Assembly: GCA_947502635.1 (NCBI GenBank)
Contig: CANNAN010000001.1
Coordinates: forward strand, 620,001 to 684,000
Length of the DNA stretch: 64,000 bases
Source of the DNA: an uncultured Flavobacteriaceae bacterium
GTDB taxonomy: Bacteria > Bacteroidota > Bacteroidia > Flavobacteriales > Flavobacteriaceae
Direction of reading: 5' to 3'
Below, piece by piece: positions 1-64,000 of the stretch; within the stretch, counting starts at the first letter, position 1, and the number at the start of each line of letters is the position of its first letter. The position numbers were made by a program, and so were the translations under genes. The notes beneath the pieces are model-generated. The model had not been told where the DNA came from and ran no database searches. It saw only the letters and a program-made list of their open reading frames with translations.

Positions 1-1788
1 AATCACTTTTTCGGCAATAATATGTCTTAATTCAATGATGTTTGGCATATTAACATACTTGATATAACGTTTCAATCCCATAAGCATCATACGTTGCTCA
101 TCGCCAGTAGAGAATGAAATGATGGAGTGTTTGCCAGCTGTTTCAATAACATCAATAGCATGGAATAAGTTTAGTTTTGCCATAGCTATTTGCTCTTTAG
201 CATGGTCTTCACCTTCTTTTTTTGCTATTTTCTCTGCACGGAGAATGGCAGATTCAGCTAAATAGATTTGAATTAATATATCTGATGCAGCCAACATTAA
301 TTGCTGCTGTTCTTCAATTTTTTCACCGTATTTCTGTAAAGCGGCTCCAGCTACCATTAAGAAGAGTTTTTTTAGATTCTTTATGATATTTTTTTCTTCA
401 GAAAATAATTCAGAATAATCAGGTACGTCAAAAGATGGAATACCTACCAATTCATCTTTAACTGCCATGGCAGGTGTTAAAACATCTACATGCCCTTTCA
501 TAGCTTTTTTGATAAGCATACCTATTGAAAGCATTCTGTTTATTTCATTGGTACCTTCGTAAATTCTTGCTATACGGGCATCCCTCCATGCAGATTCAAT
601 TGGCGTTTCTTCCGAAAAGCCCATGCCTCCAAAGATTTGAATACCTTCATCTGTACACCTTTGCGTATATTCTGAAACAGCCACTTTTAGAATAGAACAT
701 TCAATAGCATATTCTTCTACACCTTTTAGTTCAGCTTCTTGATGTGTATCCTTTCCATTATTTTTTCTAAGGTCAATACGCTCTTCAATATTTTTCGCAG
801 CTCTATAACTACCAGCTTCACCAACCCAACAATTAGTAGCCATTTCTGCTATTTTCTGGCGAATTGCACCAAAACTGGAAATGGGTGTTTTAAATTGAAT
901 TCGTTCATTGGCATATTTAACAGATTCTGTAATAGTACGCCTTTGGGCATCTAAACATGCAGCTGCTAATTTAATTCTGCCTACATTTAAAGCATTCATA
1001 GCTATTTTGAAGCCATTTCCTCTTGTAGATAACATATTTTCAATAGGAACGACAGTGTCATTGAAGAATACTTGTCTTGTTGACGATGCGCGAATCCCTA
1101 ATTTGTGTTCTTCTTCACCCATGGTAATGCCATTAGGTTTTTCTGGGTCATATTCAACAATAAATCCTGTAATATTTTTATCGTCTTCGATACGTGCAAA
1201 AACGATCATTAAACTACAAAAACCAGCATTAGAAATCCACATTTTTTGTCCAGTAATACTGTAACTTTTTCCATCAGCAGCAAGTACTGCTTTGGTTTTA
1301 CCAGAATTGGCATCACTACCAGCGCTAGGTTCTGTTAAGCAATAGGCGCCAAACCATTCACCAGAAGCCAATTTTGGAACATATTTTTGCTTTTGCTCTT
1401 CGGTACCATAAAGAGTAATAGGCATCGTTCCTATTCCAGTATGTGCTCCAAATGCCGTACTAAACGAGCCGGTAGCTCCAGAAATATAATCACAAACTAG
1501 CATGGTATCTACAAAGCCCATACCCATACCACCGTATGCTTCGGGAACTGAAACACTTAAAAATCCGAGCTCTCCAGCTTTTCGCATACAGGATTCGGTT
1601 AATGCATAATCCTTTTTTTCAAATTGTGCTTTATTAACCCAAATTTCTCTATCAACAAATTCAGTGACAGCTTCTTTCATCATCAGCTGATCTTCATTGA
1701 AATCTTCGGGGGTGAATATATCTTCACAATTGGTTTCTTTAACTAAGAATTGTCCGCCGCGTAAAATATCTTTTTTTGTTGCTTCCAT
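1..1788 (-). CDS. fadE: Acyl-CoA dehydrogenase, FadE type (3' end cut by window edge)
   Basis: Flavoprotein that makes the first oxidation of beta-oxidation, acyl-CoA to trans-2-enoyl-CoA. I translated it by hand from ATG 1788 (MEATKKDILRGG). The frame is still open at base 1 after 596 codons, so only a few residues should be missing compared with the usual 595-605 of this long FadE form. The family landmarks are present: CLTEPSAGSDA (flavin/substrate region) and RIYEGTNEI, where the Glu is the usual catalytic base. A helical extension of about 150 residues follows, as in B. subtilis FadE. It is last in the minus-strand order fadN-fadA-fadE, the same order as the B. subtilis fadNAE operon. 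The 107-bp gap before it holds REP-like hairpins. Confidence 0.93.
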   Translation of the reverse strand, partial: MEATKKDILRGGQFLVKETNCEDIFTPEDFNEDQLMMKEAVTEFVDREIWVNKAQFEKKDYALTESCMRKAGELGFLSVSVPEAYGGMGMGFVDTMLVCDYISGATGSFSTAFGAHTGIGTMPITLYGTEEQKQKYVPKLASGEWFGAYCLTEPSAGSDANSGKTKAVLAADGKSYSITGQKMWISNAGFCSLMIVFARIEDDKNITGFIVEYDPEKPNGITMGEEEHKLGIRASSTRQVFFNDTVVPIENMLSTRGNGFKIAMNALNVGRIKLAAACLDAQRRTITESVKYANERIQFKTPISSFGAIRQKIAEMATNCWVGEAGSYRAAKNIEERIDLRKNNGKDTHQEAELKGVEEYAIECSILKVAVSEYTQRCTDEGIQIFGGMGFSEETPIESAWRDARIARIYEGTNEINRMLSIGMLIKKAMKGHVDVLTPAMAVKDELVGIPSFDVPDYSELFSEEKNIIKNLKKLFLMVAGAALQKYGEKIEEQQQLMLAASDILIQIYLAESAILRAEKIAKKEGEDHAKEQIAMAKLNLFHAIDVIETAGKHSIISFSTGDEQRMMLMGLKRYIKYVNMPNIIELRHIIAEKVI

Positions 1789-1792
1789 TTTT

Positions 1793-1827
1793 CCTAACCC
1801 TAACCCTTTCCAAAGGAAAGAGAACTT
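1793..1827. repeat. REP-like hairpin, type A, copy 1
   Basis: Contains CCTAACCCTAACCC followed by a CTTTCC/GGAAAG stem and AGAACTT. A second copy at 3088-3122 has the same layout, and each sits directly upstream of an ATG on the minus strand. I recall such paired GC-rich elements as widely dispersed in flavobacterial genomes; only the two copies here are seen directly. Confidence 0.6.
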
Positions 1828-1863
1828 GTGGGTGCTTTTTAATTAATAATTTATTTTCAATTG

Positions 1864-1895
1864 TTCCTCCCTTTAGGGGAGGTTAGGTGGGGCTT
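1864..1895. repeat. REP-like hairpin, type B, copy 1
   Basis: CCTCCC-TTTAG-GGGAGG stem-loop followed by TTAGGTGGGGCTT. It abuts the fadA stop codon. The partner copy is at 3171-3200 with the same order and orientation relative to the flanking genes. Confidence 0.6.
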
Positions 1896-3086
1896 CTAAT
1901 TTAAAAATTCGAAAATCCCACAAGCGCCTTGACCAGTACCTACGCACATGGTGACAGCACCATATTTTCCTTTCATATCGCGTTTACGCATTTCATCAAA
2001 TAATTGTACAGATAATTTAGCTCCTGTGCAACCAAGAGGATGTCCTAGTGCTATGGCACCTCCATTTACATTAATAATATCTGGGTTGAGGTTTAACTCT
2101 CTAATCACAGCTAACGATTGTGATGCAAATGCTTCGTTTAGTTCAATAAGCTCTAAATCTGATTGTTGTAAACCTGCTTGTTTTAATGCTTTCGGAATCG
2201 CTTTTACTGGACCAATCCCCATGATACGTGGTTCTACACCTGCAGCTGCATAGTTTACCAAGCGTGCAATAGGCTCTAGGTTTAGTTCTTTTACCATGTC
2301 TTCACTCATGACCATAACAAAGGCTGCTCCATCACTCATTTGAGAAGAATTTCCTGCAGTTACACTACCACCAGCAGCAAATACTGCTCGTAATTTTGCT
2401 AAAGCTTCTTTACTTGTTCCTGCGCGTGGTCCTTCGTCTTTTGTTACGGTATATGATTTCGTAGCTTTCTTTCCGTTTGCATCTATATAAGTTTGTTCTA
2501 CTTCTATAGGTACAATTTGATCTTGAAAACGATTTTCAGCTTGTGCTTTTAAAGCTTTCATATGTGAATTGTAAGCAAATTCATCTTGGTCTTCACGAGA
2601 TACTTTAAACTGATTTGCAACAGCTTCAGCTGTATTTCCCATGCCCCAATAATAATCCTCATGACCTGCTTTTACTATGTCGTAATTTAGCTCAGGTTTA
2701 AAACCTGTCATGGGTACTGCACTCATACTTTCTGCTCCTCCAGCGATAATACAATCGGCCATCCCAGATTGTATTTTTGCTGTTGCAATACTAATAGTTT
2801 CAATACCCGATGAACAAAAACGATTTACAGTAACACCTGGAATATCTACACTGTTTAATCCCATTAAAGAGATAAGGCGTGCCATATTTAAACCTTGAGA
2901 CCCTTCGGGCATGGCATTACCAACAATCACGTCATCAATACGAGTTTTGTCTAATTGTGGCAATTCTTTCATCATGAATTGAATGGTTTCTGCAGCCAAT
3001 TCATCAGTTCTTTTAAAGCGAAATACACCTTTAGGTGCTTTACCTACGGCTGTTCTGTATGCTTTTACGATATATGCTTGTTTCAT
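1896..3086 (-). CDS. fadA: Acetyl-CoA C-acyltransferase (3-ketoacyl-CoA thiolase)
   Basis: Last step of beta-oxidation: thiolytic cleavage of 3-ketoacyl-CoA to acetyl-CoA and a shortened acyl-CoA. It has 396 residues, the usual thiolase length. The nucleophile is Cys91 in NRFCSSGIE. The acid/base residues are His349 in ALGHPLGCTGA and Cys381 in the C-terminal CVGTGQGACG. The whole fold is present and no key residue is missing. It lies between fadN and fadE on the minus strand, with a pair of REP-like hairpins in each flanking gap (115 bp before, 107 bp after), so the three genes may share a transcript with processing or stabilising hairpins between them. Confidence 0.96.
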   Translation of the reverse strand: MKQAYIVKAYRTAVGKAPKGVFRFKRTDELAAETIQFMMKELPQLDKTRIDDVIVGNAMPEGSQGLNMARLISLMGLNSVDIPGVTVNRFCSSGIETISIATAKIQSGMADCIIAGGAESMSAVPMTGFKPELNYDIVKAGHEDYYWGMGNTAEAVANQFKVSREDQDEFAYNSHMKALKAQAENRFQDQIVPIEVEQTYIDANGKKATKSYTVTKDEGPRAGTSKEALAKLRAVFAAGGSVTAGNSSQMSDGAAFVMVMSEDMVKELNLEPIARLVNYAAAGVEPRIMGIGPVKAIPKALKQAGLQQSDLELIELNEAFASQSLAVIRELNLNPDIINVNGGAIALGHPLGCTGAKLSVQLFDEMRKRDMKGKYGAVTMCVGTGQGACGIFEFLN

Positions 3087-3087
3087 T

Positions 3088-3122
3088 CCTCTCCCTAACC
3101 CTCTCTAAAGGAGAGGGAACTG
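3088..3122. repeat. REP-like hairpin, type A, copy 2
   Basis: CCCTCTC-TAAAG-GAGAGGG stem preceded by CCTCTCCCTAA and followed by AACTG. It is one base from the fadA start codon, so on the minus strand it forms the immediate 5' leader of fadA. Confidence 0.6.
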
Positions 3123-3170
3123 TCACGGGTTTGTTTTTAGTTATACATTATATTTATCTTATATTTTAGC

Positions 3171-3200
3171 GCCTCCCCTTCGAGGAGGTTGGGTGGGGAT
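3171..3200. repeat. REP-like hairpin, type B, copy 2
   Basis: GCCTCCCC-TTCG-AGGAGG stem followed by TTGGGTGGGGATT. It abuts the fadN stop codon and matches 1864-1895 in structure and position. Confidence 0.6.
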
Positions 3201-3201
3201 T

Positions 3202-5610
3202 TTAATTTCTAAGCGGTTTCCCCGTCTTCAACATATGCTGTATTCGTTCTAACGTTTTACGCTCTGTACATAAACTTAAGAAAGCTTCACGTTCAAGGTC
3301 TAATAAATATTGTTCAGTAACTAGAGTAGGTTCTGATAAATCGCCTCCAGCCATAACGTAAGCCAATTTATTAGCTATTTTATGGTCGTGCTCACTTATA
3401 TAATTTGCAGCTTCCATAGAATCGGTACCGACTAAAAACATGCCTAATGCTTGTTTACCTAGTACTTTTACATCTTTACGTTTTACGGGTTGTGTATAAC
3501 CAGCTTCTGCCATTAATTTTGCATGCGCTTTCGCTGTAGCTATTTGTCTGTCTTTATTAATAACGACAATATCTTTTCCTTTTTGAAGTACGCCCATATC
3601 AAAAGCTTCATAGGCAGATGTTGCCACTTTTGCCATACCTATAGTTAAAAAGTATTCTTGTAGCGTATTCAATTCTACATCTCCCTTTCTAAACGTATCT
3701 GAAGCTCTTAAAGCCATTTCTTTAGATCCTGCTCCACCAGGAATAACACCAACACCAAACTCAACTAAGCCAATATAAGTTTCTGCAGCAGCGACCACTT
3801 TATCAGCGTGCATTGATAATTCGCAAGCACCTCCTAAAGACATGCCGTGTGGTGCCGAAATGGTTGGAATAGCCGAGTAACGCATACGCATCATGGTATC
3901 TTGAAAATACTTGATTGCAGCATTAAGCTCATCATATTCCTGTTCTACGGCCATCATGAATATCATACCAATATTGGCGCCAACTGAGAAATTGGCGCCT
4001 TGGTTACCAACAATTAATCCCTGATATTCTTTTTCAGCCAAATCAATGGCTTTATTAAGTCCTGCTAAAACATCACCACCAATGGTATTCATTTTAGACT
4101 GGAATTCGCAGTTTAATATGCCATCTCCTAAATCTTCAACAACAACTCCAGAGTTTTTAAAGACTTCATTGGACTTTCTAATATTGTCTAAGATGATGAA
4201 TGCATCCTGACCTGGTATTTTTTCTTGTGTTTTCTTCGGAATATCATAAGCATAAGTAGCGCCTCCTTTTACAGAATAAAACGACTTACTGCCTGTAGTT
4301 AACATATCGTTTACCCAAGATGCAGGTGTTAAATTTTCAGCTTTCATTATTTCTATGCCTGCTTCTACACCTATGGCATCCCAAATTTGGAAAGGACCAT
4401 GTTCCCATCCAAAACCAGCTTTCATAGCGTCATCAATCTTATATAATTCATCTGTTATTTCAGGGATGCGATGAGAAACGTATGCAAATAAAGCGGCGAA
4501 ACTTTTTCTGTAAAACTCTCCAGCTTTATCCTTACCAGAAACCAGTATTTTAAATCGATCTACAACCTTATCAATAGGTTTGGTAAGCTCTAAAGTAGCA
4601 AATTTCGCTTTTTTCGCAGAACGGTATTCTAAGGTATTTAAATCTAAGGATAGGATTTCTTTTTTGCCTTCTGCAGATACCGTTTTTTTATAAAACCCTT
4701 GTCCAGTTTTACTTCCTAACCATTTATTTTCCATCATGGTATCGATGAAGTTAGGTAATTTAAAAAGTTCTAAACGTTCATCTTCTTTACAGTTTTCTGC
4801 GATGCCATTTGCTACATGTACTAAAGTATCTAATCCAACAACATCAACAGTTCTAAATGTTGCAGATTTAGGTCTGCCAATAACAGGTCCCGATAGTTTA
4901 TCAACTTCTTCAATGGTTAAACCAATATCTTTAACAGCATGAAATAAACTCATAATACTAAAGATACCAATACGATTTCCTATAAAAGCAGGTGTGTCTT
5001 TAGCAATTACAGATGTTTTTCCAAGGAATTGTTCTCCATAACCATTAAGAAATTCTAAAACGGAAGTATCTGTTTTTGGGCCAGGAATAATTTCAAATAA
5101 TTTTAAGTAACGTGCAGGGTTAAAGAAGTGCGTTCCACAGAAATGTTTTTGGAAATCTTCACTGCGGCCTTCACTCATAAACTTAATAGGAATACCTGAA
5201 GTATTACTAGTAATTAATGTGCCTGGCGTTCTGTATTGTTCCAGTTTTTCAAAAACTTGTTGTTTTATATCCAATCGTTCTACGACTACTTCCATAATCC
5301 AGTCGGCATCAGCGATTTTTGCGATATCGTCTTCCAGATTACCAGTTGTAATGCGATTTGCAAATTTAGGATGATACATAGGAGCAGGTTTTGATTTTAA
5401 TGATGCAGCGAGGGCATCGTTAACCAACCTGTTTCTTACTATTTTATCTTCGAGTGTTAAACCCTTAGATTTCTCTTTGTCATTTAGTTCTCTTGGAACT
5501 ATATCTAGCAATAAAACATCCACGCCAATATTAGCGAAATGGCATGCTATACCGCTTCCCATAATGCCAGAACCTATAATGGCCACTTTTTTTATTCTAC
5601 GTTTGCTCAT
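3202..5610 (-). CDS. fadN: 3-hydroxyacyl-CoA dehydrogenase / enoyl-CoA hydratase, FadN type
   Basis: Bifunctional enzyme for the two middle steps of beta-oxidation, 802 residues. The N-terminal half is the NAD-dependent 3-hydroxyacyl-CoA dehydrogenase: dinucleotide loop GSGIMG at 13-18 and catalytic His161 in HFFNP. A second HAD C-terminal-type domain follows near 350-430. The C-terminal third is the crotonase (enoyl-CoA hydratase) domain, roughly 480-700, with GANFSVGANIG and a Gly-rich oxyanion segment (MSLGGACEL). The domain order HAD then ECH is that of B. subtilis FadN and the reverse of E. coli FadB. It starts 10 bp after the marR stop, so it is probably co-transcribed with that regulator. 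Confidence 0.94.
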   Translation of the reverse strand: MSKRRIKKVAIIGSGIMGSGIACHFANIGVDVLLLDIVPRELNDKEKSKGLTLEDKIVRNRLVNDALAASLKSKPAPMYHPKFANRITTGNLEDDIAKIADADWIMEVVVERLDIKQQVFEKLEQYRTPGTLITSNTSGIPIKFMSEGRSEDFQKHFCGTHFFNPARYLKLFEIIPGPKTDTSVLEFLNGYGEQFLGKTSVIAKDTPAFIGNRIGIFSIMSLFHAVKDIGLTIEEVDKLSGPVIGRPKSATFRTVDVVGLDTLVHVANGIAENCKEDERLELFKLPNFIDTMMENKWLGSKTGQGFYKKTVSAEGKKEILSLDLNTLEYRSAKKAKFATLELTKPIDKVVDRFKILVSGKDKAGEFYRKSFAALFAYVSHRIPEITDELYKIDDAMKAGFGWEHGPFQIWDAIGVEAGIEIMKAENLTPASWVNDMLTTGSKSFYSVKGGATYAYDIPKKTQEKIPGQDAFIILDNIRKSNEVFKNSGVVVEDLGDGILNCEFQSKMNTIGGDVLAGLNKAIDLAEKEYQGLIVGNQGANFSVGANIGMIFMMAVEQEYDELNAAIKYFQDTMMRMRYSAIPTISAPHGMSLGGACELSMHADKVVAAAETYIGLVEFGVGVIPGGAGSKEMALRASDTFRKGDVELNTLQEYFLTIGMAKVATSAYEAFDMGVLQKGKDIVVINKDRQIATAKAHAKLMAEAGYTQPVKRKDVKVLGKQALGMFLVGTDSMEAANYISEHDHKIANKLAYVMAGGDLSEPTLVTEQYLLDLEREAFLSLCTERKTLERIQHMLKTGKPLRN

Positions 5611-5620
5611 TTTTGTGCTA

Positions 5621-6064
5621 CTAGCTGTTTTGATTATATATTTTTTTATTTGTTACCATATCATTAATAACTTCAGCGACTTCATAAAAACTGTTTAATT
5701 TTTCTTCTGAAATATTATTTCTTATAGCTTCATTAAATGTTAACACTTTCTCTCTTGAGTATGTTCTTTTTTCAAGACCAAATTCGGTAAGAGAAATAAT
5801 AACCCCACGACCATCTTCTGGGTTGGGTTTTCGTTCAATGAGTCCTTTTGCTTCCATAGTTTTTAATATTCTAGATAAACTAGTGGCTTCCATTCCCATT
5901 TTTGGCCCTAAAGCTGTGGAAGGCGTACCTTTTTCTGGGTCTATACTCAATAAAGTAAAACCAGTTGCCATGGTGCTCTCAAATTTCGCAGCTTCTTCAT
6001 TATACATCTTCTGAACTGAGAGCCAAGTTGTTCGGAGGATGTAATCAATGGTTTTATCTTTCAT
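5621..6064 (-). CDS. MarR-family transcriptional regulator of the fad operon
   Basis: 147-residue winged-helix repressor-type protein. The recognition-helix and wing region is TSLSRILKTMEAKGLIER followed by NPEDGRG (the wing), near residues 60-95, as in MarR/SlyA proteins. The flanking helices fit the dimerisation domain. It is first in the minus-strand order marR-fadN-fadA-fadE, 10 bp ahead of fadN. Its promoter carries a perfect palindrome at 6095-6120, a natural autoregulatory operator. The ligand is probably an acyl-CoA or fatty acid; this is inferred from the neighbours only. Confidence 0.9.
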   Translation of the reverse strand: MKDKTIDYILRTTWLSVQKMYNEEAAKFESTMATGFTLLSIDPEKGTPSTALGPKMGMEATSLSRILKTMEAKGLIERKPNPEDGRGVIISLTEFGLEKRTYSREKVLTFNEAIRNNISEEKLNSFYEVAEVINDMVTNKKIYNQNS

Positions 6065-6081
6065 AAAATTTAGTTGGTGAC

Positions 6082-6089
6082 CAAATATA
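6082..6089 (-). promoter_or_regulatory. -7 promoter box of marR-fadNAE
   Basis: On the minus strand this reads TATATTTG, a perfect TAnnTTTG Bacteroidetes -7 box, 17 bases upstream of the marR ATG. A short leader of about 14 nt is expected. No clear TTG -33 box is seen; that region is occupied by the palindrome. Confidence 0.6.
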
Positions 6090-6094
6090 TGAAA

Positions 6095-6120
6095 AATTTA
6101 TTATGCGTGCATAATAAATT
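6095..6120. promoter_or_regulatory. Perfect 12-bp inverted repeat, likely MarR operator
   Basis: Arms AATTTATTATGC and GCATAATAAATT are separated by GT and are perfectly complementary. The site covers the -33 region immediately upstream of the marR -7 box, where MarR dimers usually bind. Binding is inferred; the palindrome is seen directly. Confidence 0.7.
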
Positions 6121-6183
6121 GTATAAAAATTAACACAACTTAATTGAGAGGATATTAAAAATGTGCGCTGCGATTTTTTTAAG

Positions 6184-7953
6184 TTATGGTCTGTAGATTT
6201 TTTCTATTAAATCTGCATACATTGACTTAATCACCTTTCTTTTCATTTTCATTGTAGGTGTTAAGTGGCCAGCTTCTATTGACCAAATATCTGGAGTGAT
6301 TTCGAATTTTTTAATTTGTTCCCATTTTCCAAAATTTTTATTAGCATCGTCAATTTCTTCTTGAATACGTTCTAATAATTGGAGATTAGTGATGATATCA
6401 TTTTTAGATTGGAATGCTATATTATGACGTCTTGCCCATTCTTCAACAAATTCATAATTAAGTTGAATTAAAGCAGCAGGCATTTTTTCACCTTCTCCAA
6501 TAATCATTATTTGTTCAATAAATCTTGATTGTTTAAATTGATTCTCTAATAATGCAGGAGCAACATATTTACCTCCAGATGTTTTGAACATTTCTTTCTT
6601 ACGATCTGTGATTTTTAAGAAATTGTCATCATCAACTTCACCAATATCACCTGTATGGAAATAATCTCCAGTCATGACTTCATTTGTTTTTTCTGGATCT
6701 TTAAAATAACCAAGCATAACATTTGGACCTTTTACTAAAATCTCTCCGTCATCAGCTATTTTAACTTCAACATTGTCTATGATTCGTCCAACCGTTCCAA
6801 TCTTAACACCTTCATTAAAAGGACAATTTACAGAAACTACAGGAGATGTTTCTGTTAATCCATAACCTTCAAGTATGGGCATTCTTGAGGCAGAGAATAC
6901 TCTAATTAATCGTTGTTGTAGTGCTGCGCTTCCAGATACTAGAGTATTAATATTTCCACCTAAGGCATCCCGCCATTTATTAAAAATAAGCTTATTAGCT
7001 ATTTTTAATTGAAATTCATACCACCATCCATTTTTACCATAAGGTTCATATTTTAATCCTAAGTTTACGGCCCAGAAAAACAATACTTTTTTTATACCGT
7101 TTAATTCGGCTCCTTTAGCAATTATTTTATCATACATTTTTTCATAAAGCCTAGGAACAGCTGTCATGATGTGAGGTTTAATATCTTTCAAATTGTCACT
7201 TATAGTTTCAATACTTTCAGCAAAGTATATTTCTACACCGCAATATTGATATAGATAGAGTATCATTCTTTCAAAAACATGACATATGGGAAGGAAACTT
7301 AATGCTTTAGATTTACCCATTTCTAAAGGAACTCGAGATAAACTGTCTAGTACATTAGATACTAGGTTATTGTGGGACATCATTACACCTTTTGGTTTCC
7401 CAGTAGTTCCTGATGTATAAATTAAAGTAGCTAAGTCATTAGGTTTAACTGCCTCTTTTCTGGAATCTACTTCGTTCTGGTTGCCAGTATCTTCACCTAA
7501 TTTTAAAATCTCTTTCCAGCTACTTTCACCTTCAATATGATTAAAAGAGTAAACACCCTTAAGTTTTGTTTTACCTTTAATGGTATTGAGTTTATCCAAA
7601 ACTTCAGCATCAGAAACAAAACAATAAACAGATTCAGAATGATTTAAGATATATTCATAATCTTCCGCAGCAATCGTTGGATAAATAGGCACATTTTGGG
7701 CACCAATTTGAAGGACTCCAATGTCCAAAACATTCCATTCAGTTCTATTTGTTGAAGATATGACAGCGATCTTATCATTTGGTTGTACACCTAAACGCAA
7801 TAGACCTCTGCTAATAGCATTGGCTTGATTAATATATTCCTGAGTTGAAATAGAATGCCATTCCCCTTTATATTTAGAGGTAAGTGCTTTATCTAAGTTA
7901 TAAGTTTCTAACTGAAAATAAGGAAAATCAAAAATTCTTGTAATCTCTTTCAT
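6184..7953 (-). CDS. Long-chain acyl-CoA synthetase (AMP-binding, FAA1 type)
   Basis: Activates fatty acids to acyl-CoA with ATP and CoA, feeding the fad genes downstream. It has 589 residues, the usual size of bacterial FAA1-type ligases. The AMP-binding P-loop is IYTSGTTGKPKGV at about 178-190. The adenylate-binding motif GYGLTETSP and the TGDIGEVDDD...TDRKKEMFKTSGGKYVAP hinge region follow near 365-460. It is on the same strand as marR-fadNAE but separated by about 120 bp containing the marR promoter and operator, so it may be its own transcription unit read into the fad operon. No signal peptide; cytoplasmic or membrane-associated. Confidence 0.94.
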   Translation of the reverse strand: MKEITRIFDFPYFQLETYNLDKALTSKYKGEWHSISTQEYINQANAISRGLLRLGVQPNDKIAVISSTNRTEWNVLDIGVLQIGAQNVPIYPTIAAEDYEYILNHSESVYCFVSDAEVLDKLNTIKGKTKLKGVYSFNHIEGESSWKEILKLGEDTGNQNEVDSRKEAVKPNDLATLIYTSGTTGKPKGVMMSHNNLVSNVLDSLSRVPLEMGKSKALSFLPICHVFERMILYLYQYCGVEIYFAESIETISDNLKDIKPHIMTAVPRLYEKMYDKIIAKGAELNGIKKVLFFWAVNLGLKYEPYGKNGWWYEFQLKIANKLIFNKWRDALGGNINTLVSGSAALQQRLIRVFSASRMPILEGYGLTETSPVVSVNCPFNEGVKIGTVGRIIDNVEVKIADDGEILVKGPNVMLGYFKDPEKTNEVMTGDYFHTGDIGEVDDDNFLKITDRKKEMFKTSGGKYVAPALLENQFKQSRFIEQIMIIGEGEKMPAALIQLNYEFVEEWARRHNIAFQSKNDIITNLQLLERIQEEIDDANKNFGKWEQIKKFEITPDIWSIEAGHLTPTMKMKRKVIKSMYADLIEKIYRP

Positions 7954-8314
7954 GCGTTTTTTATAGAATAATAGATATGCAAAATATGAAATTAAAAAGG
8001 ATTTTCAAATTGAGTTTGGAAAATAGAATTTTATATAACTGTTCTTAAATGTCTTAGAAGCTGTATTTGATGATTTCTAAATTTTAGTTTTTGAATTTTA
8101 CTTTTTTTTGTGAAATAACTCAAATAGTTCTGTTTTTTTTGAATTATTATGAAAATCACATCTAATTGATAAGAATAAATAAGAAAATCACATGAAATTC
8201 ATACCTCTATTAAACTTTTATATAAGCAAAGGTTAAAAGTTTATACTTTTTATTTTTTGAGAGATATAACTCAAACGTTTTCGTGGAAAGTCTAATGAAA
8301 AATATTTGGGTTTC

Positions 8315-8328
8315 CTGATAATTGTCAG
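8315..8328. promoter_or_regulatory. Crp/Fnr-type binding site upstream of pflB
   Basis: CTGATAATTGTCAG is an almost perfect palindrome with the TGA-N6-TCA core of Crp/Fnr sites. Its centre (8321.5) is about 41 bases upstream of the start point predicted from the -7 box at 8351, the classic class II activator position. This fits anaerobic induction of pyruvate formate-lyase. Confidence 0.6.
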
Positions 8329-8350
8329 TTTTATAATTAAAGCCAGCATA

Positions 8351-8358
8351 TACCTTTG
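8351..8358 (+). promoter_or_regulatory. -7 promoter box of pflB
   Basis: TACCTTTG, a perfect TAnnTTTG box. The place for a -33 TTTG reads TTTT, a weak element typical of an activator-dependent promoter. Expected leader about 49 nt. Confidence 0.6.
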
Positions 8359-8410
8359 AAATAGTAAAACAAAACATGATTTTTTTGAAAATATTAATAA
8401 AAATAGAACA

Positions 8411-10636
8411 ATGGAAGTAAAACAATTTAACTACGGAATTTGGACTGAAAAAGTCGATGTAAGAGATTTTGTTATTAATAACATTACTCCTTATCATGGA
8501 ACATCAGAATTTTTGGTTGGCCCAAGTGCGAGAACTCAAAAATTATGGGATATATGTAAACAAGCAACTAAGGAAGAGCGACAAAATAATGGTGTTCGTT
8601 CTGTAGATACCGAAACAGTTTCGACGGTTAGTGCCTTTAATGCTGGATATATCGATAGAGATAATGAAGTCATTATAGGACTGCAAACAGACGAATTATT
8701 AAAACGAACTATGAAGCCTTTTGGAGGTTTTAAAGTGGTTCAAAAAGCATTATCAGAACATGGAGTTAAACCTAATGATGCTTTAACTGAATTATTCTCA
8801 AAATATGTTAAAACACATAATGATGGTGTTTTTGATGCCTATAATGCTGAAATTAAAAAATACCGTTCATTAGGTTTCTTAACAGGATTGCCTGATAATT
8901 ATGCGCGTGGTAGAATAATTGGAGATTATAGACGTGTGGCTTTATACGGAATTGATTTCTTAATTAAATCTAAACAAGAAGATTTAGCTAAAATTGGAGG
9001 ACCAATGAGTGATGCTGTTATTCGTTTGCGGGAGGAAGTTTCTGAGCAAATAAAAGCATTAAAAGAAATCATTGAATTAGGTACTAAATATGATTTAGAC
9101 TTAACACGCCCAGCTGAAAATGCAAAAGAAGCAGTACAGTGGACGTACATGGCTTATTTAGCTGCTGTAAAAGAACAGGATGGTGCCGCCATGTCTTTAG
9201 GTAATGTCTCTACATTTTTAGATATTTTTATTGAGAATGATTTACAAGAAGGTCTTATAACAGAAGAAGAAGCTCAAGAATATATTGATCAATTTGTTAT
9301 GAAACTCCGTATGGTGCGTCATTTAAGAATGAGTGCTTACGACGAGATTTTTGCAGGAGATCCAACATGGGTAACTGAGGCTATAGGAGGGATGTTTGAA
9401 GATGGAAGAACTAAGGTCACTAAAACCTCTTTCCGTTTTTTGAATACTTTATACAACTTAGGTCCATCACCAGAACCTAATATGACGATTCTTTGGTCTG
9501 AAGACTTACCACAAAACTTTAAAGATTATTGTGCTAAAGTATCCATAGACACATCATCCATTCAATTTGAAAATGATGCCTTAATGAGAAAAAGTAGAGG
9601 GTCTGACGATTATGGAATTGCATGTTGTGTATCGCATCAAGCATTAGGAAAATCAATCCAGTTCTTTGGTGCACGTACTAACTTAGCTAAAACATTATTA
9701 TTAGCTATTAATGGTGGACGTTGTGAAATAACAGGAACTCAAATGGTTGAAGGTATAGAACCTTGCAACTGTGAATATTTAGATTTCGACAAGGTTATGG
9801 CTAATTTTAAAATTGCTATGAAAGAAGTCGCACGTGTTTATAACGATTCTATGAACATTATTCACTACATGCATGATAAATACTATTATGAAAAAGCACA
9901 AATGGCATTAATTGATACCAATCCAAGTATTAATATTGCTTATGGTATAGCAGGTTTATCAATTGTAGCAGATTCCCTGTCAGCTATTAAATATGCTAAA
10001 GTAAAACCTATAAGAAATGAAGAAGGACTCACTGTAGATTTTAAAATAGAAGGTGAATTTCCTTGCTATGGTAATGACGATGATAGAGTAGATGTATTAG
10101 CAGCAAAGGCAGTTGCAGATTTTAATAATGAATTAAAAGAATTACCTGTATACAAAAATGCAGAATCAACCATGTCAGTATTAACCATCACATCAAATGT
10201 CGCTTATGGTAAAAAAACGGGAGCAACACCAGATGGTAGAGGAAAAGGAATTCCATTTGCACCAGGCGCTAACCCCATGCATGGTCGTGATTCTCAAGGC
10301 GCCATTGCTTCGTTAAACTCTGTAGCAAAAATTGATTATAAAGATTCTCAAGATGGTATTTCAAATACTTTTTCAATAGTACCAAAGTCTTTAGGTGCTA
10401 ATGATGAAGACAGAATTGAAAATCTGGCATCAATATTAGATGGTTATTTCTCTAGAAACGCACAGCATATTAATGTTAATGTCTTAAATAAAGAGACCTT
10501 ACTTGATGCGATGGAGCACCCAGAGGAATACCCTCAATTAACAATTCGTGTTTCTGGTTACGCCGTTAATTTTGTAAGATTAACAAAAGAACAGCAATTA
10601 GAAGTAATCACACGTTCTTTTCACGAATCCATGTAG
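8411..10636 (+). CDS. pflB: Pyruvate formate-lyase (formate C-acetyltransferase)
   Basis: Glycyl-radical enzyme that converts pyruvate and CoA to acetyl-CoA and formate under anoxia. It has 741 residues, typical of true PFL. The active-site pair Cys405-Cys406 lies in GIACCVSHQ, which separates PFL from most other glycyl-radical enzymes. The radical Gly716 is in RVSGYAVNF, 25 residues from the C-terminus. Its activase gene follows after 65 bp containing a strong hairpin, and an OFA-type transporter follows that. The promoter has a Crp/Fnr-like site at about -41. PFL is unusual in aerobic marine flavobacteria, so this suggests a facultative lifestyle. Confidence 0.97.
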
Positions 10637-10653
10637 TTTTATTAATATTTCCA

Positions 10654-10694
10654 AGTACCTGCAAAAGAGGTCTCGTATTTCTTTTGTGGGTACT
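10654..10694 (+). other. Intercistronic hairpin between pflB and pflA
   Basis: Two 15-base arms (10654-10668 and 10680-10694) pair with 13 Watson-Crick and 2 G-U pairs around an 11-nt loop. No U-run follows, so it is more likely an mRNA-stabilising or processing hairpin than a terminator. That would suit a high PFL to activase ratio. Confidence 0.55.
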
Positions 10695-10701
10695 AAATTA
10701 A

Positions 10702-11463
10702 AAAAATGATCCTATCAAAACAGAAGCAAACATATTAAGAGTACACTCTATTGAATCTTTTGGAACACACGATGGCCCTGGAGTTCGCCTAGTTATATTT
10801 TTGCAGGGGTGTAAATTAAAGTGTCTGTATTGCCATAATCCAGATACTATCGAAACTTCTGGAGGTAAATTGTATCATATTGAAGCATTGGTAGATATGG
10901 CGCTAAATATGAAACCTTATTTTGGTAAAAAAGGTGGTGTTACGGTATCTGGAGGAGAACCTTTATTACAGTCTAAAGAATTAGTTCCTTTTTTTAAACG
11001 CTTGAAAGAGGAAGGTATTCACACCAATATTGATACTAATGGTAGAATATTAAATCATTTCACAGAAGACTTATTAGATACTTATGCAGATTTAGTCATG
11101 TTAGATATAAAACATATGACTGAAACTGGTTATGAAGCTTTAACGGGGAAGCGTAATAAAGACACTACTTTCACTTTTGCTAAACATAGAGAAGCTTCAG
11201 GAAAAAAAATGTGGTTGCGATATGTACTAATACCTGAAGTTACCAATAAACCTGAGCTTTTACATCAAATGGGGACGTATTTTAAAGATTATAAAACTAT
11301 TGAAAAGATTGAGTTGCAATCCTATCACAAACTAGGGATTCATAAGTGGGAAGCTTTAGGTTGGGATTATAAACTGAAGGATGCACGTGAGAATACAGAA
11401 GAAGAGATAGATGCAGCAGTCGAGATTTTAAAAAATTATTTTAAAGAAGTTAAAGTAAATTAA
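10702..11463 (+). CDS. pflA: Pyruvate formate-lyase activating enzyme; start codon unresolved
   Basis: Radical-SAM enzyme that installs the glycyl radical on PflB. Cluster motif GCKLKCLYCHNPD gives CxxxCxxC, and the family N-terminus VHSIESFGTHDGPGVR is read in frame from 10741. That conserved stretch begins well before the only in-frame conventional start codon (TTG 10801), which would delete it. Between the in-frame stop at 10699 and 10741 there is no ATG, GTG or TTG. An ATG at 10706 is one frame off and would read into D-P-I-K-T-E-A-N if one extra G followed it. Either a 1-nt deletion (real or assembly) or a rare start such as ATC or ATA is needed. The coordinates given are the open frame. 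It follows pflB and precedes an OFA transporter. Confidence 0.85.
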   Translation, partial: KNDPIKTEANILRVHSIESFGTHDGPGVRLVIFLQGCKLKCLYCHNPDTIETSGGKLYHIEALVDMALNMKPYFGKKGGVTVSGGEPLLQSKELVPFFKRLKEEGIHTNIDTNGRILNHFTEDLLDTYADLVMLDIKHMTETGYEALTGKRNKDTTFTFAKHREASGKKMWLRYVLIPEVTNKPELLHQMGTYFKDYKTIEKIELQSYHKLGIHKWEALGWDYKLKDARENTEEEIDAAVEILKNYFKEVKVN

Positions 11464-11501
11464 AAAGTGTTGTTGGTTATCGACACTTAAATATAGATAT
11501 T

Positions 11502-12758
11502 ATGCAAACACAAAAACTTAAAAACCGTTGGTTAATAGCAGCTTCAGCTGTTGGGATACACATTTCAATTGGATCTGTTTACGCTTATTCGGTTATGACC
11601 AATCCAGTAAAAGATATTTTTGATGTTGATGGCAGTGTTATAAAATGGGCGTTTAAAATAGCTATTTTATTATTAGGTTTATCAGCAGCATTTTTAGGGA
11701 GGTGGGTAGAGAAAGTAGGACCAAAAGTAAGCGGGACAACAGCTGGCTTATTTTACGGTATTGGTATTTTAGGTTCTGGACTCGCTGTTCAATTAGAATC
11801 ATTAACACTGTTTTATCTTTGTTATGGTGTTATTGGAGGTATCGGGTTAGGTCTTGGATATATTACGCCAGTAAGTACTTTGGTAAAATGGTTTCCAGAC
11901 AGGCGTGGTTTAGCAACAGGAATGGCTATTATGGGGTTTGGGTTTGCAGCCTTAATTTTTGGACCTGTTATGCAATCTTTGTTTGATGCCGTTGGTGTAT
12001 CAAATGCCTTTTACATTTTAGGAGTTATTTACATGATATTGATATTGTCTTCTGCAAGATATATTGAAAGACCACCTGAAGGCTATATGCCAGATGGTTT
12101 TAAACCAGGAGAAGGTAAAACTATAAAGGCAGATATGGCAAATATTGATGCGAATGCTTCGTTAAAGACTTCGCGTTTTTATTACATCTGGATAATGATG
12201 TTTATTAATATTGCTTGTGGTATTGCTATTATATCTGCAGCAAGTCCTATGATGCAGGAGAAATTAAATTATACCCCAATGGAAGCTGCAGCTATAGTCG
12301 GACTAATTGGTGTCTTTAATGGTTTGGGGAGAATCATGTGGTCAACACTATCGGATTATTTAGGACGCGCAAACACGTATATTATCTTCTTCGCATTTCA
12401 AATTTTGGCTTTCTTTTTCTTACCAAAAATTTCAATGGAACTTACTTTTTTAGTTGTTTTATTTACGGTTATTACCATGTATGGAGGTGGTTTTGCTACA
12501 TTACCAGCATTCTTGGGAGATTTATTTGGAACCAAACAGTTAGGAGCTATTCATGGGATGGTACTAGCAGCATGGGGTTTAGCTGGTGTTGTAGGACCTA
12601 CAATTTACGATGTTGTTAAAAATGCTACAGGCTCGTTAGATGCAACTTTGGAGGTTTTTGCTGGCCTATTTGTTATCGCATTAATAGTGTCGTTATTAAT
12701 GAAACGGACCGTAAATCAAGCTTATAAAAAAATAAATAAGAAACTAAATTTTGCTTAA
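11502..12758 (+). CDS. MFS transporter of the oxalate:formate antiporter (OFA) family
   Basis: Twelve-helix inner-membrane carrier of 418 residues. The N-terminus NRWLIAASAVGIHISIGSVYAYSV is typical of OFA proteins, and the DRRGLATGMAIMGFG loop is the usual major-facilitator feature between helices. It starts 38 bp after pflA, so an operon pflB-pflA-transporter is likely and formate (or another monocarboxylate) is a reasonable substrate. No FocA-type channel is present in the window, so this may be the formate exporter. The substrate is inferred from context only. A terminator follows at 12791. Confidence 0.85.
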   Translation: MQTQKLKNRWLIAASAVGIHISIGSVYAYSVMTNPVKDIFDVDGSVIKWAFKIAILLLGLSAAFLGRWVEKVGPKVSGTTAGLFYGIGILGSGLAVQLESLTLFYLCYGVIGGIGLGLGYITPVSTLVKWFPDRRGLATGMAIMGFGFAALIFGPVMQSLFDAVGVSNAFYILGVIYMILILSSARYIERPPEGYMPDGFKPGEGKTIKADMANIDANASLKTSRFYYIWIMMFINIACGIAIISAASPMMQEKLNYTPMEAAAIVGLIGVFNGLGRIMWSTLSDYLGRANTYIIFFAFQILAFFFLPKISMELTFLVVLFTVITMYGGGFATLPAFLGDLFGTKQLGAIHGMVLAAWGLAGVVGPTIYDVVKNATGSLDATLEVFAGLFVIALIVSLLMKRTVNQAYKKINKKLNFA

Positions 12759-12790
12759 TCTGCATTATTTCTTTGTTTTAGTCAAGAAAA

Positions 12791-12823
12791 GCCTTCTCAA
12801 ATTAATTGGGAGGGCTTTTTTTT
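12791..12823 (+). terminator. Terminator of the pfl operon
   Basis: GCCTTCTC pairs with GGGAGGGC (two G-U pairs) around a 9-nt loop, followed by a run of eight T. Confidence 0.8.
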
Positions 12824-12847
12824 ATTTATAATTTGAACGAGAATACT

Positions 12848-14017
12848 CTATTTATTGGCGTATTCAAATTGTTTTTCTAATGAAACACCGTAGTTAGACT
12901 CTAATTCTTTTTTTATTTTCTTAAAATATTTTGTGTCGGGAGGAGCTACAAAATTTTTCCAAAAATGACTATTATAGGCAATTTTTAATTCAGCCATATC
13001 AGTTTTTAAAGCTTCTTCTTGGTGATTAACTTTTATTTTTTTCTTGTTGGTCTCAACGTTTAAAACGAATACTTCATGCTTATAGGTCGCCTGTATTTTG
13101 TTTGTATCCTTTTTTAGTTGCTTTTGTAAGGCAAAAGGAATGGTTTCTTTAGATGTCCATTGCCTACTATGGTAGCTTAAATGTAATTTACCTTTATGGT
13201 CTTTTTTGTAAACGTATAACGAATTATTCGCTCTATTCTCAATTCTGTAAATACTATAAGTGTCAACCCCTATAAATAATTTAAAAGATGATTGTCCTTT
13301 AGGACTGCCCTCAATAATAACAACATCTTCATCTCCATAGGACGAATCTCCAACCTTTTTCCATACGATTCTTTTTATAGGCATATGTTGTCTAACAGGA
13401 TTTCTTATGGTCATTGGGATAACAGAATGTCGATGTTCCCGTTTTTTAAAAAAACGATAATCGGCCGATTCTCTCGCATGCAATACTTCTATAGATTCAA
13501 TTTCTATGGCTATAGGACCTCTATCTCTAATTTTCATATAGTGCTCAACAAAAAAGCGTGCTTTCTTTTCTTCACTAGATGCTCTTCTATATAATAATGT
13601 TAATTGGTGGGAAGAACTTATGGTATTGTCTTTAAGTTTTTTGATTGCATTTTTTACGTATTCTGAGGGACTAAGAAGTTTTACTTCCGAGAGTTCTATA
13701 ATATTCTCTTTTAAGATTATTGTTTTGTCTTCTTGATCTATGAAGTCTTGGATTTTGAACTTTAGAGGTTCATAACCCATGGAGTTAACAATTAAAGAGT
13801 CATTTACTTCATGGTTTTCAATTAATAAAGAAAATAAACCATCTTCATTACTTACTGTGCCTTTTGGTCTCTTTGTAAAACTTATAGCAGCATAGGGTAC
13901 TGTAACGTTTTTTTTATCTTTTACAATACCTTCTAATTTAACTTTAGATTGTTGAGAATTAGAAAGATAGAAGCAGGTTAAGAATAGGATTAAAACAAAT
14001 TTTTGAGCTTGGTTCAT
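12848..14017 (-). CDS. Carboxypeptidase-regulatory-like domain protein, exported
   Basis: Exported protein of about 389 residues. The start at ATG 14017 (MNQAQKF) is preferred over ATG 14038 because it gives a clean signal peptide (FVLILFLTCFYLSNS). Residues about 25-105 form a CarboxypepD_reg-like beta-sandwich: LEGIVKDKK, VPYAAISF, GTVSNEDGLFSL, DSLIVNSMGYE. The same domain stands at the N-terminus of SusC/TonB receptors and of DUF5686-type proteins. The remaining 280 residues have no motif I recognise, and no TonB barrel follows. The function is unknown; a periplasmic or outer-membrane-associated role is likely. It converges on the pfl operon. Confidence 0.8.
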   Translation of the reverse strand: MNQAQKFVLILFLTCFYLSNSQQSKVKLEGIVKDKKNVTVPYAAISFTKRPKGTVSNEDGLFSLLIENHEVNDSLIVNSMGYEPLKFKIQDFIDQEDKTIILKENIIELSEVKLLSPSEYVKNAIKKLKDNTISSSHQLTLLYRRASSEEKKARFFVEHYMKIRDRGPIAIEIESIEVLHARESADYRFFKKREHRHSVIPMTIRNPVRQHMPIKRIVWKKVGDSSYGDEDVVIIEGSPKGQSSFKLFIGVDTYSIYRIENRANNSLYVYKKDHKGKLHLSYHSRQWTSKETIPFALQKQLKKDTNKIQATYKHEVFVLNVETNKKKIKVNHQEEALKTDMAELKIAYNSHFWKNFVAPPDTKYFKKIKKELESNYGVSLEKQFEYANK

Positions 14018-14038
14018 TTTGAAAGAATTTGATCCCAT

Positions 14039-14487
14039 AATGACTTAAAGTTTTGGTGAAAACGTAATATATTATTTATTTGATTAAATAAAAAAAATAT
14101 AAACTTTCGGAAACGATTTCACATTAAATATAATTTATTTATTGTTCAAATGTGGTCTTTTGTTAGTATTTGTGAGTAAAATTTGTTATAAAAAATATTT
14201 TCTAACCAAAGTCTAGTATTCACAGATATGCAAACTTAAATACATTAGATTCAGAGCTTTTTTCTATGAAATAGCAGCTTTCGGTTTTTAATAACTTTCT
14301 GCAGTTTAATATAATAAAAAGTTATATTCGTTAATAGCCAATAATTAAAAAACGCATTATTATGTCAAATAAACCCAAATCAAAAAAAGTATCAATGGTA
14401 ATATCCATCGATACTTTTTTTGATTAATATTAAATTTCGCAAAGGATTTCTAAAAAATCAAGCTCACAATAATTATCAAGTCGCTTT
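14039..14487. other. Intergenic region upstream of the carboxypeptidase-domain gene and downstream of purL
   Basis: 449 bp, AT-rich. The only clear element is the long hairpin at 14379-14424. A 21-codon frame from 14362 lies inside that hairpin and is not considered a gene. Confidence 0.6.
14379..14424 (-). terminator. Bidirectional terminator after purL
   Basis: Two 20-base arms with one mismatch and a 6-nt loop (14399-14404). A-rich and T-rich flanks allow termination on either strand; purL ends 64 bp away on the minus strand. Confidence 0.8.
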
Positions 14488-17400
14488 TTACAAAGATTTT
14501 TTCTCTATCCATTTTCTAGCATTCACAAAGGCTTCTAGCCAAGGAGATACTTCATCTTGCCTACCACCAGGATAGTTTGCCCAATTCCATTGAAATGTAG
14601 AACGTTCTATATGCGGCATGGTCACTAAATGTCTTCCAGTTTTATCAGACATCATAGCGGTGTTGAAATTTGAACCATTTGGATTATGCGGATAGCCTTC
14701 ATAGCCATATTTTGCAACAATATGGTATCGGTCTTCAGTGTATGGTAAATCAAACTTTCCTTCACCATGAGAAATCCAAACCCCTAGTGTCGTTCCTGCT
14801 AATGTGGATAACATCACAGAATCATTTTCTTGAATTTTTACAGAAGTAAATGAACTTTCATGTTTGTGAGAATTATTATGGCGCATTTTTCCATGAATGT
14901 CATGTTCTGGGTTTATAAGGTCTAATTCCATCCAAAGTTGACAACCATTACAAATACCAACAGATAAAGTGTCTTCTCTGGCAAAGAAATCTTTAATGAT
15001 TTTATTAGCCTTTTCGTTGTATTTAATGGCACCTGCCCAACCCTTGGCAGATCCCAATACATCGGAGTTACTAAAACCACCAACTGCACCTAAAAACTGA
15101 ATATCTTCAAGAGTTTCACGACCAGAAATTAAATCGGTCATATGCACATCTTTTACATCAAAACCAGCTAAATACATAGCATTTGCCATTTCGCGCTCCG
15201 AATTACTCCCTTTTTCACGAAGGATAGCCGCTTTTGGTCTATTGCTGCTTAGTTCTGGTAATTTTCCAGTAAATTGTTTTGGAAAAGTATATTGAAGTGG
15301 TTGATTCTTATAATTGTTAAATCTATCTTTAGCTAAATTATTTGCTGTTTGTTTTTGATCTAGTAAGAACGACGTTTTGTACCAAACATCACGTAGTCTA
15401 GAAACAGTCATTGTAAATACTTCGGCATTATTAATAATACTTAATGTATCGCTCTCTGTAACTTTTCCGATGTTATGAAATTCAATATTAGCATCATTTA
15501 AAACAGATTCAATCGATTTGTCTTTAGCTTGAATAACAATGCCCGAATTTTCAGAAAATAATAATTTGAATGAATCTTTTTCATTTAACTGAGATACATC
15601 TAATTCAGCTCCAAGATTGATATCAGCAAAACATAATTCTAAAAGTGTTGTAATCAATCCACCAGAAGCGACATCGTGTCCAGCAATAATTTTCTCGTTT
15701 CTTATTAAATTTTGAATGGTATTGAATACGTTTTTAACGTAAGTAGCGTCTTTTACAAGAGGTGTTTCATTACCTATTTTATTAACTATTTGTGCAAAGG
15801 AACTTCCTCCTAATTTAAAATCATCCTGAGAGATATTGATATAATAAATATCACCACCGTTTTTCTTGAAAACAGGTTCTACTACCTTGGAAATATCGTT
15901 ACAATTTGCTCCTGCGGAAATAATAACAGTTCCTGGAGAAATAACGTCTTCGTTAGGATATTTTTGTTTCATTGATAAAGAATCTTTTCCCGTAGGCACA
16001 TTGATTCCTAAATCAATAGAAAACTCTGAAATCGCTTTAACTGCTTCATACAAACGCGCATCTTCGCCTTCATTTTTACAAGGCCACATCCAATTTGCTG
16101 ATAATGAAACTGATTGTAAGCCATCTTTTAAAGGTGCCCAAATGATATTGGTAAGAGCTTCAGTAATAGAATTTCTACTTCCGGCAACTGGATTAATCAA
16201 TCCAGAAATAGGAGCGTGTCCAATGGAGGTTGCAATACCTTCTTTTCCTTTATAATCTAATGCCATGACTCCAACATTATTTAAAGGCAATTGTAATGGC
16301 CCTGCACATTGTTGTTTAGCCACTTTTCCACCAACACAGCGATCTACTTTATTTGTTAACCAGTCTTTACAAGCGACGGCTTCTAATTGTAATACTTGGT
16401 CTAAGTAATCGTAAAAATTATCAGTATTGTAGGTTATATCATTATATGCTCTGTTAATTGTTTTATCGGTCATGATTGTTTTAGGCGAACTCCCAAACAT
16501 ATCTTCCATGGCTAAATCCATTGGTTTATTCCCTTTGGTTTTAGATTGAAATGTAAATCGGTCATCTCCAGTAACATCTCCAACGGTATACATTGGCGAG
16601 CGTTCACGATCTGCAATTTTATGAAGTGTATCTAAATGTTGTTCTCCAATAACCAATCCCATGCGTTCCTGAGATTCATTACCAATAATTTCTTTATCGG
16701 AAAGTGTAGGATCTCCAACTGGTAGCGCATCTAAATCTATTTTTCCGCCCGTATCTTCAACAAGTTCAGATAAGCAGTTTAAATGCCCGCCAGCACCATG
16801 ATCATGAATAGAAACAATAAAGTTTTCATCACTCTCTACCATGCCTCGAACAGCATTTGCAGCACGTTTTTGCATTTCTGGATTAGAACGTTGTACGGCA
16901 TTTAATTCAATACCAGAAGCAAATTCTCCAGTATCAGCACTAGAAACGGCAGCACCCCCCATACCAATACGGTAGTTTTCACCACCAAGAATAACTATTT
17001 TATCACCAGTTTTTGGTGTGTCTTTTAAAGCTTGATCTATTTTACCGTATCCAATACCTCCAGCTTGCATGATTACCTTATCGAAACCAACCTTACGAGC
17101 ATCTTCTTCGTGTTCGAAAGTTAGTACAGAGCCACAAATAAGCGGTTGTCCAAATTTGTTACCAAAGTCTGAAGCTCCGTTAGATGCTTTAATCAAAATA
17201 TCCATTGGTGTTTGGTATAACCAATCGCGTGCTTCAACAGCTTGTTCCCAAGGTCTGTTTGCTTCTAAACGCGAATACGAGGTCATATAAACCGCAGTTC
17301 CAGCCAAAGGAAGCGATCCTTTACCACCTGCAAGTCTATCTCTAATTTCTCCACCAGCACCCGTTGCAGCACCATTAAAAGGCTCTACTGTAGTAGGGAA

Positions 17401-18150
17401 GTTATGTGTTTCTGCTTTAAGTGAAATTACAGATTCGAATTCTTGTGTGGTATAGTAATCTGGAACATCGGCACGTTTTGGAGCAAATTGTTCCACTTTA
17501 GGACCTTTTACAAAGGCTACATTATCTTTATAGGCAGAAACAATATCGTTAGGATTTGTTTCTGATGTTTGTCTAATCATTTTAAAAAGCGATACAGGCT
17601 TTTCTTCGCCATCAATAACAAATGTTCCATTAAATATTTTATGGCGACAGTGTTCTGAGTTTACTTGAGAAAAACCAAAAACTTCAGAGTCGGTTAATGG
17701 TCGGCCTATTTTTTTAGAAACTCCTTCTAAATATGCAACTTCTTCATCACTCAATGATAAACCTTCTTGTTGGTTGTAAGTCGCAATATCTTCAATATCA
17801 AGAATAACTTCGGGTTGAATATCTATGGTAAAAGAATGTTGATTTAATCCATTGAATTTTTCCGAAATCATAGGATCAAATGCATTGAAATCTTCAGAAA
17901 CAGCTTCGAATTCTTCAATTCTAATAATATCAGAAACCCCCATGTTTTGAGTAATTTCTACAGCATTTGTACTCCAAGGTGTTATCATGGCTGCACGCGG
18001 ACCAACAAAAAAAGCATCTAGAGATGCTTGTTCTATTTTAGGCTGGTTGCCAAATAACCACATTAATTTTGAAGTGGTTTCTGTTGATAATTCTTTTGTT
18101 GTTTGAACAGCAAATACTTTGCTGGTTACGTTTCCAAAGAAATGAATCAT
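14488..18150 (-). CDS. purL: Phosphoribosylformylglycinamidine synthase (FGAM synthetase, long form)
   Basis: Fourth step of purine biosynthesis, FGAR to FGAM with ATP and glutamine. Its 1220 residues make it the single-chain PurL, with the glutaminase fused at the C-terminus instead of separate PurQ/PurS. Synthetase landmarks are ETHNFPTTVEPFNGAATG and HDHGAGGHLNCLSE in the first half and HDVASGGLITTLLEL in the second half. The class I amidotransferase nucleophile is the Cys of GICNGCQ near residue 1075, and its His-Glu pair lies in the last 100 residues. It is monocistronic here, bounded by its own terminator and a TAAATTTG box on the minus strand at 18184-18191. Confidence 0.97.
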   Translation of the reverse strand: MIHFFGNVTSKVFAVQTTKELSTETTSKLMWLFGNQPKIEQASLDAFFVGPRAAMITPWSTNAVEITQNMGVSDIIRIEEFEAVSEDFNAFDPMISEKFNGLNQHSFTIDIQPEVILDIEDIATYNQQEGLSLSDEEVAYLEGVSKKIGRPLTDSEVFGFSQVNSEHCRHKIFNGTFVIDGEEKPVSLFKMIRQTSETNPNDIVSAYKDNVAFVKGPKVEQFAPKRADVPDYYTTQEFESVISLKAETHNFPTTVEPFNGAATGAGGEIRDRLAGGKGSLPLAGTAVYMTSYSRLEANRPWEQAVEARDWLYQTPMDILIKASNGASDFGNKFGQPLICGSVLTFEHEEDARKVGFDKVIMQAGGIGYGKIDQALKDTPKTGDKIVILGGENYRIGMGGAAVSSADTGEFASGIELNAVQRSNPEMQKRAANAVRGMVESDENFIVSIHDHGAGGHLNCLSELVEDTGGKIDLDALPVGDPTLSDKEIIGNESQERMGLVIGEQHLDTLHKIADRERSPMYTVGDVTGDDRFTFQSKTKGNKPMDLAMEDMFGSSPKTIMTDKTINRAYNDITYNTDNFYDYLDQVLQLEAVACKDWLTNKVDRCVGGKVAKQQCAGPLQLPLNNVGVMALDYKGKEGIATSIGHAPISGLINPVAGSRNSITEALTNIIWAPLKDGLQSVSLSANWMWPCKNEGEDARLYEAVKAISEFSIDLGINVPTGKDSLSMKQKYPNEDVISPGTVIISAGANCNDISKVVEPVFKKNGGDIYYINISQDDFKLGGSSFAQIVNKIGNETPLVKDATYVKNVFNTIQNLIRNEKIIAGHDVASGGLITTLLELCFADINLGAELDVSQLNEKDSFKLLFSENSGIVIQAKDKSIESVLNDANIEFHNIGKVTESDTLSIINNAEVFTMTVSRLRDVWYKTSFLLDQKQTANNLAKDRFNNYKNQPLQYTFPKQFTGKLPELSSNRPKAAILREKGSNSEREMANAMYLAGFDVKDVHMTDLISGRETLEDIQFLGAVGGFSNSDVLGSAKGWAGAIKYNEKANKIIKDFFAREDTLSVGICNGCQLWMELDLINPEHDIHGKMRHNNSHKHESSFTSVKIQENDSVMLSTLAGTTLGVWISHGEGKFDLPYTEDRYHIVAKYGYEGYPHNPNGSNFNTAMMSDKTGRHLVTMPHIERSTFQWNWANYPGGRQDEVSPWLEAFVNARKWIEKKSL

Positions 18151-18183
18151 TATGTCTTGATTTGTGTGTGTTTAAAGAAAGTG

Positions 18184-18191
18184 CAAATTTA
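18184..18191 (-). promoter_or_regulatory. Possible -7 box of purL
   Basis: Reads TAAATTTG on the minus strand, 33 bases upstream of the purL ATG. The nearest TTG-type -33 box is 23 bases further upstream, slightly longer than the usual 19-21. Confidence 0.45.
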
Positions 18192-18363
18192 CTTCTTTTT
18201 AGTCGAATTTCTTGCAAAAATATGTCGAGGAAAATTGAGAGTTATTCACGAGGTTTTGAACATAGATAAATTAAACGAAAAAAAGTATAACAAGGTTTTA
18301 ATATTTATTCCGCAATGATTTTTTATAAATTTACCTAGATTAATCAATAATTTTTTTTAGCCT

Positions 18364-18945
18364 GTGAATGATTATCAAATTTTTAAAAATATGCAAAAGC
18401 ATATTTTATTGGATGAGACTGAAAAAGAATATTTAATTTCTTCACTTAAAATAAGGGCGGTTCTCAAAAAAGAATTTATTCTAAAGCAGGGACAAACCTG
18501 TAAAAAACTATATTTTGTTGAGTCTGGTAGTTTAAGGGCTTTTCATATTAACTCTGAAGGTAAGGAGTCTACGATAATGTTTGCTGTTCAGGATTGGTGG
18601 ATAACAGATATGAATTGTTTTGTAAACCAAAAACCAGCTATGCTATTCATAGAAGCTCTTGAAGATAGTAAAGTATTAGAATTGGATTTTGATTTACTAG
18701 AAACACTTTACCAAAAATCGTCAAAATTTGAGCGTTTTTTTAGAATCCTCTTCCAAAATGCATATATAAGGGAGCAGCTTAGAGCACTTAATAATATTTC
18801 ATGTTCAACCGAGGAAAGGTATAAGCAATTTGTGCAAAAATACCCTGTAATAGTTGAGAAAGTAACTCAGAAACAAATAGCTTCTTATCTTGGAGTAACC
18901 CCAGAATTTTTAAGCTTAATAAAAAAAGAAATAGTAGAGTCTTAA
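18364..18945 (+). CDS. Crp/Fnr-family transcriptional regulator
   Basis: 193-residue regulator starting at GTG 18364. Residues about 35-120 form a cyclic-nucleotide-binding-type beta-roll (FILKQGQTCKKLYFVESGSL, then EGKESTIMF). The C-terminal 35 residues hold a short helix-turn-helix (QKQIASYLGVTPEFLSLIKKE), the form common in Bacteroidetes Crp/Fnr proteins. No Cys cluster suggestive of an FNR-type iron-sulfur centre is visible, so direct oxygen sensing is unlikely. It is a possible but unproven regulator of the pflB site 10 kb away. A DUF4406/Nudix pair follows on the same strand 56 bp later. Confidence 0.88.
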   Translation: MNDYQIFKNMQKHILLDETEKEYLISSLKIRAVLKKEFILKQGQTCKKLYFVESGSLRAFHINSEGKESTIMFAVQDWWITDMNCFVNQKPAMLFIEALEDSKVLELDFDLLETLYQKSSKFERFFRILFQNAYIREQLRALNNISCSTEERYKQFVQKYPVIVEKVTQKQIASYLGVTPEFLSLIKKEIVES

Positions 18946-19001
18946 AGTATCTTAATTTTTAAGCAATTATAATTTGCGTTCTTTACAAGAAAATAAATAT
19001 A

Positions 19002-19361
19002 ATGATGCTAATTTTAATTGCAGGACCTTATCGAAGTGGAACCAATAACGACCCTAAACTCATTGAAAAAAATATGGATAAATTGGAAGCTGCTTCGCTC
19101 CCTATTTTTCGCAAAGGACATATTCCAATGATTGGTGAGTGGGTTGCAAACCCACTAATACAGCTTACAGGTTCTAAAGAAATAGGTGATGAGGTATTTA
19201 ATGAAATCCAGTACCCAACTGCGCATAGATTATTAACTAAGTGTGATGCTATTTTAAGAATAGAAGGAGAATCAAAAGGAGCAGATCAAGATATTGAGAT
19301 AGCTAAAAAATTAGGATTAAAGGTTTTTTATGATTTGAATGATATTCCAGATGCAGAATAA
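19002..19361 (+). CDS. DUF4406-like / nucleoside 2-deoxyribosyltransferase-like protein
   Basis: 119 residues. Starts [12 protein letters not shown], then [24 protein letters not shown], the pattern of DUF4406 and nucleoside deoxyribosyltransferase-like folds, where the first strand and the Gly-Pro-Tyr loop bind the nucleotide. The later [24 protein letters not shown] matches the same fold (a patch where the nucleophilic Glu or Asp lies in true transferases). The 3' end overlaps the Nudix gene by 23 bp, so the two are surely translated together. A nucleotide salvage or sanitation role is inferred. Confidence 0.75.
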
Positions 19362-19932
19362 TAAAGTACGAAATATAAAGACGGAGGTCCTTTCGGACAA
19401 TTGGTATACGCTTAAAAAAGTCACTTTTGAATATCTAAAGAAAGATGGAAGATGGGAAACTCAAAGCAGGGAGACTTATGACAGAGGAAATGGAGCTACA
19501 ATTCTTTTATATAATAGAGAAAATAGAACGGTAATTCTAATAAGGCAGTTTCGTATGCCAACTTATGTAAATGGTAACGATTCTGGGATGCTTATAGAAT
19601 CTTGTGCAGGTTTATTAGATCAAGACAATGCGGAAGATTGTATCAAAAGAGAAACAGAAGAAGAAACAGGATATAAAATTTCCTCTGTTGAAAAGGTTTT
19701 TGAAGCTTATATGTCTCCAGGTTCTGTTACAGAAATTGTATATTTTTTCATTGCAGCGTATTCCAAGTCTATGAAAAAAGGTAGCGGAGGAGGATTAGAT
19801 GATGAGCAAGAAGATATTGAGGTTTTAGAATTGAAAATAGATGATGCTATTCAGATGGTTGAAAATGGTGACATTAAGGATGGTAAAACGATAATGCTTC
19901 TTCAATATATTCAACTAAAAAATATATTATAA
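19339..19932 (+). CDS. nudK: Nudix hydrolase, NudK/GDP-mannose pyrophosphatase-like
   Basis: 197 residues at ATG 19339; a second ATG at 19351 would shorten it by four. The Nudix box is at about 89-111: [21 protein letters not shown], fitting GX5EX7REUXEEXGU with the catalytic Glu pair in REXXEE. The N-terminal [11 protein letters not shown] with [13 protein letters not shown], and the later [17 protein letters not shown], are typical of NudK/ADP-ribose pyrophosphatase-type enzymes that cleave nucleoside-diphosphate sugars. It overlaps the upstream DUF4406-like gene by 23 bp. The exact substrate cannot be read from sequence. Confidence 0.85.
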
Positions 19933-19971
19933 ATACTTTATTTAATTGGTATTAAACCCAAATTTATACAT

Positions 19972-19996
19972 AAAAAAAGCAAACCATTTGGTTTGC
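19972..19996 (-). terminator. Terminator of the DUF6934-like / small-ORF pair
   Basis: Perfect 8-bp self-complementary GCAAACCA/TGGTTTGC at 19979-19996 followed on the minus strand by seven T. It supports a minus-strand transcript ending here. Confidence 0.7.
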
Positions 19997-20033
19997 GCTT
20001 GTCTCGTTATTTTATATATTATAAGTAGTTATC

Positions 20034-20204
20034 TTAAATAGGAAGTGATTTTATACTACTTAATGTTTTTTTTGCTAATTCTATTTTTTCGGGAAATAAT
20101 TCTTTTCCTTTAATATCTTTGGCTATACTTGATATTCTTTCTTTTGTCGTTTTTGACATGGAAAGCACTTTTGTAGCTTTTAATATTTGTTTTTTCCGTT
20201 CCAT
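20034..20204 (-). CDS. Small basic protein, 56 residues, unknown
   Basis: Found by hand: ATG 20204 to TAA 20034, beginning MERKKQILKATKVLSMSK. The product is Lys-rich and predicted helical, with no signal peptide. It follows the DUF6934-like gene by 26 bp on the same strand and is followed by a good terminator, so it is probably the second gene of that transcript. The size and position recall the small partner of a toxin-antitoxin-like pair, but no family is recognised. Confidence 0.5.
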   Translation of the reverse strand: MERKKQILKATKVLSMSKTTKERISSIAKDIKGKELFPEKIELAKKTLSSIKSLPI

Positions 20205-20230
20205 AATATTATTTACTATACAAATTTAGT

Positions 20231-20773
20231 TTATTTTTTCTTAAAAACCAAAATGCCAATATATTCGTTTTTAGGTATATATTGTGATAAAGTGGCTTTT
20301 TTTTCATTTGATAATCCAAAAAAGATGTACTCTTTGCTTAATGCTACAAAATTTTTATTTACATAGTATCTGTAAGTTTTAATTCTTCTATTAAAGTTTT
20401 TACAGATATCTTCACAATTCTTTTTACAATTAGTTTCGCAAAGTATTTTAAATTTATCGGCACTGTCACTCCCTTGAACCCAAATAGCAGCATCTTCATT
20501 TTCTTTAAAGAACTCAGGAATAGTATTAAGAACAGTACTAAATACTTTTCTCATATCCCCATTATTGCTATTTGAATCATCAAAAATATTGCCATTTTCT
20601 TCGTTGTAGTCTCCAAATCCTAAATTATAGACTACTTTTCCATCTCTTTTGGCAACTGGGGTATATTCAATAGCTTTAATTATTGATTTATGACCTTTAC
20701 TTTCAAATAAATACTGGATTTTTCGTGTTTTAGATTTGAGTAGTTCGGTTTTATAAGCAGGTATGTTGTTCAA
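20231..20773 (-). CDS. DUF6934-like protein of unknown function
   Basis: 180 residues, cytoplasmic. The sequence YNLGFGDYNEENGNIFDDSNSNNGD and the later IWVQGSDSADKF match my memory of the DUF6934 family of Bacteroidetes, often annotated hypothetical and often next to a small gene. A Cys-rich stretch (CETNCKKNCEDIC, about residues 118-130) is unusual for the family and could bind a metal. It stands alone with the 56-residue ORF at 20034, between the Nudix gene (other strand) and the fructosamine-kinase-like gene. No activity is known to me. Confidence 0.65.
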   Translation of the reverse strand: MNNIPAYKTELLKSKTRKIQYLFESKGHKSIIKAIEYTPVAKRDGKVVYNLGFGDYNEENGNIFDDSNSNNGDMRKVFSTVLNTIPEFFKENEDAAIWVQGSDSADKFKILCETNCKKNCEDICKNFNRRIKTYRYYVNKNFVALSKEYIFFGLSNEKKATLSQYIPKNEYIGILVFKKK

Positions 20774-20852
20774 TATCTATAACTTTTATACTCAAAGGTA
20801 ATACTTTTCATATGAATTAATAATTTAGATTGGTGTTAGATATGGCAGAACT

Positions 20853-21713
20853 TTAAAAGTATTTTTTTAAGATGGAATTCACAGAACCATAATAAGAACG
20901 ACCGAATAAATTTAAATGTACCAAGAGATAATACAACTGATAAATTTCTATTCTTGCTAAGGTGTTTTTGTCATTTTTAAAATGCGCATTATAGGCATCA
21001 TAAAACGATGAATCAAAGCCACCAAACAATTTAGTCATGGCAATATCAACTTCATTATGACCATAATAAACAGCAGGATCGATAAGGTAAGGTGAGCCAT
21101 CATTAGAGATGAGGTAATTACCGCTCCATAAATCACCGTGTAATAAAGCAGGTTTTATATCTGTAAATAAGATTATTAAGGTGTCTTCTATTTTTTGTAC
21201 AGGAGGACATTCATTTTTAGAAAGCAATTGTTTTTGTTCTGCTAGTTTTAGTTGTGATAATAAACGTTCTTTAGTATAAAAATCTACCCAATTTGTATTT
21301 GGTTTATTGTTTTGATGTAAGCGACCAATAAAGTTATCTTGTTTTAAACCAAAATGTTTAGAAGTACATGTATGTAATAGAGCTAGTTGCTGCCCTAAAT
21401 TCTTGAAATCTGCAGGAGTAGGAAGTTTACTTTCAATAAACGCCATCAATAGAAAAGCGGCACCTTCAAAAGTATCACAAGCTAAAACTTTTGGTGTTTT
21501 TATGGTGTTTGTCTCGCTAATCAATTGCAACCCATAAGTTTCTGCTTGAAACATTTTTAAGGCATTAGAATCCTCATTATATTTTAAGAAGTAGGGATTA
21601 TTTGGCGTATCAATTCTATAAGCCTTTGAGATATCTCCACCATGAACCTTAGAAACACCTGTTATAGATTCGTTTAGAATCTTTGATAGATATATTTTTA
21701 AATCATTATTCAT
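20853..21713 (-). CDS. Fructosamine kinase-family protein
   Basis: 286-residue kinase of the fructosamine/ketosamine-3-kinase family, which phosphorylates sugar adducts on protein amino groups so that they detach. The phosphotransferase loop LLHGDLWSGN (about 190-199) gives the catalytic Asp, and LIDPAVYYGHNEVDIAM is the metal-binding DPA segment (the family usually reads DPAxYYGHRExDLAM). The N-terminal VHGGDISKAYRI is the nucleotide loop. The length matches the family. No signal peptide. The gene is followed on the minus strand by the DUF6934-like gene 79 bp away. Confidence 0.9.
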   Translation of the reverse strand: MNNDLKIYLSKILNESITGVSKVHGGDISKAYRIDTPNNPYFLKYNEDSNALKMFQAETYGLQLISETNTIKTPKVLACDTFEGAAFLLMAFIESKLPTPADFKNLGQQLALLHTCTSKHFGLKQDNFIGRLHQNNKPNTNWVDFYTKERLLSQLKLAEQKQLLSKNECPPVQKIEDTLIILFTDIKPALLHGDLWSGNYLISNDGSPYLIDPAVYYGHNEVDIAMTKLFGGFDSSFYDAYNAHFKNDKNTLARIEIYQLYYLLVHLNLFGRSYYGSVNSILKKYF

Positions 21714-21776
21714 GATTTAAAAATAAGAAAGAACAATGATAATTGATTTAAAAAGTATGTATGATTCAGCTAGTAT

Positions 21777-22991
21777 TTAAGCATTTTTCTCCAAAAGTGC
21801 CATATAAAACCCATCAAAACCAGATTTATGGGACAATACTTTATTATCTTTAATAAGTGTGAAATTAGTACCTGCTTCCGATTTTAAGAAGGTTTTTACC
21901 TGTTCTTGATTTTCAGATGGTAATACAGAACAAGTCGCATATACTAATTGCCCACCAGCTTTAACCATTCTGGAATATTGCTGTAAGATTTCTTGTTGCG
22001 TTTTCTTTATTTTTTCAATAAAATCGGGTTGTAATTTCCATTTAGCATCTGGATTACGTCGCAATACTCCAAGTCCTGAACAAGGTGCATCAATTAAGAC
22101 GCGGTCTGCTTTATCATAAAGTTTTTTGATGACTTTAGTAGATTCAATAACTCTATTTTCAATATTATGTGCGCCATTTCGTTTGGCACGTCGCTTTAAT
22201 TCGTTCAATTTATTGCCGTAAATATCCATGGCAATAACTTGACCTTTATTTTCCATCAAAGAAGCGATGTGAAGGGTTTTTCCGCCTGCACCCGCACAGG
22301 TATCAACGACCCGCATACCTGGTTTTACATTTAAAAACTCTGCTACTAATTGTGATGATGCATCTTGAACTTCAAAAAATCCCTTTTTAAAAGCATCGGT
22401 GCTAAAAACATTAGCACGTTCTTTAAGTTTTAAAGCACTTGGGTAATTAGGAATGAATTCTGTTTCTATGTCTAAATCAAATAATTCGGCTTGTAATTTC
22501 TCTTTAGTAGTTTTAAGTGTATTTACTCTTAAAATAACATCAGCTTGCAGGTTTAAAGCTTCTATTTCTTTAGTCCAAACAGTAGCTCCTAATTCTTTTT
22601 CACCTATAGTATCTATCCAATCAGGAATGGATTCTTTAAATTTTCTAATTTTAGAAAGCTCATCAAAGCGTCCTTTTATTTTACGAGTTGGTGTCCCTTC
22701 AAAATATTTCCAATCGGGTAATTTTATACCTTTTAGAGTCGCCCAAACGGCAAACATACGCCATAAGTTTTCTCTGTCAAATGGTTCTTTTACTTCAGCA
22801 ATTTCAGCATACAAACGCTTCCAGCGTACAATGTCGTATGTGGTTTCAGCAACAAAAGCTCTATCTCTAGCTCCCCAACGTTTATCTCTTTTTAATAGTT
22901 GTTGAATGACTTTATCGGCATATTTACCTTCATTAAAAATTAAGGTTAATCCGTCTATAACAGAAAAGCAAAGGTTTCTATGTAATCGCAT
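21777..22991 (-). CDS. RsmB/NOP-family RNA (cytosine-C5) methyltransferase
   Basis: 404-residue SAM-dependent m5C methyltransferase, most likely acting on 16S rRNA. Residues 1-130 form a NusB-like N-terminal part. The SAM loop is DTCAGAGGKT (about 228-237). Motif IV is DAPCSGLGVLRRNP and motif VI is YATCSVLPSENQ; the Cys in DAPCS and TCS are the two catalytic Cys of this family. It is shorter than E. coli RsmB (429), so I do not assign the exact target. It diverges from the ECF sigma gene 140 bp away. Confidence 0.9.
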   Translation of the reverse strand: MRLHRNLCFSVIDGLTLIFNEGKYADKVIQQLLKRDKRWGARDRAFVAETTYDIVRWKRLYAEIAEVKEPFDRENLWRMFAVWATLKGIKLPDWKYFEGTPTRKIKGRFDELSKIRKFKESIPDWIDTIGEKELGATVWTKEIEALNLQADVILRVNTLKTTKEKLQAELFDLDIETEFIPNYPSALKLKERANVFSTDAFKKGFFEVQDASSQLVAEFLNVKPGMRVVDTCAGAGGKTLHIASLMENKGQVIAMDIYGNKLNELKRRAKRNGAHNIENRVIESTKVIKKLYDKADRVLIDAPCSGLGVLRRNPDAKWKLQPDFIEKIKKTQQEILQQYSRMVKAGGQLVYATCSVLPSENQEQVKTFLKSEAGTNFTLIKDNKVLSHKSGFDGFYMALLEKNA

Positions 22992-23131
22992 TTTAGTTCT
23001 CAGTGGTGTTCATTATTTAGTAAGCAATTGTAAGGCTAAACTAAAGTTGAACGATTTAAAATTAATAAGGCTGCAAAGTTACGTTTAATTCAGCAATTAA
23101 TTTCCTAATTTGTGCGCATTAAAAGACACAC

Positions 23132-23710
23132 TTGACTGAGCAAAATTTTATCGATGATTTAAATGCAGGAAAACAATCCGCTTACAGTAAGTTGATTGAT
23201 GACTTTCAGGATAAAGTATTTGCTACTTGTATCTCATTTGTGCCCAATAAGGAAGATGCTGAAGATATTGCTCAGGATGTTTTTGTAGAGGTTTTTAATT
23301 CTATTCATAAATTTAAAGGAAATTCTAAGTTATCAACCTGGATATATCGTATTGCAACTAATAAGTGTTTAGAATTTATAAGAAAAAAGAATACTAAAAA
23401 ACGTTTTGCTTTTTTACAATCTATAATGGGTAATGACATTCCGATGGATAAAAGTAAATATTTTACAGAGATGAATCATCCAGGGATTATTTTAGAGAAT
23501 AAGGAAAAAAGTGAAACTTTATTTCTTGCCATTAATCAGTTGTCCGAAGAGCAGAGAACAGTATTTACGCTTAGTAAGATAGATGGTATGAGTAATAAAG
23601 AGATAGGAGAAATTATTAAGAAAAGTGTGTCTTCGGTAGAATCTTTAATGTTTAGGGCGAAGAAAAATTTACGAGAATTATTAGAGAATTTTTATAAAAA
23701 TGAAAACTAG
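23132..23710 (+). CDS. RNA polymerase ECF sigma factor
   Basis: 192-residue group 4 sigma factor. Region 2 is about 20-90 (PNKEDAEDIAQDVFVEVFNSIHKFKGNSKLSTWIYRIATNKCLEF) and region 4 about 125-185 (SKIDGMSNKEIGEIIKKSVSSVES). It starts at TTG 23132; an in-frame stop lies four codons upstream and no ATG is available. The next two genes, a small membrane protein and a Spy/CnrX-like protein, complete an ECF / anti-sigma / sensor cassette. The ECF-type motif is not upstream of this gene but at 23713, immediately after its stop, ahead of the anti-sigma candidate. The sigma factor would thus raise expression of its own inhibitor. Confidence 0.93.
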   Translation: MTEQNFIDDLNAGKQSAYSKLIDDFQDKVFATCISFVPNKEDAEDIAQDVFVEVFNSIHKFKGNSKLSTWIYRIATNKCLEFIRKKNTKKRFAFLQSIMGNDIPMDKSKYFTEMNHPGIILENKEKSETLFLAINQLSEEQRTVFTLSKIDGMSNKEIGEIIKKSVSSVESLMFRAKKNLRELLENFYKNEN

Positions 23711-23712
23711 CG

Positions 23713-23739
23713 CAAGTTTTTAAAAGTTATGGCATCTAA
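23713..23739 (+). promoter_or_regulatory. ECF-type promoter A (CAAG-N16-CATCTAA)
   Basis: CAAG at 23713, 16-base spacer, CATCTAA at 23733. It is 11 bp upstream of the anti-sigma candidate start. It shares both boxes and the spacing with 24680 and 26566. The -10-like CATCTA is close to the CGTCTA of classical ECF promoters. Confidence 0.7.
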
Positions 23740-23750
23740 CAATATACAAA

Positions 23751-24062
23751 ATGGAAACGAATAGAAATATAAAAAATAAGATTGAAGATACTTTGAATGC
23801 CATGGATGCTATTCAGGAAGTAAAAGTATCGCCTTTTTTTAAAGATAAAGCTATGCAAAGATTGTTTGCAGAAAAAGAGGAAGCACCATTAATCAGGTCT
23901 TGGTTTTCTCCTAAGCTACAATTGGCAACTTTGGTCTGCTTTGTTGTTTTAAATGTTTTAGCATTTACACAACTAAACTCTAATGAATATGATAATAATA
24001 TTAACGAGTTTGCAGAAACATATGGTTTGTCTTCAGGTTCTGATGCCTCATTGTTTAATTAA
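23751..24062 (+). CDS. Small single-TM protein, anti-sigma factor candidate
   Basis: 103 residues. The N-terminal half is cytoplasmic (METNRNIKNKIEDTLNAMDAIQEV), with VSPFFKDKAMQRLF near 26-39. One TM helix lies near 55-72 (LATLVCFVVLNVLAFTQL) and a 30-residue periplasmic tail follows. Size and topology match CnrY-type anti-sigma proteins that hold an ECF factor at the membrane. It is between the sigma gene and a Spy/CnrX-like gene, and has its own ECF-type promoter at 23713. The anti-sigma role is inferred from position and topology only. Confidence 0.75.
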   Translation: METNRNIKNKIEDTLNAMDAIQEVKVSPFFKDKAMQRLFAEKEEAPLIRSWFSPKLQLATLVCFVVLNVLAFTQLNSNEYDNNINEFAETYGLSSGSDASLFN

Positions 24063-24072
24063 ATAAAGCATT

Positions 24073-24588
24073 ATGAAAAAAAACATACTCTTATATGTCT
24101 TATTACTGTTTTTAATAGTAGTTAATGGCTTTTTTCTATTTAATTATTTAGGAGGTTCTAATGATACAAAAAACAAGGATAGACCCCAAGGAAAAGGGCC
24201 TGCGAGTTTTATTGTTAAAGAATTGGACTTTAGTGATGACCAAATGTTTCAATTTGAAGACTTAAGTAGAGAACACCATCATGAAATGAGACGTATTGGT
24301 AGAGATATTAAAGTATTAAAAGATGCTTTGTTTAATAAATTAGCGGACGTTTCATTAAATGAAAATTCAATAGACTCTATTACGACCCTAATAGGTGAAA
24401 GAGTAAAAGAAAGAGATATAGAAGCTTTCTATCATTTCAAGGATATTCAAAAATTATGCAATGCTCAACAAAAAGAAAAGTTTAAAAGCATAATTAATGA
24501 TGCACTTCACAAAGCAGGTAGAAAAGAACAAAGACCACATTTAAGAAATGGTGAAGGGGAACATAGACCGCCGCCGCCAAGGCATTAA
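24073..24588 (+). CDS. Spy/CnrX-like periplasmic metal-sensor protein
   Basis: 171 residues. An N-terminal membrane anchor (ILLYVLLLFLIVVNGFFLFNYL) is followed by a periplasmic helical domain. LDFSDDQMFQFEDLSREHHHEMRRI is the LTxxQ-like heavy-metal-resistance pattern of Spy, CpxP and CnrX; REHHHEM could bind a metal. The C-terminus is rich in His, Arg and Pro (EGEHRPPPPRH). The start is 10 bp after the small TM protein, in the same transcript from promoter 23713. The order ECF-TM protein-CnrX-like equals the Cnr metal-sensing unit of Cupriavidus. Metal sensing is inferred. Confidence 0.75.
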   Translation: MKKNILLYVLLLFLIVVNGFFLFNYLGGSNDTKNKDRPQGKGPASFIVKELDFSDDQMFQFEDLSREHHHEMRRIGRDIKVLKDALFNKLADVSLNENSIDSITTLIGERVKERDIEAFYHFKDIQKLCNAQQKEKFKSIINDALHKAGRKEQRPHLRNGEGEHRPPPPRH

Positions 24589-24608
24589 TAAATCTTAATT
24601 TATATACT

Positions 24609-24639
24609 AAAGGCTTTCATGAAAATGAAAGCTTTTTTT
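24609..24639 (+). terminator. Terminator of the anti-sigma/sensor unit
   Basis: GCTTTCAT pairs perfectly with ATGAAAGC around a GAAA tetraloop (24613-24632), followed by seven T. It separates promoter A's transcript from promoter B. Confidence 0.8.
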
Positions 24640-24679
24640 GTGCAAATCATAAATATTTCTTAAAAAGCAGATTGCCTCA

Positions 24680-24706
24680 CAAGTTTTTTTAATTCATGAC
24701 ATCTAA
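24680..24706 (+). promoter_or_regulatory. ECF-type promoter B (CAAG-N16-CATCTAA)
   Basis: CAAG at 24680, 16-base spacer, CATCTAA at 24700, 27 bp upstream of the EF-hand gene. Same motif and spacing as at 23713 and 26566. Confidence 0.7.
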
Positions 24707-24733
24707 AATATTAAACATAAAAATATTATAGAT

Positions 24734-25030
24734 ATGAAACTAAATAGATTAAAAACAGCAGTGTTATTTTTTGGAACGGTATTATTTATTTCTTCCAGTT
24801 TGTTTGGACAAAATAAGCACCAAAATCCCGAAAAGCCTCCAACAATAGAAAAATTATTTAAAGATCTTGATGGAAATGAGGATGGTAAACTTTCAAAGAA
24901 AGAAATTAAAGGACCATTAAAAGATCATTTTGATGAAATAGATACAAATGAAGATGGTTTTTTGACAAAGGAAGAATTAGAAAAAGCACCTAAACCAAAA
25001 GAAAGAAAACCCCAGAAAGAAATGAACTAA
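24734..25030 (+). CDS. Exported EF-hand protein
   Basis: 98 residues with a signal peptide (VLFFGTVLFISSSLFG) and two EF-hands: DLDGNEDGKLSKKE (about 45-58) and DTNEDGFLTKEE (about 70-82), each with the Asp/Asn-x-Asp-Gly calcium-type loop. The C-terminus is Lys/Glu/Pro-rich. It is first in the transcript from ECF-type promoter B and followed by the CotH-like gene 16 bp later. A periplasmic divalent-metal (Ca or similar) ligand is expected. No Pro at loop position 2 is seen, so a lanthanide role as in lanmodulin is not indicated. Confidence 0.85.
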   Translation: MKLNRLKTAVLFFGTVLFISSSLFGQNKHQNPEKPPTIEKLFKDLDGNEDGKLSKKEIKGPLKDHFDEIDTNEDGFLTKEELEKAPKPKERKPQKEMN

Positions 25031-25046
25031 TCTAAAATTAAATATT

Positions 25047-26471
25047 ATGAAAAATAAAAATAGTAAAATATATATTAAAGCCATTTTGTTAATAATTACT
25101 GTTGTATTTCTTGTTGCTTGTAATAGTAATGATGATACGACTGATGTTTTAGAAGAGACCAATGAAGTCATAGTTGATGATACCGAGTTTGTTGCGACAG
25201 ATTGGACAACAGAAACACATACAAAAGATGTAGATCCAAATTTTGATGAAGTATTTGAGGACAATACAGTAAAAAGATTAGATATTGTAATTACAGCGGC
25301 ACGTTGGCAAAGTATGTTAGATGATATGACGGCATCTTATGGTGTTTTTGGTTCTGGAGGTGGACCAGGAGGTGGATTAATTGACTCGGATGATAACCCT
25401 ATTTTTGTGCCGGCAGAAGTTTTTTATGATGGAATAGAATGGTATCGTGTGGGGGTTCGGTTTAAAGGAAATTCCAGCTTGCAATCAAGTTGGAGAAATG
25501 GTATTTTAAAATTGTCTTTTAAATTAGATTTTGATGAATTTGAAGACGACTATCCACAAATAGATAATCAACGTTTTTATGGGTTTAAAAAGTTAAGTCT
25601 TAAAAATAACTATGATGATAAATCCATGTTAAGAGAAAAAGTTGCTGGCGATGTATTTAGAAATGCTGGGTTAGTAGGTTCTCATACTGCTTTTTATACG
25701 CTTTATGTAGATCATGGTGACGGACCTGTTTATTTTGGTTTGTATACTATGGTTGAGGAGGTTGACGATACTGTTTTAGATACACAGTTTTCTGATGATG
25801 ATGGTAATTTATATAAACCAGATGGCGATGCTGCTAGTTTTGCTGAGGGCTCTTTTGATGAAGATGAATATGTAAAGAAAACGAATGAAGATGATGCTGA
25901 TTTTTCTGATGTTCAAAGCCTGCTTAGTATTTTACACGATGATACCAGAATAACAGACGTCGCAGCTTGGAGAGCAAATTTAGAAACTGTTTTTGATACA
26001 GATGTGTTTTTAAAATATTTGGCAGTTAATACAGTCATTCAAAATTGGGATACTTATGGAAAGATGACACATAATTATTTTTTATATAATAATCCTGATA
26101 CAAATAAATTAACATGGATTCCATGGGATAATAACGAAGCACTTCAAGATGGAAAACAAGGCGGCTCGTTATCTTTAGATTTTTCAGGATTAAATGCATC
26201 AAATTGGCCATTAATAGGGTATTTATATAATGACGAAGTATATAAAGCAAAATATGAAACTTATGTTCAGGAAGTTGTAGACGGATCATTTAATACAGGT
26301 ACAATATCTGCATTATATACAACTTATTCTTCTTTAATAGAGCCCTATGCAACTTCTGAAGTTTCAGGTTATAGCTTTTTAAATTCTAGTGGCGATTTTA
26401 TAACAGCGGTAAATCAGTTAAAAAGTCATGTTTCAGAAAGAGCATCGGCAGTGAATAATTATTTAGATTGA
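25047..26471 (+). CDS. CotH-family kinase-like lipoprotein
   Basis: 474 residues with a lipoprotein signal (VVFLVACNSNDD, Cys about 25). The CotH fold signs are VRFKGNSSLQSSWRNGILKLSFKLDF, where the Arg-Lys-Gly-Asn-Ser patch marks the family, KLSLKNNYDDKSMLREKVAGDVF, and the distal WIPWDNNEA. In Bacillus, CotH phosphorylates spore-coat proteins; in Bacteroidetes the target is unknown. It is in the transcript from ECF-type promoter B and ends at a hairpin at 26511. A loop of Gly-Gly (GSGGGPGGG) is present near residue 105. Confidence 0.85.
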   Translation: MKNKNSKIYIKAILLIITVVFLVACNSNDDTTDVLEETNEVIVDDTEFVATDWTTETHTKDVDPNFDEVFEDNTVKRLDIVITAARWQSMLDDMTASYGVFGSGGGPGGGLIDSDDNPIFVPAEVFYDGIEWYRVGVRFKGNSSLQSSWRNGILKLSFKLDFDEFEDDYPQIDNQRFYGFKKLSLKNNYDDKSMLREKVAGDVFRNAGLVGSHTAFYTLYVDHGDGPVYFGLYTMVEEVDDTVLDTQFSDDDGNLYKPDGDAASFAEGSFDEDEYVKKTNEDDADFSDVQSLLSILHDDTRITDVAAWRANLETVFDTDVFLKYLAVNTVIQNWDTYGKMTHNYFLYNNPDTNKLTWIPWDNNEALQDGKQGGSLSLDFSGLNASNWPLIGYLYNDEVYKAKYETYVQEVVDGSFNTGTISALYTTYSSLIEPYATSEVSGYSFLNSSGDFITAVNQLKSHVSERASAVNNYLD

Positions 26472-26510
26472 AAGTTATATTATAAGAATTTTAATCTGAT
26501 TAGCTTTTTT

Positions 26511-26543
26511 AAGCTCCATGATTGTACATTATGGAGCTTTTTT
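26511..26543 (+). terminator. Terminator of the EF-hand/CotH unit
   Basis: AAGCTCCAT pairs with ATGGAGCTT around an 11-nt loop, followed by T residues. It separates promoter B's transcript from promoter C. Confidence 0.8.
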
Positions 26544-26565
26544 GAAAAAAAAATGAAATTTCGCG

Positions 26566-26592
26566 CAAGGTTTTTAAATGTAACGCATCTAA
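26566..26592 (+). promoter_or_regulatory. ECF-type promoter C (CAAG-N16-CATCTAA)
   Basis: CAAG at 26566, 16-base spacer, CATCTAA at 26586, 25 bp upstream of the small membrane peptide at 26618. Also preceded by a GCG as at promoter A. Confidence 0.7.
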
Positions 26593-26617
26593 AAAAGCAA
26601 ACCTTCAAATAAAACAA

Positions 26618-26713
26618 ATGAAAATTAAGAGAGCGGCTTTAGTAATTAGTATTTCATTTTTAGTGATTTCTTTATTGATGTTAAACCTGTTGGTTATTTT
26701 TTCATCATATTAA
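26618..26713 (+). CDS. Single-TM peptide, 31 residues
   Basis: Found by hand: ATG 26618 to TAA 26711, beginning MKIKRAALVISISFLVISL and ending IFSSY. It is one positively charged N-terminus plus one hydrophobic helix. It is the first reading frame after ECF-type promoter C and sits 12 bp before the YHYH gene. The position makes translation plausible, but no homologue is recognised and it could be a leader or spurious. Confidence 0.45.
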   Translation: MKIKRAALVISISFLVISLLMLNLLVIFSSY

Positions 26714-26725
26714 AAAAACAGACTT

Positions 26726-27499
26726 ATGAAAAATTTAAAAATTCTATTAATTCTACCTTTATTAACGACTGTTATTTTTATAGCATGTTCTAATGGGGAT
26801 GATTCAGTAATCATAGAAGAAGAAAATGAACAATCTGTAGATACAGATTATGATATAAGTGCTATTCTTTCAAAATTTGAAGGAACGGGATTATCTTATG
26901 AAGTCAATGGAAACACCGTTATATTTACAACGCAGGATTTACCAAATCACACAAGTCCGTATTGGCCAACTAACAATCCATTATACGCCGCTTATAATGG
27001 TACAAATTCTAATTGGAATATAAATCCGAATACCATTAGCGAGCAAAATATAGTTTTTACAATGTCATTAAACCCAGCTGAGGCTTCAAATAAGCAAGCG
27101 ACAGGTTTGGGCCCCATTGGTATTTCAAGAAATGGAGTGGTGTTTTTTAATCAGTATGCAGGTCCAGATCAACCATTAACCAATGAAATTAATTCGTTTG
27201 ATCAATGGTTGGGGCATCCACAACGCACAGGACAATACCATTATCATATAGAGCCAACCTATTTAACACAACAATTTGGAGATGATGCCTTTTTAGGGCT
27301 TTTGGCTGACGGTTTTCCTGTTTATGGACCTGTTGAAAATGGAGAAACGATTACTAATGGAGATTTAGATGATTATCACGGACATACATCTGCTACAGTA
27401 GATTTCCCCGATGGTATTTATCATTATCATATTACAAGTGAAGACCCATACCTTAACGGGAGCGGTTATTTTGGAACCCCTGGGAATATCTCTAACTAA
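26726..27499 (+). CDS. YHYH-domain lipoprotein
   Basis: 257 residues with a lipoprotein signal (FIACSNGDD, Cys about 21). The family hallmark YHYHIEPTYL occurs near 175, followed by LLADGFPVYGPVENG, then DYHGHTSAT and IYHYHIT. The repeated His-x-His and Tyr-His pairs are likely metal ligands. YHYH proteins are of unknown function and often near metal or redox genes. It is in the promoter C transcript; the next gene starts at the base after its stop codon. Confidence 0.85.
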   Translation: MKNLKILLILPLLTTVIFIACSNGDDSVIIEEENEQSVDTDYDISAILSKFEGTGLSYEVNGNTVIFTTQDLPNHTSPYWPTNNPLYAAYNGTNSNWNINPNTISEQNIVFTMSLNPAEASNKQATGLGPIGISRNGVVFFNQYAGPDQPLTNEINSFDQWLGHPQRTGQYHYHIEPTYLTQQFGDDAFLGLLADGFPVYGPVENGETITNGDLDDYHGHTSATVDFPDGIYHYHITSEDPYLNGSGYFGTPGNISN

Positions 27500-28066
27500 G
27501 TGCTTAGACATTTAAAATATATAATATTATGTATGATTGTATTTCATTCCTGCAAGCCAGAAATGAAGTATGAGATTGTTGATACTAATAAGCATTTGGA
27601 ATTAGTAAACGGGATTATGTTTTTAAACAAAGTTCCATTAACAGGACATATAGTGTCTTATTATGAAACCCATAAGGTGAAGTCTGATATTCAATATACT
27701 CAAGGGAAAAAACATGGTTATGAGAAGCATTGGTATGAAGATGGATCAAAGAAAATAGAACGCTATTATTTTGAAGGTTTTAAAACAGCGCTTCATAAAG
27801 GATGGTGGCGAGATGGTAAACTGAAGTTTGAATATTCTTTTAATAAGAAAGGGGAGTACAACGGTATGGTGAAGGAGTGGTATAAAACTGGACAATTATT
27901 TAGAGATTTTAATTATGTAAAAGGAAAAGAGGTTGGCCGCCAGCGTCTTTGGAAAATAGATGGGACTATTAAAGCTAATTACGAAGTGGTTGATGGAGAA
28001 CGATTTGGCTTAATAGGTTTAAAAAAGTGTTATACGGTAACAACAAATAGCGACGAAATAAAATGA
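27500..28066 (+). CDS. MORN-repeat (YwqK-like) lipoprotein
   Basis: 188 residues from GTG 27500, immediately after the YHYH stop. Lipoprotein signal (IVFHSCKPE, Cys about 18). It has about four MORN-type repeats of the form GKKHGYEKHWYEDGSKK, GWWRDGKLKFEYSFNKKGEYNGMVKEWYKTGQLF and GKEVGRQRLWKIDGTIK, spread over about 60-160. YwqK-family proteins of this type are common outer-membrane lipoproteins in Bacteroidetes. The C-terminus overlaps the SCO1 start by 4 bp, so the two are coupled. Function unknown. Confidence 0.8.
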   Translation: MLRHLKYIILCMIVFHSCKPEMKYEIVDTNKHLELVNGIMFLNKVPLTGHIVSYYETHKVKSDIQYTQGKKHGYEKHWYEDGSKKIERYYFEGFKTALHKGWWRDGKLKFEYSFNKKGEYNGMVKEWYKTGQLFRDFNYVKGKEVGRQRLWKIDGTIKANYEVVDGERFGLIGLKKCYTVTTNSDEIK

Positions 28067-28686
28067 AATATTCTATTTTAATAGTATTAGTTTTCATCAT
28101 TGCATCTTGTAAAAAGAAGCAAAGTAATGATGTGGCTAAGCTACCTTATTTTAATAGTACAGATTTCACACCAGAATGGGATAAAGCGATGCATAAAATT
28201 CCAGAGTTTTCCTTTACTAATCAAAACGGAGAGGTAGTTACTAATAAAACTTATAAGGATAAGATTTATATTGCTGATTTCTTTTTTACCAGCTGTCCTG
28301 GTATTTGCCCAAAACTCACTAAAAATATGGGAAGTCTTCAGGAAACATACAAAAATGATATCGATATTATGTTGCTATCTCATACAGTAATGCCTTGGAA
28401 AGATTCGGTGTCTGTTTTAAAAGGTTATGCTCAAAAAAATCATGTAAATGTTGCAAAATGGCATTTAGTGACTGGTGATAGAGATGCATTATATGGCATT
28501 GCAAGAACAGGTTATTTTGCTGATGAAGATTTTATAAAAACACAAGATGAAAGTGATTTTATTCATACCGAAAACTTTATTTTAATAGATAAACAAGGTT
28601 ATATACGCGGTGTTTATAATGGTACTTTAGAAATTGATATCGAACGATTAAAGAGACATATTACTATTTTAAAAAGAGAGGGATAA
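28063..28686 (+). CDS. SCO1/SenC-family copper-binding lipoprotein
   Basis: 207 residues, lipoprotein signal (FIIASCKKK, Cys about 16). The thioredoxin-like domain holds the metal/redox motif FFFTSCPGICPK (CxxxC at about 77-81) and the distal conserved His in DFIHTEN. SCO proteins deliver copper to cytochrome oxidase or act as periplasmic thiol oxidoreductases. The start overlaps the MORN gene (ATGA) and a terminator follows at 28712. Its place in the ECF block together with EF-hand and YHYH proteins points to a metal-linked response. Confidence 0.92.
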   Translation: MKYSILIVLVFIIASCKKKQSNDVAKLPYFNSTDFTPEWDKAMHKIPEFSFTNQNGEVVTNKTYKDKIYIADFFFTSCPGICPKLTKNMGSLQETYKNDIDIMLLSHTVMPWKDSVSVLKGYAQKNHVNVAKWHLVTGDRDALYGIARTGYFADEDFIKTQDESDFIHTENFILIDKQGYIRGVYNGTLEIDIERLKRHITILKREG

Positions 28687-28711
28687 ATTTTTAATTAATA
28701 GTTTTATTGCA

Positions 28712-28740
28712 AAGCTTCGTGATACTTCACGGAGCTTTTT
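28712..28740 (+). terminator. Terminator of the YHYH/SCO1 unit
   Basis: An 11-bp stem with one G-U pair (28712-28722 with 28727-28737), 4-nt loop, followed by a T run. Confidence 0.8.
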
Positions 28741-28765
28741 TTATTTTTATAGAAATTCAGGTTTT

Positions 28766-29836
28766 ATGAAAAAAGTATTTTTACTATTAATAGCCATGGT
28801 TGTTCTTTTTGGGTTTAAAGAAAGTCATTTATTTAAGTCCCGAAAAATTAATAGTGTCGAAATTAATACGATTATAAAAGATTCGCTATTAAATGTAAGA
28901 GCTTTAGAGATTATTGAAAGCACTAATTTCTTTGTTTTTTTAACTTCCAATGGAAATATGGGGGTCGTATCGATAGAGGAAAGTACAAAAACCGATAAAA
29001 ATATAACATATCCGATTAAGGTTAAGAGTGATTCGATTGTGCCCAATTTTAGGGCTTTAGCAGGAAATAGTAAACATGGATACGGTTTAAGCACTGGGTC
29101 GCCTGCCTTATTATATAAATTGGATATAGGGAAAGATACTATTGTATATCAGGAGAATCACCCCAAAGCTTTTTACGATTCTATGGATTTTTGGAATGAT
29201 CAGGAAGGGATCGCTATTGGAGATCCTACTAATGATTGCATAAGTGTTATTATTACTCGTGATGGAGGAGAGACATGGAAGAAATTACCATGTGATTCTT
29301 TACCCAAAGCAAAAGAAGGGGAAGCTGCTTTTGCAGCGAGCGATACTAATATTGCTATTGTTGGTGACCATACCTGGGTGGCTACAGGAGGGAAGTCTAG
29401 TAGAATTTTATATTCCCCAAATAAAGGGGAAACATGGGAAGTTTATAATACACCAATAGTCCAAGGTTTAGAAACAACAGGGATGTATTCTATTGATTTT
29501 TATGATGAACTTAATGGTTTTGCTATTGGTGGCGATTATACAAAACCAGATGATAATGCTGCTAACAAAATTAAAACAATTGATGGTGGTAAAACTTGGG
29601 ATTTAGTTGCTCAAAATGAAAACCCAGGTTATAGAAGTTGCGTACAATATATACCAAATAGAGCAGGGAAGGAGCTAATTGCTATTGGGTTTAAAGGTAT
29701 TGATTATAGCAATGATTCTGGAAATTCATGGAAACACCTTAGTGACGAAGGTTTCTATACAATTCGATTTTTAAATGATTCGATTGCTTATGCTGCAGGT
29801 GCTGGGCGTATATCTAAGTTGATTTTTAGAGAATGA
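28766..29836 (+). CDS. Ycf48-like beta-propeller (oxidoreductase) protein, exported
   Basis: 356 residues with a signal-anchor N-terminus (FLLLIAMVVLFGF). It contains several BNR/Asp-box turns with the GGETWKKL, NKGETWEVY, DGGKTWDLV and DSGNSWKHL pattern, spaced 60-70 residues, typical of Ycf48-type propellers and of Bacteroidetes proteins annotated oxidoreductase. Ycf48 assists photosystem II assembly in cyanobacteria; here the role is unknown, possibly a periplasmic stability factor. It comes after the ECF block terminator, and no ECF-type motif was seen before it, so it is probably not in the regulon. It converges on the second ECF cassette. Confidence 0.8.
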   Translation: MKKVFLLLIAMVVLFGFKESHLFKSRKINSVEINTIIKDSLLNVRALEIIESTNFFVFLTSNGNMGVVSIEESTKTDKNITYPIKVKSDSIVPNFRALAGNSKHGYGLSTGSPALLYKLDIGKDTIVYQENHPKAFYDSMDFWNDQEGIAIGDPTNDCISVIITRDGGETWKKLPCDSLPKAKEGEAAFAASDTNIAIVGDHTWVATGGKSSRILYSPNKGETWEVYNTPIVQGLETTGMYSIDFYDELNGFAIGGDYTKPDDNAANKIKTIDGGKTWDLVAQNENPGYRSCVQYIPNRAGKELIAIGFKGIDYSNDSGNSWKHLSDEGFYTIRFLNDSIAYAAGAGRISKLIFRE

Positions 29837-29982
29837 TCAATGAGACCTAAGGACTGTTTTTACTGATAGACCTAAGAATGAAGACTTGTGTTTTAGTTGT
29901 TTTGAAGTATGTTAGTGTTCGTTATGAATTAGTATCTTAGCGCCTTTGCGAGACAAATATGAAAAGAGCACTCCTCCTTTTT

Positions 29983-30432
29983 TTAACCCTTATTACCGCC
30001 TTTTTTGTGTTTGTTTTTAAAACGTTCTAACATTTTTCTTTTAAAATCATCCTCGGCTATTTTTAATAAAATTATTTTTTTAGGAGGAATGATTTGCAAT
30101 AATTTAGCAGACAATTCCATACGTTGTTTATGAAGTGCATTTTCTGCTTCATTTAATTTTGTAATTAAATCTTTGGCTCTTTTATCTGTTAGTGTGCTAA
30201 TATTTCTTCTAATTTCTCGACGAATATTTCTAATATCTTCATGTCTTATTTTAGAAGTCACCTTATCATAATCATTATAAACAGGCCAGAATTTTTGAGC
30301 TTCTTGCTCAGTTAAATCTAATTTCTCTGTAATAAATGAAACTTTGATTGCTTTTATTCTCTCTCTATTGTGTTGTGCCGTAATATTTAGCGAAAACAAA
30401 AATAGTAATATGGGAAGTATGTTTTTTTTCAT
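29983..30432 (-). CDS. Spy-like 'sensor of ECF-type sigma factor'
   Basis: 149 residues with a signal peptide (ILPILLFLFSLNITAQ). Then about 120 residues of charged helix: KAIKVSFITEKLDLTEQEAQKFWPVYNDY, with the LTEQEAQKFW motif of the Spy/CpxP-like family widely annotated as ECF-type sigma-factor sensor in flavobacteria. The C-terminus is Lys-rich. It is third in the minus-strand order sigma, membrane protein, Spy-like, 11 bp after its neighbour. The cassette is parallel in plan to that at 23132 but unrelated in the details of the membrane protein. Confidence 0.8.
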   Translation of the reverse strand: MKKNILPILLFLFSLNITAQHNRERIKAIKVSFITEKLDLTEQEAQKFWPVYNDYDKVTSKIRHEDIRNIRREIRRNISTLTDKRAKDLITKLNEAENALHKQRMELSAKLLQIIPPKKIILLKIAEDDFKRKMLERFKNKHKKGGNKG

Positions 30433-30443
30433 GAGTTTGTACT

Positions 30444-30941
30444 TTATTCAAGAGTGATATCTTCAATGTCTAAATTATCTAATATATAGGTCTCCATAGT
30501 TCTTTCTTCAACGTTATATTCTATAAAGTTTTCTTCAATCAAATCGTCATCAGATAATAAGGTTGCAATTTCATAAGAACCAATATTTTCATTAATTATA
30601 TAGTTTTCAACGGTTTCAAAATCTAAAGAATCAAAAGTTAATTTGTTTTCAAAAATCGAAAGGTTGAATAAAATTAAGACAGCAGCAGCTATACTTGACA
30701 TATAAATGACTGTTCTTTTTCTAAATAGAGGAATTACTTTTGTTGGTGTACTTGTTGAAATTTTATCTGTAATACTATCTTCTAAAGTATTAAAATAGTC
30801 TTCAGGTAATTTAAAACCAGAATCACCTGATATTTTTTTAAGCTTTATATCACTTATAATACGATCTTCTAAAGAGTTAAAATAATCATCTGGAACTTTA
30901 AATCCAGTTTCTTTAATGTTATGTAGTTTATTCTGTTTCAT
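30444..30941 (-). CDS. Single-TM protein with tandem 'GFK-P-DYFN-LEDxI' repeats, anti-sigma candidate
   Basis: 165 residues. The N-terminal cytoplasmic part carries a direct repeat of about 30 residues: GFKVPDDYFNSLEDRI (about 12-27) and GFKLPEDYFNTLEDSI (about 42-57). One TM helix follows near 72-92 (VIYMSSIAAAVLILFNLSIF), then an acidic periplasmic tail. The position, 36 bp after the sigma gene and 11 bp before the Spy-like gene, suggests an anti-sigma factor. Bacteroidetes anti-sigma-like proteins with a PxxYF motif are known to me, but the doubled motif is noteworthy. Confidence 0.72.
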   Translation of the reverse strand: MKQNKLHNIKETGFKVPDDYFNSLEDRIISDIKLKKISGDSGFKLPEDYFNTLEDSITDKISTSTPTKVIPLFRKRTVIYMSSIAAAVLILFNLSIFENKLTFDSLDFETVENYIINENIGSYEIATLLSDDDLIEENFIEYNVEERTMETYILDNLDIEDITLE

Positions 30942-30977
30942 TATCTTATTAATAAGACTAGAGGTTTTAATAAAGGT

Positions 30978-31520
30978 TTAATCTTTAGTTAAATAAGCTT
31001 CGATTTTCTTAACAGCTATATGATAAGATGCTTTTAAAGCGCCTTCACTAGTTTCTAGTATATCTGCCATATCTTTATATTTTATGTCTTCAAAATATTT
31101 CATATTAAAAACAAGCTGCTGTTTCTCTGGTAAAGTTGCAATAGCGCGTTGTAATTTTAGTTGAATAGCATCCCCTTCAAAATAAACATCTGATGCTAAG
31201 TTGTTTATAGCCAATCGTTGCACTTCTTCACTTGTGACTCGTAGGCGTTTAGCATTTTTATTAATAAATGTAATCGATTCGTTGGTGGCGATGCGGTATA
31301 ACCATGAAAACAATTTACTATCCCCTTTAAAGTTATGAATGTTTTTATAAACCTTAATAAACGTGTTCTGAAGCACATCATCAGTATCATCATGCGATTT
31401 CACTATATTACGAATATGCCAATATAAACGCTCTTTGTAAAGCGTGATTAACGTTCTAAAAGCTTTATCCTTTTGGTTTTCTGACTTTAATAATTCTAAT
31501 AGTTGTGTTTCGTTGATCAC
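30978..31520 (-). CDS. RNA polymerase ECF sigma factor, second
   Basis: 180-residue group 4 sigma factor. Region 2: DDTDDVLQNTFIKVYKNIHNFKGDSKLFSWLYRIATNESITF (about 45-85). Region 4: EKQQLVFNMKYFEDIKYKDMADILETSEGALKASYHIAVKKIE (about 130-175). It heads the minus-strand order sigma / repeat membrane protein / Spy-like. A 6-bp palindrome (TAGTCT-TT-AGACTA, 31530-31543) lies 10 bp upstream. The CAAG-N16-CATCTAA motif of the first cassette was not found near it, so the two sigma factors probably read different promoters. Confidence 0.93.
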   Translation of the reverse strand: MINETQLLELLKSENQKDKAFRTLITLYKERLYWHIRNIVKSHDDTDDVLQNTFIKVYKNIHNFKGDSKLFSWLYRIATNESITFINKNAKRLRVTSEEVQRLAINNLASDVYFEGDAIQLKLQRAIATLPEKQQLVFNMKYFEDIKYKDMADILETSEGALKASYHIAVKKIEAYLTKD

Positions 31521-31529
31521 AAAATTGTT

Positions 31530-31543
31530 TAGTCTTTAGACTA
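31530..31543. promoter_or_regulatory. Small palindrome upstream of the second ECF sigma gene
   Basis: TAGTCT and AGACTA separated by TT, a perfect short inverted repeat in the presumed promoter or leader. It could be an operator or a chance hairpin. Confidence 0.3.
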
Positions 31544-31745
31544 ATAAATATACTGAAAGTTTAAATTTTATTTCTCATTTTACGTAATTAATTGATAGTC
31601 AGAAATATGGGTTTGTTTTTATCGATTAAGTGTGTTAAAACAACGATTAAGTGCGGTTTTCCTTGGTTCAAAAGGTTTTTTGTTTTATGTTTGTATCAGA
31701 AACCTACTTATTGTTGTTAGTCGTCCCCAAGTCTATCAATGAACA

Positions 31746-31784
31746 AAAAAAAGGATAGATGCCCAAATCTCTATCCTTTTTTTA
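31746..31784 (-). terminator. Terminator after the ABC exporter gene
   Basis: GGATAG pairs with CTATCC, extended by A/T pairs, loop of 12 nt, with an A run on the left that is a T run on the minus strand. It ends the transcript of the ABC exporter operon. Confidence 0.75.
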
Positions 31785-31806
31785 TTTTTAATCAATTCAT
31801 TAAATG

Positions 31807-33669
31807 CTATCCGAAACTTTGCATCTCTACTAGTTTGTAGTAAATGCCTTTTTTACTAATAAGGTCTTGGTGTTTGCCTTGTTCAACAATTTCCCCTTTA
31901 TTAAGCACTATGATCTCATCGGCATTTTGAATGGTAGATAATCTATGCGCAATAACGATAGAGGTTCTGTTTTTCATCATGTTTTCTAAAGCTTCTTGAA
32001 CCACTCTCTCACTTTCAGTATCTAGAGCTGATGTGGCTTCATCAAGAATCATGATAGGAGGATTTTTAAGAACAGCTCGAGCAATACTTAAACGTTGTTT
32101 TTGCCCACCTGAAACTTTACCTCCAGAATCACCTATATTAAAATTAATGTCATCTTTTAAGTCTTTAACAAACTCCCATGCGTTAGCAACCTTTAGGGCT
32201 TCGACAATTTCATCATCAGTTGCATGAGCGTTATCATTACCAAGCTTTAAATTGTTTTTAATGCTATCATTAAAGAGAATAGCATCTTGAGTAACAATAC
32301 CTAATTTATTTCGTAGGGATTCTGTAGTTAAATCACGAATATCTGTCCCATCTATTAAAATTCTCCCTTTATTTACATCGTAAAAACGTGTTATTAAGTT
32401 GGCGATAGTTGACTTCCCACTTCCTGATTGTCCAACAAATGCTACCGTTTTTCCTTTAGGAATAGTAAGAGAAAAATCTTTAAGAACATATTCATCTTCA
32501 TACTTAAATGAAATGTTTTCAAATTTTATTTCAGAATCAAAACTTGTTTTAGTAATAGCGTTCTCTTTATCTTTTAAAGGATTTTCTGTATCAATAATTT
32601 CTTGTATTCTTTCTGCAGCAGCGCCACCTCTTTTAATATTATAAAGCCCTCTTGAAATAGCTTTTGCAGGAACTAAAATATTATAGGATAACCCCATGTA
32701 AGTAATGAATTCACTTCCTTTTAAAGTTGCTTCTTTAGATATAAATAAGAAAGATATTTTACCAGTTAGTACCATAGATCCTCCAAACCATAAAATAGTT
32801 GCTATAATACAAATCCCTAAGAATTCACTAGTTGGTGATGCTAAGTTTTGACGATTTAATAGTTTATTAGAAAAATGATAAAAGCGAGAGGTTGATTCTT
32901 GAAATTTCTCATTGAATTTGCCTTCAGCATTAAAACCTTTTATGATGCGTAAACCCGTTAACGTTTCCTCTAGAGTTGACAAAAATACGCCTTGTTCTTT
33001 TTGAACGCGATCCGATTTTCGTTTCAAACTTTTTCCAATCTTAGAAATGATAAACCCCATTACTGGAATGAAAATAAAAACAAACAAGGTAAGCTCTTTA
33101 CTTATAAGAAGCATTGCCGTTATTGTGAAAATTATTGTTAGAGGTTCTCTTACGATAAGTTCTAAAACAGAGAGGAAAGAATATTGTAAATCTAAAACAT
33201 CACTCGTAACCCTCGATAGGATATCACCCTTCCTTTTTTCTGAAAAAAATGAAAGGGGTAATTCTACTGTTTTTTTGTATACAGCATTTCTAAGATCTCT
33301 TATAACCCCATTCCGTAAAAACACTAAGAAATAATTTGCGAAATAGCCAAAAATGTTTTTTAATAAAAACATAAAAATAATTAAGAAAACTACATATAAG
33401 AGTGCTCTATGGTCATCTCCATGAGAGAATTGGTTCACCTGATACGCTAAATAATTTTCAAAATAATCTTTAATTTCTGTTATTTTTTCTAAAACAGGTT
33501 TTTCGCTAGGAGCTGTTACATTTTCTTTAAAAAGAATATCTAACATTGGAATTAGAACGATAAAAGATAAAACTCCAAATAAAGCAAAAAACACATTAGA
33601 AATAATATGCCCAATAGCAAATCGTTTATACGGTTTTGCATACCGTAAAATGTTTACAAAATGGTTCAT
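31807..33669 (-). CDS. ABC exporter, fused permease and ATPase (MsbA/lipid-A-flippase-like)
   Basis: 620-residue half-transporter. Six TM helices in the first 330 residues; the N-terminal linker reads LRYAKPYKRFAIGHIISN. The ATPase domain is about 370-615: Walker A GQSGSGKST, signature VSGGQKQRLSIARA, Walker B IMILDEATSALD, and the H-loop in IAHRLSTI. Size and layout match MsbA-type flippases for lipid A or other lipids. Its start codon shares a base with the phosphohexomutase stop (TAATG), so the two are translationally coupled. The substrate is not readable from the sequence. Confidence 0.9.
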   Translation of the reverse strand: MNHFVNILRYAKPYKRFAIGHIISNVFFALFGVLSFIVLIPMLDILFKENVTAPSEKPVLEKITEIKDYFENYLAYQVNQFSHGDDHRALLYVVFLIIFMFLLKNIFGYFANYFLVFLRNGVIRDLRNAVYKKTVELPLSFFSEKRKGDILSRVTSDVLDLQYSFLSVLELIVREPLTIIFTITAMLLISKELTLFVFIFIPVMGFIISKIGKSLKRKSDRVQKEQGVFLSTLEETLTGLRIIKGFNAEGKFNEKFQESTSRFYHFSNKLLNRQNLASPTSEFLGICIIATILWFGGSMVLTGKISFLFISKEATLKGSEFITYMGLSYNILVPAKAISRGLYNIKRGGAAAERIQEIIDTENPLKDKENAITKTSFDSEIKFENISFKYEDEYVLKDFSLTIPKGKTVAFVGQSGSGKSTIANLITRFYDVNKGRILIDGTDIRDLTTESLRNKLGIVTQDAILFNDSIKNNLKLGNDNAHATDDEIVEALKVANAWEFVKDLKDDINFNIGDSGGKVSGGQKQRLSIARAVLKNPPIMILDEATSALDTESERVVQEALENMMKNRTSIVIAHRLSTIQNADEIIVLNKGEIVEQGKHQDLISKKGIYYKLVEMQSFG

Positions 33670-35399
33670 TAATTAAGTTTCATATCTTTTAATATAGCAT
33701 CTATTTTAGATTCTAGTTTTGCTTCACTATCATTAAATACTTCAACAGATTCTAAATAATCATTGACACTAATGTAGAATTTTATTTTAGGTTCTGTTCC
33801 GCTAGGTCTCAGTGCTATTTGACTTCCATCTTCTGTATAATAAATTAAAACGTTAGATTTTGGAATATCTAGAGAGCTTTCTTCACCAGAAATCATGTTT
33901 TTACTAATAGATAATTGATAATCTTCAATTTTTACAACTTTAGATCCGTTGACTACGGTTAATGGATTTTCACGAGCATCAATCATCATTTGTTTGATTT
34001 CTTGAGCGCCTTCAATACCTTTTTTAGTTAGTGAAACTAAACGCTCTTTATAAAGCCCATGTTCTGCATATAATTTGATAAGTTCGCTATAAAAGGAACT
34101 TCCAATAACTTTAGATTGAGCAGCTATTTCACAAGCTAAAAGCGTTGAGGTTACAGCATCTTTATCTCGAACAAAATCACCTACCATAAAGCCAAAACTT
34201 TCTTCGCCACCCCCAATAAAATCAAGTTCAGGGAAATCTTGTATTAGTTTGGCAATCCATTTAAAGCCTGTTAAAACAATTTTGCTATCCACGTTATAGG
34301 CGTCTGCAAGTTTGTTTAGCATAGGTGTTGATACTATTGTAGAAGCAATAAATTCTTTTCCTTTAATTTTCCCTTCGGCTTTCCATTGTTTTAATAGGAA
34401 ATCTGTCATCATTAACATGGTCTGATTTCCGTTAAGTAACTGCAATTTATTTTCAGAATTACGAACGGCTACACCTAACCTATCACAATCTGGGTCAGTT
34501 CCTATAACAATATCGGCATTTACTTTATCAGCTAGTTCTAATGCCATTTTTAATGCAGCAGGCTCCTCTGGGTTAGGTGAAGCCACAGTTGGGAAATCAC
34601 CATCAGGAACTTCTTGTTCTTTTACAATATGAACATTTTTGTACCCAGCCCGTTTTAAAGTTTCGGGAACTGCTGTAATTGATGTACCGTGGAGTGATGT
34701 AAAAACAATGTTTAAATTATCTTTAGCTTCTTGTGAAGCACCACAGCTACCATTTTCTACAGAAGCATTAATAAACACATCATCAACATCTTTTCCAATA
34801 TAATGAATAAGGTCATTGTTGGCTTCGAATTTTATGTTAGCATAGTCAAGATTATTGATAACTTCTATTAAAGCATCATCGTGAGGAGGAACTAATTGAC
34901 CTCCATCTTGCCAATATACTTTATAACCATTGTATTCTGGTGGATTATGTGAGGCCGTTAAAACAATACCACAATGACAGTTTAAATGTTTAACAGCAAA
35001 AGATAATTCTGGTGTTGCACGTAAATCTTCAAACAAATAAACCTCAATGTTATTTGCCGAAAATACATCTGCTACAACTTTAGCAAGGGTTTTACTGTTG
35101 TGTCTACAATCATATGCAATAACAGCTTTTGGGTTTTCATTTGGAAACGATTTACGTATATAATCACTTAATCCTTGAGTACTTTTTCCAAGGGTATATT
35201 TGTTTATACGGTTGGTTCCAACCCCCATGACACCACGCATACCACCAGTTCCGAATTCTAGGTCTTTATAAAAACTTTCTTGAATATCTTTTGGGTTGTT
35301 AGCTATGCTATCTTTTATAAATGTTTGTGTTTCATCATCAAAAGTTGGTGTTAACCACGTATTGATTCTATCTAAAATCTTTGGTTCTATGTAAATCAT
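33669..35399 (-). CDS. Phosphoglucomutase/phosphomannomutase (alpha-D-phosphohexomutase)
   Basis: 576 residues, the length of PgcA-type phosphoglucomutases. The phosphoserine loop is [16 protein letters not shown] (active Ser near 148), the metal loop is [10 protein letters not shown], the sugar-specificity loop is GGGEESFGF, and the phosphate loop near the C-terminus is [12 protein letters not shown]. All four are intact. It interconverts hexose 6- and 1-phosphates to supply nucleotide sugars. It lies just before an ABC exporter (TAATG overlap), with a glycosyltransferase gene upstream 144 bp away. A TATTTTTG box on the minus strand at 35418-35425 may be its promoter. Confidence 0.94.
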
Positions 35400-35417
35400 A
35401 TATCAATTAAATAAATG

Positions 35418-35425
35418 CAAAAATA
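35418..35425 (-). promoter_or_regulatory. Possible -7 box of the phosphohexomutase-exporter operon
   Basis: TATTTTTG on the minus strand matches TAnnTTTG, 18 bases upstream of the mutase ATG. No good -33 TTG is at the right distance. Confidence 0.4.
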
Positions 35426-35543
35426 ATCAATTAGTCAGATAATGTCTTTGTTTTTTATGCCGAACTAATATTTAATAACGCAAACGTTTTAGTATTTTTA
35501 ATAAGGCTTTAATAAGTTGTATTTTAGAATAAAAACAATCATT

Positions 35544-36494
35544 CTAATTAAAGTTCAGCTCTTTTTTTATGGAATAACGTTTTTTACCTTGTTTGGTGCG
35601 TAAAATAATTTCGCCTAAAAAGCCAGCAACAAAAAATTGTGTACCAATAATCATGGTTGAAAGGGCAATATAGAATTGAGGTCGTTGTGTGATAAGCCTA
35701 CCCGTTGGGTTTAAAAATAACTTATCTATGCCTAAATAGAATGAAAACCCGAGGCCAATGGTAAACATAATGAACCCTAAAGCACCAAATAGATGCATGG
35801 GGCGTTTACCGAAACTTGATAAGAACCATATGGTAATTAAATCTAAAAAGCCATGAACAAAACGATTCATACCGAATTTTGTTTCACCATATTTCCTAGC
35901 TTGGTGTTGTACTATTTTTTCACCAATTTTTGTAAATCCAGCGTTTTTAGATAATACGGGTATGTAACGATGCATTTCACCATTAACATCGATATTTTTA
36001 ACAACATTGATGCGGTATGCTTTAAGTCCGCAATTAAAGTCGTTTAATTTAACACCAGAGGTTTTTCTAGCAGCCCAGTTAAATAGTTTTGATGGTAAAT
36101 TTTTAGCAATAACAGAATCGTAACGTTTCTTTTTCCATCCAGAAACTAAATCGAAACCATCATTAATAATCATGTTGTAAAGTTCTGGAATTTCATCAGG
36201 ATTGTCTTGTAGATCCGCATCCATAGTGATAACAACATCACCTTTTGCCTTTTCAAAACCAGCATGCAGTGCTTGGGATTTTCCAAAGTTTTTAAAGAAA
36301 CGAATGCCTTTTACATGTTCGTTTTGTGATGACAATTGTGAAATAATTTGCCAAGAATGATCTATACTTCCATCATCGATAAAAATAATTTCATAAGAAA
36401 AATGATTGGATTGCATAACTTTTGCAATCCAATCATGTAATTCGGTTAAAGAGTCTTGTTCGTTTAGTAGTGGTATAACTACAGATATATTCAT
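35544..36494 (-). CDS. Glycosyltransferase family 2, two C-terminal TM helices (DPM/ArnC-like)
   Basis: 316 residues. GT-A fold at 1-230: VVIPLLNEQDSL, FIDDGSIDHSW, KNFGKSQALHAGFEKAKGD, and the nucleotide/metal motif MDADLQDNPDEIP. Two TM helices lie in the last 90 residues (FGALGFIMFTIGLGFSFYLG and FYIALSTMIIGTQFFVAGFL), as in polyprenyl-phosphate glycosyltransferases such as ArnC and DPM-type enzymes. It probably transfers a sugar to undecaprenyl phosphate. A DUF4199 gene precedes it by 39 bp, a pairing common in flavobacteria. Confidence 0.9.
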   Translation of the reverse strand: MNISVVIPLLNEQDSLTELHDWIAKVMQSNHFSYEIIFIDDGSIDHSWQIISQLSSQNEHVKGIRFFKNFGKSQALHAGFEKAKGDVVITMDADLQDNPDEIPELYNMIINDGFDLVSGWKKKRYDSVIAKNLPSKLFNWAARKTSGVKLNDFNCGLKAYRINVVKNIDVNGEMHRYIPVLSKNAGFTKIGEKIVQHQARKYGETKFGMNRFVHGFLDLITIWFLSSFGKRPMHLFGALGFIMFTIGLGFSFYLGIDKLFLNPTGRLITQRPQFYIALSTMIIGTQFFVAGFLGEIILRTKQGKKRYSIKKELNFN

Positions 36495-36533
36495 TTAAAT
36501 ATTTTCAAAATTCAATATTCAAAAATAACGAAT

Positions 36534-37064
36534 TTATTCTGTGTCTGGATTACTTTTTTTCATTGCAGCTGCAACTATTAATCCGATGATACTAAAAAAT
36601 ACCAAATACCCAGCTAATCCTTTAATAATATTACCTAATGAATATTGATTTTGAGATTCAATTTGTTCAACAGATTTGGCAATAGCATCGCTAGGCGCAT
36701 TAAAACCTTCAAGCATTTCAACTGTTTTTTCAATAGTTTTCTCTTTTAATACTTCTGCGGCATCAGTATCAATAAAATTAAATAGTAAATAAGAAACAAA
36801 AGTGCTTATTACTAATCCAATTAAAACGGTAAAAAAATATGCAGTAAAAGCTTCCTTAAAAGATGCATACCCATTTTGGAGTTGTTTCGTTTTTGCAACT
36901 GAAATAATTCCAAAGACTATTATAGTTATTAATATAAAAATTCCATACCACATATTTGTTAGTAAATCCAGGCTTACTGCATATGCGATAACTGTTAAAA
37001 GAGCCAGTATTGCACCTAAATATAATCCGTAATTTGATGCAATAGACTTTAAAGATTTCTCCAT
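36534..37064 (-). CDS. DUF4199 membrane protein
   Basis: 176 residues, four predicted TM helices (GLYLGAILALLTVIAYAVSL, MWYGIFILITIIVFGIISVA, YFFTVLIGLVISTFVSYLLF, YLVFFSIIGLIVAAAMKK), with YASFKEAFTAYF between the second and third. These are the marks of DUF4199. The function is unknown. It is 39 bp ahead of the glycosyltransferase in the same orientation. Confidence 0.85.
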   Translation of the reverse strand: MEKSLKSIASNYGLYLGAILALLTVIAYAVSLDLLTNMWYGIFILITIIVFGIISVAKTKQLQNGYASFKEAFTAYFFTVLIGLVISTFVSYLLFNFIDTDAAEVLKEKTIEKTVEMLEGFNAPSDAIAKSVEQIESQNQYSLGNIIKGLAGYLVFFSIIGLIVAAAMKKSNPDTE

Positions 37065-37155
37065 AATATTTTATTTAAAATGTTAGTTGACCAGTTAGTA
37101 TACTAATATAATAAAATGTTACACAAAATGTTTAAATAAAAAACAATAAAAAGTA

Positions 37156-37185
37156 TTGTAGATTTATAAAAAATACTTAAATTTG
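37156..37185 (+). promoter_or_regulatory. Promoter of rpmE2
   Basis: TTG at 37156-37158, 19-base spacer, TAAATTTG at 37178-37185: the full flavobacterial -33/-7 consensus. It lies 36 bp upstream of the L31 ATG. Confidence 0.75.
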
Positions 37186-37221
37186 CAGCTCGAAAATTGT
37201 AAAGAATAAAAGCATTTAGCG

Positions 37222-37473
37222 ATGAGAAAAGGTATACATCCAGAAAATTATAGATTAGTAGCATTTAAAGATATGTCTAACGATGACGTATTTTTAACAA
37301 AGTCTACTGCAGATACTAATGAAACTTTAGAAGTTGATGGTGTTGAGTATCCACTTATTAAAATGGAGATATCAAGAACCTCTCACCCTTATTATACAGG
37401 TAAATCTAAATTAGTAGATACAGCAGGTCGTATTGATAAATTCAAGACAAAATACGCTAAATTTAAGAAATAA
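37222..37473 (+). CDS. rpmE2: 50S ribosomal protein L31 type B
   Basis: 83 residues, beginning [18 protein letters not shown]. This is the type B form (L31p) that lacks the zinc-binding Cys pairs, as expected in Bacteroidetes. Ser-His-Pro-Tyr-Tyr-Thr-Gly-Lys (residues 55-62) is the family hallmark. A perfect -33/-7 promoter is upstream and a terminator is at 37510, so it is a single-gene unit. Confidence 0.97.
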
Positions 37474-37509
37474 ATTAAGCGCAATTATATTCATAATATA
37501 ATATTTATA

Positions 37510-37540
37510 AAGCCTTTCAATTTTGGAAGGCTTTTTTATT
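37510..37540 (+). terminator. Terminator of rpmE2
   Basis: AAGCCTTTC pairs with GGAAGGCTT (one G-U) around a 6-nt loop, followed by a T run. Confidence 0.8.
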
Positions 37541-37630
37541 TTATCTAATTTTACTTTTGAATACTTGAATAATATATTCGATATTACGACGTAAAAACTT
37601 GTAACCTCTAACTCATAACTTTAATTTTTT

Positions 37631-38806
37631 ATGAATTATATTCTTTTTGATGGATCTTCTCGTAATAACTTGTTACCATTTACATTCACCAGACCAGTAG
37701 CTGACATTAGAATTGGTATTTTAACGATTCGTGAAAAGTGGGAGACTTTTTTGAGAACCACCACGACTACAGTTACTGAAGACTATTTATCTGATAAATA
37801 TCCTATGGTAGAACTGGAAGAAAATGTGATGATTAATGCATCGTATCTTCCAAATTTGGAATTGATTGAAAGAATAAAAAGCTTAAAAGAAAATCAAGCA
37901 ATTTTTAATAATGAAGATGTTATTGCTTTTTTTGCTAAAGAAGGACAAGACGATATTGATTTTGATCATTTCGAAAAATTTGAATTTGAAGGTCATGTTA
38001 TAAAGATTGAAAATACATGGGATATTTTTTCTAAAAATGGAGAAGCTATACAAGAGGATTTTAACTTAATAACTAAAGATAGAATATCGCAACCCATACC
38101 GTCTAGTAATAACGTAATAGCTCCAGAAAATATTTTTATAGAAGAAGGTGCAAAATTAGAATTCGTAACACTTAATGCCAGTGGAGGCCCTATTTATATT
38201 GGTAAGAATGCAGAAATAATGGAAGGAAGCATTATACGAGGCGCTTTTGCCTTATGTGAGAATGCTGTGGTAAAACTGGCTGCAAAAATTTATGGACCAA
38301 CAACAATTGGTCCTAGTAGTAAAGTGGGTGGAGAGATTAACAATGCTGTTTTGTTTGCCAATTCGAATAAAGGACATGATGGCTTTTTAGGGAATTCTGT
38401 TTTGGGAGAATGGTGTAACCTGGGAGCAGATACTAATACTTCTAATTTAAAAAATAATTACGCAGAAGTACGTTTGTGGGATTATGAAGCTGAGAGTTTT
38501 GCAAAAACGGGATTGCAATTTTGCGGTCTAATGATGGGCGATCACAGTAAATGTGGTATCAATACCATGTTTAATACTGGAACAGTTGTAGGTGTGAGCG
38601 CCAATATTTTTGGTAGTGGTTTTCCAAGAAATTTTGTACCAAGTTTTAGTTGGGGTGGTAGTAGTGGTTTTACAACATATTTAACTAAGAAGGCCTTTGA
38701 AGTTGCTGGTGTTGTTATGTCTAGACGTAATCAGGAATTCACAGAACAAGATCAGGCTATTTTAGAATATGTTTTTGAAGAAACGAAGAAAAACAGAAGA
38801 GACTAA
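37631..38806 (+). CDS. GlmU-like putative sugar nucleotidyltransferase
   Basis: 391 residues. The N-terminal part (about 1-110) resembles a GlmU-type nucleotidyltransferase, but the signature loop is replaced by LFDGSSRNNLLPFTFTRP, as in the flavobacterial GlmU-like family. The C-terminal half is a left-handed beta-helix (from about 170, ENIFIEEGAKLEFVTLNASGGPIYIG, then GAFALCENAVVKL and YGPTTIGPSSKVGGE). Its 3' end (38641-38806) is duplicated, in broken form, at 39721-39876. The acetyltransferase role is unproven. Confidence 0.85.
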   Translation: MNYILFDGSSRNNLLPFTFTRPVADIRIGILTIREKWETFLRTTTTTVTEDYLSDKYPMVELEENVMINASYLPNLELIERIKSLKENQAIFNNEDVIAFFAKEGQDDIDFDHFEKFEFEGHVIKIENTWDIFSKNGEAIQEDFNLITKDRISQPIPSSNNVIAPENIFIEEGAKLEFVTLNASGGPIYIGKNAEIMEGSIIRGAFALCENAVVKLAAKIYGPTTIGPSSKVGGEINNAVLFANSNKGHDGFLGNSVLGEWCNLGADTNTSNLKNNYAEVRLWDYEAESFAKTGLQFCGLMMGDHSKCGINTMFNTGTVVGVSANIFGSGFPRNFVPSFSWGGSSGFTTYLTKKAFEVAGVVMSRRNQEFTEQDQAILEYVFEETKKNRRD

Positions 38807-38832
38807 TTTTTTTAGTAATATACTTATATACA

Positions 38833-38968
38833 GCACTTTTTAAAAGCTGAAAAATTACCAAAATCAATAAATAGTAAATGAGGTAGTTTTGGTCTGATTA
38901 TTGATATTGAGGGATAATGTAGGTTATTTTTTATAAAAACTTCAAAAAGAAGAAGATGGCATTTAAAA
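38833..38968 (+). pseudogene. 3' remnant of the PD40 propeller gene
   Basis: Hand translation gives A-E-K-L-P-K-S-I-N-S-K-stop, then GSFGLIIDIEG-stop. This parallels AIKLPKPLNSKQDDFCLIIDTE near the C-terminus of the intact protein at 39953-40867. Stops and frameshifts show decay. The remnant lies between the GlmU-like and YhhN genes, where the PD40 gene stands in the second copy. Confidence 0.75.
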
Positions 38969-39009
38969 TAAAAACCTAAATCAGATTTTTTAAAACTCTC
39001 TAAACCAAT

Positions 39010-39744
39010 ATGATGGTGGCTTTATTTAAAAACACTTATTTATTCTCAATTCTTTTTTTCTTAACATTATTCACAGATATTTTAATAAAATTAAGCTCAG
39101 ATATACTAATTTATAGATTTATCTCTAAGAGTTTAGTTATAATTCTGCTATTGGTATATTATCTGGTTAATAATAAAGAGCGTTTTAAATTAAAACGAAT
39201 TTTTATTATTTGTGCTTTGTTATTTTTTTTGACAGGTGATGCCTTTTTGATTTTACACACTCATGCTGCTTGTTTTGTTACAGGTACTTTTTGTTTCATT
39301 TTAGGAAAAATGTTTTATGCCTTATGTTTTTCAAATAAAAGAGATTTTAGCTTATTTAAATTATTACCTTTTTTAACTTTTTGCTTCATATATTTGGTTG
39401 GTTTACTAATTTTAATCTATAAAAATTTAGACAGTTATTTTTTTCTTATTTTACTATATTTATTTGCCGCAATGACCACCATAGCATTTGCTTATTTAAG
39501 GAAAGGTGAAGTTAATTTAACTAGCTATAACTGGGTTTTAATTGGTGTGTTTTTTTCCATTTTATCAGATAATATTACGGGATTGAGACTTTTTTATGAT
39601 AATGATTTTGCTTACCATTCGATTACAATTATGTTGTTTTATGGTTTATCTCAGTATTTCATTGTACTTGGTGTGGTTAAAGAAAATAATTTGACCTTTG
39701 TTAAAAATAAATTATACACCAAGTTTCAGCTAGGAGGGAAATAG
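39010..39744 (+). CDS. YhhN-family membrane protein, paralogue 1
   Basis: 244 residues with about eight TM helices. The YhhN (lysoplasmalogenase/TMEM86) family features are the early LTLFTDILIKL, the FFLTGDAFLI loop with its Asp and the AFAYLRKGE region. The paralogue at 41437 shares KN...FSILFF and the same layout. The last 12 residues or so (KNKLYTKFQLGGK) are not family-like: bases from about 39705 match the 3' end of the GlmU-like gene, so they come from the duplication junction. Function in this genus is unproven. Confidence 0.8.
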   Translation: MMVALFKNTYLFSILFFLTLFTDILIKLSSDILIYRFISKSLVIILLLVYYLVNNKERFKLKRIFIICALLFFLTGDAFLILHTHAACFVTGTFCFILGKMFYALCFSNKRDFSLFKLLPFLTFCFIYLVGLLILIYKNLDSYFFLILLYLFAAMTTIAFAYLRKGEVNLTSYNWVLIGVFFSILSDNITGLRLFYDNDFAYHSITIMLFYGLSQYFIVLGVVKENNLTFVKNKLYTKFQLGGK

Positions 39745-39876
39745 AGGTTTTACAATATATTTGACTAAGAAGGTCTTTTAAGTAGTTGGTACTGTTATGT
39801 CTAGTTATAATCAGGAATTTACAGAACAAGATCAAGCTATTTTAGACCATGTTTTTGAAGAAAATAAGAAGAGAGT
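39721..39876 (+). pseudogene. 3' remnant of the GlmU-like gene
   Basis: Aligns without gaps to 38641-38796 at a constant offset of 1080 bases; 51 of 60 bases agree between 38701-38760 and 39781-39840. The frame has a stop (KKVF-stop) where the intact gene reads KKAFEVAG, and then continues GTVMSSYNQEFTEQDQ. It overlaps the 3' end of the first YhhN gene. Confidence 0.85.
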
Positions 39877-39952
39877 TTTTAGTACTGGCAATAAGTGGCA
39901 GTAATCGATTTGAATTCAAAATCATTATATTTGTTTATAGCGCACTACTTTT

Positions 39953-40867
39953 ATGCTTAAATCATTTCATTATATAATCTTTTTAATCGGACTGATAAGT
40001 CTTTCTCAAACTAAAGATTATAGCATAATAAACATAGAAATCAACACAGAATATCCGCATTTTGGCTTGATGTATATTGGTGATTCAAGAGTTGTTTTTA
40101 CATCATATTTGTTAGACAAAAAGGAAAGGGTAAAACGATTTGAAGGCAATCCTATCCTTACGATATTTGAAGGGGGTTTGTCAGAAGAGGGACGTATCAT
40201 CAATATAAATCCTGTACAAATAGACCCAAAACAGTATGTATCTCATATTACAAGTGCTACAATGTCTCCAGATGGTAAACATATTTATTTAGCTACTAAT
40301 TATACTAGAAAAAATAGGCCAAAAGGCAATTTCAACGACGCTAATTTTCATATTGCGGTAGGGGAGTTTGTAGAAGGTCTGGGTTGGACAAATTTTAAAG
40401 TATTGCCATTCTGTAAACCCAAATATTCTTACGCACATCCTGCTTTAAGTAAAGATGGGAAAACTTTATATTTTACAGCTAATATTAGAGGCGGAAAGGA
40501 GACGACCAGAGGGGGCTCTGATATTTTTAAGGTAGATGTCTCTGATGATGGTATTTATGGTGAACCGAAAAATTTAGGAAGTAAAGTTAACTCTTATAGT
40601 CGAGAGATGTTTCCCTTCATGAGTGCTGATAATACTTTGTATTTTGCTTCAAATAGACCTAATGGTTTTGGTGGATTCGATATTTATAAAAGTATTATGA
40701 ATGAAGATGGTACTTTTGAAAAAGCTATAAAGTTACCAAAACCATTGAATAGTAAACAAGATGATTTTTGTTTGATTATCGATACTGAAAATAAAACAGG
40801 CTACTTTTCATCAAAACGCCCTGAAGGCGAAGGGGATGATGATATTTATTATTTTAAACAAAACTAA
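39953..40867 (+). CDS. PD40/TolB-like beta-propeller protein, exported
   Basis: 304 residues with a signal peptide (MLKSFHYIIFLIGLISLSQ). PD40-type blades are seen as SATMSPDGKHIYLATN, PALSKDGKTLYFTAN, FMSADNTLYFASNRPNGFGGFDIYKS and GYFSSKRPEGEGDDDIYYF. These are the WD40-like repeats found in the middle of Bacteroidetes OmpA-type peptidoglycan-associated proteins, but no OmpA domain follows here. Probably periplasmic, substrate unknown. A decayed copy of its 3' end is at 38833-38968. Confidence 0.85.
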   Translation: MLKSFHYIIFLIGLISLSQTKDYSIINIEINTEYPHFGLMYIGDSRVVFTSYLLDKKERVKRFEGNPILTIFEGGLSEEGRIININPVQIDPKQYVSHITSATMSPDGKHIYLATNYTRKNRPKGNFNDANFHIAVGEFVEGLGWTNFKVLPFCKPKYSYAHPALSKDGKTLYFTANIRGGKETTRGGSDIFKVDVSDDGIYGEPKNLGSKVNSYSREMFPFMSADNTLYFASNRPNGFGGFDIYKSIMNEDGTFEKAIKLPKPLNSKQDDFCLIIDTENKTGYFSSKRPEGEGDDDIYYFKQN

Positions 40868-40876
40868 AAATATTTT

Positions 40877-41206
40877 ATGTTAGGAATTTTACTCATTTAT
40901 TTTATCGGAAAAAGATTTTATGATTTATCGGAAGAATACAAACAAAATAAGTGGTTGTATGCGATATTAAGTATTGTTGTTTATTATGTAGGAATTTTTT
41001 CGACAGGAATAATTTTGGGGATTATTATCTCATTAGGAATAATGGATATAGATCTTGAAAATAGTCTAATGATATCACTAATATCCTTACCATTCGGACT
41101 TGGAGCGGTGTATTTGTTTTACATTCTGTTAGAGAAAAAATGGAAAAAAACAGTAGTTGTTGTAAAAGATGAAATTCAAGATATTGGTAAAAATATCGAC
41201 GAATAA
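40877..41206 (+). CDS. Small membrane protein, 109 residues
   Basis: Begins MLGILLIYFIGKRFYDL and has three predicted TM segments (ILLIYFIG, WLYAILSIVVYYVGIFSTGIILGII, ISLISLPFGLGAVYLFYILL) with a basic tail. It starts 9 bp after the PD40 gene, likely the same transcript. It has no counterpart in the first duplication copy. No family recognised. Confidence 0.65.
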   Translation: MLGILLIYFIGKRFYDLSEEYKQNKWLYAILSIVVYYVGIFSTGIILGIIISLGIMDIDLENSLMISLISLPFGLGAVYLFYILLEKKWKKTVVVVKDEIQDIGKNIDE

Positions 41207-41436
41207 TTAGTTTTTTATAAAATAAAAAGGAATAATGATTTGAAGTAAAATATATTTGTTTTGTTGAAAATATTTAGATACTTCCTGAATAAAATAACTT
41301 CTTTTTTTGTATTATTTTAATTAAGGAATTTAATTTTGCTCTACTTGATTAAAACGTAATTATTTTCTTATATTGCTGTTGCTTGTAACTTTTTAAGTTA
41401 TGTGAATTTTTATCCCTGCCCCAAAAACGATAAACA

Positions 41437-42138
41437 GTGTTGCATATTTTTAAAAACGAAAAAAAATTCAGTATTCTTTTTTTTGTTATTTTAGCTATAG
41501 ATATTTTAGTTAAGTTAAATCTTCCTTCCTTTCCATATCGTTACATTTCTAAACCACCCATAACAATATTTTTATTGTTATATTATTATTTTAATACTAC
41601 AGAAAAGAGAAAGAAAAAAAAGTTATGGGTGACCTTGGGCTTGTCTAGTTTTCTCTTAGGAGATATACTTATAATAGAACATACTAATATTATTTTTTTT
41701 TGTGTTAGTTTATTTCTTTTCGGTTTAGCAAAAATTTTTATAGGTTTACGACTTTCTCATAGATCGGATTTTGATATTATTAGACTCATTCCTTTTTCTA
41801 TAGTACTATTTGCCTATACCGTTTTCATCGTAAGTTTACTTTATAATAGTATAAAGAATTTTTTTGTGCCAGCATTACTTAGTTTTTTTATATCACTATT
41901 ACTAATGCAATTTGCCTTTTTGAGAAGAGGTGTCGTAGATAGAGTTAGTTATTTATATGTGTTTTTTGGTGTGATTTTTTATATACTTTGTGAGAGTATG
42001 ATGGCAATAAAAACATTTAGATTAGATTTACCAATGCAGGATATTTTGATTATGCTGTTGTATGGTATATCTGTATATCTACTAATTTTAGGAATTGTAA
42101 AAGAACATAAAATAAGGAATGATGCTAATACTTCTTAA
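41437..42138 (+). CDS. YhhN-family membrane protein, paralogue 2
   Basis: 233 residues from GTG 41437 (TTG 41440 possible), about eight TM helices: FKNEKKFSILFFVILAIDILVKL, FLLLYYYF, LGLSSFLLGDILIIEHT, and others to YGISVYLLILGIVKEH. It corresponds to the paralogue at 39010 but ends naturally with IVKEHKIRNDANTS. The stop overlaps the 3' end of the opposing OppA-like gene by 14 bp. Enzyme activity is unproven. Confidence 0.8.
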   Translation: MLHIFKNEKKFSILFFVILAIDILVKLNLPSFPYRYISKPPITIFLLLYYYFNTTEKRKKKKLWVTLGLSSFLLGDILIIEHTNIIFFCVSLFLFGLAKIFIGLRLSHRSDFDIIRLIPFSIVLFAYTVFIVSLLYNSIKNFFVPALLSFFISLLLMQFAFLRRGVVDRVSYLYVFFGVIFYILCESMMAIKTFRLDLPMQDILIMLLYGISVYLLILGIVKEHKIRNDANTS

Positions 42139-43753
42139 CCTGTCTTAAATCCAATAAATTAATAGGGTTAATACCAAGCCCAGAAACATTTTTTCTGGTA
42201 AAGCGAACGACTTCGTCATAGAACAACGGTACCATAATAGCATTTTGCATGGCTATAGAATCCATGGCCGTATATAAATGTTTTCTTTCTTCAATATTGG
42301 TAATAGCAAAGGCTCTGTTATACAAACTATCAAATAATGTATTTTTAAAGTGAAAATAGTTTGAACCGTTAGGCGCGAAATTTTTACTATAAAATATTGA
42401 TAAATAGTTTTCGGCATCCAGATAATCTGCAACCCAAGAGCTTCTAAACATATCTACTTTTCCATTAGATCGCGCAGACCTTAAAGTAGCTTCAGGCATA
42501 ACATCAACATTAATGATTAACCCTGTTTTTTCAAGTTCTCGTTGTATAAATTCACAAAAATCTAAATAATTACTTGTTGTAACTAGAGTGATTTCTGGAT
42601 TTGTAATGCCACTTTCTTTTTTGAATTGTTCTATTAATTGTTTTGCTTTTTCTGGTTGATAAGAAAACCCGATAGATTTATTATAACCAGGTAATCCTAT
42701 TGGAATAAAGCCACCATTGGCAGGATTGCCAATACCATTACGTAAATAAATCATCATTTTTTTTCTGTCAAACCCATAGTTCACAGCTTTTCTTATTAGT
42801 ACGGATTGAATTTCTGGTGTTTTAGAATCTAAATAGAACCCTAAGTATTCTGTGTTCAAATAGGGACCACGAATCATATTAACAGTCTCGGCATAGGAGT
42901 CACGTAAGTGTCCGTTTGCAGTTAATAATTCGTCTTTATATGATGCATCTAAACCTTTTATATAGTCTATATTACCTTGTGCAAATTGTAAAAACTCACT
43001 TTGCTTATCGGGAAGGAAAGTAAGTGCTACGGCTTCTAAGTAGGGTAATGATTTACCAGTTTCATCTTTTTCAAAATAATGCTGATTTCTTCTAAAAACC
43101 AGTTTGATATTTTCTTCCCAACGTTTAAATTTAAAAGGCCCTGTACCAATGGGATGCGATCTAAATTCAATACCATAATGTTCCACAATTTCTTTTGGAA
43201 CAACCGAACAGTATTTCATAGTTAATAAACCTATAAAAGCTGGGAATGGTTGCTTTAAACTAATCTGAAAAACGGTATCATTAATGGCTTCAAAATCATC
43301 TACTTTATTTAAAACCCAACTTCCAGGCGCTGCAATTTTTTCATCTCTTAATCGGTTGAAACTATATTTAAAATCTTCTGCAACAACCACTCTTGTAGAA
43401 TCTTTTCCAAATAATTCATGCTTGTGAAAATTGACGTCGTTCCTCAATATAAACTCGTAAGTTAGTCCATCATCCGAAGTACTCCAGTTTTTGGCTATAC
43501 ATGGAAGGATATTTAAATTGTTATCTAATTGAACTAAGCCATTAAATAATTGATTACAAACCGAATTATCCTGTAAAGTTCTAGAAAATGCAGGATCTAA
43601 AGTGTTTATATTTGCATGTTCATTGTATCTGAAAACTAAATGGTCTTTGTTTACTAATCTCTTATCTGCACAGGAGCATAACAGTAAAGTAAAACATGTT
43701 AAAAAAAAAGAAATTGTCAAATATTGGGTACTCATTAGTTTCATTAGGCGCAA
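42125..43753 (-). CDS. Family 5 (OppA/DppA-like) solute-binding lipoprotein
   Basis: 542 residues. Start at 43753 or Met 4/7; lipoprotein signal ending LLLCSCADK. SBP-bac-5 signs: NTLDPAFSRTLQDNSVCNQLFNGL, the VAEDFKYSFNRL region, the loop HPIGTGPFKFKRW, and VADYLDAENYLSIFY near the C-terminus. It would bind an oligopeptide or similar solute. It is third in the minus-strand order ATPase / 8-TM protein / binding protein, without the OppB/OppC pair or a second ATPase that usually go with it. It overlaps the YhhN gene by 14 bp. Confidence 0.88.
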   Translation of the reverse strand: MRLMKLMSTQYLTISFFLTCFTLLLCSCADKRLVNKDHLVFRYNEHANINTLDPAFSRTLQDNSVCNQLFNGLVQLDNNLNILPCIAKNWSTSDDGLTYEFILRNDVNFHKHELFGKDSTRVVVAEDFKYSFNRLRDEKIAAPGSWVLNKVDDFEAINDTVFQISLKQPFPAFIGLLTMKYCSVVPKEIVEHYGIEFRSHPIGTGPFKFKRWEENIKLVFRRNQHYFEKDETGKSLPYLEAVALTFLPDKQSEFLQFAQGNIDYIKGLDASYKDELLTANGHLRDSYAETVNMIRGPYLNTEYLGFYLDSKTPEIQSVLIRKAVNYGFDRKKMMIYLRNGIGNPANGGFIPIGLPGYNKSIGFSYQPEKAKQLIEQFKKESGITNPEITLVTTSNYLDFCEFIQRELEKTGLIINVDVMPEATLRSARSNGKVDMFRSSWVADYLDAENYLSIFYSKNFAPNGSNYFHFKNTLFDSLYNRAFAITNIEERKHLYTAMDSIAMQNAIMVPLFYDEVVRFTRKNVSGLGINPINLLDLRQVKKY

Positions 43754-43772
43754 ATTATTTAAATAGTTGTTT

Positions 43773-45536
43773 TTACCCCTCAGGTAATGCTTTCCAGTTT
43801 TTAATCACACGAGAATAAAGGTATATAAAGAACAAATTAATTATAAATAAAACATAACTCCAATGTATTCCTAAACTGTTCAATAAATTAAAACAAGTGT
43901 TATCATCTAAAAATGAATAATTTCCAATGCATGCCGCAGATTGGTGTAAAGATATTGTTGTAATTATTAGAAAAATATAAAGTATAAAACCAATAAGAGA
44001 TATGTTTAAACAAATGGCTACAATAAGTTTTTTTACTTTTTTTGTATAAAATAAGGGAATAGATAAAATAATTGAACCTAATACAATGGTTAGGTATGAT
44101 GCAAAATACCCGACATTTTTATCATTATATTTGGTCATATACGCATAAAGAACAGATAGTGATATTACAAATATAGTTAGTACTCCAATACTTATAATTG
44201 TAAAGAGTAGCGGTTTTAAGCCCGTAATTCTAAACATAAAAACCAAAGCCGAGAAGAAGAAAGTGAACCACATAAAAAGATGGATACTTTCTAAAAAAGG
44301 ATTGCTATCTTTTATATCTTCAATGTTTTCAAAGACTTGATATAAAGAATCATTATCTAAATAATAGTCTGTGATATGATTTTTGTAAAAAGTGTCTAGA
44401 GCTGTTTTAGGTTCACTGGATCCATATTGTAATTCTAGTTTGGGTTCATTTCGAATTAAATTTTTTAATTCGAAGTTGTTATCTGGATGATAAACAATAC
44501 CAAACCAATCATCAGCAGTTAGATTATGTTTAATTTCATATTGATTGCAAATCATTAAAAAATCAGATAATAATTGCTTAATTTCATTTGGGTCATTTCG
44601 TTTTAAAAGATCATAATTTGACTTATTCCATGCCTCATAATCTTCATTGAACCCCTTTAAATAATTGAAATTGTCATAATCGTAATCACTATAATCAGTG
44701 TAATTATATTGGATATCATCATGTCCTGATTTATTTTTTTTGGATTGATAAAAGGATTTTGAATAATTAAAATAACTAGGGTTTACTGTCTGTAAATAAG
44801 GTGAAATATCGAAAATAGAATCTTTATAAAAATAAGTCCTGATGGTGTCTTTTGTTTTATAATAAACATAGCCTTTATAGGTGCTATCTATTAATTCTTG
44901 GTTTGTATTCCTTTGTTTTTTATAAAGTGTGTAAAAACTATAGTGGTAGTCTAAGAAATTTAAAGATAAACTATCTCTATTTTGAGTTATTCCATTATAA
45001 GTTTCACAATATAAGGTGTTGAATGGGGGTGGGTAACTACGTTGATTAATGGTATAATCCAGAGTGTTCTTAGAAAAGAATAATGCTGCAGCATTTGAAA
45101 TAATAATTTCTTTTTCTACGCTTTCATCATTATAAGTAAATGATATATAGGATTTAACACCAAAATTATATGAAATGTAAAATGTTGTGGAAAAGAAAGT
45201 GATTATTAAATAAATTAAAAAATGTTTAAACAATTTTAATCTAGAAGTTGGGTAAAAGCTTTTGAAGGCATTATTTTTAAACATGAAAATAAGCCATATA
45301 ACAAGTATTAAGATAGATAAGATAATGCTAATATAGACGGTGCCATTTTCAAAAAAGATAGATTTAGCCCCATATTCACTTAAAACCTCAGGATTAGTAA
45401 TAACTAAGAATCCAAAAATAAAGAATAACCCATGCAAAAATATAGCAGTAGTTAAGGCCCATAATAATTTTGTATTCCAAATTATAGGATGATTTTCGAG
45501 TAAATATTGATTCGTTTTATATATAAATTTTTTCAT
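43773..45536 (-). CDS. Eight-TM membrane protein with large Tyr/Asn-rich loop, probable ABC permease
   Basis: About 587 residues from ATG 45536 (a frame-start at 45557 overlaps the ATPase gene and is less likely). Early TM helices occur near 24-46 (WALTTAIFLHGLFFIFGFLVI), 64-84 and 104-122. A hydrophilic domain of about 290 residues follows, rich in Tyr and Asn (YNYTDYSDYDYDNFNYLKG). Five TM helices end the chain. It sits between an ABC ATPase (10 bp) and an OppA-like protein (20 bp), so it probably forms the membrane part. No known permease domain is recognised. Confidence 0.7.
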   Translation of the reverse strand: MKKFIYKTNQYLLENHPIIWNTKLLWALTTAIFLHGLFFIFGFLVITNPEVLSEYGAKSIFFENGTVYISIILSILILVIWLIFMFKNNAFKSFYPTSRLKLFKHFLIYLIITFFSTTFYISYNFGVKSYISFTYNDESVEKEIIISNAAALFFSKNTLDYTINQRSYPPPFNTLYCETYNGITQNRDSLSLNFLDYHYSFYTLYKKQRNTNQELIDSTYKGYVYYKTKDTIRTYFYKDSIFDISPYLQTVNPSYFNYSKSFYQSKKNKSGHDDIQYNYTDYSDYDYDNFNYLKGFNEDYEAWNKSNYDLLKRNDPNEIKQLLSDFLMICNQYEIKHNLTADDWFGIVYHPDNNFELKNLIRNEPKLELQYGSSEPKTALDTFYKNHITDYYLDNDSLYQVFENIEDIKDSNPFLESIHLFMWFTFFFSALVFMFRITGLKPLLFTIISIGVLTIFVISLSVLYAYMTKYNDKNVGYFASYLTIVLGSIILSIPLFYTKKVKKLIVAICLNISLIGFILYIFLIITTISLHQSAACIGNYSFLDDNTCFNLLNSLGIHWSYVLFIINLFFIYLYSRVIKNWKALPEG

Positions 45537-45546
45537 TGATTTAGCT

Positions 45547-46704
45547 TTAAGAAACAAAGAAACGTCTTGTAGATTTTGTTATGTTACGCGTATAAATAAC
45601 ATCTATTTTGTGCTTTCCTAAAGTCTCAAGAACTAGAGGAAAAGCTATCTCAAGAGGAAAATAAGCAATAAAAATTCCCCCGTTAAAGATGAGTTTTTCA
45701 AGGTTTAAATCAGTGAAAATTTGCTTGAGTTTATCTCTGTCACAATTGCAGTCAATTTCTACAATTAAATAATTTTTAGTTGTTGTATCTGTATTTTCAT
45801 TTTCCTGCTCTTTATAAATCCCATCTTTAAGGTATATGACTTTATCAGATACCTTTTCTACTTCATATAATTGCTGAGAACTTAATATTAATGCAATCGG
45901 ATTATTTATAGAATTACAAATAGATTTTAAATCTTCTAAAATAACCTGTTGAGCTAGTACATCTAAGTTGGCTAAAGGTTCATCTAAAAGCAATAATTCA
46001 GGTTGTCTTAATAAGGTTCTTGCCAATTCAAAACGCATCTTATAACCAGAAGATAACTCATGCCATTTTAAATGCTTATAATTCCATAAACCAAACCGAG
46101 CAATCATCATTAATACTCTGGTTTCATTTTCTTTGGGGCTTATGCCGTAATTTGATAAAACAAATTTTAAATTGTCTTTAAGACTACCGTACCATTTTTT
46201 TGTTCTTTGTGGTATGTACACTAAATTAGAGCGTAAGTCATAGTCGCTATTAAATTCCTTATCAAAATTAAATTCCAAAGAACCTTCGTTATATTTTAGT
46301 TCTTTAGCCAAAATTCTTAATAATGTTGTTTTGCCATTACCATTTTCCCCTACTAAACCATACACATCGCTTTTGTGAATATTAATAGAAATAGGGCCTA
46401 ATGAAAAGCGGTTTGTACCATAACTTTTAGTAATATTTGAACCAACAACAACAGGTGTTTTAGTATTATATGCCTCAATTGGAATTTTGGAGATTTTATT
46501 TAGAATCTGAAGGCTTCTTTTTATGAGTTCATCTTCTTCATTTGGGAATTTTTCTTTCCAATCAGTAAGGGTAATTACGTCATTATAAATATCTAAATTT
46601 TGTGTATCGATAGCACAATCCATAAGTTTTCGATACCCTAAAAAAGTGTCTTTATTTTCAAAAAAAGTAGACACTTCTTTAATTCGCGCTTCAACTTTTG
46701 TCAT
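45547..46704 (-). CDS. ABC transporter ATP-binding protein with N- and C-terminal extensions
   Basis: 385 residues. The ATPase core is about 95-305: Walker A GENGNGKTT, signature LSSGYKMRFELARTL, Walker B LLLLDEPLANLD, and QQLYEVEKVSD instead of the usual H-loop (a Gln-Gln pair stands where His is expected). About 90 residues of N-terminal extension and 75 of C-terminal extension are not recognised. Followed by the 8-TM protein 10 bp later. One ATPase gene implies a homodimer. Confidence 0.82.
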   Translation of the reverse strand: MTKVEARIKEVSTFFENKDTFLGYRKLMDCAIDTQNLDIYNDVITLTDWKEKFPNEEDELIKRSLQILNKISKIPIEAYNTKTPVVVGSNITKSYGTNRFSLGPISINIHKSDVYGLVGENGNGKTTLLRILAKELKYNEGSLEFNFDKEFNSDYDLRSNLVYIPQRTKKWYGSLKDNLKFVLSNYGISPKENETRVLMMIARFGLWNYKHLKWHELSSGYKMRFELARTLLRQPELLLLDEPLANLDVLAQQVILEDLKSICNSINNPIALILSSQQLYEVEKVSDKVIYLKDGIYKEQENENTDTTTKNYLIVEIDCNCDRDKLKQIFTDLNLEKLIFNGGIFIAYFPLEIAFPLVLETLGKHKIDVIYTRNITKSTRRFFVS

Positions 46705-46751
46705 TTGTTATTATAAATTATTGGCTTTTATTTTAAGTCTTCAGACTTAGA

Positions 46752-46782
46752 TTGTATTACTTGTCTCAATTCCGTAAATTTG
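46752..46782 (+). promoter_or_regulatory. Promoter of mtaB
   Basis: TTG at 46752-46754, 20-base spacer, TAAATTTG at 46775-46782, 69 bp upstream of the mtaB ATG. Confidence 0.65.
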
Positions 46783-46851
46783 CAGGCTTTTAAGTTAGAA
46801 AACAAGTAAATATAAATACATTTCCTTCGTAAAGGAAATGAAACACAATAA

Positions 46852-48177
46852 ATGAAGAAAAAACTCGCATTTTATACTTTAGGTTGTAAGCTGAATTTTT
46901 CAGAAACATCAACCATTGCTAGGAGTTTTACAGATGAAGGCTTTGACCGTGTAGACTTTTCTGAAAAAGCAGATATTTATGTAATTAATACCTGTTCGGT
47001 TACTGAGAATGCGGACAAACGTTTTAAAACAATTGTAAAGCAAGCTCAGAAAGCAAATTCTGATGCATTTGTTGCTGCAATAGGGTGTTATGCGCAATTA
47101 AAACCTCAAGAATTGGCAGATGTTTATGGTGTTGATTTGGTTTTAGGAGCTACCGAGAAATTTAAAATAACAGACTATCTAAATGATCTTTCTAAAAATG
47201 ATTTTGGACATGTACATTCTTGTGAAATAGAAGACGCCGATTTTTATGTAGGAAGTTATTCCATTGGAGATAGAACCCGTGCGTTTTTAAAAGTTCAGGA
47301 CGGTTGTGATTATAAATGTACATATTGTACCATTCCATTGGCACGTGGTATTTCACGAAGCGATACCATGGAAAATGTCTTAAAAAATGCTAAAGAAATT
47401 TCTAAGCAAAATATAAAGGAAATTGTTCTCACAGGTGTTAATATTGGTGATTATGGAAAAGGAGAATTTGGTAATAAAAAACATGAACATACTTTTTTAG
47501 ATTTAGTTACCGAATTAGATAAAGTTGAAGGTATTGAACGATTAAGAATTTCGTCTATCGAGCCTAATCTTTTAAAAAATGAAACAATTGATTTGGTTTC
47601 TAAATCGAGAGCTTTTGTACCTCATTTTCATATCCCATTGCAATCTGGAAGTAACGAAATTCTTAAAAAAATGAAACGCCGTTATATGCGTGAATTGTAT
47701 GTAGACCGTGTTTCAAAAATAAGAGAAGTAATGCCTCATGCCTGCATAGGTGTAGATGTTATTGTTGGCTTTCCAGGAGAAACGGATGAACACTTTTTAG
47801 AAACTTATAATTTTTTAAGCGCATTAAATATTTCGTATTTACATGTATTTACATACTCAGAACGTGATAATACAGAAGCTGCAGAAATGACTGAGGTTAT
47901 ACCAAATAATGTAAGAAGTAAACGCAGCAAAATGTTACGAGGCTTATCTGTTAAGAAACGGCGTGCTTTTTATGAAAGTCAAATAGGAACTACAAGAACG
48001 GTATTATTTGAAAGTGAAAATAAGGAAGGTTATATTCATGGGTTTACCGAAAACTATGTTAAAGTAAAAACACCTTGGAACCCCCAATTAATTAATACAT
48101 TACATCAGGTAGATCTTACGAAAATTGATGCTGATGGTTTAGTAAGGTTTGAGTTCACTAAAGTGTTTTCAAACTAG
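46852..48177 (+). CDS. mtaB: tRNA (N6-threonylcarbamoyladenosine(37)-C2)-methylthiotransferase
   Basis: 441-residue radical-SAM methylthiotransferase that makes ms2t6A at tRNA position 37. The N-terminal UPF0004 domain has three Cys for the auxiliary cluster (TLGCKLNFSE, VINTCSVTE, AIGCYAQ). The radical SAM motif is GCDYKCTYCTIP at about 153-164. A TRAM domain ends the chain. The MtaB subgroup is indicated by the start MKKKLAFYTLGCKLNFSE. Single-gene unit with its own promoter. Confidence 0.95.
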   Translation: MKKKLAFYTLGCKLNFSETSTIARSFTDEGFDRVDFSEKADIYVINTCSVTENADKRFKTIVKQAQKANSDAFVAAIGCYAQLKPQELADVYGVDLVLGATEKFKITDYLNDLSKNDFGHVHSCEIEDADFYVGSYSIGDRTRAFLKVQDGCDYKCTYCTIPLARGISRSDTMENVLKNAKEISKQNIKEIVLTGVNIGDYGKGEFGNKKHEHTFLDLVTELDKVEGIERLRISSIEPNLLKNETIDLVSKSRAFVPHFHIPLQSGSNEILKKMKRRYMRELYVDRVSKIREVMPHACIGVDVIVGFPGETDEHFLETYNFLSALNISYLHVFTYSERDNTEAAEMTEVIPNNVRSKRSKMLRGLSVKKRRAFYESQIGTTRTVLFESENKEGYIHGFTENYVKVKTPWNPQLINTLHQVDLTKIDADGLVRFEFTKVFSN

Positions 48178-48330
48178 AAAACGGTAATTATCATTATTTT
48201 TTTTGTGATATTTTTAATACAAAGAAGGTATTTTCTACATATTACCTAAAGTTTTACTCACTTTGACTTATTTATTGTGGAAATATAACGACGCGCTATA
48301 TTTTTACGCGAGTTAATTGTGCCCCAAAAT

Positions 48331-48831
48331 ATGAATAAGTTATTCTTTCTTTTATGCTTTGCATTATTCCTGACAGGTTGTTCTGAGGAGGATAGTGGTG
48401 ATATATCCATTGTGGGTACATGGAAGTTAACGGCTTGGAATGTTGCTGATGGATTTGATATTAATGATGATGGCATCGCTAGTACTAATATTTTGGATGA
48501 AATTGAATGCACAAACAATGAAACTTTAATTTTTGAAGCGAATGGTGTAGTAGCTTCAAATAAAACTTTTAATCCAGAGATAACTATTATTTTACAAGAA
48601 GGGACTACAAACAATTATATGTTTAATGTCACATGCGATAAGCAAGGTGTTATTGGTTTTGCTACAACTTATTCTCAAAATATAGATACTGTTACATTTA
48701 ATGATAAGGAGTCTACTATAATTGGTAACCAATTGTTTTGTGTGATTAAAGACGCTTTAAAAATATATAACGAAGATTTTACAGAAGTATTAGCTACCAA
48801 GGATTTAACATTAGTATATACTAAGCAATAA
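48331..48831 (+). CDS. Lipocalin-like lipoprotein
   Basis: 166 residues from ATG 48331 (a GTG at 48319 adds four). Lipoprotein signal FFLLCFALFLTGCSEE. The sequence SIVGTWKLTAWNVADG and the alternating strands to the C-terminal LVYTKQ match the lipocalin-like small lipoproteins common in Bacteroidetes. Function unknown. Ends in a 14-bp perfect hairpin shared with the GNAT-like gene on the other strand. Confidence 0.75.
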   Translation: MNKLFFLLCFALFLTGCSEEDSGDISIVGTWKLTAWNVADGFDINDDGIASTNILDEIECTNNETLIFEANGVVASNKTFNPEITIILQEGTTNNYMFNVTCDKQGVIGFATTYSQNIDTVTFNDKESTIIGNQLFCVIKDALKIYNEDFTEVLATKDLTLVYTKQ

Positions 48832-48860
48832 ATAGTAACGCGACTTATTTATAGAACACA

Positions 48861-48895
48861 AAAAATCCGAAACTAATAGTTTCGGATTTTTTTAT
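48861..48895. terminator. Bidirectional terminator between 48831 and 48919
   Basis: Perfect 14-bp stem with arms 48861-48874 and 48878-48891, 3-nt loop, A run on one side and T run on the other. Convergent genes use it from both strands. Confidence 0.85.
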
Positions 48896-48918
48896 GGTTA
48901 GTATTTTTTATATCAAAA

Positions 48919-49215
48919 TTAAATTCTTAATCCAACAGGGAGCATACGCTTATATTTTCTATTGCTTCTCACAAACTTAGCAATTTCAGGACTTGTAGGT
49001 ACAATACTTAAATTACGTTCTTGGATTTGTTCAAATACAGCTTCTAAAAATTCTTTACTGAAGTCTTGGTCTTTAATGCCTTCTGGTATAATAAGCTTTG
49101 TTAAAAAAATCTTCCTTTCTTGTAAAGAATATTCAATTTTAGCTAAATGGTCATCAATTTTTATTTCAAATTGACGTAAAAAATCATTATCAATTAGTTC
49201 TGCAGCTTCAACCAT
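48919..49215 (-). CDS. GNAT-like acetyltransferase (Acetyltransf_CG type), short
   Basis: 98 residues from ATG 49215, preferred over 49305 because the added 30 residues are not family-like. FEIKIDDHLAKIEYSLQERKIFLTKLIIPEGIKDQDFSKEFLEAV and IVPTSPEIAKFVRSNRKY fit the small GCN5-related N-acetyltransferase class (YjdJ-like). The usual acetyl-CoA loop R/Q-x-x-G-x-G is not clear (GIKDQD), so activity is uncertain. Confidence 0.6.
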   Translation of the reverse strand: MVEAAELIDNDFLRQFEIKIDDHLAKIEYSLQERKIFLTKLIIPEGIKDQDFSKEFLEAVFEQIQERNLSIVPTSPEIAKFVRSNRKYKRMLPVGLRI

Positions 49216-49407
49216 GGTAATTTTTGTTTTATTTCTTAGGAATCTTAAATAGTGAGCACTATTTATATAACTTTGTTTTGCAAAAGTACAAAAAAAAATT
49301 GTCATATTAAAGTTAAAATAAGGTTAATGCCTTATAAAATAAACCATTAGAATACGGTTATTTAAATTTTAAAGACTATTTACTATGAAACTAAAACTAT
49401 TGTTTAA

Positions 49408-50073
49408 ATGAACAAAGACATTATACATGTTTATTTAATGCCAGGAATGGCAGCCAGTCCAACGATTTTCGAATATATTAAATTACCAGAAGATCAATTC
49501 AAAGTTCACTGGCTTCAATGGATTTTACCAATTGATGATGAATCGATTAGTGATTATGCATTACGAATGATTAAAAATATTAAACATGAGAATATTGTGT
49601 TATTGGGTGTGTCGTTTGGAGGTATATTGGTACAGGAAATTAGGAAACATATAAATGTTAGGAAACTCATTATAGTATCTAGTGTTAAATCCATGCATGA
49701 ATTGCCTACACATTTGGTGTTAGCAAAAAAGATAAAGGCATATGCATTAGTACCAACACAATTGGCTAGTAATATTGATTTGCTTGCAAAATATGCTTTT
49801 GGTAACTATTTAAAGAAGCGTATCGATTTGTACAAGAAATATTTATCAGTTAATGATAGTAAATATTTAAGTTGGGCTATTAAACAAATAGTTTGTTGGA
49901 ATCAAAACGAAAGTCAATCAGATATTATACATATTCATGGAGACAACGATGCTATGTTTCCTATAAAAAACATAACAGATTGTATCCCTATAAAGAATGG
50001 CACACATATTATGATTATCAATAAATATAAATGGTTTAATGAGAATTTACCGCGTATAATTTTAGAAAACTAA
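49408..50073 (+). CDS. Alpha/beta hydrolase
   Basis: 221 residues. Nucleophile elbow GVSFGG (about 71-76), oxyanion stretch LMPGMAASPTIF near the start, and catalytic His in GTHIMI near residue 200. An acid residue is likely in HGDNDAMFP. The fold is complete but short, like YvaK- or PhaC-unrelated carboxylesterases. Substrate unknown. Precedes the transglycosylase by 35 bp on the same strand. Confidence 0.8.
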   Translation: MNKDIIHVYLMPGMAASPTIFEYIKLPEDQFKVHWLQWILPIDDESISDYALRMIKNIKHENIVLLGVSFGGILVQEIRKHINVRKLIIVSSVKSMHELPTHLVLAKKIKAYALVPTQLASNIDLLAKYAFGNYLKKRIDLYKKYLSVNDSKYLSWAIKQIVCWNQNESQSDIIHIHGDNDAMFPIKNITDCIPIKNGTHIMIINKYKWFNENLPRIILEN

Positions 50074-50108
50074 ATAAAAATTTTACCTTTAAGCAAAACT
50101 TATTAAAA

Positions 50109-51035
50109 ATGAAGATAGTACAGAGAATGTTAGCGTTTGTGGGATTACTAAGTTTATCAGCCCTATTTATTAATGCCCTACAAGACGCCCCAACAAATGA
50201 AAATTTCGAAAAAAAATTAATTAATGATTATAATGTTTATGCATTACAAGTTCCAGATGATTTAAATTTTGCAGGAGAACCAATGCCGCTTAAAAACCCT
50301 GATATTTTAGAGCGGATGGATAGAGAATTGCTAGTGAATACGTATTGGCAATCTAATGGTTTATTATTGTTTAAACGTGCAGGTAAGTATTTCCCAATAA
50401 TAGAACCTATTTTAGAGGAATATGAAGTTCCAAATGATTTTAAATATTTAGCTGTTATAGAAAGTGGGTTAACCAATGCCGTATCACCAGCAGGAGCTCG
50501 GGGTTTTTGGCAAATAATGAAAGTAACAGGTAGAGAGAACGGACTAGAAATCAATAATAATGTAGATGAACGCTACCATTTAGAGAAAGCGACTCACGTA
50601 GCTTGTAAATATTTACTAAGGGCTAAAGCTCAATTAGGATCATGGACATTGGCTGCAGCTGCATATAATGCAGGTAATGCAGGGGTTAGAAGACGTTTAA
50701 AAGAACAAAAAGTTTCTAATTATTACGATTTGTTGCTGAATGAAGAAACGGGACGTTATATGTTTAGAATTGTTGCTTTAAAAGAAATAATGAATCACCC
50801 TAAAAAATATGGATTTAACTTTAGAGATAAAGATTTATATACCGATATCCCGACTTATAAAGTTGAAGTAGATACCACAGTAACCGATTTTTCAAAATTT
50901 GCACAAAATTTTGGTATTAATTACAAATTATTAAAACTTCATAACCCTTGGTTGCGTGAATCGCATTTAAATAATAAATCAAAGAAATTGTATACTATCG
51001 ATATCCCTAAAAAGGGCTATTATAATGTGCAATAA
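50109..51035 (+). CDS. Membrane-bound lytic murein transglycosylase (MltD-like)
   Basis: 308 residues, exported (MLAFVGLLSLSALFINAL). SLT domain about 100-240: AVIESGLTNAVSPAGARGFWQI with the catalytic Glu, then AAAAYNAGNAGVRRRL. The last 60 residues (DIPTYKVEVDTTVTDFSKFA...SHLNNKSKKLYTIDIP) look like a single LysM-type module, so peptidoglycan is the target. Cell wall turnover. Followed by a strong hairpin at 51053. Confidence 0.9.
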   Translation: MKIVQRMLAFVGLLSLSALFINALQDAPTNENFEKKLINDYNVYALQVPDDLNFAGEPMPLKNPDILERMDRELLVNTYWQSNGLLLFKRAGKYFPIIEPILEEYEVPNDFKYLAVIESGLTNAVSPAGARGFWQIMKVTGRENGLEINNNVDERYHLEKATHVACKYLLRAKAQLGSWTLAAAAYNAGNAGVRRRLKEQKVSNYYDLLLNEETGRYMFRIVALKEIMNHPKKYGFNFRDKDLYTDIPTYKVEVDTTVTDFSKFAQNFGINYKLLKLHNPWLRESHLNNKSKKLYTIDIPKKGYYNVQ

Positions 51036-51052
51036 AAAGAAGAAAACTACCA

Positions 51053-51095
51053 AAAAAAGAAGAGGATAAATAATATTTTTATCCTCTTCTTTTTT
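51053..51095. terminator. Bidirectional hairpin terminator (18-bp perfect stem)
   Basis: Arms 51053-51070 and 51078-51095 pair perfectly around a 7-nt loop. The right arm overlaps the last codons of the opposing TPR gene, so one hairpin serves both strands. Confidence 0.8.
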
Positions 51096-51654
51096 GAGCT
51101 CTTAAAGAACCACCACTACCATAATGTTGATTTGGCATTTGTGAGCGTTTCATATTTTGTTTCATCATTTTTATCTGGTCGGCTAACATACCTTGTTTAT
51201 CCAGTTTTTGTGCTTCAGATAGTAGTTTTTGAGCTTCTTGCTTTCTGCGCTTAGAAAAGGCAATACCAGATAAATTCAATTTTGCCATAGCCAAATCATG
51301 ATCCATAGATAATCCTAATGAAATAGCTTTTTTGAAATATTTTTCGGCATCATTCATATTACTTTGTGAAACCATAATACCATGCAAATAATTATAATAC
51401 CCTTGTTGTTTCTTTACTAAAGCAGATTCAGGATTTTTAATTTTATTGAGCCATTTTTTTGCACCATCAAAATCTTGTTTACGTAATCTTAAAAAAGCTA
51501 ATAAAATAAACTCATTTTTAAAATAAAGGAATACAAAAATTAAAGAGAGGAGTATAAACATAATACCATTGCCTATATTGCCTTCAGTAAATTGATACAC
51601 AGCAAATGCAATAATACCCGCAGCTATAATTAGTTTTATAATTTTATTGTACAT
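51079..51654 (-). CDS. TPR membrane protein
   Basis: 191 residues. Two N-terminal TM segments (IIKLIIAAGIIAFAVYQF, IMFILLSLIFVFLYF) followed by TPR-like helices (LKNEFILLAFLRLRKQDFDGAKKWLNKIKNPES, then MNDAEKYFKKAISLGLSMDHDLAMAKLNLSGIAFSKRRKQEAQ). The last residues are Gly/Arg-rich. Function unknown; membrane-tethered protein-interaction scaffold is likely. Confidence 0.75.
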   Translation of the reverse strand: MYNKIIKLIIAAGIIAFAVYQFTEGNIGNGIMFILLSLIFVFLYFKNEFILLAFLRLRKQDFDGAKKWLNKIKNPESALVKKQQGYYNYLHGIMVSQSNMNDAEKYFKKAISLGLSMDHDLAMAKLNLSGIAFSKRRKQEAQKLLSEAQKLDKQGMLADQIKMMKQNMKRSQMPNQHYGSGGSLRAQKRRG

Positions 51655-51956
51655 TTTAATAAGTTTATAATGTGAGTAGGCTTTATTTTTACTTAAATAA
51701 TAAGACCTTTTTTTGTTTTAGACTGCAAAGAAACTAAATTTTTATTAAAAGTAGCCCATAGATATTTAACAAAAAAGTATTGAAGGATCTAAACGATCCA
51801 AGGTTTAACAAGGAATATTTTAATCAAAAAAATAATTAAAAATATTTTTCTAAAAATGGTTTGCAAAGTAATAAAGGCTTTGTATATTTGCCCTCGGTTT
51901 TGGAGAAGGTCCAAACATTAGAAAAAATACAATTCAGATTTTAAAGATACAAGATA
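51655..51956. other. Intergenic region upstream of rpmH
   Basis: 302 bp. The right half carries the rpmH promoter; 51890-51956 is its leader. Nothing else is seen in the left half apart from AT-rich sequence. Confidence 0.6.
51860..51890 (+). promoter_or_regulatory. Promoter of rpmH (perfect consensus)
   Basis: TTTG at 51860-51863, 19-base spacer, TATATTTG at 51883-51890, a textbook flavobacterial -33/-7 promoter with a leader of about 60 nt. Confidence 0.85.
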
Positions 51957-52118
51957 ATGAGTAAAAGAACATTTCAGCCTTCTAAAAGAAAGAGAAGAAA
52001 CAAACACGGTTTCAGAGAAAGAATGGCTTCTGCTAATGGCAGAAAGGTATTAGCACGTAGAAGAGCTAAAGGAAGAAAAAAATTATCTGTGTCATCTGAA
52101 ACAAGACATAAGAAATAA
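51957..52118 (+). CDS. rpmH: 50S ribosomal protein L34
   Basis: Found by hand: 53 residues from ATG 51957 to TAA 52116. It begins [20 protein letters not shown] and continues [19 protein letters not shown], the L34 signature. It is very basic. Strong promoter upstream and a hairpin downstream. In many bacteria rpmH neighbours rnpA near the origin; here it stands before carB, so there is no sign of an origin. Confidence 0.97.
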
Positions 52119-52141
52119 TGATTAACAATTGTTGATATTTT

Positions 52142-52174
52142 AAAGGTGTTACTTAAGTGTAACGCCTTTTTTTA
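52142..52174 (+). terminator. Terminator of rpmH
   Basis: An 11-bp stem with one G-U pair (52142-52152 with 52159-52169), 6-nt loop, followed by T residues. Confidence 0.75.
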
Positions 52175-52231
52175 TATCTGCTGATGATTATTTTTGTAAT
52201 AAATTATAATACACCACATAACTAGTAAAAA

Positions 52232-55084
52232 ATGCCAAAAAATTCAAAACTTAAATCGATACTAATTATTGGCTCGGGTCCTATTGTTATTGGACAAGCA
52301 TGTGAGTTTGATTACTCGGGAACGCAAGCTTTGAGATCACTTAGAGAAGATGGAATTGAAACAATTCTTATTAATTCTAACCCAGCAACCATCATGACAG
52401 ATCCTTCTATGGCTGATCATGTTTATTTGCTTCCGCTGAATACAAAATCGATTATTAAAATTTTAAAAGAACATCCGCAAATTGATGCTGTATTACCTAC
52501 TATGGGCGGACAAACAGCTTTAAATTTATGTATAGAAGCTGACGAAAAAGGTATTTGGGATGATTTTAATGTTGATATTATTGGGGTTGATATTGCCGCT
52601 ATAAATATTACTGAAGATAGAGAACAGTTTAGAGAACTGATGCTTAAAATTGGTATTCCAATGGCACCTCAAGCAACGGCAACCTCTTATTTAAAAGGGA
52701 AAGAAATTGCTCAAGAATTTGGTTTTCCTTTAGTTATAAGAGCATCCTATACCTTAGGAGGTGCAGGAGCCTCTTTTGTACATAAAGAAGAAGATTTTGA
52801 TGAATTATTAACCCGCGGTTTGGAAATTTCTCCAATTCATGAGGTTATGATAGATAAAGCATTGATTGGCTGGAAAGAATATGAATTAGAGCTGCTTAGA
52901 GATGCTAATGATAATGTTGTTATTATATGTTCTATTGAGAATATGGATCCTATGGGGATACATACAGGTGATTCTATAACAGTAGCACCAGCAATGACAT
53001 TAAGTGATAGAACGTATCAAAGAATGCGTGATATGGCTATTCATATGATGCGAAGTATCGGTGATTTTGCAGGAGGCTGTAACGTTCAGTTTGCCGTTTC
53101 TCCAGATGAAAACGAAGATATTATTGCGATTGAAATTAACCCACGTGTTTCACGTTCTTCTGCATTAGCAAGTAAAGCAACAGGATATCCTATTGCAAAA
53201 GTAGCAGCTAAACTGGCAATTGGGTATCATTTAGATGAATTACAAAATCAGATTACAAAATCTACTTCAGCTTTATTTGAGCCTACTTTAGATTATGTGA
53301 TTGTAAAAATACCACGCTGGAATTTCGATAAGTTTGAAGGTTCAGATAGGACTTTAGGACTTCAAATGAAATCTGTAGGTGAAGTGATGGGAATTGGGCG
53401 TTCGTTCCAAGAAGCACTTCATAAAGCAACCCAATCGTTAGAAATTAAACGTAATGGACTAGGTGCAGACGGTAAAGAAAATAAAAATTACGATCAAATT
53501 ATAGAGAAGCTTACTTATGCATCTTGGGATCGTGTTTTTATTATTTATGATGCCATTCAAATGGGGATTCCATTAAGTAGAATTCATGAGATCACAAAAA
53601 TAGATATGTGGTTCTTGAAACAATATGAAGAACTACATTTTCTTAAAAATGAAATTGCGACCTTCACTATTGATACTATAGAAAAAGATTTATTGTTAGA
53701 AGCTAAGCAAAAAGGTTATGGCGACAGACAGATAGCACACATGTTGGGTTGTTTAGAAAGTCAGGTTTATAACAAACGAGAAGCATTAGGTGTTAATCGT
53801 GTTTACAAATTAGTGGATACTTGTGCTGCAGAATTTAAAGCCAAAACACCATATTATTATTCCACGTTCGAAAGTGATATGGAAACCGCAGACGGTAATA
53901 GGTATGCAGATAATGAAAGTGTCGTTTCAGACAAAAAGAAAATTATTGTTTTAGGATCTGGACCCAATAGAATAGGACAGGGGATTGAGTTCGATTATTG
54001 TTGTGTGCACGGTGTATTAGCTGCGTCTGAATCTGGTTACGAAACCATCATGATTAACTGTAATCCTGAAACTGTTTCAACAGATTTTGATACTGCCGAT
54101 AAATTATATTTTGAGCCTGTTTTTTGGGAGCATATTTATGATATTATTAAGCATGAGAAACCTGAAGGTGTTATTGTGCAACTAGGAGGTCAAACAGCTT
54201 TAAAATTAGCTGAAAAACTATCTCGATATGGTGTTAAAATCTTAGGGACAAGTTTTGAATCACTTGATTTAGCGGAAGATAGAGGTTTGTTCTCAAATCT
54301 TTTAAAAGAGAATAACATTCCTTACCCACAGTTTGATATTGCTACAACAGCAGACGAGGCATCAGCTATTGCAGATGTATTAGATTTTCCAATTTTAGTA
54401 CGTCCTTCATATGTCCTTGGAGGTCAGGGGATGAAGATTGTTATCAATAAAGAAGAATTAGAAAAACATGTAGTTGATTTATTAAGCAGAATGCCTGGAA
54501 ATCAGTTGCTTTTAGATCATTATTTAGATGGTGCTATTGAGGCTGAAGCCGATGCGATTTGTGATGGAGAGAATGTCTATATTATAGGTATCATGGAGCA
54601 TATAGAACCATGTGGTATTCATTCGGGAGATAGTAACTCTTTGTTACCACCGTTTAACCTTGGAGATTTGGTAATGCAACAAATAGTAGACCATACCAAG
54701 AAAATTGCTTTGGCATTAAATACGGTTGGTTTAATTAACATTCAATTTGCTATTAAAGATGATACAGTTTACATCATCGAAGCAAATCCAAGAGCTTCCA
54801 GAACAGTACCTTTTATAGCGAAAGCTTATGGAGAGCCTTATGTTAATTATGCGACTAAAGTGATGCTTGGTGAAAAGAAGATAAAAGATTTTAATTTTAA
54901 ACCACAACTAGAAGGATATGCTATTAAGCAACCTGTATTCTCTTTTAATAAGTTCCCTAATGTGAATAAGAAATTGGGACCAGAAATGAAAAGTACAGGG
55001 GAAAGTATATTATTCATTGATAGTTTGAAGGATGATGAATTTTACGATTTGTACTCTAGACGAAAAATGTACTTGAGTAAATAA
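52232..55084 (+). CDS. carB: Carbamoyl-phosphate synthase large subunit, short form
   Basis: Makes carbamoyl phosphate for pyrimidines and arginine. 950 residues, against 1073-1080 in E. coli. Both ATP-grasp halves are present: IIGSGPIVIGQACEFDYSGTQ, RASYTLGGAGA and VAPAMTLSD in the first, LGSGPNRIGQGIEFDYC and VRPSYVLGGQG in the second. The oligomerisation domain in between is intact. The chain ends at SRRKMYLSK, so the C-terminal allosteric (MGS-like) domain is missing. I recall this as usual for flavobacterial CarB. A hairpin terminator follows at 55104. Confidence 0.96.
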   Translation: MPKNSKLKSILIIGSGPIVIGQACEFDYSGTQALRSLREDGIETILINSNPATIMTDPSMADHVYLLPLNTKSIIKILKEHPQIDAVLPTMGGQTALNLCIEADEKGIWDDFNVDIIGVDIAAINITEDREQFRELMLKIGIPMAPQATATSYLKGKEIAQEFGFPLVIRASYTLGGAGASFVHKEEDFDELLTRGLEISPIHEVMIDKALIGWKEYELELLRDANDNVVIICSIENMDPMGIHTGDSITVAPAMTLSDRTYQRMRDMAIHMMRSIGDFAGGCNVQFAVSPDENEDIIAIEINPRVSRSSALASKATGYPIAKVAAKLAIGYHLDELQNQITKSTSALFEPTLDYVIVKIPRWNFDKFEGSDRTLGLQMKSVGEVMGIGRSFQEALHKATQSLEIKRNGLGADGKENKNYDQIIEKLTYASWDRVFIIYDAIQMGIPLSRIHEITKIDMWFLKQYEELHFLKNEIATFTIDTIEKDLLLEAKQKGYGDRQIAHMLGCLESQVYNKREALGVNRVYKLVDTCAAEFKAKTPYYYSTFESDMETADGNRYADNESVVSDKKKIIVLGSGPNRIGQGIEFDYCCVHGVLAASESGYETIMINCNPETVSTDFDTADKLYFEPVFWEHIYDIIKHEKPEGVIVQLGGQTALKLAEKLSRYGVKILGTSFESLDLAEDRGLFSNLLKENNIPYPQFDIATTADEASAIADVLDFPILVRPSYVLGGQGMKIVINKEELEKHVVDLLSRMPGNQLLLDHYLDGAIEAEADAICDGENVYIIGIMEHIEPCGIHSGDSNSLLPPFNLGDLVMQQIVDHTKKIALALNTVGLINIQFAIKDDTVYIIEANPRASRTVPFIAKAYGEPYVNYATKVMLGEKKIKDFNFKPQLEGYAIKQPVFSFNKFPNVNKKLGPEMKSTGESILFIDSLKDDEFYDLYSRRKMYLSK

Positions 55085-55103
55085 TTCATTCTAAATATTT
55101 AAT

Positions 55104-55132
55104 AAAAAATGCCGCTTTATGCGGCATTTTTT
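55104..55132 (+). terminator. Terminator of carB
   Basis: ATGCCGC pairs with GCGGCAT around TTTAT, with A run before and T run after. The same hairpin core occurs at 57491 after the M43 protease. Confidence 0.85.
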
Positions 55133-55195
55133 ATTAAGGCTTTTAACTTAAATTTTTTGCGAATTTTTATTATTTTTTGGAGGGTTTTTGTGTGC

Positions 55196-55225
55196 GTAAA
55201 CGTTATACTTTTGTATAACGTTTAC
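55196..55225. promoter_or_regulatory. 13-bp perfect inverted repeat at the M43 protease promoter
   Basis: GTAAACGTTATAC and GTATAACGTTTAC are separated by TTTT. A TACTTTTG (-7 type) box at 55206-55213 lies at its centre. This is what an operator overlapping a promoter would look like; it could also form an mRNA hairpin. It is 25 bp upstream of the ATG. Confidence 0.55.
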
Positions 55226-55250
55226 TATAAATTTTAACCCTCAAAATCTT

Positions 55251-57461
55251 ATGAAAATCTGTCATTATTTTTTATCAATAATTTTCATTTTTACTTTTTT
55301 TAGTTTTACAGTAAGTGCACAGGTAATGAAGCCTGTAAGTTCTTCTAATGATTCAGAAAAGGAAGTTTCGAAAACAAAAAAATATTCAGTTAATTCTGAT
55401 TTTTGTGGAACGGATTATTTTCATAATCAAAAAATGAAAAATGATGCACAGTATAAAGTGCGCCATAAGCAATCCATTCAATCTGCTAAAAATGTTAGTG
55501 TACAAAGGAGAACATCACCTAACGGTATAAGGCAAGTGCCAGTAGTTGTTCATGTTATGCATAAAGGAGAGATACTAGGTACAGGGACTAATATTTCTGA
55601 TGAAGATGTAAGAAGAGGGATAAAAAGTTTAAATAATTATTGGAGAAAAATTTCAGGTTCAAAAGGAGATGGAAGCGGTGTGGATATGAAAATTGAATTT
55701 GCTTTAGCAGTTCAAGATCCAAGAGGAAACTGTACTAATGGTATTGACCGTGTAGACATGAGTGGTGTTCCAGCTTATGTAAGTAATGGTGTTAATAGAA
55801 GAGAGTCTGGAGGTATACCAGATCATACCCCAGGTGGAGGCATAAACTCACTCAAAGAATATAGTATTTGGGATCCTACAAAGTATTATAATGTTTGGAT
55901 AGTTGATGAAATAGATAATAAAAATTGCTATACTGAAGGTAAATTTGTGGCGGGATACGCTTTTTATCCATCTCAACATGGACAACCTTATGATGGTTCT
56001 GTTGTATTAATTTGCTCTTATTTAAATGAATCAAATCATGTATGGGCACATGAAATGGGGCATGCATTTAATTTAAGGCATACTTTTAATGGGGATGACC
56101 CAGATAATAATGTATGTGGGGATGATGGTATCGCAGACACACCAAAGCATATCAGAACATCATCAATAACGCCTTCTATTTATAGAGATTGTGATAATAA
56201 TGACGCTAATATGTGTGATCCTACATTTAATCAAATAATAAATCCTGATACAAACTTTAGGAGGAGTTCAGGGACACACCAGGATCATATGCATAATTAT
56301 ATGGATTATACAGGATGTGCTACAGAGTTTACTGGTGGACAAAGAGAAGTGGTAATCGATGCATTAGCAGGACCGAGGGCTTCCTTTCTTACGAGTCCTG
56401 CTTTGACTCCACCTACAATAGCTACAGTTGACTTTATATCTGAAGGATCTAGCGTGTGTTTAGGCAGCACATTAATGTTTACAGACATATCTAGTTGCAC
56501 CCCAAATTCTTTTACAAATGAAGCGTACGATGATATAACATTTCTCTGGACTTTTGATAATGGTGTTGATACTCCTTATACTTCTACAGATCAAAATCCA
56601 ACAATTGCTTTTAATAATTTAGGAACATACGATGTAACGCTTTCAGTAACGAATGATTTGGGTGCAAGAAGTTTGACTAAAACCGATAATATTGTTGTTA
56701 ACTCAGGTATTATAGGAACATGTACTGTTTCCAGTACCAATGAAGGTCGCTTTGGTATTGGAGTAACTAATATTTCATTTAACACTTTAAACAATAAAAC
56801 GGAGCCTGCTATACCTGTTGGTGCTTTACAGGATTATAGCTGTTCTAAAAATACGATGGTTAGTATTGGAAGTTCTTACAATTTAAATGTAAGTTATAAA
56901 TCCAGAAGAAAAGATAAAGGACAGTATTTAGAAGTATGGATTGATTGGGATAACAGCGGAAGTTTTGAGGCCTCTAATGTAAATGGAGTTAGCGAGCTCG
57001 TTTTAACCGATAGTGTTTCAGGAGATTCACCAGGACTTCATGATGCAACAACAAGTGTAACACCTCCTGTAACAGCAACATTAAATACTTTATTGAGAAT
57101 GCGAGTGATTTCGAATTATGGGGAAGCCCCTAATGAATGTGGAGAAGGAGAGGCACAACGGGCTGATGATTATGGTGTTTATGTTAGGCAAGATGATCCT
57201 TTAAGTATTAATGACTTATCCAAATCTGATTACAGATTTAAAATTATACCTAACCCAGTACAGGATTATTTAAATGTTTCTTTGAAAAATGATGATATAA
57301 TAAGAGGTTATGGGATTTATGATATTAGTGGTAAGAGAGTATTATCTAATTTAAAAGTAACTAAAAGTAACATTGAAGTTTCAGAACTTTCAAATGGTTT
57401 TTATTTCCTGAAAATATGGACTGATACTAAGGAAATGACAGAAAAATTCATTAAAAAGTAA
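55251..57461 (+). CDS. Secreted M43 (pappalysin-type) metalloprotease, T9SS cargo
   Basis: 736 residues. Signal peptide to about 24. M43 catalytic domain about 95-385 with the zinc motif HEMGH at 267-271 plus the third His277 (HEMGHAFNLRH) and the downstream MDYTGCA Met-turn. PKD domain about 390-485 (LWTFDNGVDTPYTS, GTYDVTLSVTND). GEVED-type domain about 530-645 (YLEVWIDWDNSGSFEASN, LRMRVISNYGEAPNECGEGE). The C-terminal 75 residues are the T9SS sorting domain (IIPNPVQDYLNVSL, IYDISGKRVL, SNGFYFLKIW). Extracellular endopeptidase. Its promoter overlaps a perfect palindrome. Confidence 0.94.
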   Translation: MKICHYFLSIIFIFTFFSFTVSAQVMKPVSSSNDSEKEVSKTKKYSVNSDFCGTDYFHNQKMKNDAQYKVRHKQSIQSAKNVSVQRRTSPNGIRQVPVVVHVMHKGEILGTGTNISDEDVRRGIKSLNNYWRKISGSKGDGSGVDMKIEFALAVQDPRGNCTNGIDRVDMSGVPAYVSNGVNRRESGGIPDHTPGGGINSLKEYSIWDPTKYYNVWIVDEIDNKNCYTEGKFVAGYAFYPSQHGQPYDGSVVLICSYLNESNHVWAHEMGHAFNLRHTFNGDDPDNNVCGDDGIADTPKHIRTSSITPSIYRDCDNNDANMCDPTFNQIINPDTNFRRSSGTHQDHMHNYMDYTGCATEFTGGQREVVIDALAGPRASFLTSPALTPPTIATVDFISEGSSVCLGSTLMFTDISSCTPNSFTNEAYDDITFLWTFDNGVDTPYTSTDQNPTIAFNNLGTYDVTLSVTNDLGARSLTKTDNIVVNSGIIGTCTVSSTNEGRFGIGVTNISFNTLNNKTEPAIPVGALQDYSCSKNTMVSIGSSYNLNVSYKSRRKDKGQYLEVWIDWDNSGSFEASNVNGVSELVLTDSVSGDSPGLHDATTSVTPPVTATLNTLLRMRVISNYGEAPNECGEGEAQRADDYGVYVRQDDPLSINDLSKSDYRFKIIPNPVQDYLNVSLKNDDIIRGYGIYDISGKRVLSNLKVTKSNIEVSELSNGFYFLKIWTDTKEMTEKFIKK

Positions 57462-57490
57462 AAACTCAAAGTTTGCTGTGTTAATTGTGA

Positions 57491-57515
57491 AAAATGCCGC
57501 TTTAAGCGGCATTTT
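57491..57515 (+). terminator. Terminator of the M43 protease gene
   Basis: ATGCCGC pairs with GCGGCAT around TTTAA, followed by T residues. Same hairpin core as after carB (55104). Confidence 0.85.
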
Positions 57516-57542
57516 ATTATTATAATAGAGTTACTTTTCTAA

Positions 57543-57653
57543 AAGATTGAAGAATTGACCTTGTACACAATTCAACAACAAAAAGAAATTGTTGAGATAA
57601 AAGGTTTAGTGAAAAGTTTTTTAGAAAAAGATAAAAAAGAAATTAATAACTAA
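57543..57653 (+). pseudogene. C-terminal remnant of a paralogue of the coiled-coil protein
   Basis: Read in frame: KIEELTLYTIQQQKEIVEIKG, then LVKSFLEKDKKEINN and a stop. This matches the tail KIEELTLYIIEQNKINEKQN of the protein at 57769. A stop lies just upstream, so only about 36 codons remain. Confidence 0.7.
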
Positions 57654-57673
57654 TAACTAAAAATAAAACAAAA

Positions 57674-57706
57674 ACCTTACAAAAAGTAAGGTAAAACCTT
57701 ACTTTT
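57674..57706 (+). other. Three-arm alternative hairpin (attenuator-like)
   Basis: ACCTTAC at 57674, GTAAGGT at 57686 and ACCTTAC at 57696 followed by TTTT. The middle arm can pair with either neighbour; the second hairpin is terminator-like. Confidence 0.4.
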
Positions 57707-57738
57707 ATATCATTTATAAGTAGTAGTTTTATGAAGAA

Positions 57739-57746
57739 TAATTTTG
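57739..57746 (+). promoter_or_regulatory. Possible -7 box of the coiled-coil protein gene
   Basis: TAATTTTG matches TAnnTTTG, 22 bp upstream of the ATG at 57769. No TTG at the usual -33 distance. Confidence 0.4.
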
Positions 57747-57768
57747 TTAACTTTTAAAATATTAATTT

Positions 57769-58500
57769 ATGAAACTACAATTTTTTACTTTTTGCTTATT
57801 CATGCTAACAGTTTTTTGTTTAAATGCTCAACATAATTACGATAATCAAGGAGTAATATATTCTAAAGATTCAAATAAACTTTTAATAGGAGCTTCATCG
57901 GGATCTGAAGGTTTGGGGTCAGATTCGGGATTTTTACTACTTCATTCCAATACAAATTCTTATCTATCTGTAGTTGGAGGTGACTCAAAATTTTGGATTA
58001 GCTCTAATGAGCAACATGGAAATGGTATCAGCTATACAAATAACTTGCCTTTCACTTTTTATATGCGAGGAGTAGGTGAGCAAATGCGCATGAACATTAA
58101 TGGAGGAATTAGCATTGGAACAAATTTATCTCCAGTTGGTTATAAATTAGCTGTAGGAGGTAAAATAATAAGTGAAGAAGTTAAAGTCCAACTACAAAGC
58201 CAATGGGCAGATTATGTTTTTAAAGATGATTATGAATTACCATTATTAAAAGAATTAGAGTCTTATATTAATAAAAATGGACACTTACCAAATGTGCCTT
58301 CTGCTGAAGAAATAGCTAAAAATGGTTTAGAACTTGGAGAAATGGCAAAAATTCAACAAGAAAAAATAGAAGAATTGACTTTGTATATTATTGAGCAAAA
58401 TAAAATTAATGAAAAACAAAACTTAGAATTGAAAAAACAATCTAAAGAAATAGACGAATTAAAAGCTTTGGTGAAAATTTTAATAAAAAAAAATAAATAA
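57769..58500 (+). CDS. Exported coiled-coil surface protein of the flavobacterial tail-fibre-like class
   Basis: 243 residues with a signal peptide (FFTFCLFMLTVFCLNAQ). The first half is beta-rich (GVIYSKDSNKLLIGASS, FLLLHSNTNSYLSV). The conserved region YKLAVGGKIISEEVKVQLQSQWADYVF and PNVPSAEEIAKNGLELGEMAKIQQEKIEELTLYI is a widespread Bacteroidetes C-terminal signature, often mislabelled tail fibre. The end is a coiled coil with heptads (ELKKQSKEIDELKALVKIL). No sorting domain and no phage genes nearby. A remnant of a paralogue lies upstream. Confidence 0.75.
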   Translation: MKLQFFTFCLFMLTVFCLNAQHNYDNQGVIYSKDSNKLLIGASSGSEGLGSDSGFLLLHSNTNSYLSVVGGDSKFWISSNEQHGNGISYTNNLPFTFYMRGVGEQMRMNINGGISIGTNLSPVGYKLAVGGKIISEEVKVQLQSQWADYVFKDDYELPLLKELESYINKNGHLPNVPSAEEIAKNGLELGEMAKIQQEKIEELTLYIIEQNKINEKQNLELKKQSKEIDELKALVKILIKKNK

Positions 58501-58645
58501 CCTATTAATGTTCAGTAATTTAGGCTTATTAAGAGGAGGAGAGACACTTAAATAAAGTGGGATTCTTCTCTTTTTTGTTGAAATATTTCTTTTGTATCAT
58601 CTAATTAATTTGCTTTCTAATCAAAGCAGAATAGAACACATAATA

Positions 58646-58996
58646 TTAGTTTTCTAAAAGACCATCATCTTTCCATTTTTGAATAATATCTCTATTGCCT
58701 ATAGGCATTTGTCCAGTAGGGGGCATAGGACTGGAAGCACTATTAATTCGGGTTAATATGATATCTACTTTATCTTTGACCTGAGTATAAGTTGTTAAAG
58801 AAAATGGTGCACCATTGGCAGTTGGATTACCATGACATTGTAAACAATTACCCCCAATAATATTTTTTACATTGGCATCATAAGTAATGCCATTGGAATT
58901 AGGGTCTGGTTGAGAGACTGTATCATCACTTCCATTTGAACAATTGAGAAGTAGTAAAGTAGTAGTAAATAAATAAATTAAATTTTTAAAATTCAT
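58646..58996 (-). CDS. Cytochrome-c-like lipoprotein
   Basis: 116 residues with a lipoprotein signal (TLLLLNCSNGSDD, Cys about 19). One haem motif NCLQCHGNP (CxxCH, about 54-58). A Met-rich stretch SPMPPTGQMPIG about 35-45 residues later can give the distal Met ligand. It resembles the small c-type domain proteins of Bacteroidetes. Alone on the minus strand; a TATATTTG -7 box is on the minus strand at 59045-59052. Confidence 0.85.
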   Translation of the reverse strand: MNFKNLIYLFTTTLLLLNCSNGSDDTVSQPDPNSNGITYDANVKNIIGGNCLQCHGNPTANGAPFSLTTYTQVKDKVDIILTRINSASSPMPPTGQMPIGNRDIIQKWKDDGLLEN

Positions 58997-59044
58997 AGCA
59001 TTTTAGGGTTTAAAAAAAAGAGAGAATATAACTTATATTAAAAA

Positions 59045-59052
59045 CAAATATA
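59045..59052 (-). promoter_or_regulatory. Possible -7 box of the cytochrome-c-like gene
   Basis: TATATTTG on the minus strand, 48 bases upstream of the ATG. No clear -33 box. Confidence 0.45.
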
Positions 59053-59206
59053 CAATTTACAATAATGGAGTAATCTAAAGGTGTGATTTTGCATCCCTTT
59101 TTTTATCATACTTATACATGAATGATACTGTTTTATGAATAGTAGTTTTTAATTGAATCTTATATACTTAACATTATTCTTTATATTTGTTTTCTTAAAA
59201 TTCAAA

Positions 59207-60196
59207 ATGAAATTTCTATCTGGTTTTCTTAAAAGAATTGCCAAAATTTGTATAATAGCATGTATTGTTTTTCTATTTTTTGAATGTGCTTACCAATTTT
59301 CTGTAATAGATTTTTATAAAGCTGAGCTCATCTATTTAAACAATACTAATGACCTGAACTCTGATAAAATTGATTTCCTTGTTTTTGGAGATTCTTTTTC
59401 AGCAGATAAAAATAATTATATTAATATTCTAAAAAAGGAAAAAACTGATTTTTCTTTTATAAATGCTAGTATTCCAGGGACGGGAATAAAACAAGTAAAT
59501 ACTTTTGTTGAAAAAAAAATAAAAAGGCACAACCCTAAAAACATCATTTATCAGGTATATACTGGAAATGATCTTTTAGATATAAAACATCTTTCAAATT
59601 GGAAAAAAACATCTATCTTGAGAAATCTTTATTGGAAGGCCACAGATTATTTTGAATCAGGAATTTATTTAAATCAAAAATTAAAGGGACTTAAAAAATA
59701 CGATACACTAAAAACTAGGGCTTTGAGTAATTTTTTTTCTATTGAACTATATAATGCTCGTCAAAAGTTATTATTCAATATAGATCCTAATTATTTAGAA
59801 AGAACTATTTTTCTTGAAAGTGATTTCAAAGAAAGGTATGATATATGGAAGAGAGAACTTTTAAAATTTCTAAATTCAATTCCCAAAACAATTCCTGTTT
59901 TTATTGTATTTGTGCCGCATTGTTCGCAAGTGAATGATTTTTATTTAAATAATATGGAACAATTGGGAGCAAAATTTAATAATCGAATCTCATTTCAAAA
60001 AGTAACTTATCCTTTTTTCGATTCTAGTTCTAAAGATTTTAAAAACTTCGAGAATGTTGTGTTTTTAAACTCACTTCCTTTTTTAAGAAAACAAGATAGT
60101 ATTAGTAATAGATTGTATTACGAAAACGACCCGCATTTAAACCAGAAAGGACAAAAAGAATTGGCTAATTATTTAAGAACTAAAATATTTAATTAA
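59207..60196 (+). CDS. SGNH-hydrolase-like protein of the carbamoyltransferase cluster
   Basis: 329 residues from ATG 59207; a TTG at 59153 would add 18 hydrophobic residues. An N-terminal membrane anchor (IAKICIIACIVFLFFECAY) is followed by an SGNH-like fold: block I FLVFGDSFSADKNN, then NASIPGTGIKQ and the distal YENDPHLNQKGQ, with DxxH as the catalytic pair. Such proteins (AlgX/DltD-like) add or remove acyl groups on envelope glycans. The carbamoyltransferase start follows one base after its stop codon, so they are coupled. Confidence 0.78.
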   Translation: MKFLSGFLKRIAKICIIACIVFLFFECAYQFSVIDFYKAELIYLNNTNDLNSDKIDFLVFGDSFSADKNNYINILKKEKTDFSFINASIPGTGIKQVNTFVEKKIKRHNPKNIIYQVYTGNDLLDIKHLSNWKKTSILRNLYWKATDYFESGIYLNQKLKGLKKYDTLKTRALSNFFSIELYNARQKLLFNIDPNYLERTIFLESDFKERYDIWKRELLKFLNSIPKTIPVFIVFVPHCSQVNDFYLNNMEQLGAKFNNRISFQKVTYPFFDSSSKDFKNFENVVFLNSLPFLRKQDSISNRLYYENDPHLNQKGQKELANYLRTKIFN

Positions 60197-60197
60197 C

Positions 60198-61946
60198 GTG
60201 TACATTCTAGGGATTTCAGCTTTTTATCATGATTCAGCAGCATGCTTGCTTAAAGACGGTACTATTATAGCTGCGGCACAGGAAGAACGTTTTACTAGAA
60301 AAAAGAATGACCCTTCTTTTCCTAAGCAAGCAATTGATTTCTGCCTTAAAGAAGCAGAAATAGATATCTCGGCAATAACTTTGGTGGTATTTTATGAAAA
60401 ACCCTTTCTTAAATTCGATAGAATTATTAATTCTATTCAAGCTAATGCTCCGTTTGCATTTAATTTTTTTAGAAAATCAATCAAAACCTGGATCAAGACA
60501 AAGCTATGGATTCCAGTAATCATTAAAAAAGAACTTCAGTATAACGGTAAGATTATATTTTCAGAACACCATGAATCTCATATAGCAGCTACTTTTTTTA
60601 CATCTCCATACATAGAAAGTGCTATTGTAACTATTGATGGGGTGGGAGAGAAAGCTTGTACTACTATCGGTATAGGAAAGGAAAACAAAGTAAAGATCAT
60701 AAAAGAACAGCATTACCCGCATTCTTTTGGGTTGTTATATAGTGCCTTTACTCAATATTGTGGTTTTAAAGTGAATTCTGGTGAGTATAAATTAATGGGG
60801 CTAGCTCCTTATGGTAAACCAGTGTATAAAGAATTAATTTTAGAACATTTTGTTACTATCACTAATCAAGCAGAAGTCGTATTAAACCTTAAATATTTTT
60901 CCTTTGATAAAGGAAAAACGACTATTAATAAAGCATTTTGTGAAGTATTGGGGCAAAATTCTAGAAAACCAGATGGAGAAATGACTTCTTTTTATTGTGA
61001 TGTAGCCAGTTCTATACAGTCAATTACTGAATATTTTCTCGTCAAATTGCTTCGTTATGCAAAAGAGATTACCCTGTTAGATAATGTTTGTCTCTCTGGT
61101 GGGGTAGCTCTAAATTGCAAAGCTAATGGAGAATTGTTAGCTCAAGATATTTTTAAAAATATATGGGTGCAACCTGCTTCTGGAGATGGAGGCGCTGGCG
61201 TTGGGGCAGCATATATAGGATACTACCATTATCAAAACAATAAAAGAGTATATATGTCGAATACTTTAGGAGCACAGGCGTATTTAGGAATAGGCTATAA
61301 TGCTCAGGAGATTCTGTCAGTTTTAGAGAAATATAATATTGTTTACACTTTAGAAAATGATACTGTTTTATGTGATTCGGTTGCTATGGCTCTGCAGTAT
61401 AAAAAAATAATAGGATGGTTTCAAGGAAGAATGGAATTTGGCCCTAGGGCGCTTGGAAATCGAAGTATTTTAGCCAGTCCATTGTTTGAAGATATGAAGA
61501 AACATGTGAATATAAGTATTAAAAAAAGAGAAGGTTTCCGACCTTTTGCCCCAATTGTACTAGAAGAAAAGGCAAAGGATTGGTTTTTTGATATTACGCC
61601 TTCTAAGTACATGTTGTTTACTTTTAGAAGTGATAAGGAAGAAAAAATACCTTCTTGTATTCACGAAGATGGGACAGCTAGGGTACAAACTTTGAATAAG
61701 GATGAAAATCCCTTATTACATAGATTAATATCCACTTTTGAACAGAAAACCTCTTGTCCGATTTTGATAAATACGTCATTTAATGTTAGAGGAGAACCTA
61801 TTGTAGCATCTCCACTAGACGCTTTAAAATGTTTTTTTCAGACAGAGATGGACGTGCTAGTATTGGGGAATTATATCATAGAAAAGAATAAAAATAAAGA
61901 AGTGAGTACTAGACTCTCTAAACAAGTAAATTATGAGTTGGATTAA
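60198..61946 (+). CDS. Carbamoyltransferase (NodU/CmcH family)
   Basis: 582 residues from GTG 60198 (MYILGISAFYHDSAACLL). The N-terminal domain holds the HHESHIAATFFTSPY His motif and TIDGVGEKACTTIG. The C-terminal domain has FGPRALGNRSILASP and TSFNVRGEPIVASP, the carbamoyl-adenylate part of the TobZ/NodU fold. It moves a carbamoyl group from carbamoyl phosphate to a sugar or secondary metabolite hydroxyl. It overlaps the SxtJ-like gene by 14 bp. The acceptor is unknown; an envelope glycan is the simplest guess. Confidence 0.93.
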   Translation: MYILGISAFYHDSAACLLKDGTIIAAAQEERFTRKKNDPSFPKQAIDFCLKEAEIDISAITLVVFYEKPFLKFDRIINSIQANAPFAFNFFRKSIKTWIKTKLWIPVIIKKELQYNGKIIFSEHHESHIAATFFTSPYIESAIVTIDGVGEKACTTIGIGKENKVKIIKEQHYPHSFGLLYSAFTQYCGFKVNSGEYKLMGLAPYGKPVYKELILEHFVTITNQAEVVLNLKYFSFDKGKTTINKAFCEVLGQNSRKPDGEMTSFYCDVASSIQSITEYFLVKLLRYAKEITLLDNVCLSGGVALNCKANGELLAQDIFKNIWVQPASGDGGAGVGAAYIGYYHYQNNKRVYMSNTLGAQAYLGIGYNAQEILSVLEKYNIVYTLENDTVLCDSVAMALQYKKIIGWFQGRMEFGPRALGNRSILASPLFEDMKKHVNISIKKREGFRPFAPIVLEEKAKDWFFDITPSKYMLFTFRSDKEEKIPSCIHEDGTARVQTLNKDENPLLHRLISTFEQKTSCPILINTSFNVRGEPIVASPLDALKCFFQTEMDVLVLGNYIIEKNKNKEVSTRLSKQVNYELD

Positions 61947-62340
61947 AGAAAATATTAAGACTGTTCATCATAATAGTAATACGTCAAAAAAGCAAAGACA
62001 ATTCGGATTATTGATTGTCGTATTATTAGTGTTGATATGTGGGGTATCTATCTATAAAGAAGGATTAATATTTACTCCTAAACAAATATATATAGTAGTA
62101 GGATTAGTTGTGATATTGATTATTCTATTTGTGTTTCCCAGAGTGTTTTACCCTTTCCTGTTTATTTGGTTATTTATAGGAAATATTTTGGGAGAGATCA
62201 GTTCTTTTATTATTTTAGGGATTGTATACTACTTAATGTTTAGTCCGATTGCTTTTATTTTAAAAATAACAAATAAAAAGAAGGTAACTACTGGGTGGAT
62301 TGAGAGAGAAGAAACTATAGATTATGAAAAACTATATTAG
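61933..62340 (+). CDS. SxtJ-family membrane protein
   Basis: 135 residues with about three TM helices (FGLLIVVLLVLICGVSIY, IYIVVGLVVILIILFVFP, FIWLFIGNILGEISSFIILGIVYYLMF). SxtJ was named from the saxitoxin cluster, where it also accompanies a carbamoyltransferase. It overlaps the carbamoyltransferase gene by 14 bp and is followed by a small peptide 2 bp later. Exact role unknown. Confidence 0.8.
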   Translation: MSWIKENIKTVHHNSNTSKKQRQFGLLIVVLLVLICGVSIYKEGLIFTPKQIYIVVGLVVILIILFVFPRVFYPFLFIWLFIGNILGEISSFIILGIVYYLMFSPIAFILKITNKKKVTTGWIEREETIDYEKLY

Positions 62341-62342
62341 TT

Positions 62343-62501
62343 ATGAATAGATCAGGGATATTTTTAGAGTTTCTAAAATTTTTAATGCGCCAAAAAAAAT
62401 ATTGGCTCATTCCTATTATAATAGTTTTGATATTATTAGGAGCCCTATTAATCTTTACTGAAAACTCTGTGGTTTCTCCGTTTGTATATTCATTGTTTTA
62501 A
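62343..62501 (+). CDS. DUF5989-like small membrane peptide, 52 residues
   Basis: Found by hand: ATG 62343 to TAA 62499, beginning MNRSGIFLEFLKFLMRQKKYW with one TM helix (LIPIIIVLILLGALLIF) and ending in SVVSPFVYSLF. The Phe-Leu-x-x-Arg-x-Lys-Lys-Tyr-Trp-Leu-Ile-Pro pattern recalls DUF5989, known to me as a partner of SxtJ and carbamoyltransferase genes. Its 3' end overlaps the opposing SGNH gene by 47 bp. Confidence 0.75.
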   Translation: MNRSGIFLEFLKFLMRQKKYWLIPIIIVLILLGALLIFTENSVVSPFVYSLF

Positions 62502-63636
62502 GTCCTTTTTTTGCTATTGAAGGCTCAAGCACAGTAAATATTTTTTTTGCAATACTATCGTTTCCACGTTCTGCAATATGGCAAAAATCAGTGTAGATAG
62601 TATGAGTGTCTTTTACAAAAATGGAACTAATATCTATAAAAGTTGAGTCTTTTTTTAATTCATAGTTTTCTAAAATATTCTTATACGTATTAAAGTATAA
62701 TTTTTCAAAATGGAAAGCATTTTTGGACATAATTTTCTCATGCTCAGTTAAAGACTTATTTAAGTATATTATGGGCTGAAAAAAGTTATATACTTCAAAG
62801 TCATACTGTTTGCCAAGGGCTTTAGTTATTTCTAGGGATCTAATGTACTGTTGGGCAACTTGTGAGGATAAATTTTCAGGGTTAGCAACCTCCATAGGTT
62901 TAGTTTTAAAAATTTTAAGTTGCAAATAGGTAATCATCCGTTTTATTTTACTGGAAGAAAATAATAAACTAATTTTTTTAGCGTAGCTGAAACCTGTTTT
63001 AAATTCATTTTTACGATTTGAAGCATTCGTTGGATATCCTGCTTTTCGGTTCTCCTGGGCTGATATTATTTCATTGACACCATCATAAAAAATAACCATG
63101 TCTGGTTTGTGATCTGCTAAAAGTTCTAATTGTAGTAAGATGTTTTCAATAGTTCTAGTATAGCCAGGCGCACCAAAATTGATGATTTCAATATTTTTAT
63201 CTGGAAACATATTATAGATGTACTGTGACAACCTCGAAGGAATAGAATACTCATCTCTCACTCCAGTTCCGAACAATGTCGAACCACCAAGACAAAATAT
63301 TTTAAAAGCCGTTTTAGAATCTTTAAGATTATAGTTTAAGGTTTTTCTAAATCCATTACTATCAATATTCTGATATTTACCAGTAGATTCTTTAAAACGA
63401 AAATGAACATAAGGAGCCCATTCACTGTCCATGGTATATAACTCATCATACATATCTTTGACGATCTTAGGGTCTAAATCTTGATAAGCTCCAGATGCTA
63501 TTTTGAAATCTACATTTTTGCGATAGCGTTTAACATCATTATATTGAAATAGAAAATATAGAAATAATTCTAATATAATAATTAGAATTCCTGTGTTTCG
63601 GATACTAAGTCCAATGATTTTAAACCACTTTTTCAT
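62455..63636 (-). CDS. SGNH/GDSL hydrolase-family protein with N-terminal TM helix
   Basis: 393 residues. TM helix near 13-31 (NTGILIIILELFLYFLFQY). SGNH motifs: FCLGGSTLFGTG (block I with Ser in GGST), FGAPGYTR (block II), YDGVNEI (block III), and the distal DFCHIAERG. The nucleophile loop GGST in place of GDS is a common variant in envelope acyl-ester proteins. It converges on the carbamoyltransferase cassette and overlaps its last gene by 47 bp. It may act on the same glycan. Confidence 0.85.
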   Translation of the reverse strand: MKKWFKIIGLSIRNTGILIIILELFLYFLFQYNDVKRYRKNVDFKIASGAYQDLDPKIVKDMYDELYTMDSEWAPYVHFRFKESTGKYQNIDSNGFRKTLNYNLKDSKTAFKIFCLGGSTLFGTGVRDEYSIPSRLSQYIYNMFPDKNIEIINFGAPGYTRTIENILLQLELLADHKPDMVIFYDGVNEIISAQENRKAGYPTNASNRKNEFKTGFSYAKKISLLFSSSKIKRMITYLQLKIFKTKPMEVANPENLSSQVAQQYIRSLEITKALGKQYDFEVYNFFQPIIYLNKSLTEHEKIMSKNAFHFEKLYFNTYKNILENYELKKDSTFIDISSIFVKDTHTIYTDFCHIAERGNDSIAKKIFTVLEPSIAKKGLKTMNIQTEKPQSFQ

Positions 63637-64000
63637 TGAATGTTATTTTAAAAATATAATTTGTCTCGTTAATTACTTTTTTCTCAAGAATACTATTTAA
63701 TATAAGATCATTTTTTACAGCAATATGTTTGATCTTTTCGATAGCACAATCCTCAGATAAAATCATCAGAATATTATTCGATTTGTTTAGAAATTTAGGA
63801 AGTTGCATAAACAGCTTTTCGAAATATTCAAAATTCTCACCACAATACCAAGCATGTTCTTTAATGTTGACAGGTTGTTTAGGGTAGTATGGAGGATTTA
63901 TAATAATATACTCAAATTGAAGATTTGATAGATTTGTAAATAAATCAGAATATATAGTCTCAACTGGGAATTGGTTTTTTTTAGAGGCTTCAGCTAAAGC
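63620..64000 (-). CDS. NPPY-type methyltransferase, 5' end beyond the window
   Basis: The frame is open to base 64000 on the minus strand and ends at 63620. I translated ALAEASKKNQFPVETIYSDL, then INPPYYPKQPVN, where NPPYY is the motif of HemK/PrmC and other N-methyltransferases acting on Gln, Asn or nucleic-acid bases. A strand-rich C-terminus (NDLILNSILEKKVINETNYIF) follows. It overlaps the SGNH start by 17 bp. With the first part missing, the target cannot be assigned. Confidence 0.75.
   Translation of the reverse strand, partial: ALAEASKKNQFPVETIYSDLFTNLSNLQFEYIIINPPYYPKQPVNIKEHAWYCGENFEYFEKLFMQLPKFLNKSNNILMILSEDCAIEKIKHIAVKNDLILNSILEKKVINETNYIFKITFNEKVV

Follow-up and report, generated by a model that had tools for sequence, protein, structure and literature searches.

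A conserved two-part promoter-like motif beside an ECF sigma factor gene marks a probable small envelope regulon in marine Flavobacteriaceae

In the CnrYXH system of Cupriavidus metallidurans, an ECF sigma factor is combined with a short single-pass anti-sigma factor and a membrane-anchored periplasmic helical sensor, CnrX, whose metal site is formed by a multi-His/Met ligand set. The window, which is the whole 64,000-nucleotide stretch of DNA analysed here from an uncultured Flavobacteriaceae bacterium, contains a locus with the same three-part make-up and a related sigma factor (CnrH, 4cxf, 1.2e-9). The sigma gene comes first here, unlike in CnrYXH/CnrCBA, similarity to CnrY is undetectable and that to CnrX weak, and the targets are RND efflux genes there, the predicted ones here being genes for EF-hand, CotH, YHYH and SCO1 proteins. 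The RpoE-RseA systems of E. coli and Neisseria share with the locus an RpoE-like sigma factor and an A/T-rich stretch upstream of the -35, whereas the probable regulon here is lineage-specific and Pfam recognises no anti-sigma domain in it. According to PMC2893595, the -10 of meningococcal sigma-E is TCTAA, identical to the -10-like box of this locus, and the -35 is GGAACTT in E. coli and GTAAGGTT in Neisseria against CAAG here; the sharing of a whole sigma-E promoter was rejected, since the -10 alone agrees. Proteins of the Spy/CpxP (LTXXQ) type resemble the presumed sensor in a Spy profile match (8e-4) and in the Gln residues Q57 and Q133, and differ from it in that the present protein has an uncleaved-looking anchor with N18, a single Cys and a gene beside that of a sigma factor. 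A CotH, polyphosphate polymerase and DUF4956 accessory set located beside pel in Gram-positives is described in a portion of PMC7112168. Some relatives of the locus have clusters of the order EF-hand-VTC-DUF4956-DUF2490-CotH, but these are headed by the ECF motif, the window has EF-hand and CotH only, and no pel genes were recognised by eye in loci L178 and L179. How ECF sigma factors of Bacteroidota are controlled is poorly understood, and class I anti-sigma factors are seldom encoded nearby; PMC7406223 gives an ASDI association for only 6% of Bacteroidetes ECFs. A description of the present system was not found in open-licence PMC text.

It is highly probable that the locus (Table 1) is a small regulon that depends on a single ECF sigma factor and is conserved in numerous marine Flavobacteriaceae. 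This factor, which we infer to bind the motif, very probably reads the three putative promoters and raises its own inhibitor. In the proposed mechanism, the 103-aa membrane protein would hold the sigma factor, the Spy-like periplasmic protein would act as sensor or co-inhibitor, and an envelope signal would free the sigma factor, which would then use promoters that follow the pattern C[A/G]CAAGTTTTT-N10-GCATCTAAA, the CAAG region serving as -35 and ATCTAA as -10. Transcript A (inhibitor and sensor) would provide negative feedback, while transcripts B (EF-hand, CotH) and C (31-aa peptide, YHYH, MORN, SCO1) would yield envelope proteins, probably with binders of copper and calcium among them. 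The core of this model, that a single sigma factor serves the three sites and so also raises its inhibitor, had been proposed in an earlier note on the same DNA; the motif scan, the gene order and the co-occurrence with the sigma factor agree with it, and the metal link that the note included is only suggested.

Table 1. Features assigned to the locus, with positions in the window.
Feature	Position	Strand	Evidence or measurement
ECF sigma factor (192 aa; start codon TTG), presumed to read the motif	23132..23710	+	Pfam Sigma70_r2 6.5e-17, r4_2 1.2e-15
Putative promoter 1, CAAGTTTTTAAAAGTTATGGCATCTAA, upstream of the anti-sigma candidate	23713..23739	+	11 bases from its end to ATG
Anti-sigma candidate, 103 aa	23751..24062	+	Position and architecture
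Spy/LTXXQ-like membrane-anchored periplasmic protein, presumed sensor	24073..24588	+	NCBIfam CpxP-family 3.4e-5 (below cut-off)
Terminator hairpin with T-run, closing transcript A	24609..24640	+	RNA fold z -6.0
Putative promoter 2, CAAGTTTTTTTAATTCATGACATCTAA, upstream of EF-hand and CotH	24680..24706	+	27 bases from its end to ATG
Exported protein with two EF-hands, canonical DxNxDG loops	24734..25030	+	EF-hand_5 2.4e-11
CotH kinase-like lipoprotein	25047..26471	+	Pfam CotH 9.6e-73
Terminator hairpin with T-run, closing transcript B	26511..26543	+	RNA fold z -4.4
Putative promoter 3, CAAGGTTTTTAAATGTAACGCATCTAA	26566..26592	+	25 bases from its end to ATG
31-aa single-pass transmembrane peptide, Leu-Asn within the helix	26618..26713	+	
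YHYH-domain lipoprotein	26726..27499	+	Pfam YHYH 7.6e-21
MORN-repeat-like lipoprotein	27500..28066	+	MORN_2 1.3e-5 (below cut-off)
SCO1/SenC lipoprotein, CxxxC and His	28063..28686	+	Pfam 1.9e-25
Terminator closing transcript C (SCO1)	28711..28748	+	RNA fold z -6.2; also in inverted-repeat scan

Among the gene assignments made previously, those of the ECF sigma factor and of the EF-hand, CotH, YHYH and SCO1 proteins are above the Pfam cut-offs, and two are below them, MORN_2 (25.3 vs 29.6 bits) and LTXXQ (15.2 vs 24.3 bits, gathering cut-off). The terminators placed before the second and third sites were recovered by RNA folding as hairpins with a T-run; a simple inverted-repeat scanner found neither of these hairpins on the plus strand, the first repeat appearing on the minus strand only.

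The sigma factor has region 2 at residues 21-87 and region 4 at 132-180, with no sigma domain recognised between them by Pfam, and thus shows the ECF architecture of these two regions only in about 190 aa. Its relatives in the PDB include SigW and RpoE besides CnrH. The comparison set consists of the best 80 of 372 related loci, whose sigma genes are orthologs at 71-95%. The anti-sigma candidate consists of an N-terminal part of about 50 residues, one transmembrane helix and a short C-terminal tail, with F29, F30, W51, Q57 and N68 invariant (27 aligned). Neither this protein nor the 31-aa peptide has a Pfam match, a recognisable ASDI domain was absent from the candidate in Pfam and NCBIfam, its alignment profile has no credible relative in the PDB, and similarity to CnrY was not found (hhalign probability 0.2%, in a comparison that short homologues can escape). 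From position and weak profile matches, we infer the roles of two products: inhibition of the sigma factor for the 103-aa protein, and sensing for the Spy-like protein.

The latter, described earlier as Spy/CnrX-like, resembles Spy more than CnrX. Spy is the nearest solved relative of its profile in the PDB (E 8e-4), and the protein is likely a distant relative of Spy; no chain named CnrX occurs among its 13 PDB matches at E<=1, and a direct alignment with CnrX is weak (hhalign probability 9.6%, P 0.0034, 99 colinear columns). The corresponding open reading frame is present in all of the best 80 of 372 loci, and in these 80 the LTXXQ-like Q57 and Q133 and the N18 of the membrane anchor, which looks uncleaved, are found in every case. 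H68 is the single near-invariant His column (79/80, with H69 in 53/80, M72 in 71/80 and C129 in 67/80), and a conserved poly-His site was not found in the same best 80 of 372. Exactly one Cys is present in 77 of these 80, although its position can move: 13 proteins lack C129, and 12 of these have the Cys near residue 105 instead.

In the EF-hand protein, D46, D50, E57, D70, D74 and E81 are each retained at 98-100% (45 aligned), and SCO1 shows the CxxxC motif with a distal His, the ligands C78, C82 and H168 being present in 57/57 aligned rows, window included. The first YHYH motif of the YHYH protein is invariant and the second is at 90% or more (40 aligned); no credible PDB relative was found with its alignment profile. 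Among the best 80 of 372 loci, the MORN gene usually sits between those of YHYH and SCO1, and peptides of 30-52 aa similar to the 31-aa one begin within 70 bases past 15 of the 261 motif sites. An EF-hand gene follows the motif at 68 of the 237 sites assigned a first gene.

The signal is guessed to be envelope stress, perhaps copper or thiol-redox, and copper is plausible from the invariant ligands of the predicted SCO1 protein. The metal-linked response suggested earlier is favoured by these ligands and by the canonical EF-hand loops, and weakened by a sensor that is nearer to Spy and has only H68 near-invariant. Of the readings of the signal, a switch of the RpoE/Spy type for envelope or misfolded-protein stress, with the metal-like targets incidental, is a serious but tentative possibility: among solved proteins the chaperone Spy is the one nearest to the sensor, the sigma factor is RpoE/SigW-like and, of the 140 non-regulatory products of first genes, a crude rule assigns a lipobox or a hydrophobic N-terminus to 134, but SCO1 and YHYH are found together as a recurrent block. 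The targets of the RpoE regulon are chaperones and proteases, from which those of the locus differ, and this also argues against a stress switch. A metal switch of the CnrYXH type, in which the sensor binds metal and the targets give tolerance, seems unlikely. The same three parts, the colinearity of the weak CnrX match and a SCO1 that would be competent for copper binding by its ligands speak for it; opposed to this are the poor CnrX and absent CnrY matches, the single near-invariant His and movable Cys in the best 80 of 372 loci, and the lack of any efflux family among the targets scanned (Pfam of the window genes and ten further genes; first-gene clusters). More doubtful still is that flavobacteria have ECF control of a new class, in which a short non-class-I membrane anti-sigma factor and a Spy-fold sensor would pair through transmembrane helices with one invariant Asn each (N68; N18), the sensor would read copper or thiol redox by its only periplasmic Cys, C129, with H68 and M72, and the 31-aa peptide of transcript C, likewise with an Asn in its helix, would modulate the complex by feedback.

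A scan of the window with CAAG-N16-CATCTAA has revealed three matches and no others, exactly at the positions claimed by the earlier note and within its range of 11-27 bp upstream of start codons; the expectation was 0.05, and three matches were reached in 0 of 100 shuffles. The core model also withstood the genome-wide scan, in which three copies of the form with a T-tract (CAAGNTTTTN11CATCTAA) were found across the 5.44-Mb genome, every one at the locus, with 0 in the reversed control. The bare core occurs five times, three at the locus and two elsewhere, and the control gives five, so that outside the locus it is at chance level. Weak distant sites were considered and dropped, because with up to two mismatches 44 matches were obtained against 55 in the control. 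One bare core site of this genome (G000:C2:558676) precedes a gene for a small CHGKC membrane protein, and the site has a counterpart in a relative (G153, L180); it was left as no more than a lead, since the bare core is as frequent in the control.

In the best 80 of 372 loci, 261 motif sites were found on the strand of the sigma gene and none on the opposite strand, all 261 with a spacing of 16, while other spacings from 10 to 23 gave 0-4 matches per strand. Upstream of the anti-sigma candidate, the motif is exact in 73 of these 80 loci and a one-base variant in the other 7, and the median distance from motif to start is 27 bases (237 sites). The model passed the comparison of gene order, by which a predicted two-part promoter, including that of the anti-sigma operon itself, is strongly supported; the motif behaves like a conserved promoter-like element rather than a chance occurrence. 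In all 12 genomes of the genus, two core sites lie within 2 kb of each other on the same strand, and in two of them (G152 and G153) the motif also heads another target cluster far from the first. The regulon, previously called self-contained, is so in its own genome, but in some relatives sites lie far from the sigma gene.

In a family sample of 149 genomes, with sigma matches taken at E<=1e-40, the strict motif is present in 18 genomes (39 sites; control 7) and the sigma factor in 20. All 18 are among these 20 (Fisher p 2.7e-21), and among the 34 genomes that encode a YHYH or CotH relative the strict motif is found in 15/17 with the sigma factor and 0/17 without it (p 7e-8), p values that overstate independence, as the loci and genome samples are related and some organisms may be in both. 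The strict motif is absent from the 129 genomes of the sample without the sigma factor, 17 of which keep YHYH and/or CotH relatives. The two exceptions among the genomes with a sigma match are one with four exact core motifs whose T-tract is broken (G091), and one whose sigma match is a 50-52% paralog (G076). In the order sample, a stray strict motif occurs in 3/243 genomes without a sigma match, and control matches in 8/246. The motif co-occurs with the sigma factor rather than with the targets. Two cases weigh against the model: one strict motif of genome G072 (L144) falls inside an open frame, and in genome G120 (66% sigma) the anti-sigma gene is not preceded by the motif even when one mismatch is allowed, the only copy lying after SCO1.

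A DNA-binding regulator encoded elsewhere, for which the motif would be a binding site instead of a promoter element of the sigma factor, is a very improbable explanation: spaced conserved half-sites can be regulator sites too, but the two parts form neither an inverted nor a direct repeat, they always have the orientation of the sigma operon (best 80 of 372 loci), their placement is promoter-like, TCTAA is a -10 of the sigma-E type, and the occurrence of the motif tracks that of the ECF sigma factor. That the motif travels with its target genes, the sigma link reflecting shared ancestry of a syntenic block, is scarcely credible, since most of the best 80 of 372 loci do show the block in synteny but the strict motif is missing from the 17 genomes that have YHYH or CotH relatives and no sigma factor, distant clusters carry it where the sigma factor is present, and the syntenic place in genome G036, which has kept YHYH-MORN-SCO1, is without sigma, anti-sigma, sensor and exact motif.

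With the motif read as a promoter of the ECF sigma factor, the locus offers material for direct tests in many named marine species, namely a sigma factor, its candidate inhibitor and sensor, and the promoter sequence, and a regulatory context for the YHYH, EF-hand, CotH and SCO1 blocks would follow. An evolutionary series is provided by the cassette-less G036, the distant clusters and the loci with a motif upstream of the sigma gene itself, 31 of the best 80 of 372. This last site is absent in the window, and the sigma factor is presumably made from another promoter in the genus because no motif copy lies upstream of its gene. In a label test of gains of the upstream motif on the tree, 500/500 shuffles were as low, rows outside two groups being uncounted. 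Of the 31 loci in which an exact motif precedes the sigma gene, the tree places 29 inside one supported 38-row clade, composed of Algibacter, Hyunsoonleella, Lacinutrix, Psychroserpens, Winogradskyella and relatives.

Three exact copies of the core motif CAAG-N16-CATCTAA are present in the window, against an expectation of 0.05, and the three sites proposed in the earlier note as promoters with an identical motif were therefore borne out as real and rare. When the T-tract was included (strict motif, CAAGNTTTTN11CATCTAA), a scan of the 5.44-Mb source genome gave 3 matches, all at the sigma locus, and 0 for the reversed motif used as control. The bare core was found 5 times and its control likewise 5 times, which places it at chance level outside this locus. 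Hairpins precede sites 2 and 3, with RNA fold z values of -6.0 and -4.4 versus shuffles, and they were not listed on the + strand by a simple terminator scanner. Owing to these strong folds, each of the two sites probably heads its own transcript, in line with the terminators proposed before.

Features of the sigma locus and its downstream flank
Feature	Position	Strand	Motif end to ATG (bases)	Remarks
ECF sigma gene	23132-23710	+
Site 1	23713-23739	+	11	before anti-sigma candidate
Site 2	24680-24706	+	27	before EF-hand gene
Site 3	26566-26592	+	25	before 31-aa peptide gene
31-aa peptide gene	26618-26713	+
PSII_BNR (Ycf48-like) gene	28766-29836			next after SCO1; behind terminator, without motif
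Second ECF cluster	29983-31520	-
Second ECF sigma gene	30978-31520	-		Pfam r2 + r4

In a genome-collection scan, 372 stretches were found to encode a relative of the sigma factor, and the best 80 were retained. All 80 loci contain at least one exact core motif, with 261 core sites on the sigma strand and 0 on the opposite one; all 261 have the spacing of 16, and no other spacing between 10 and 23 exceeds 4 hits per strand. The extended consensus, C[A/G]CAAGTTTTT-N10-GCATCTAAA with an A/T-rich tract about 13-20 bases ahead of CAAG, is based on 260 sites, the remaining one of the 261 being too near an end. The motif before the anti-sigma candidate is exact in 73 loci and changed by one base at the same place in the other 7. 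In 31/80 loci a further copy lies ahead of the sigma gene, within 260 bp (with one mismatch in 3 more); none of the rows named Flavivirga has it, so positive autoregulation through this motif seems absent in that genus.

First genes were assigned by rule to 237 sites (24 unassigned), the commonest being anti-sigma (69), EF-hand (68), YHYH (39), sigma (28, an internal frame of the sigma gene being caught) and CotH (13). Others identified by Pfam were VTC, di-haem cytochrome c peroxidase (two genomes), PAP2, Lcl_C, Cthe_2159 and another YHYH; DUF4956 comes after VTC, and a sulfatase is present in some clusters. Ten first-gene products (L076 11462, L101 12232 and 8 others) have a canonical EF-hand loop in addition to a YHYH motif within a single protein. 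Single-pass peptides of 30-52 aa directly follow the motif at 15 sites, the 31-aa product belonging to this family, and show Leu-Asn in the helix, resembling the invariant helix Asn of the anti-sigma candidate and sensor.

Among 149 genomes of the family, 18 contain the strict motif, at 39 sites in all (the control has 7 sites, spread over 7 genomes), and 20 contain the sigma gene (E<=1e-40), including all 18 (Fisher p 2.7e-21, only a guide because the sampled genomes are related and possibly share organisms). Of the remaining two, G091 carries the exact core at four sites where the T-tract is interrupted; in G076 the sigma match is a 50-52% paralog, and the 8-kb stretch read there gave no motif even when one mismatch was allowed. 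At E<=1e-20, 33 genomes have a YHYH relative, and at E<=1e-60, 14 have a CotH relative; in the 34 genomes with either, the strict motif is present in 15/17 with sigma versus 0/17 without it, and by this distribution it tracks sigma rather than the target genes. Three of the 20 sigma genomes lack both relatives at those thresholds. Two observations speak against this: the motif is absent before the anti-sigma gene of G120 (66% sigma), and G072 has one strict match inside an open frame. Within the source genus, two core sites lie on one strand at a distance of 1-2 kb in 12/12 genomes (70 core sites; control, 33). In an order sample of 246, a close sigma ortholog is found in the source genome only, and two more genomes have a match at 42-49%; strict motifs occur as strays in 3 genomes besides the source, and control matches in 8.

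Pfam supports the ECF sigma, EF-hand, CotH, YHYH and SCO1 assignments; MORN_2 and LTXXQ matches fall under the cut-off, and the 103-aa (anti-sigma candidate) and 31-aa products have no Pfam match. In a PDB search the nearest solved relatives of the sigma factor were SigW and RpoE, with CnrH ranking lower, and its closest named orthologs among the best 80 loci are from Flavivirga (90-95%), which would make the host a relative of that genus. The anti-sigma candidate (27 aligned) comprises an N-terminal part of about 50 residues with an invariant FF, a conserved WFxPxxQ, a transmembrane helix with an invariant Asn and a short tail. In the simplest reading, sigma would be held by this membrane protein, its putative inhibitor; on an envelope signal, the freed factor would turn on its own inhibitor and the sensor, a negative feedback, together with two envelope transcripts. 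The -10-like TCTAA of the motif equals that of meningococcal sigma-E, versus TCAAA in E. coli, according to an excerpt of PMC2893595.

Regarding the signal, the metal-linked response suggested earlier is possible. The targets look metal-binding, since SCO1 copper ligands are kept in 57/57 rows, EF-hand loops are canonical and YHYH motifs nearly invariant. The presumed sensor has exactly one Cys in 77/80 loci (C129 in 67; 12 of the other 13 have a Cys near residue 105), and H68 (79/80) and M72 (71/80) are further candidates for signal sensing, making copper or thiol-redox sensing possible; ordinary envelope stress, however, is at least as likely. Of the two likenesses first given for this protein, that to Spy (E 8e-4) is the nearer and that to CnrX (9.6% probability) the weaker. 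The likeness of the anti-sigma candidate to CnrY is confined to size and layout, with no similarity by hhalign, and the targets scanned include no efflux family, so membership of CnrYXH fails. Of the nearest kinds of system, namely CnrYXH, RpoE-RseA and Spy/CpxP, none matches in both parts and targets, and no description of this regulon was found in searches of open-licence PMC literature, in keeping with the earlier note.

Second clusters far from sigma were found in two genomes of the source genus, G152 and G153 (on another contig; about 0.56 Mb away), consisting of EF-hand-VTC-DUF4956-DUF2490-CotH and YHYH-MORN-SCO1 with the motif ahead of each part (DUF2490 from L178; VTC and DUF4956 assigned by likeness to L069). 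The syntenic place in G036 keeps YHYH-MORN-SCO1 and lacks sigma, anti-sigma, sensor and exact motif, with one one-mismatch match elsewhere in the stretch. Three loci of genomes without the sigma lie near a histidine kinase and LytTR pair (by Pfam in L184; by eye in L185 and L186), with EF-hand, CotH, YHYH, MORN and SCO1 blocks in L184 and L185 and CotH only in L186; one target set may here have come under a different regulator. The source genome (C2:558676, L149) and G153 (L180) also have an exact core motif ahead of a gene for a small CHGKC membrane protein, perhaps a fourth target, perhaps a chance match.

The PSII_BNR gene also follows SCO1 in many loci. In the second ECF cluster, two genes without Pfam match come after sigma: one encodes a 165-aa protein containing a single hydrophobic segment, the other an exported protein of 149 aa that looks LTXXQ-like by eye. 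In 22/80 loci an opposite-strand ECF gene is seen downstream of the first sigma at a distance of 4-8 kb, the flanks ending at 8 kb.
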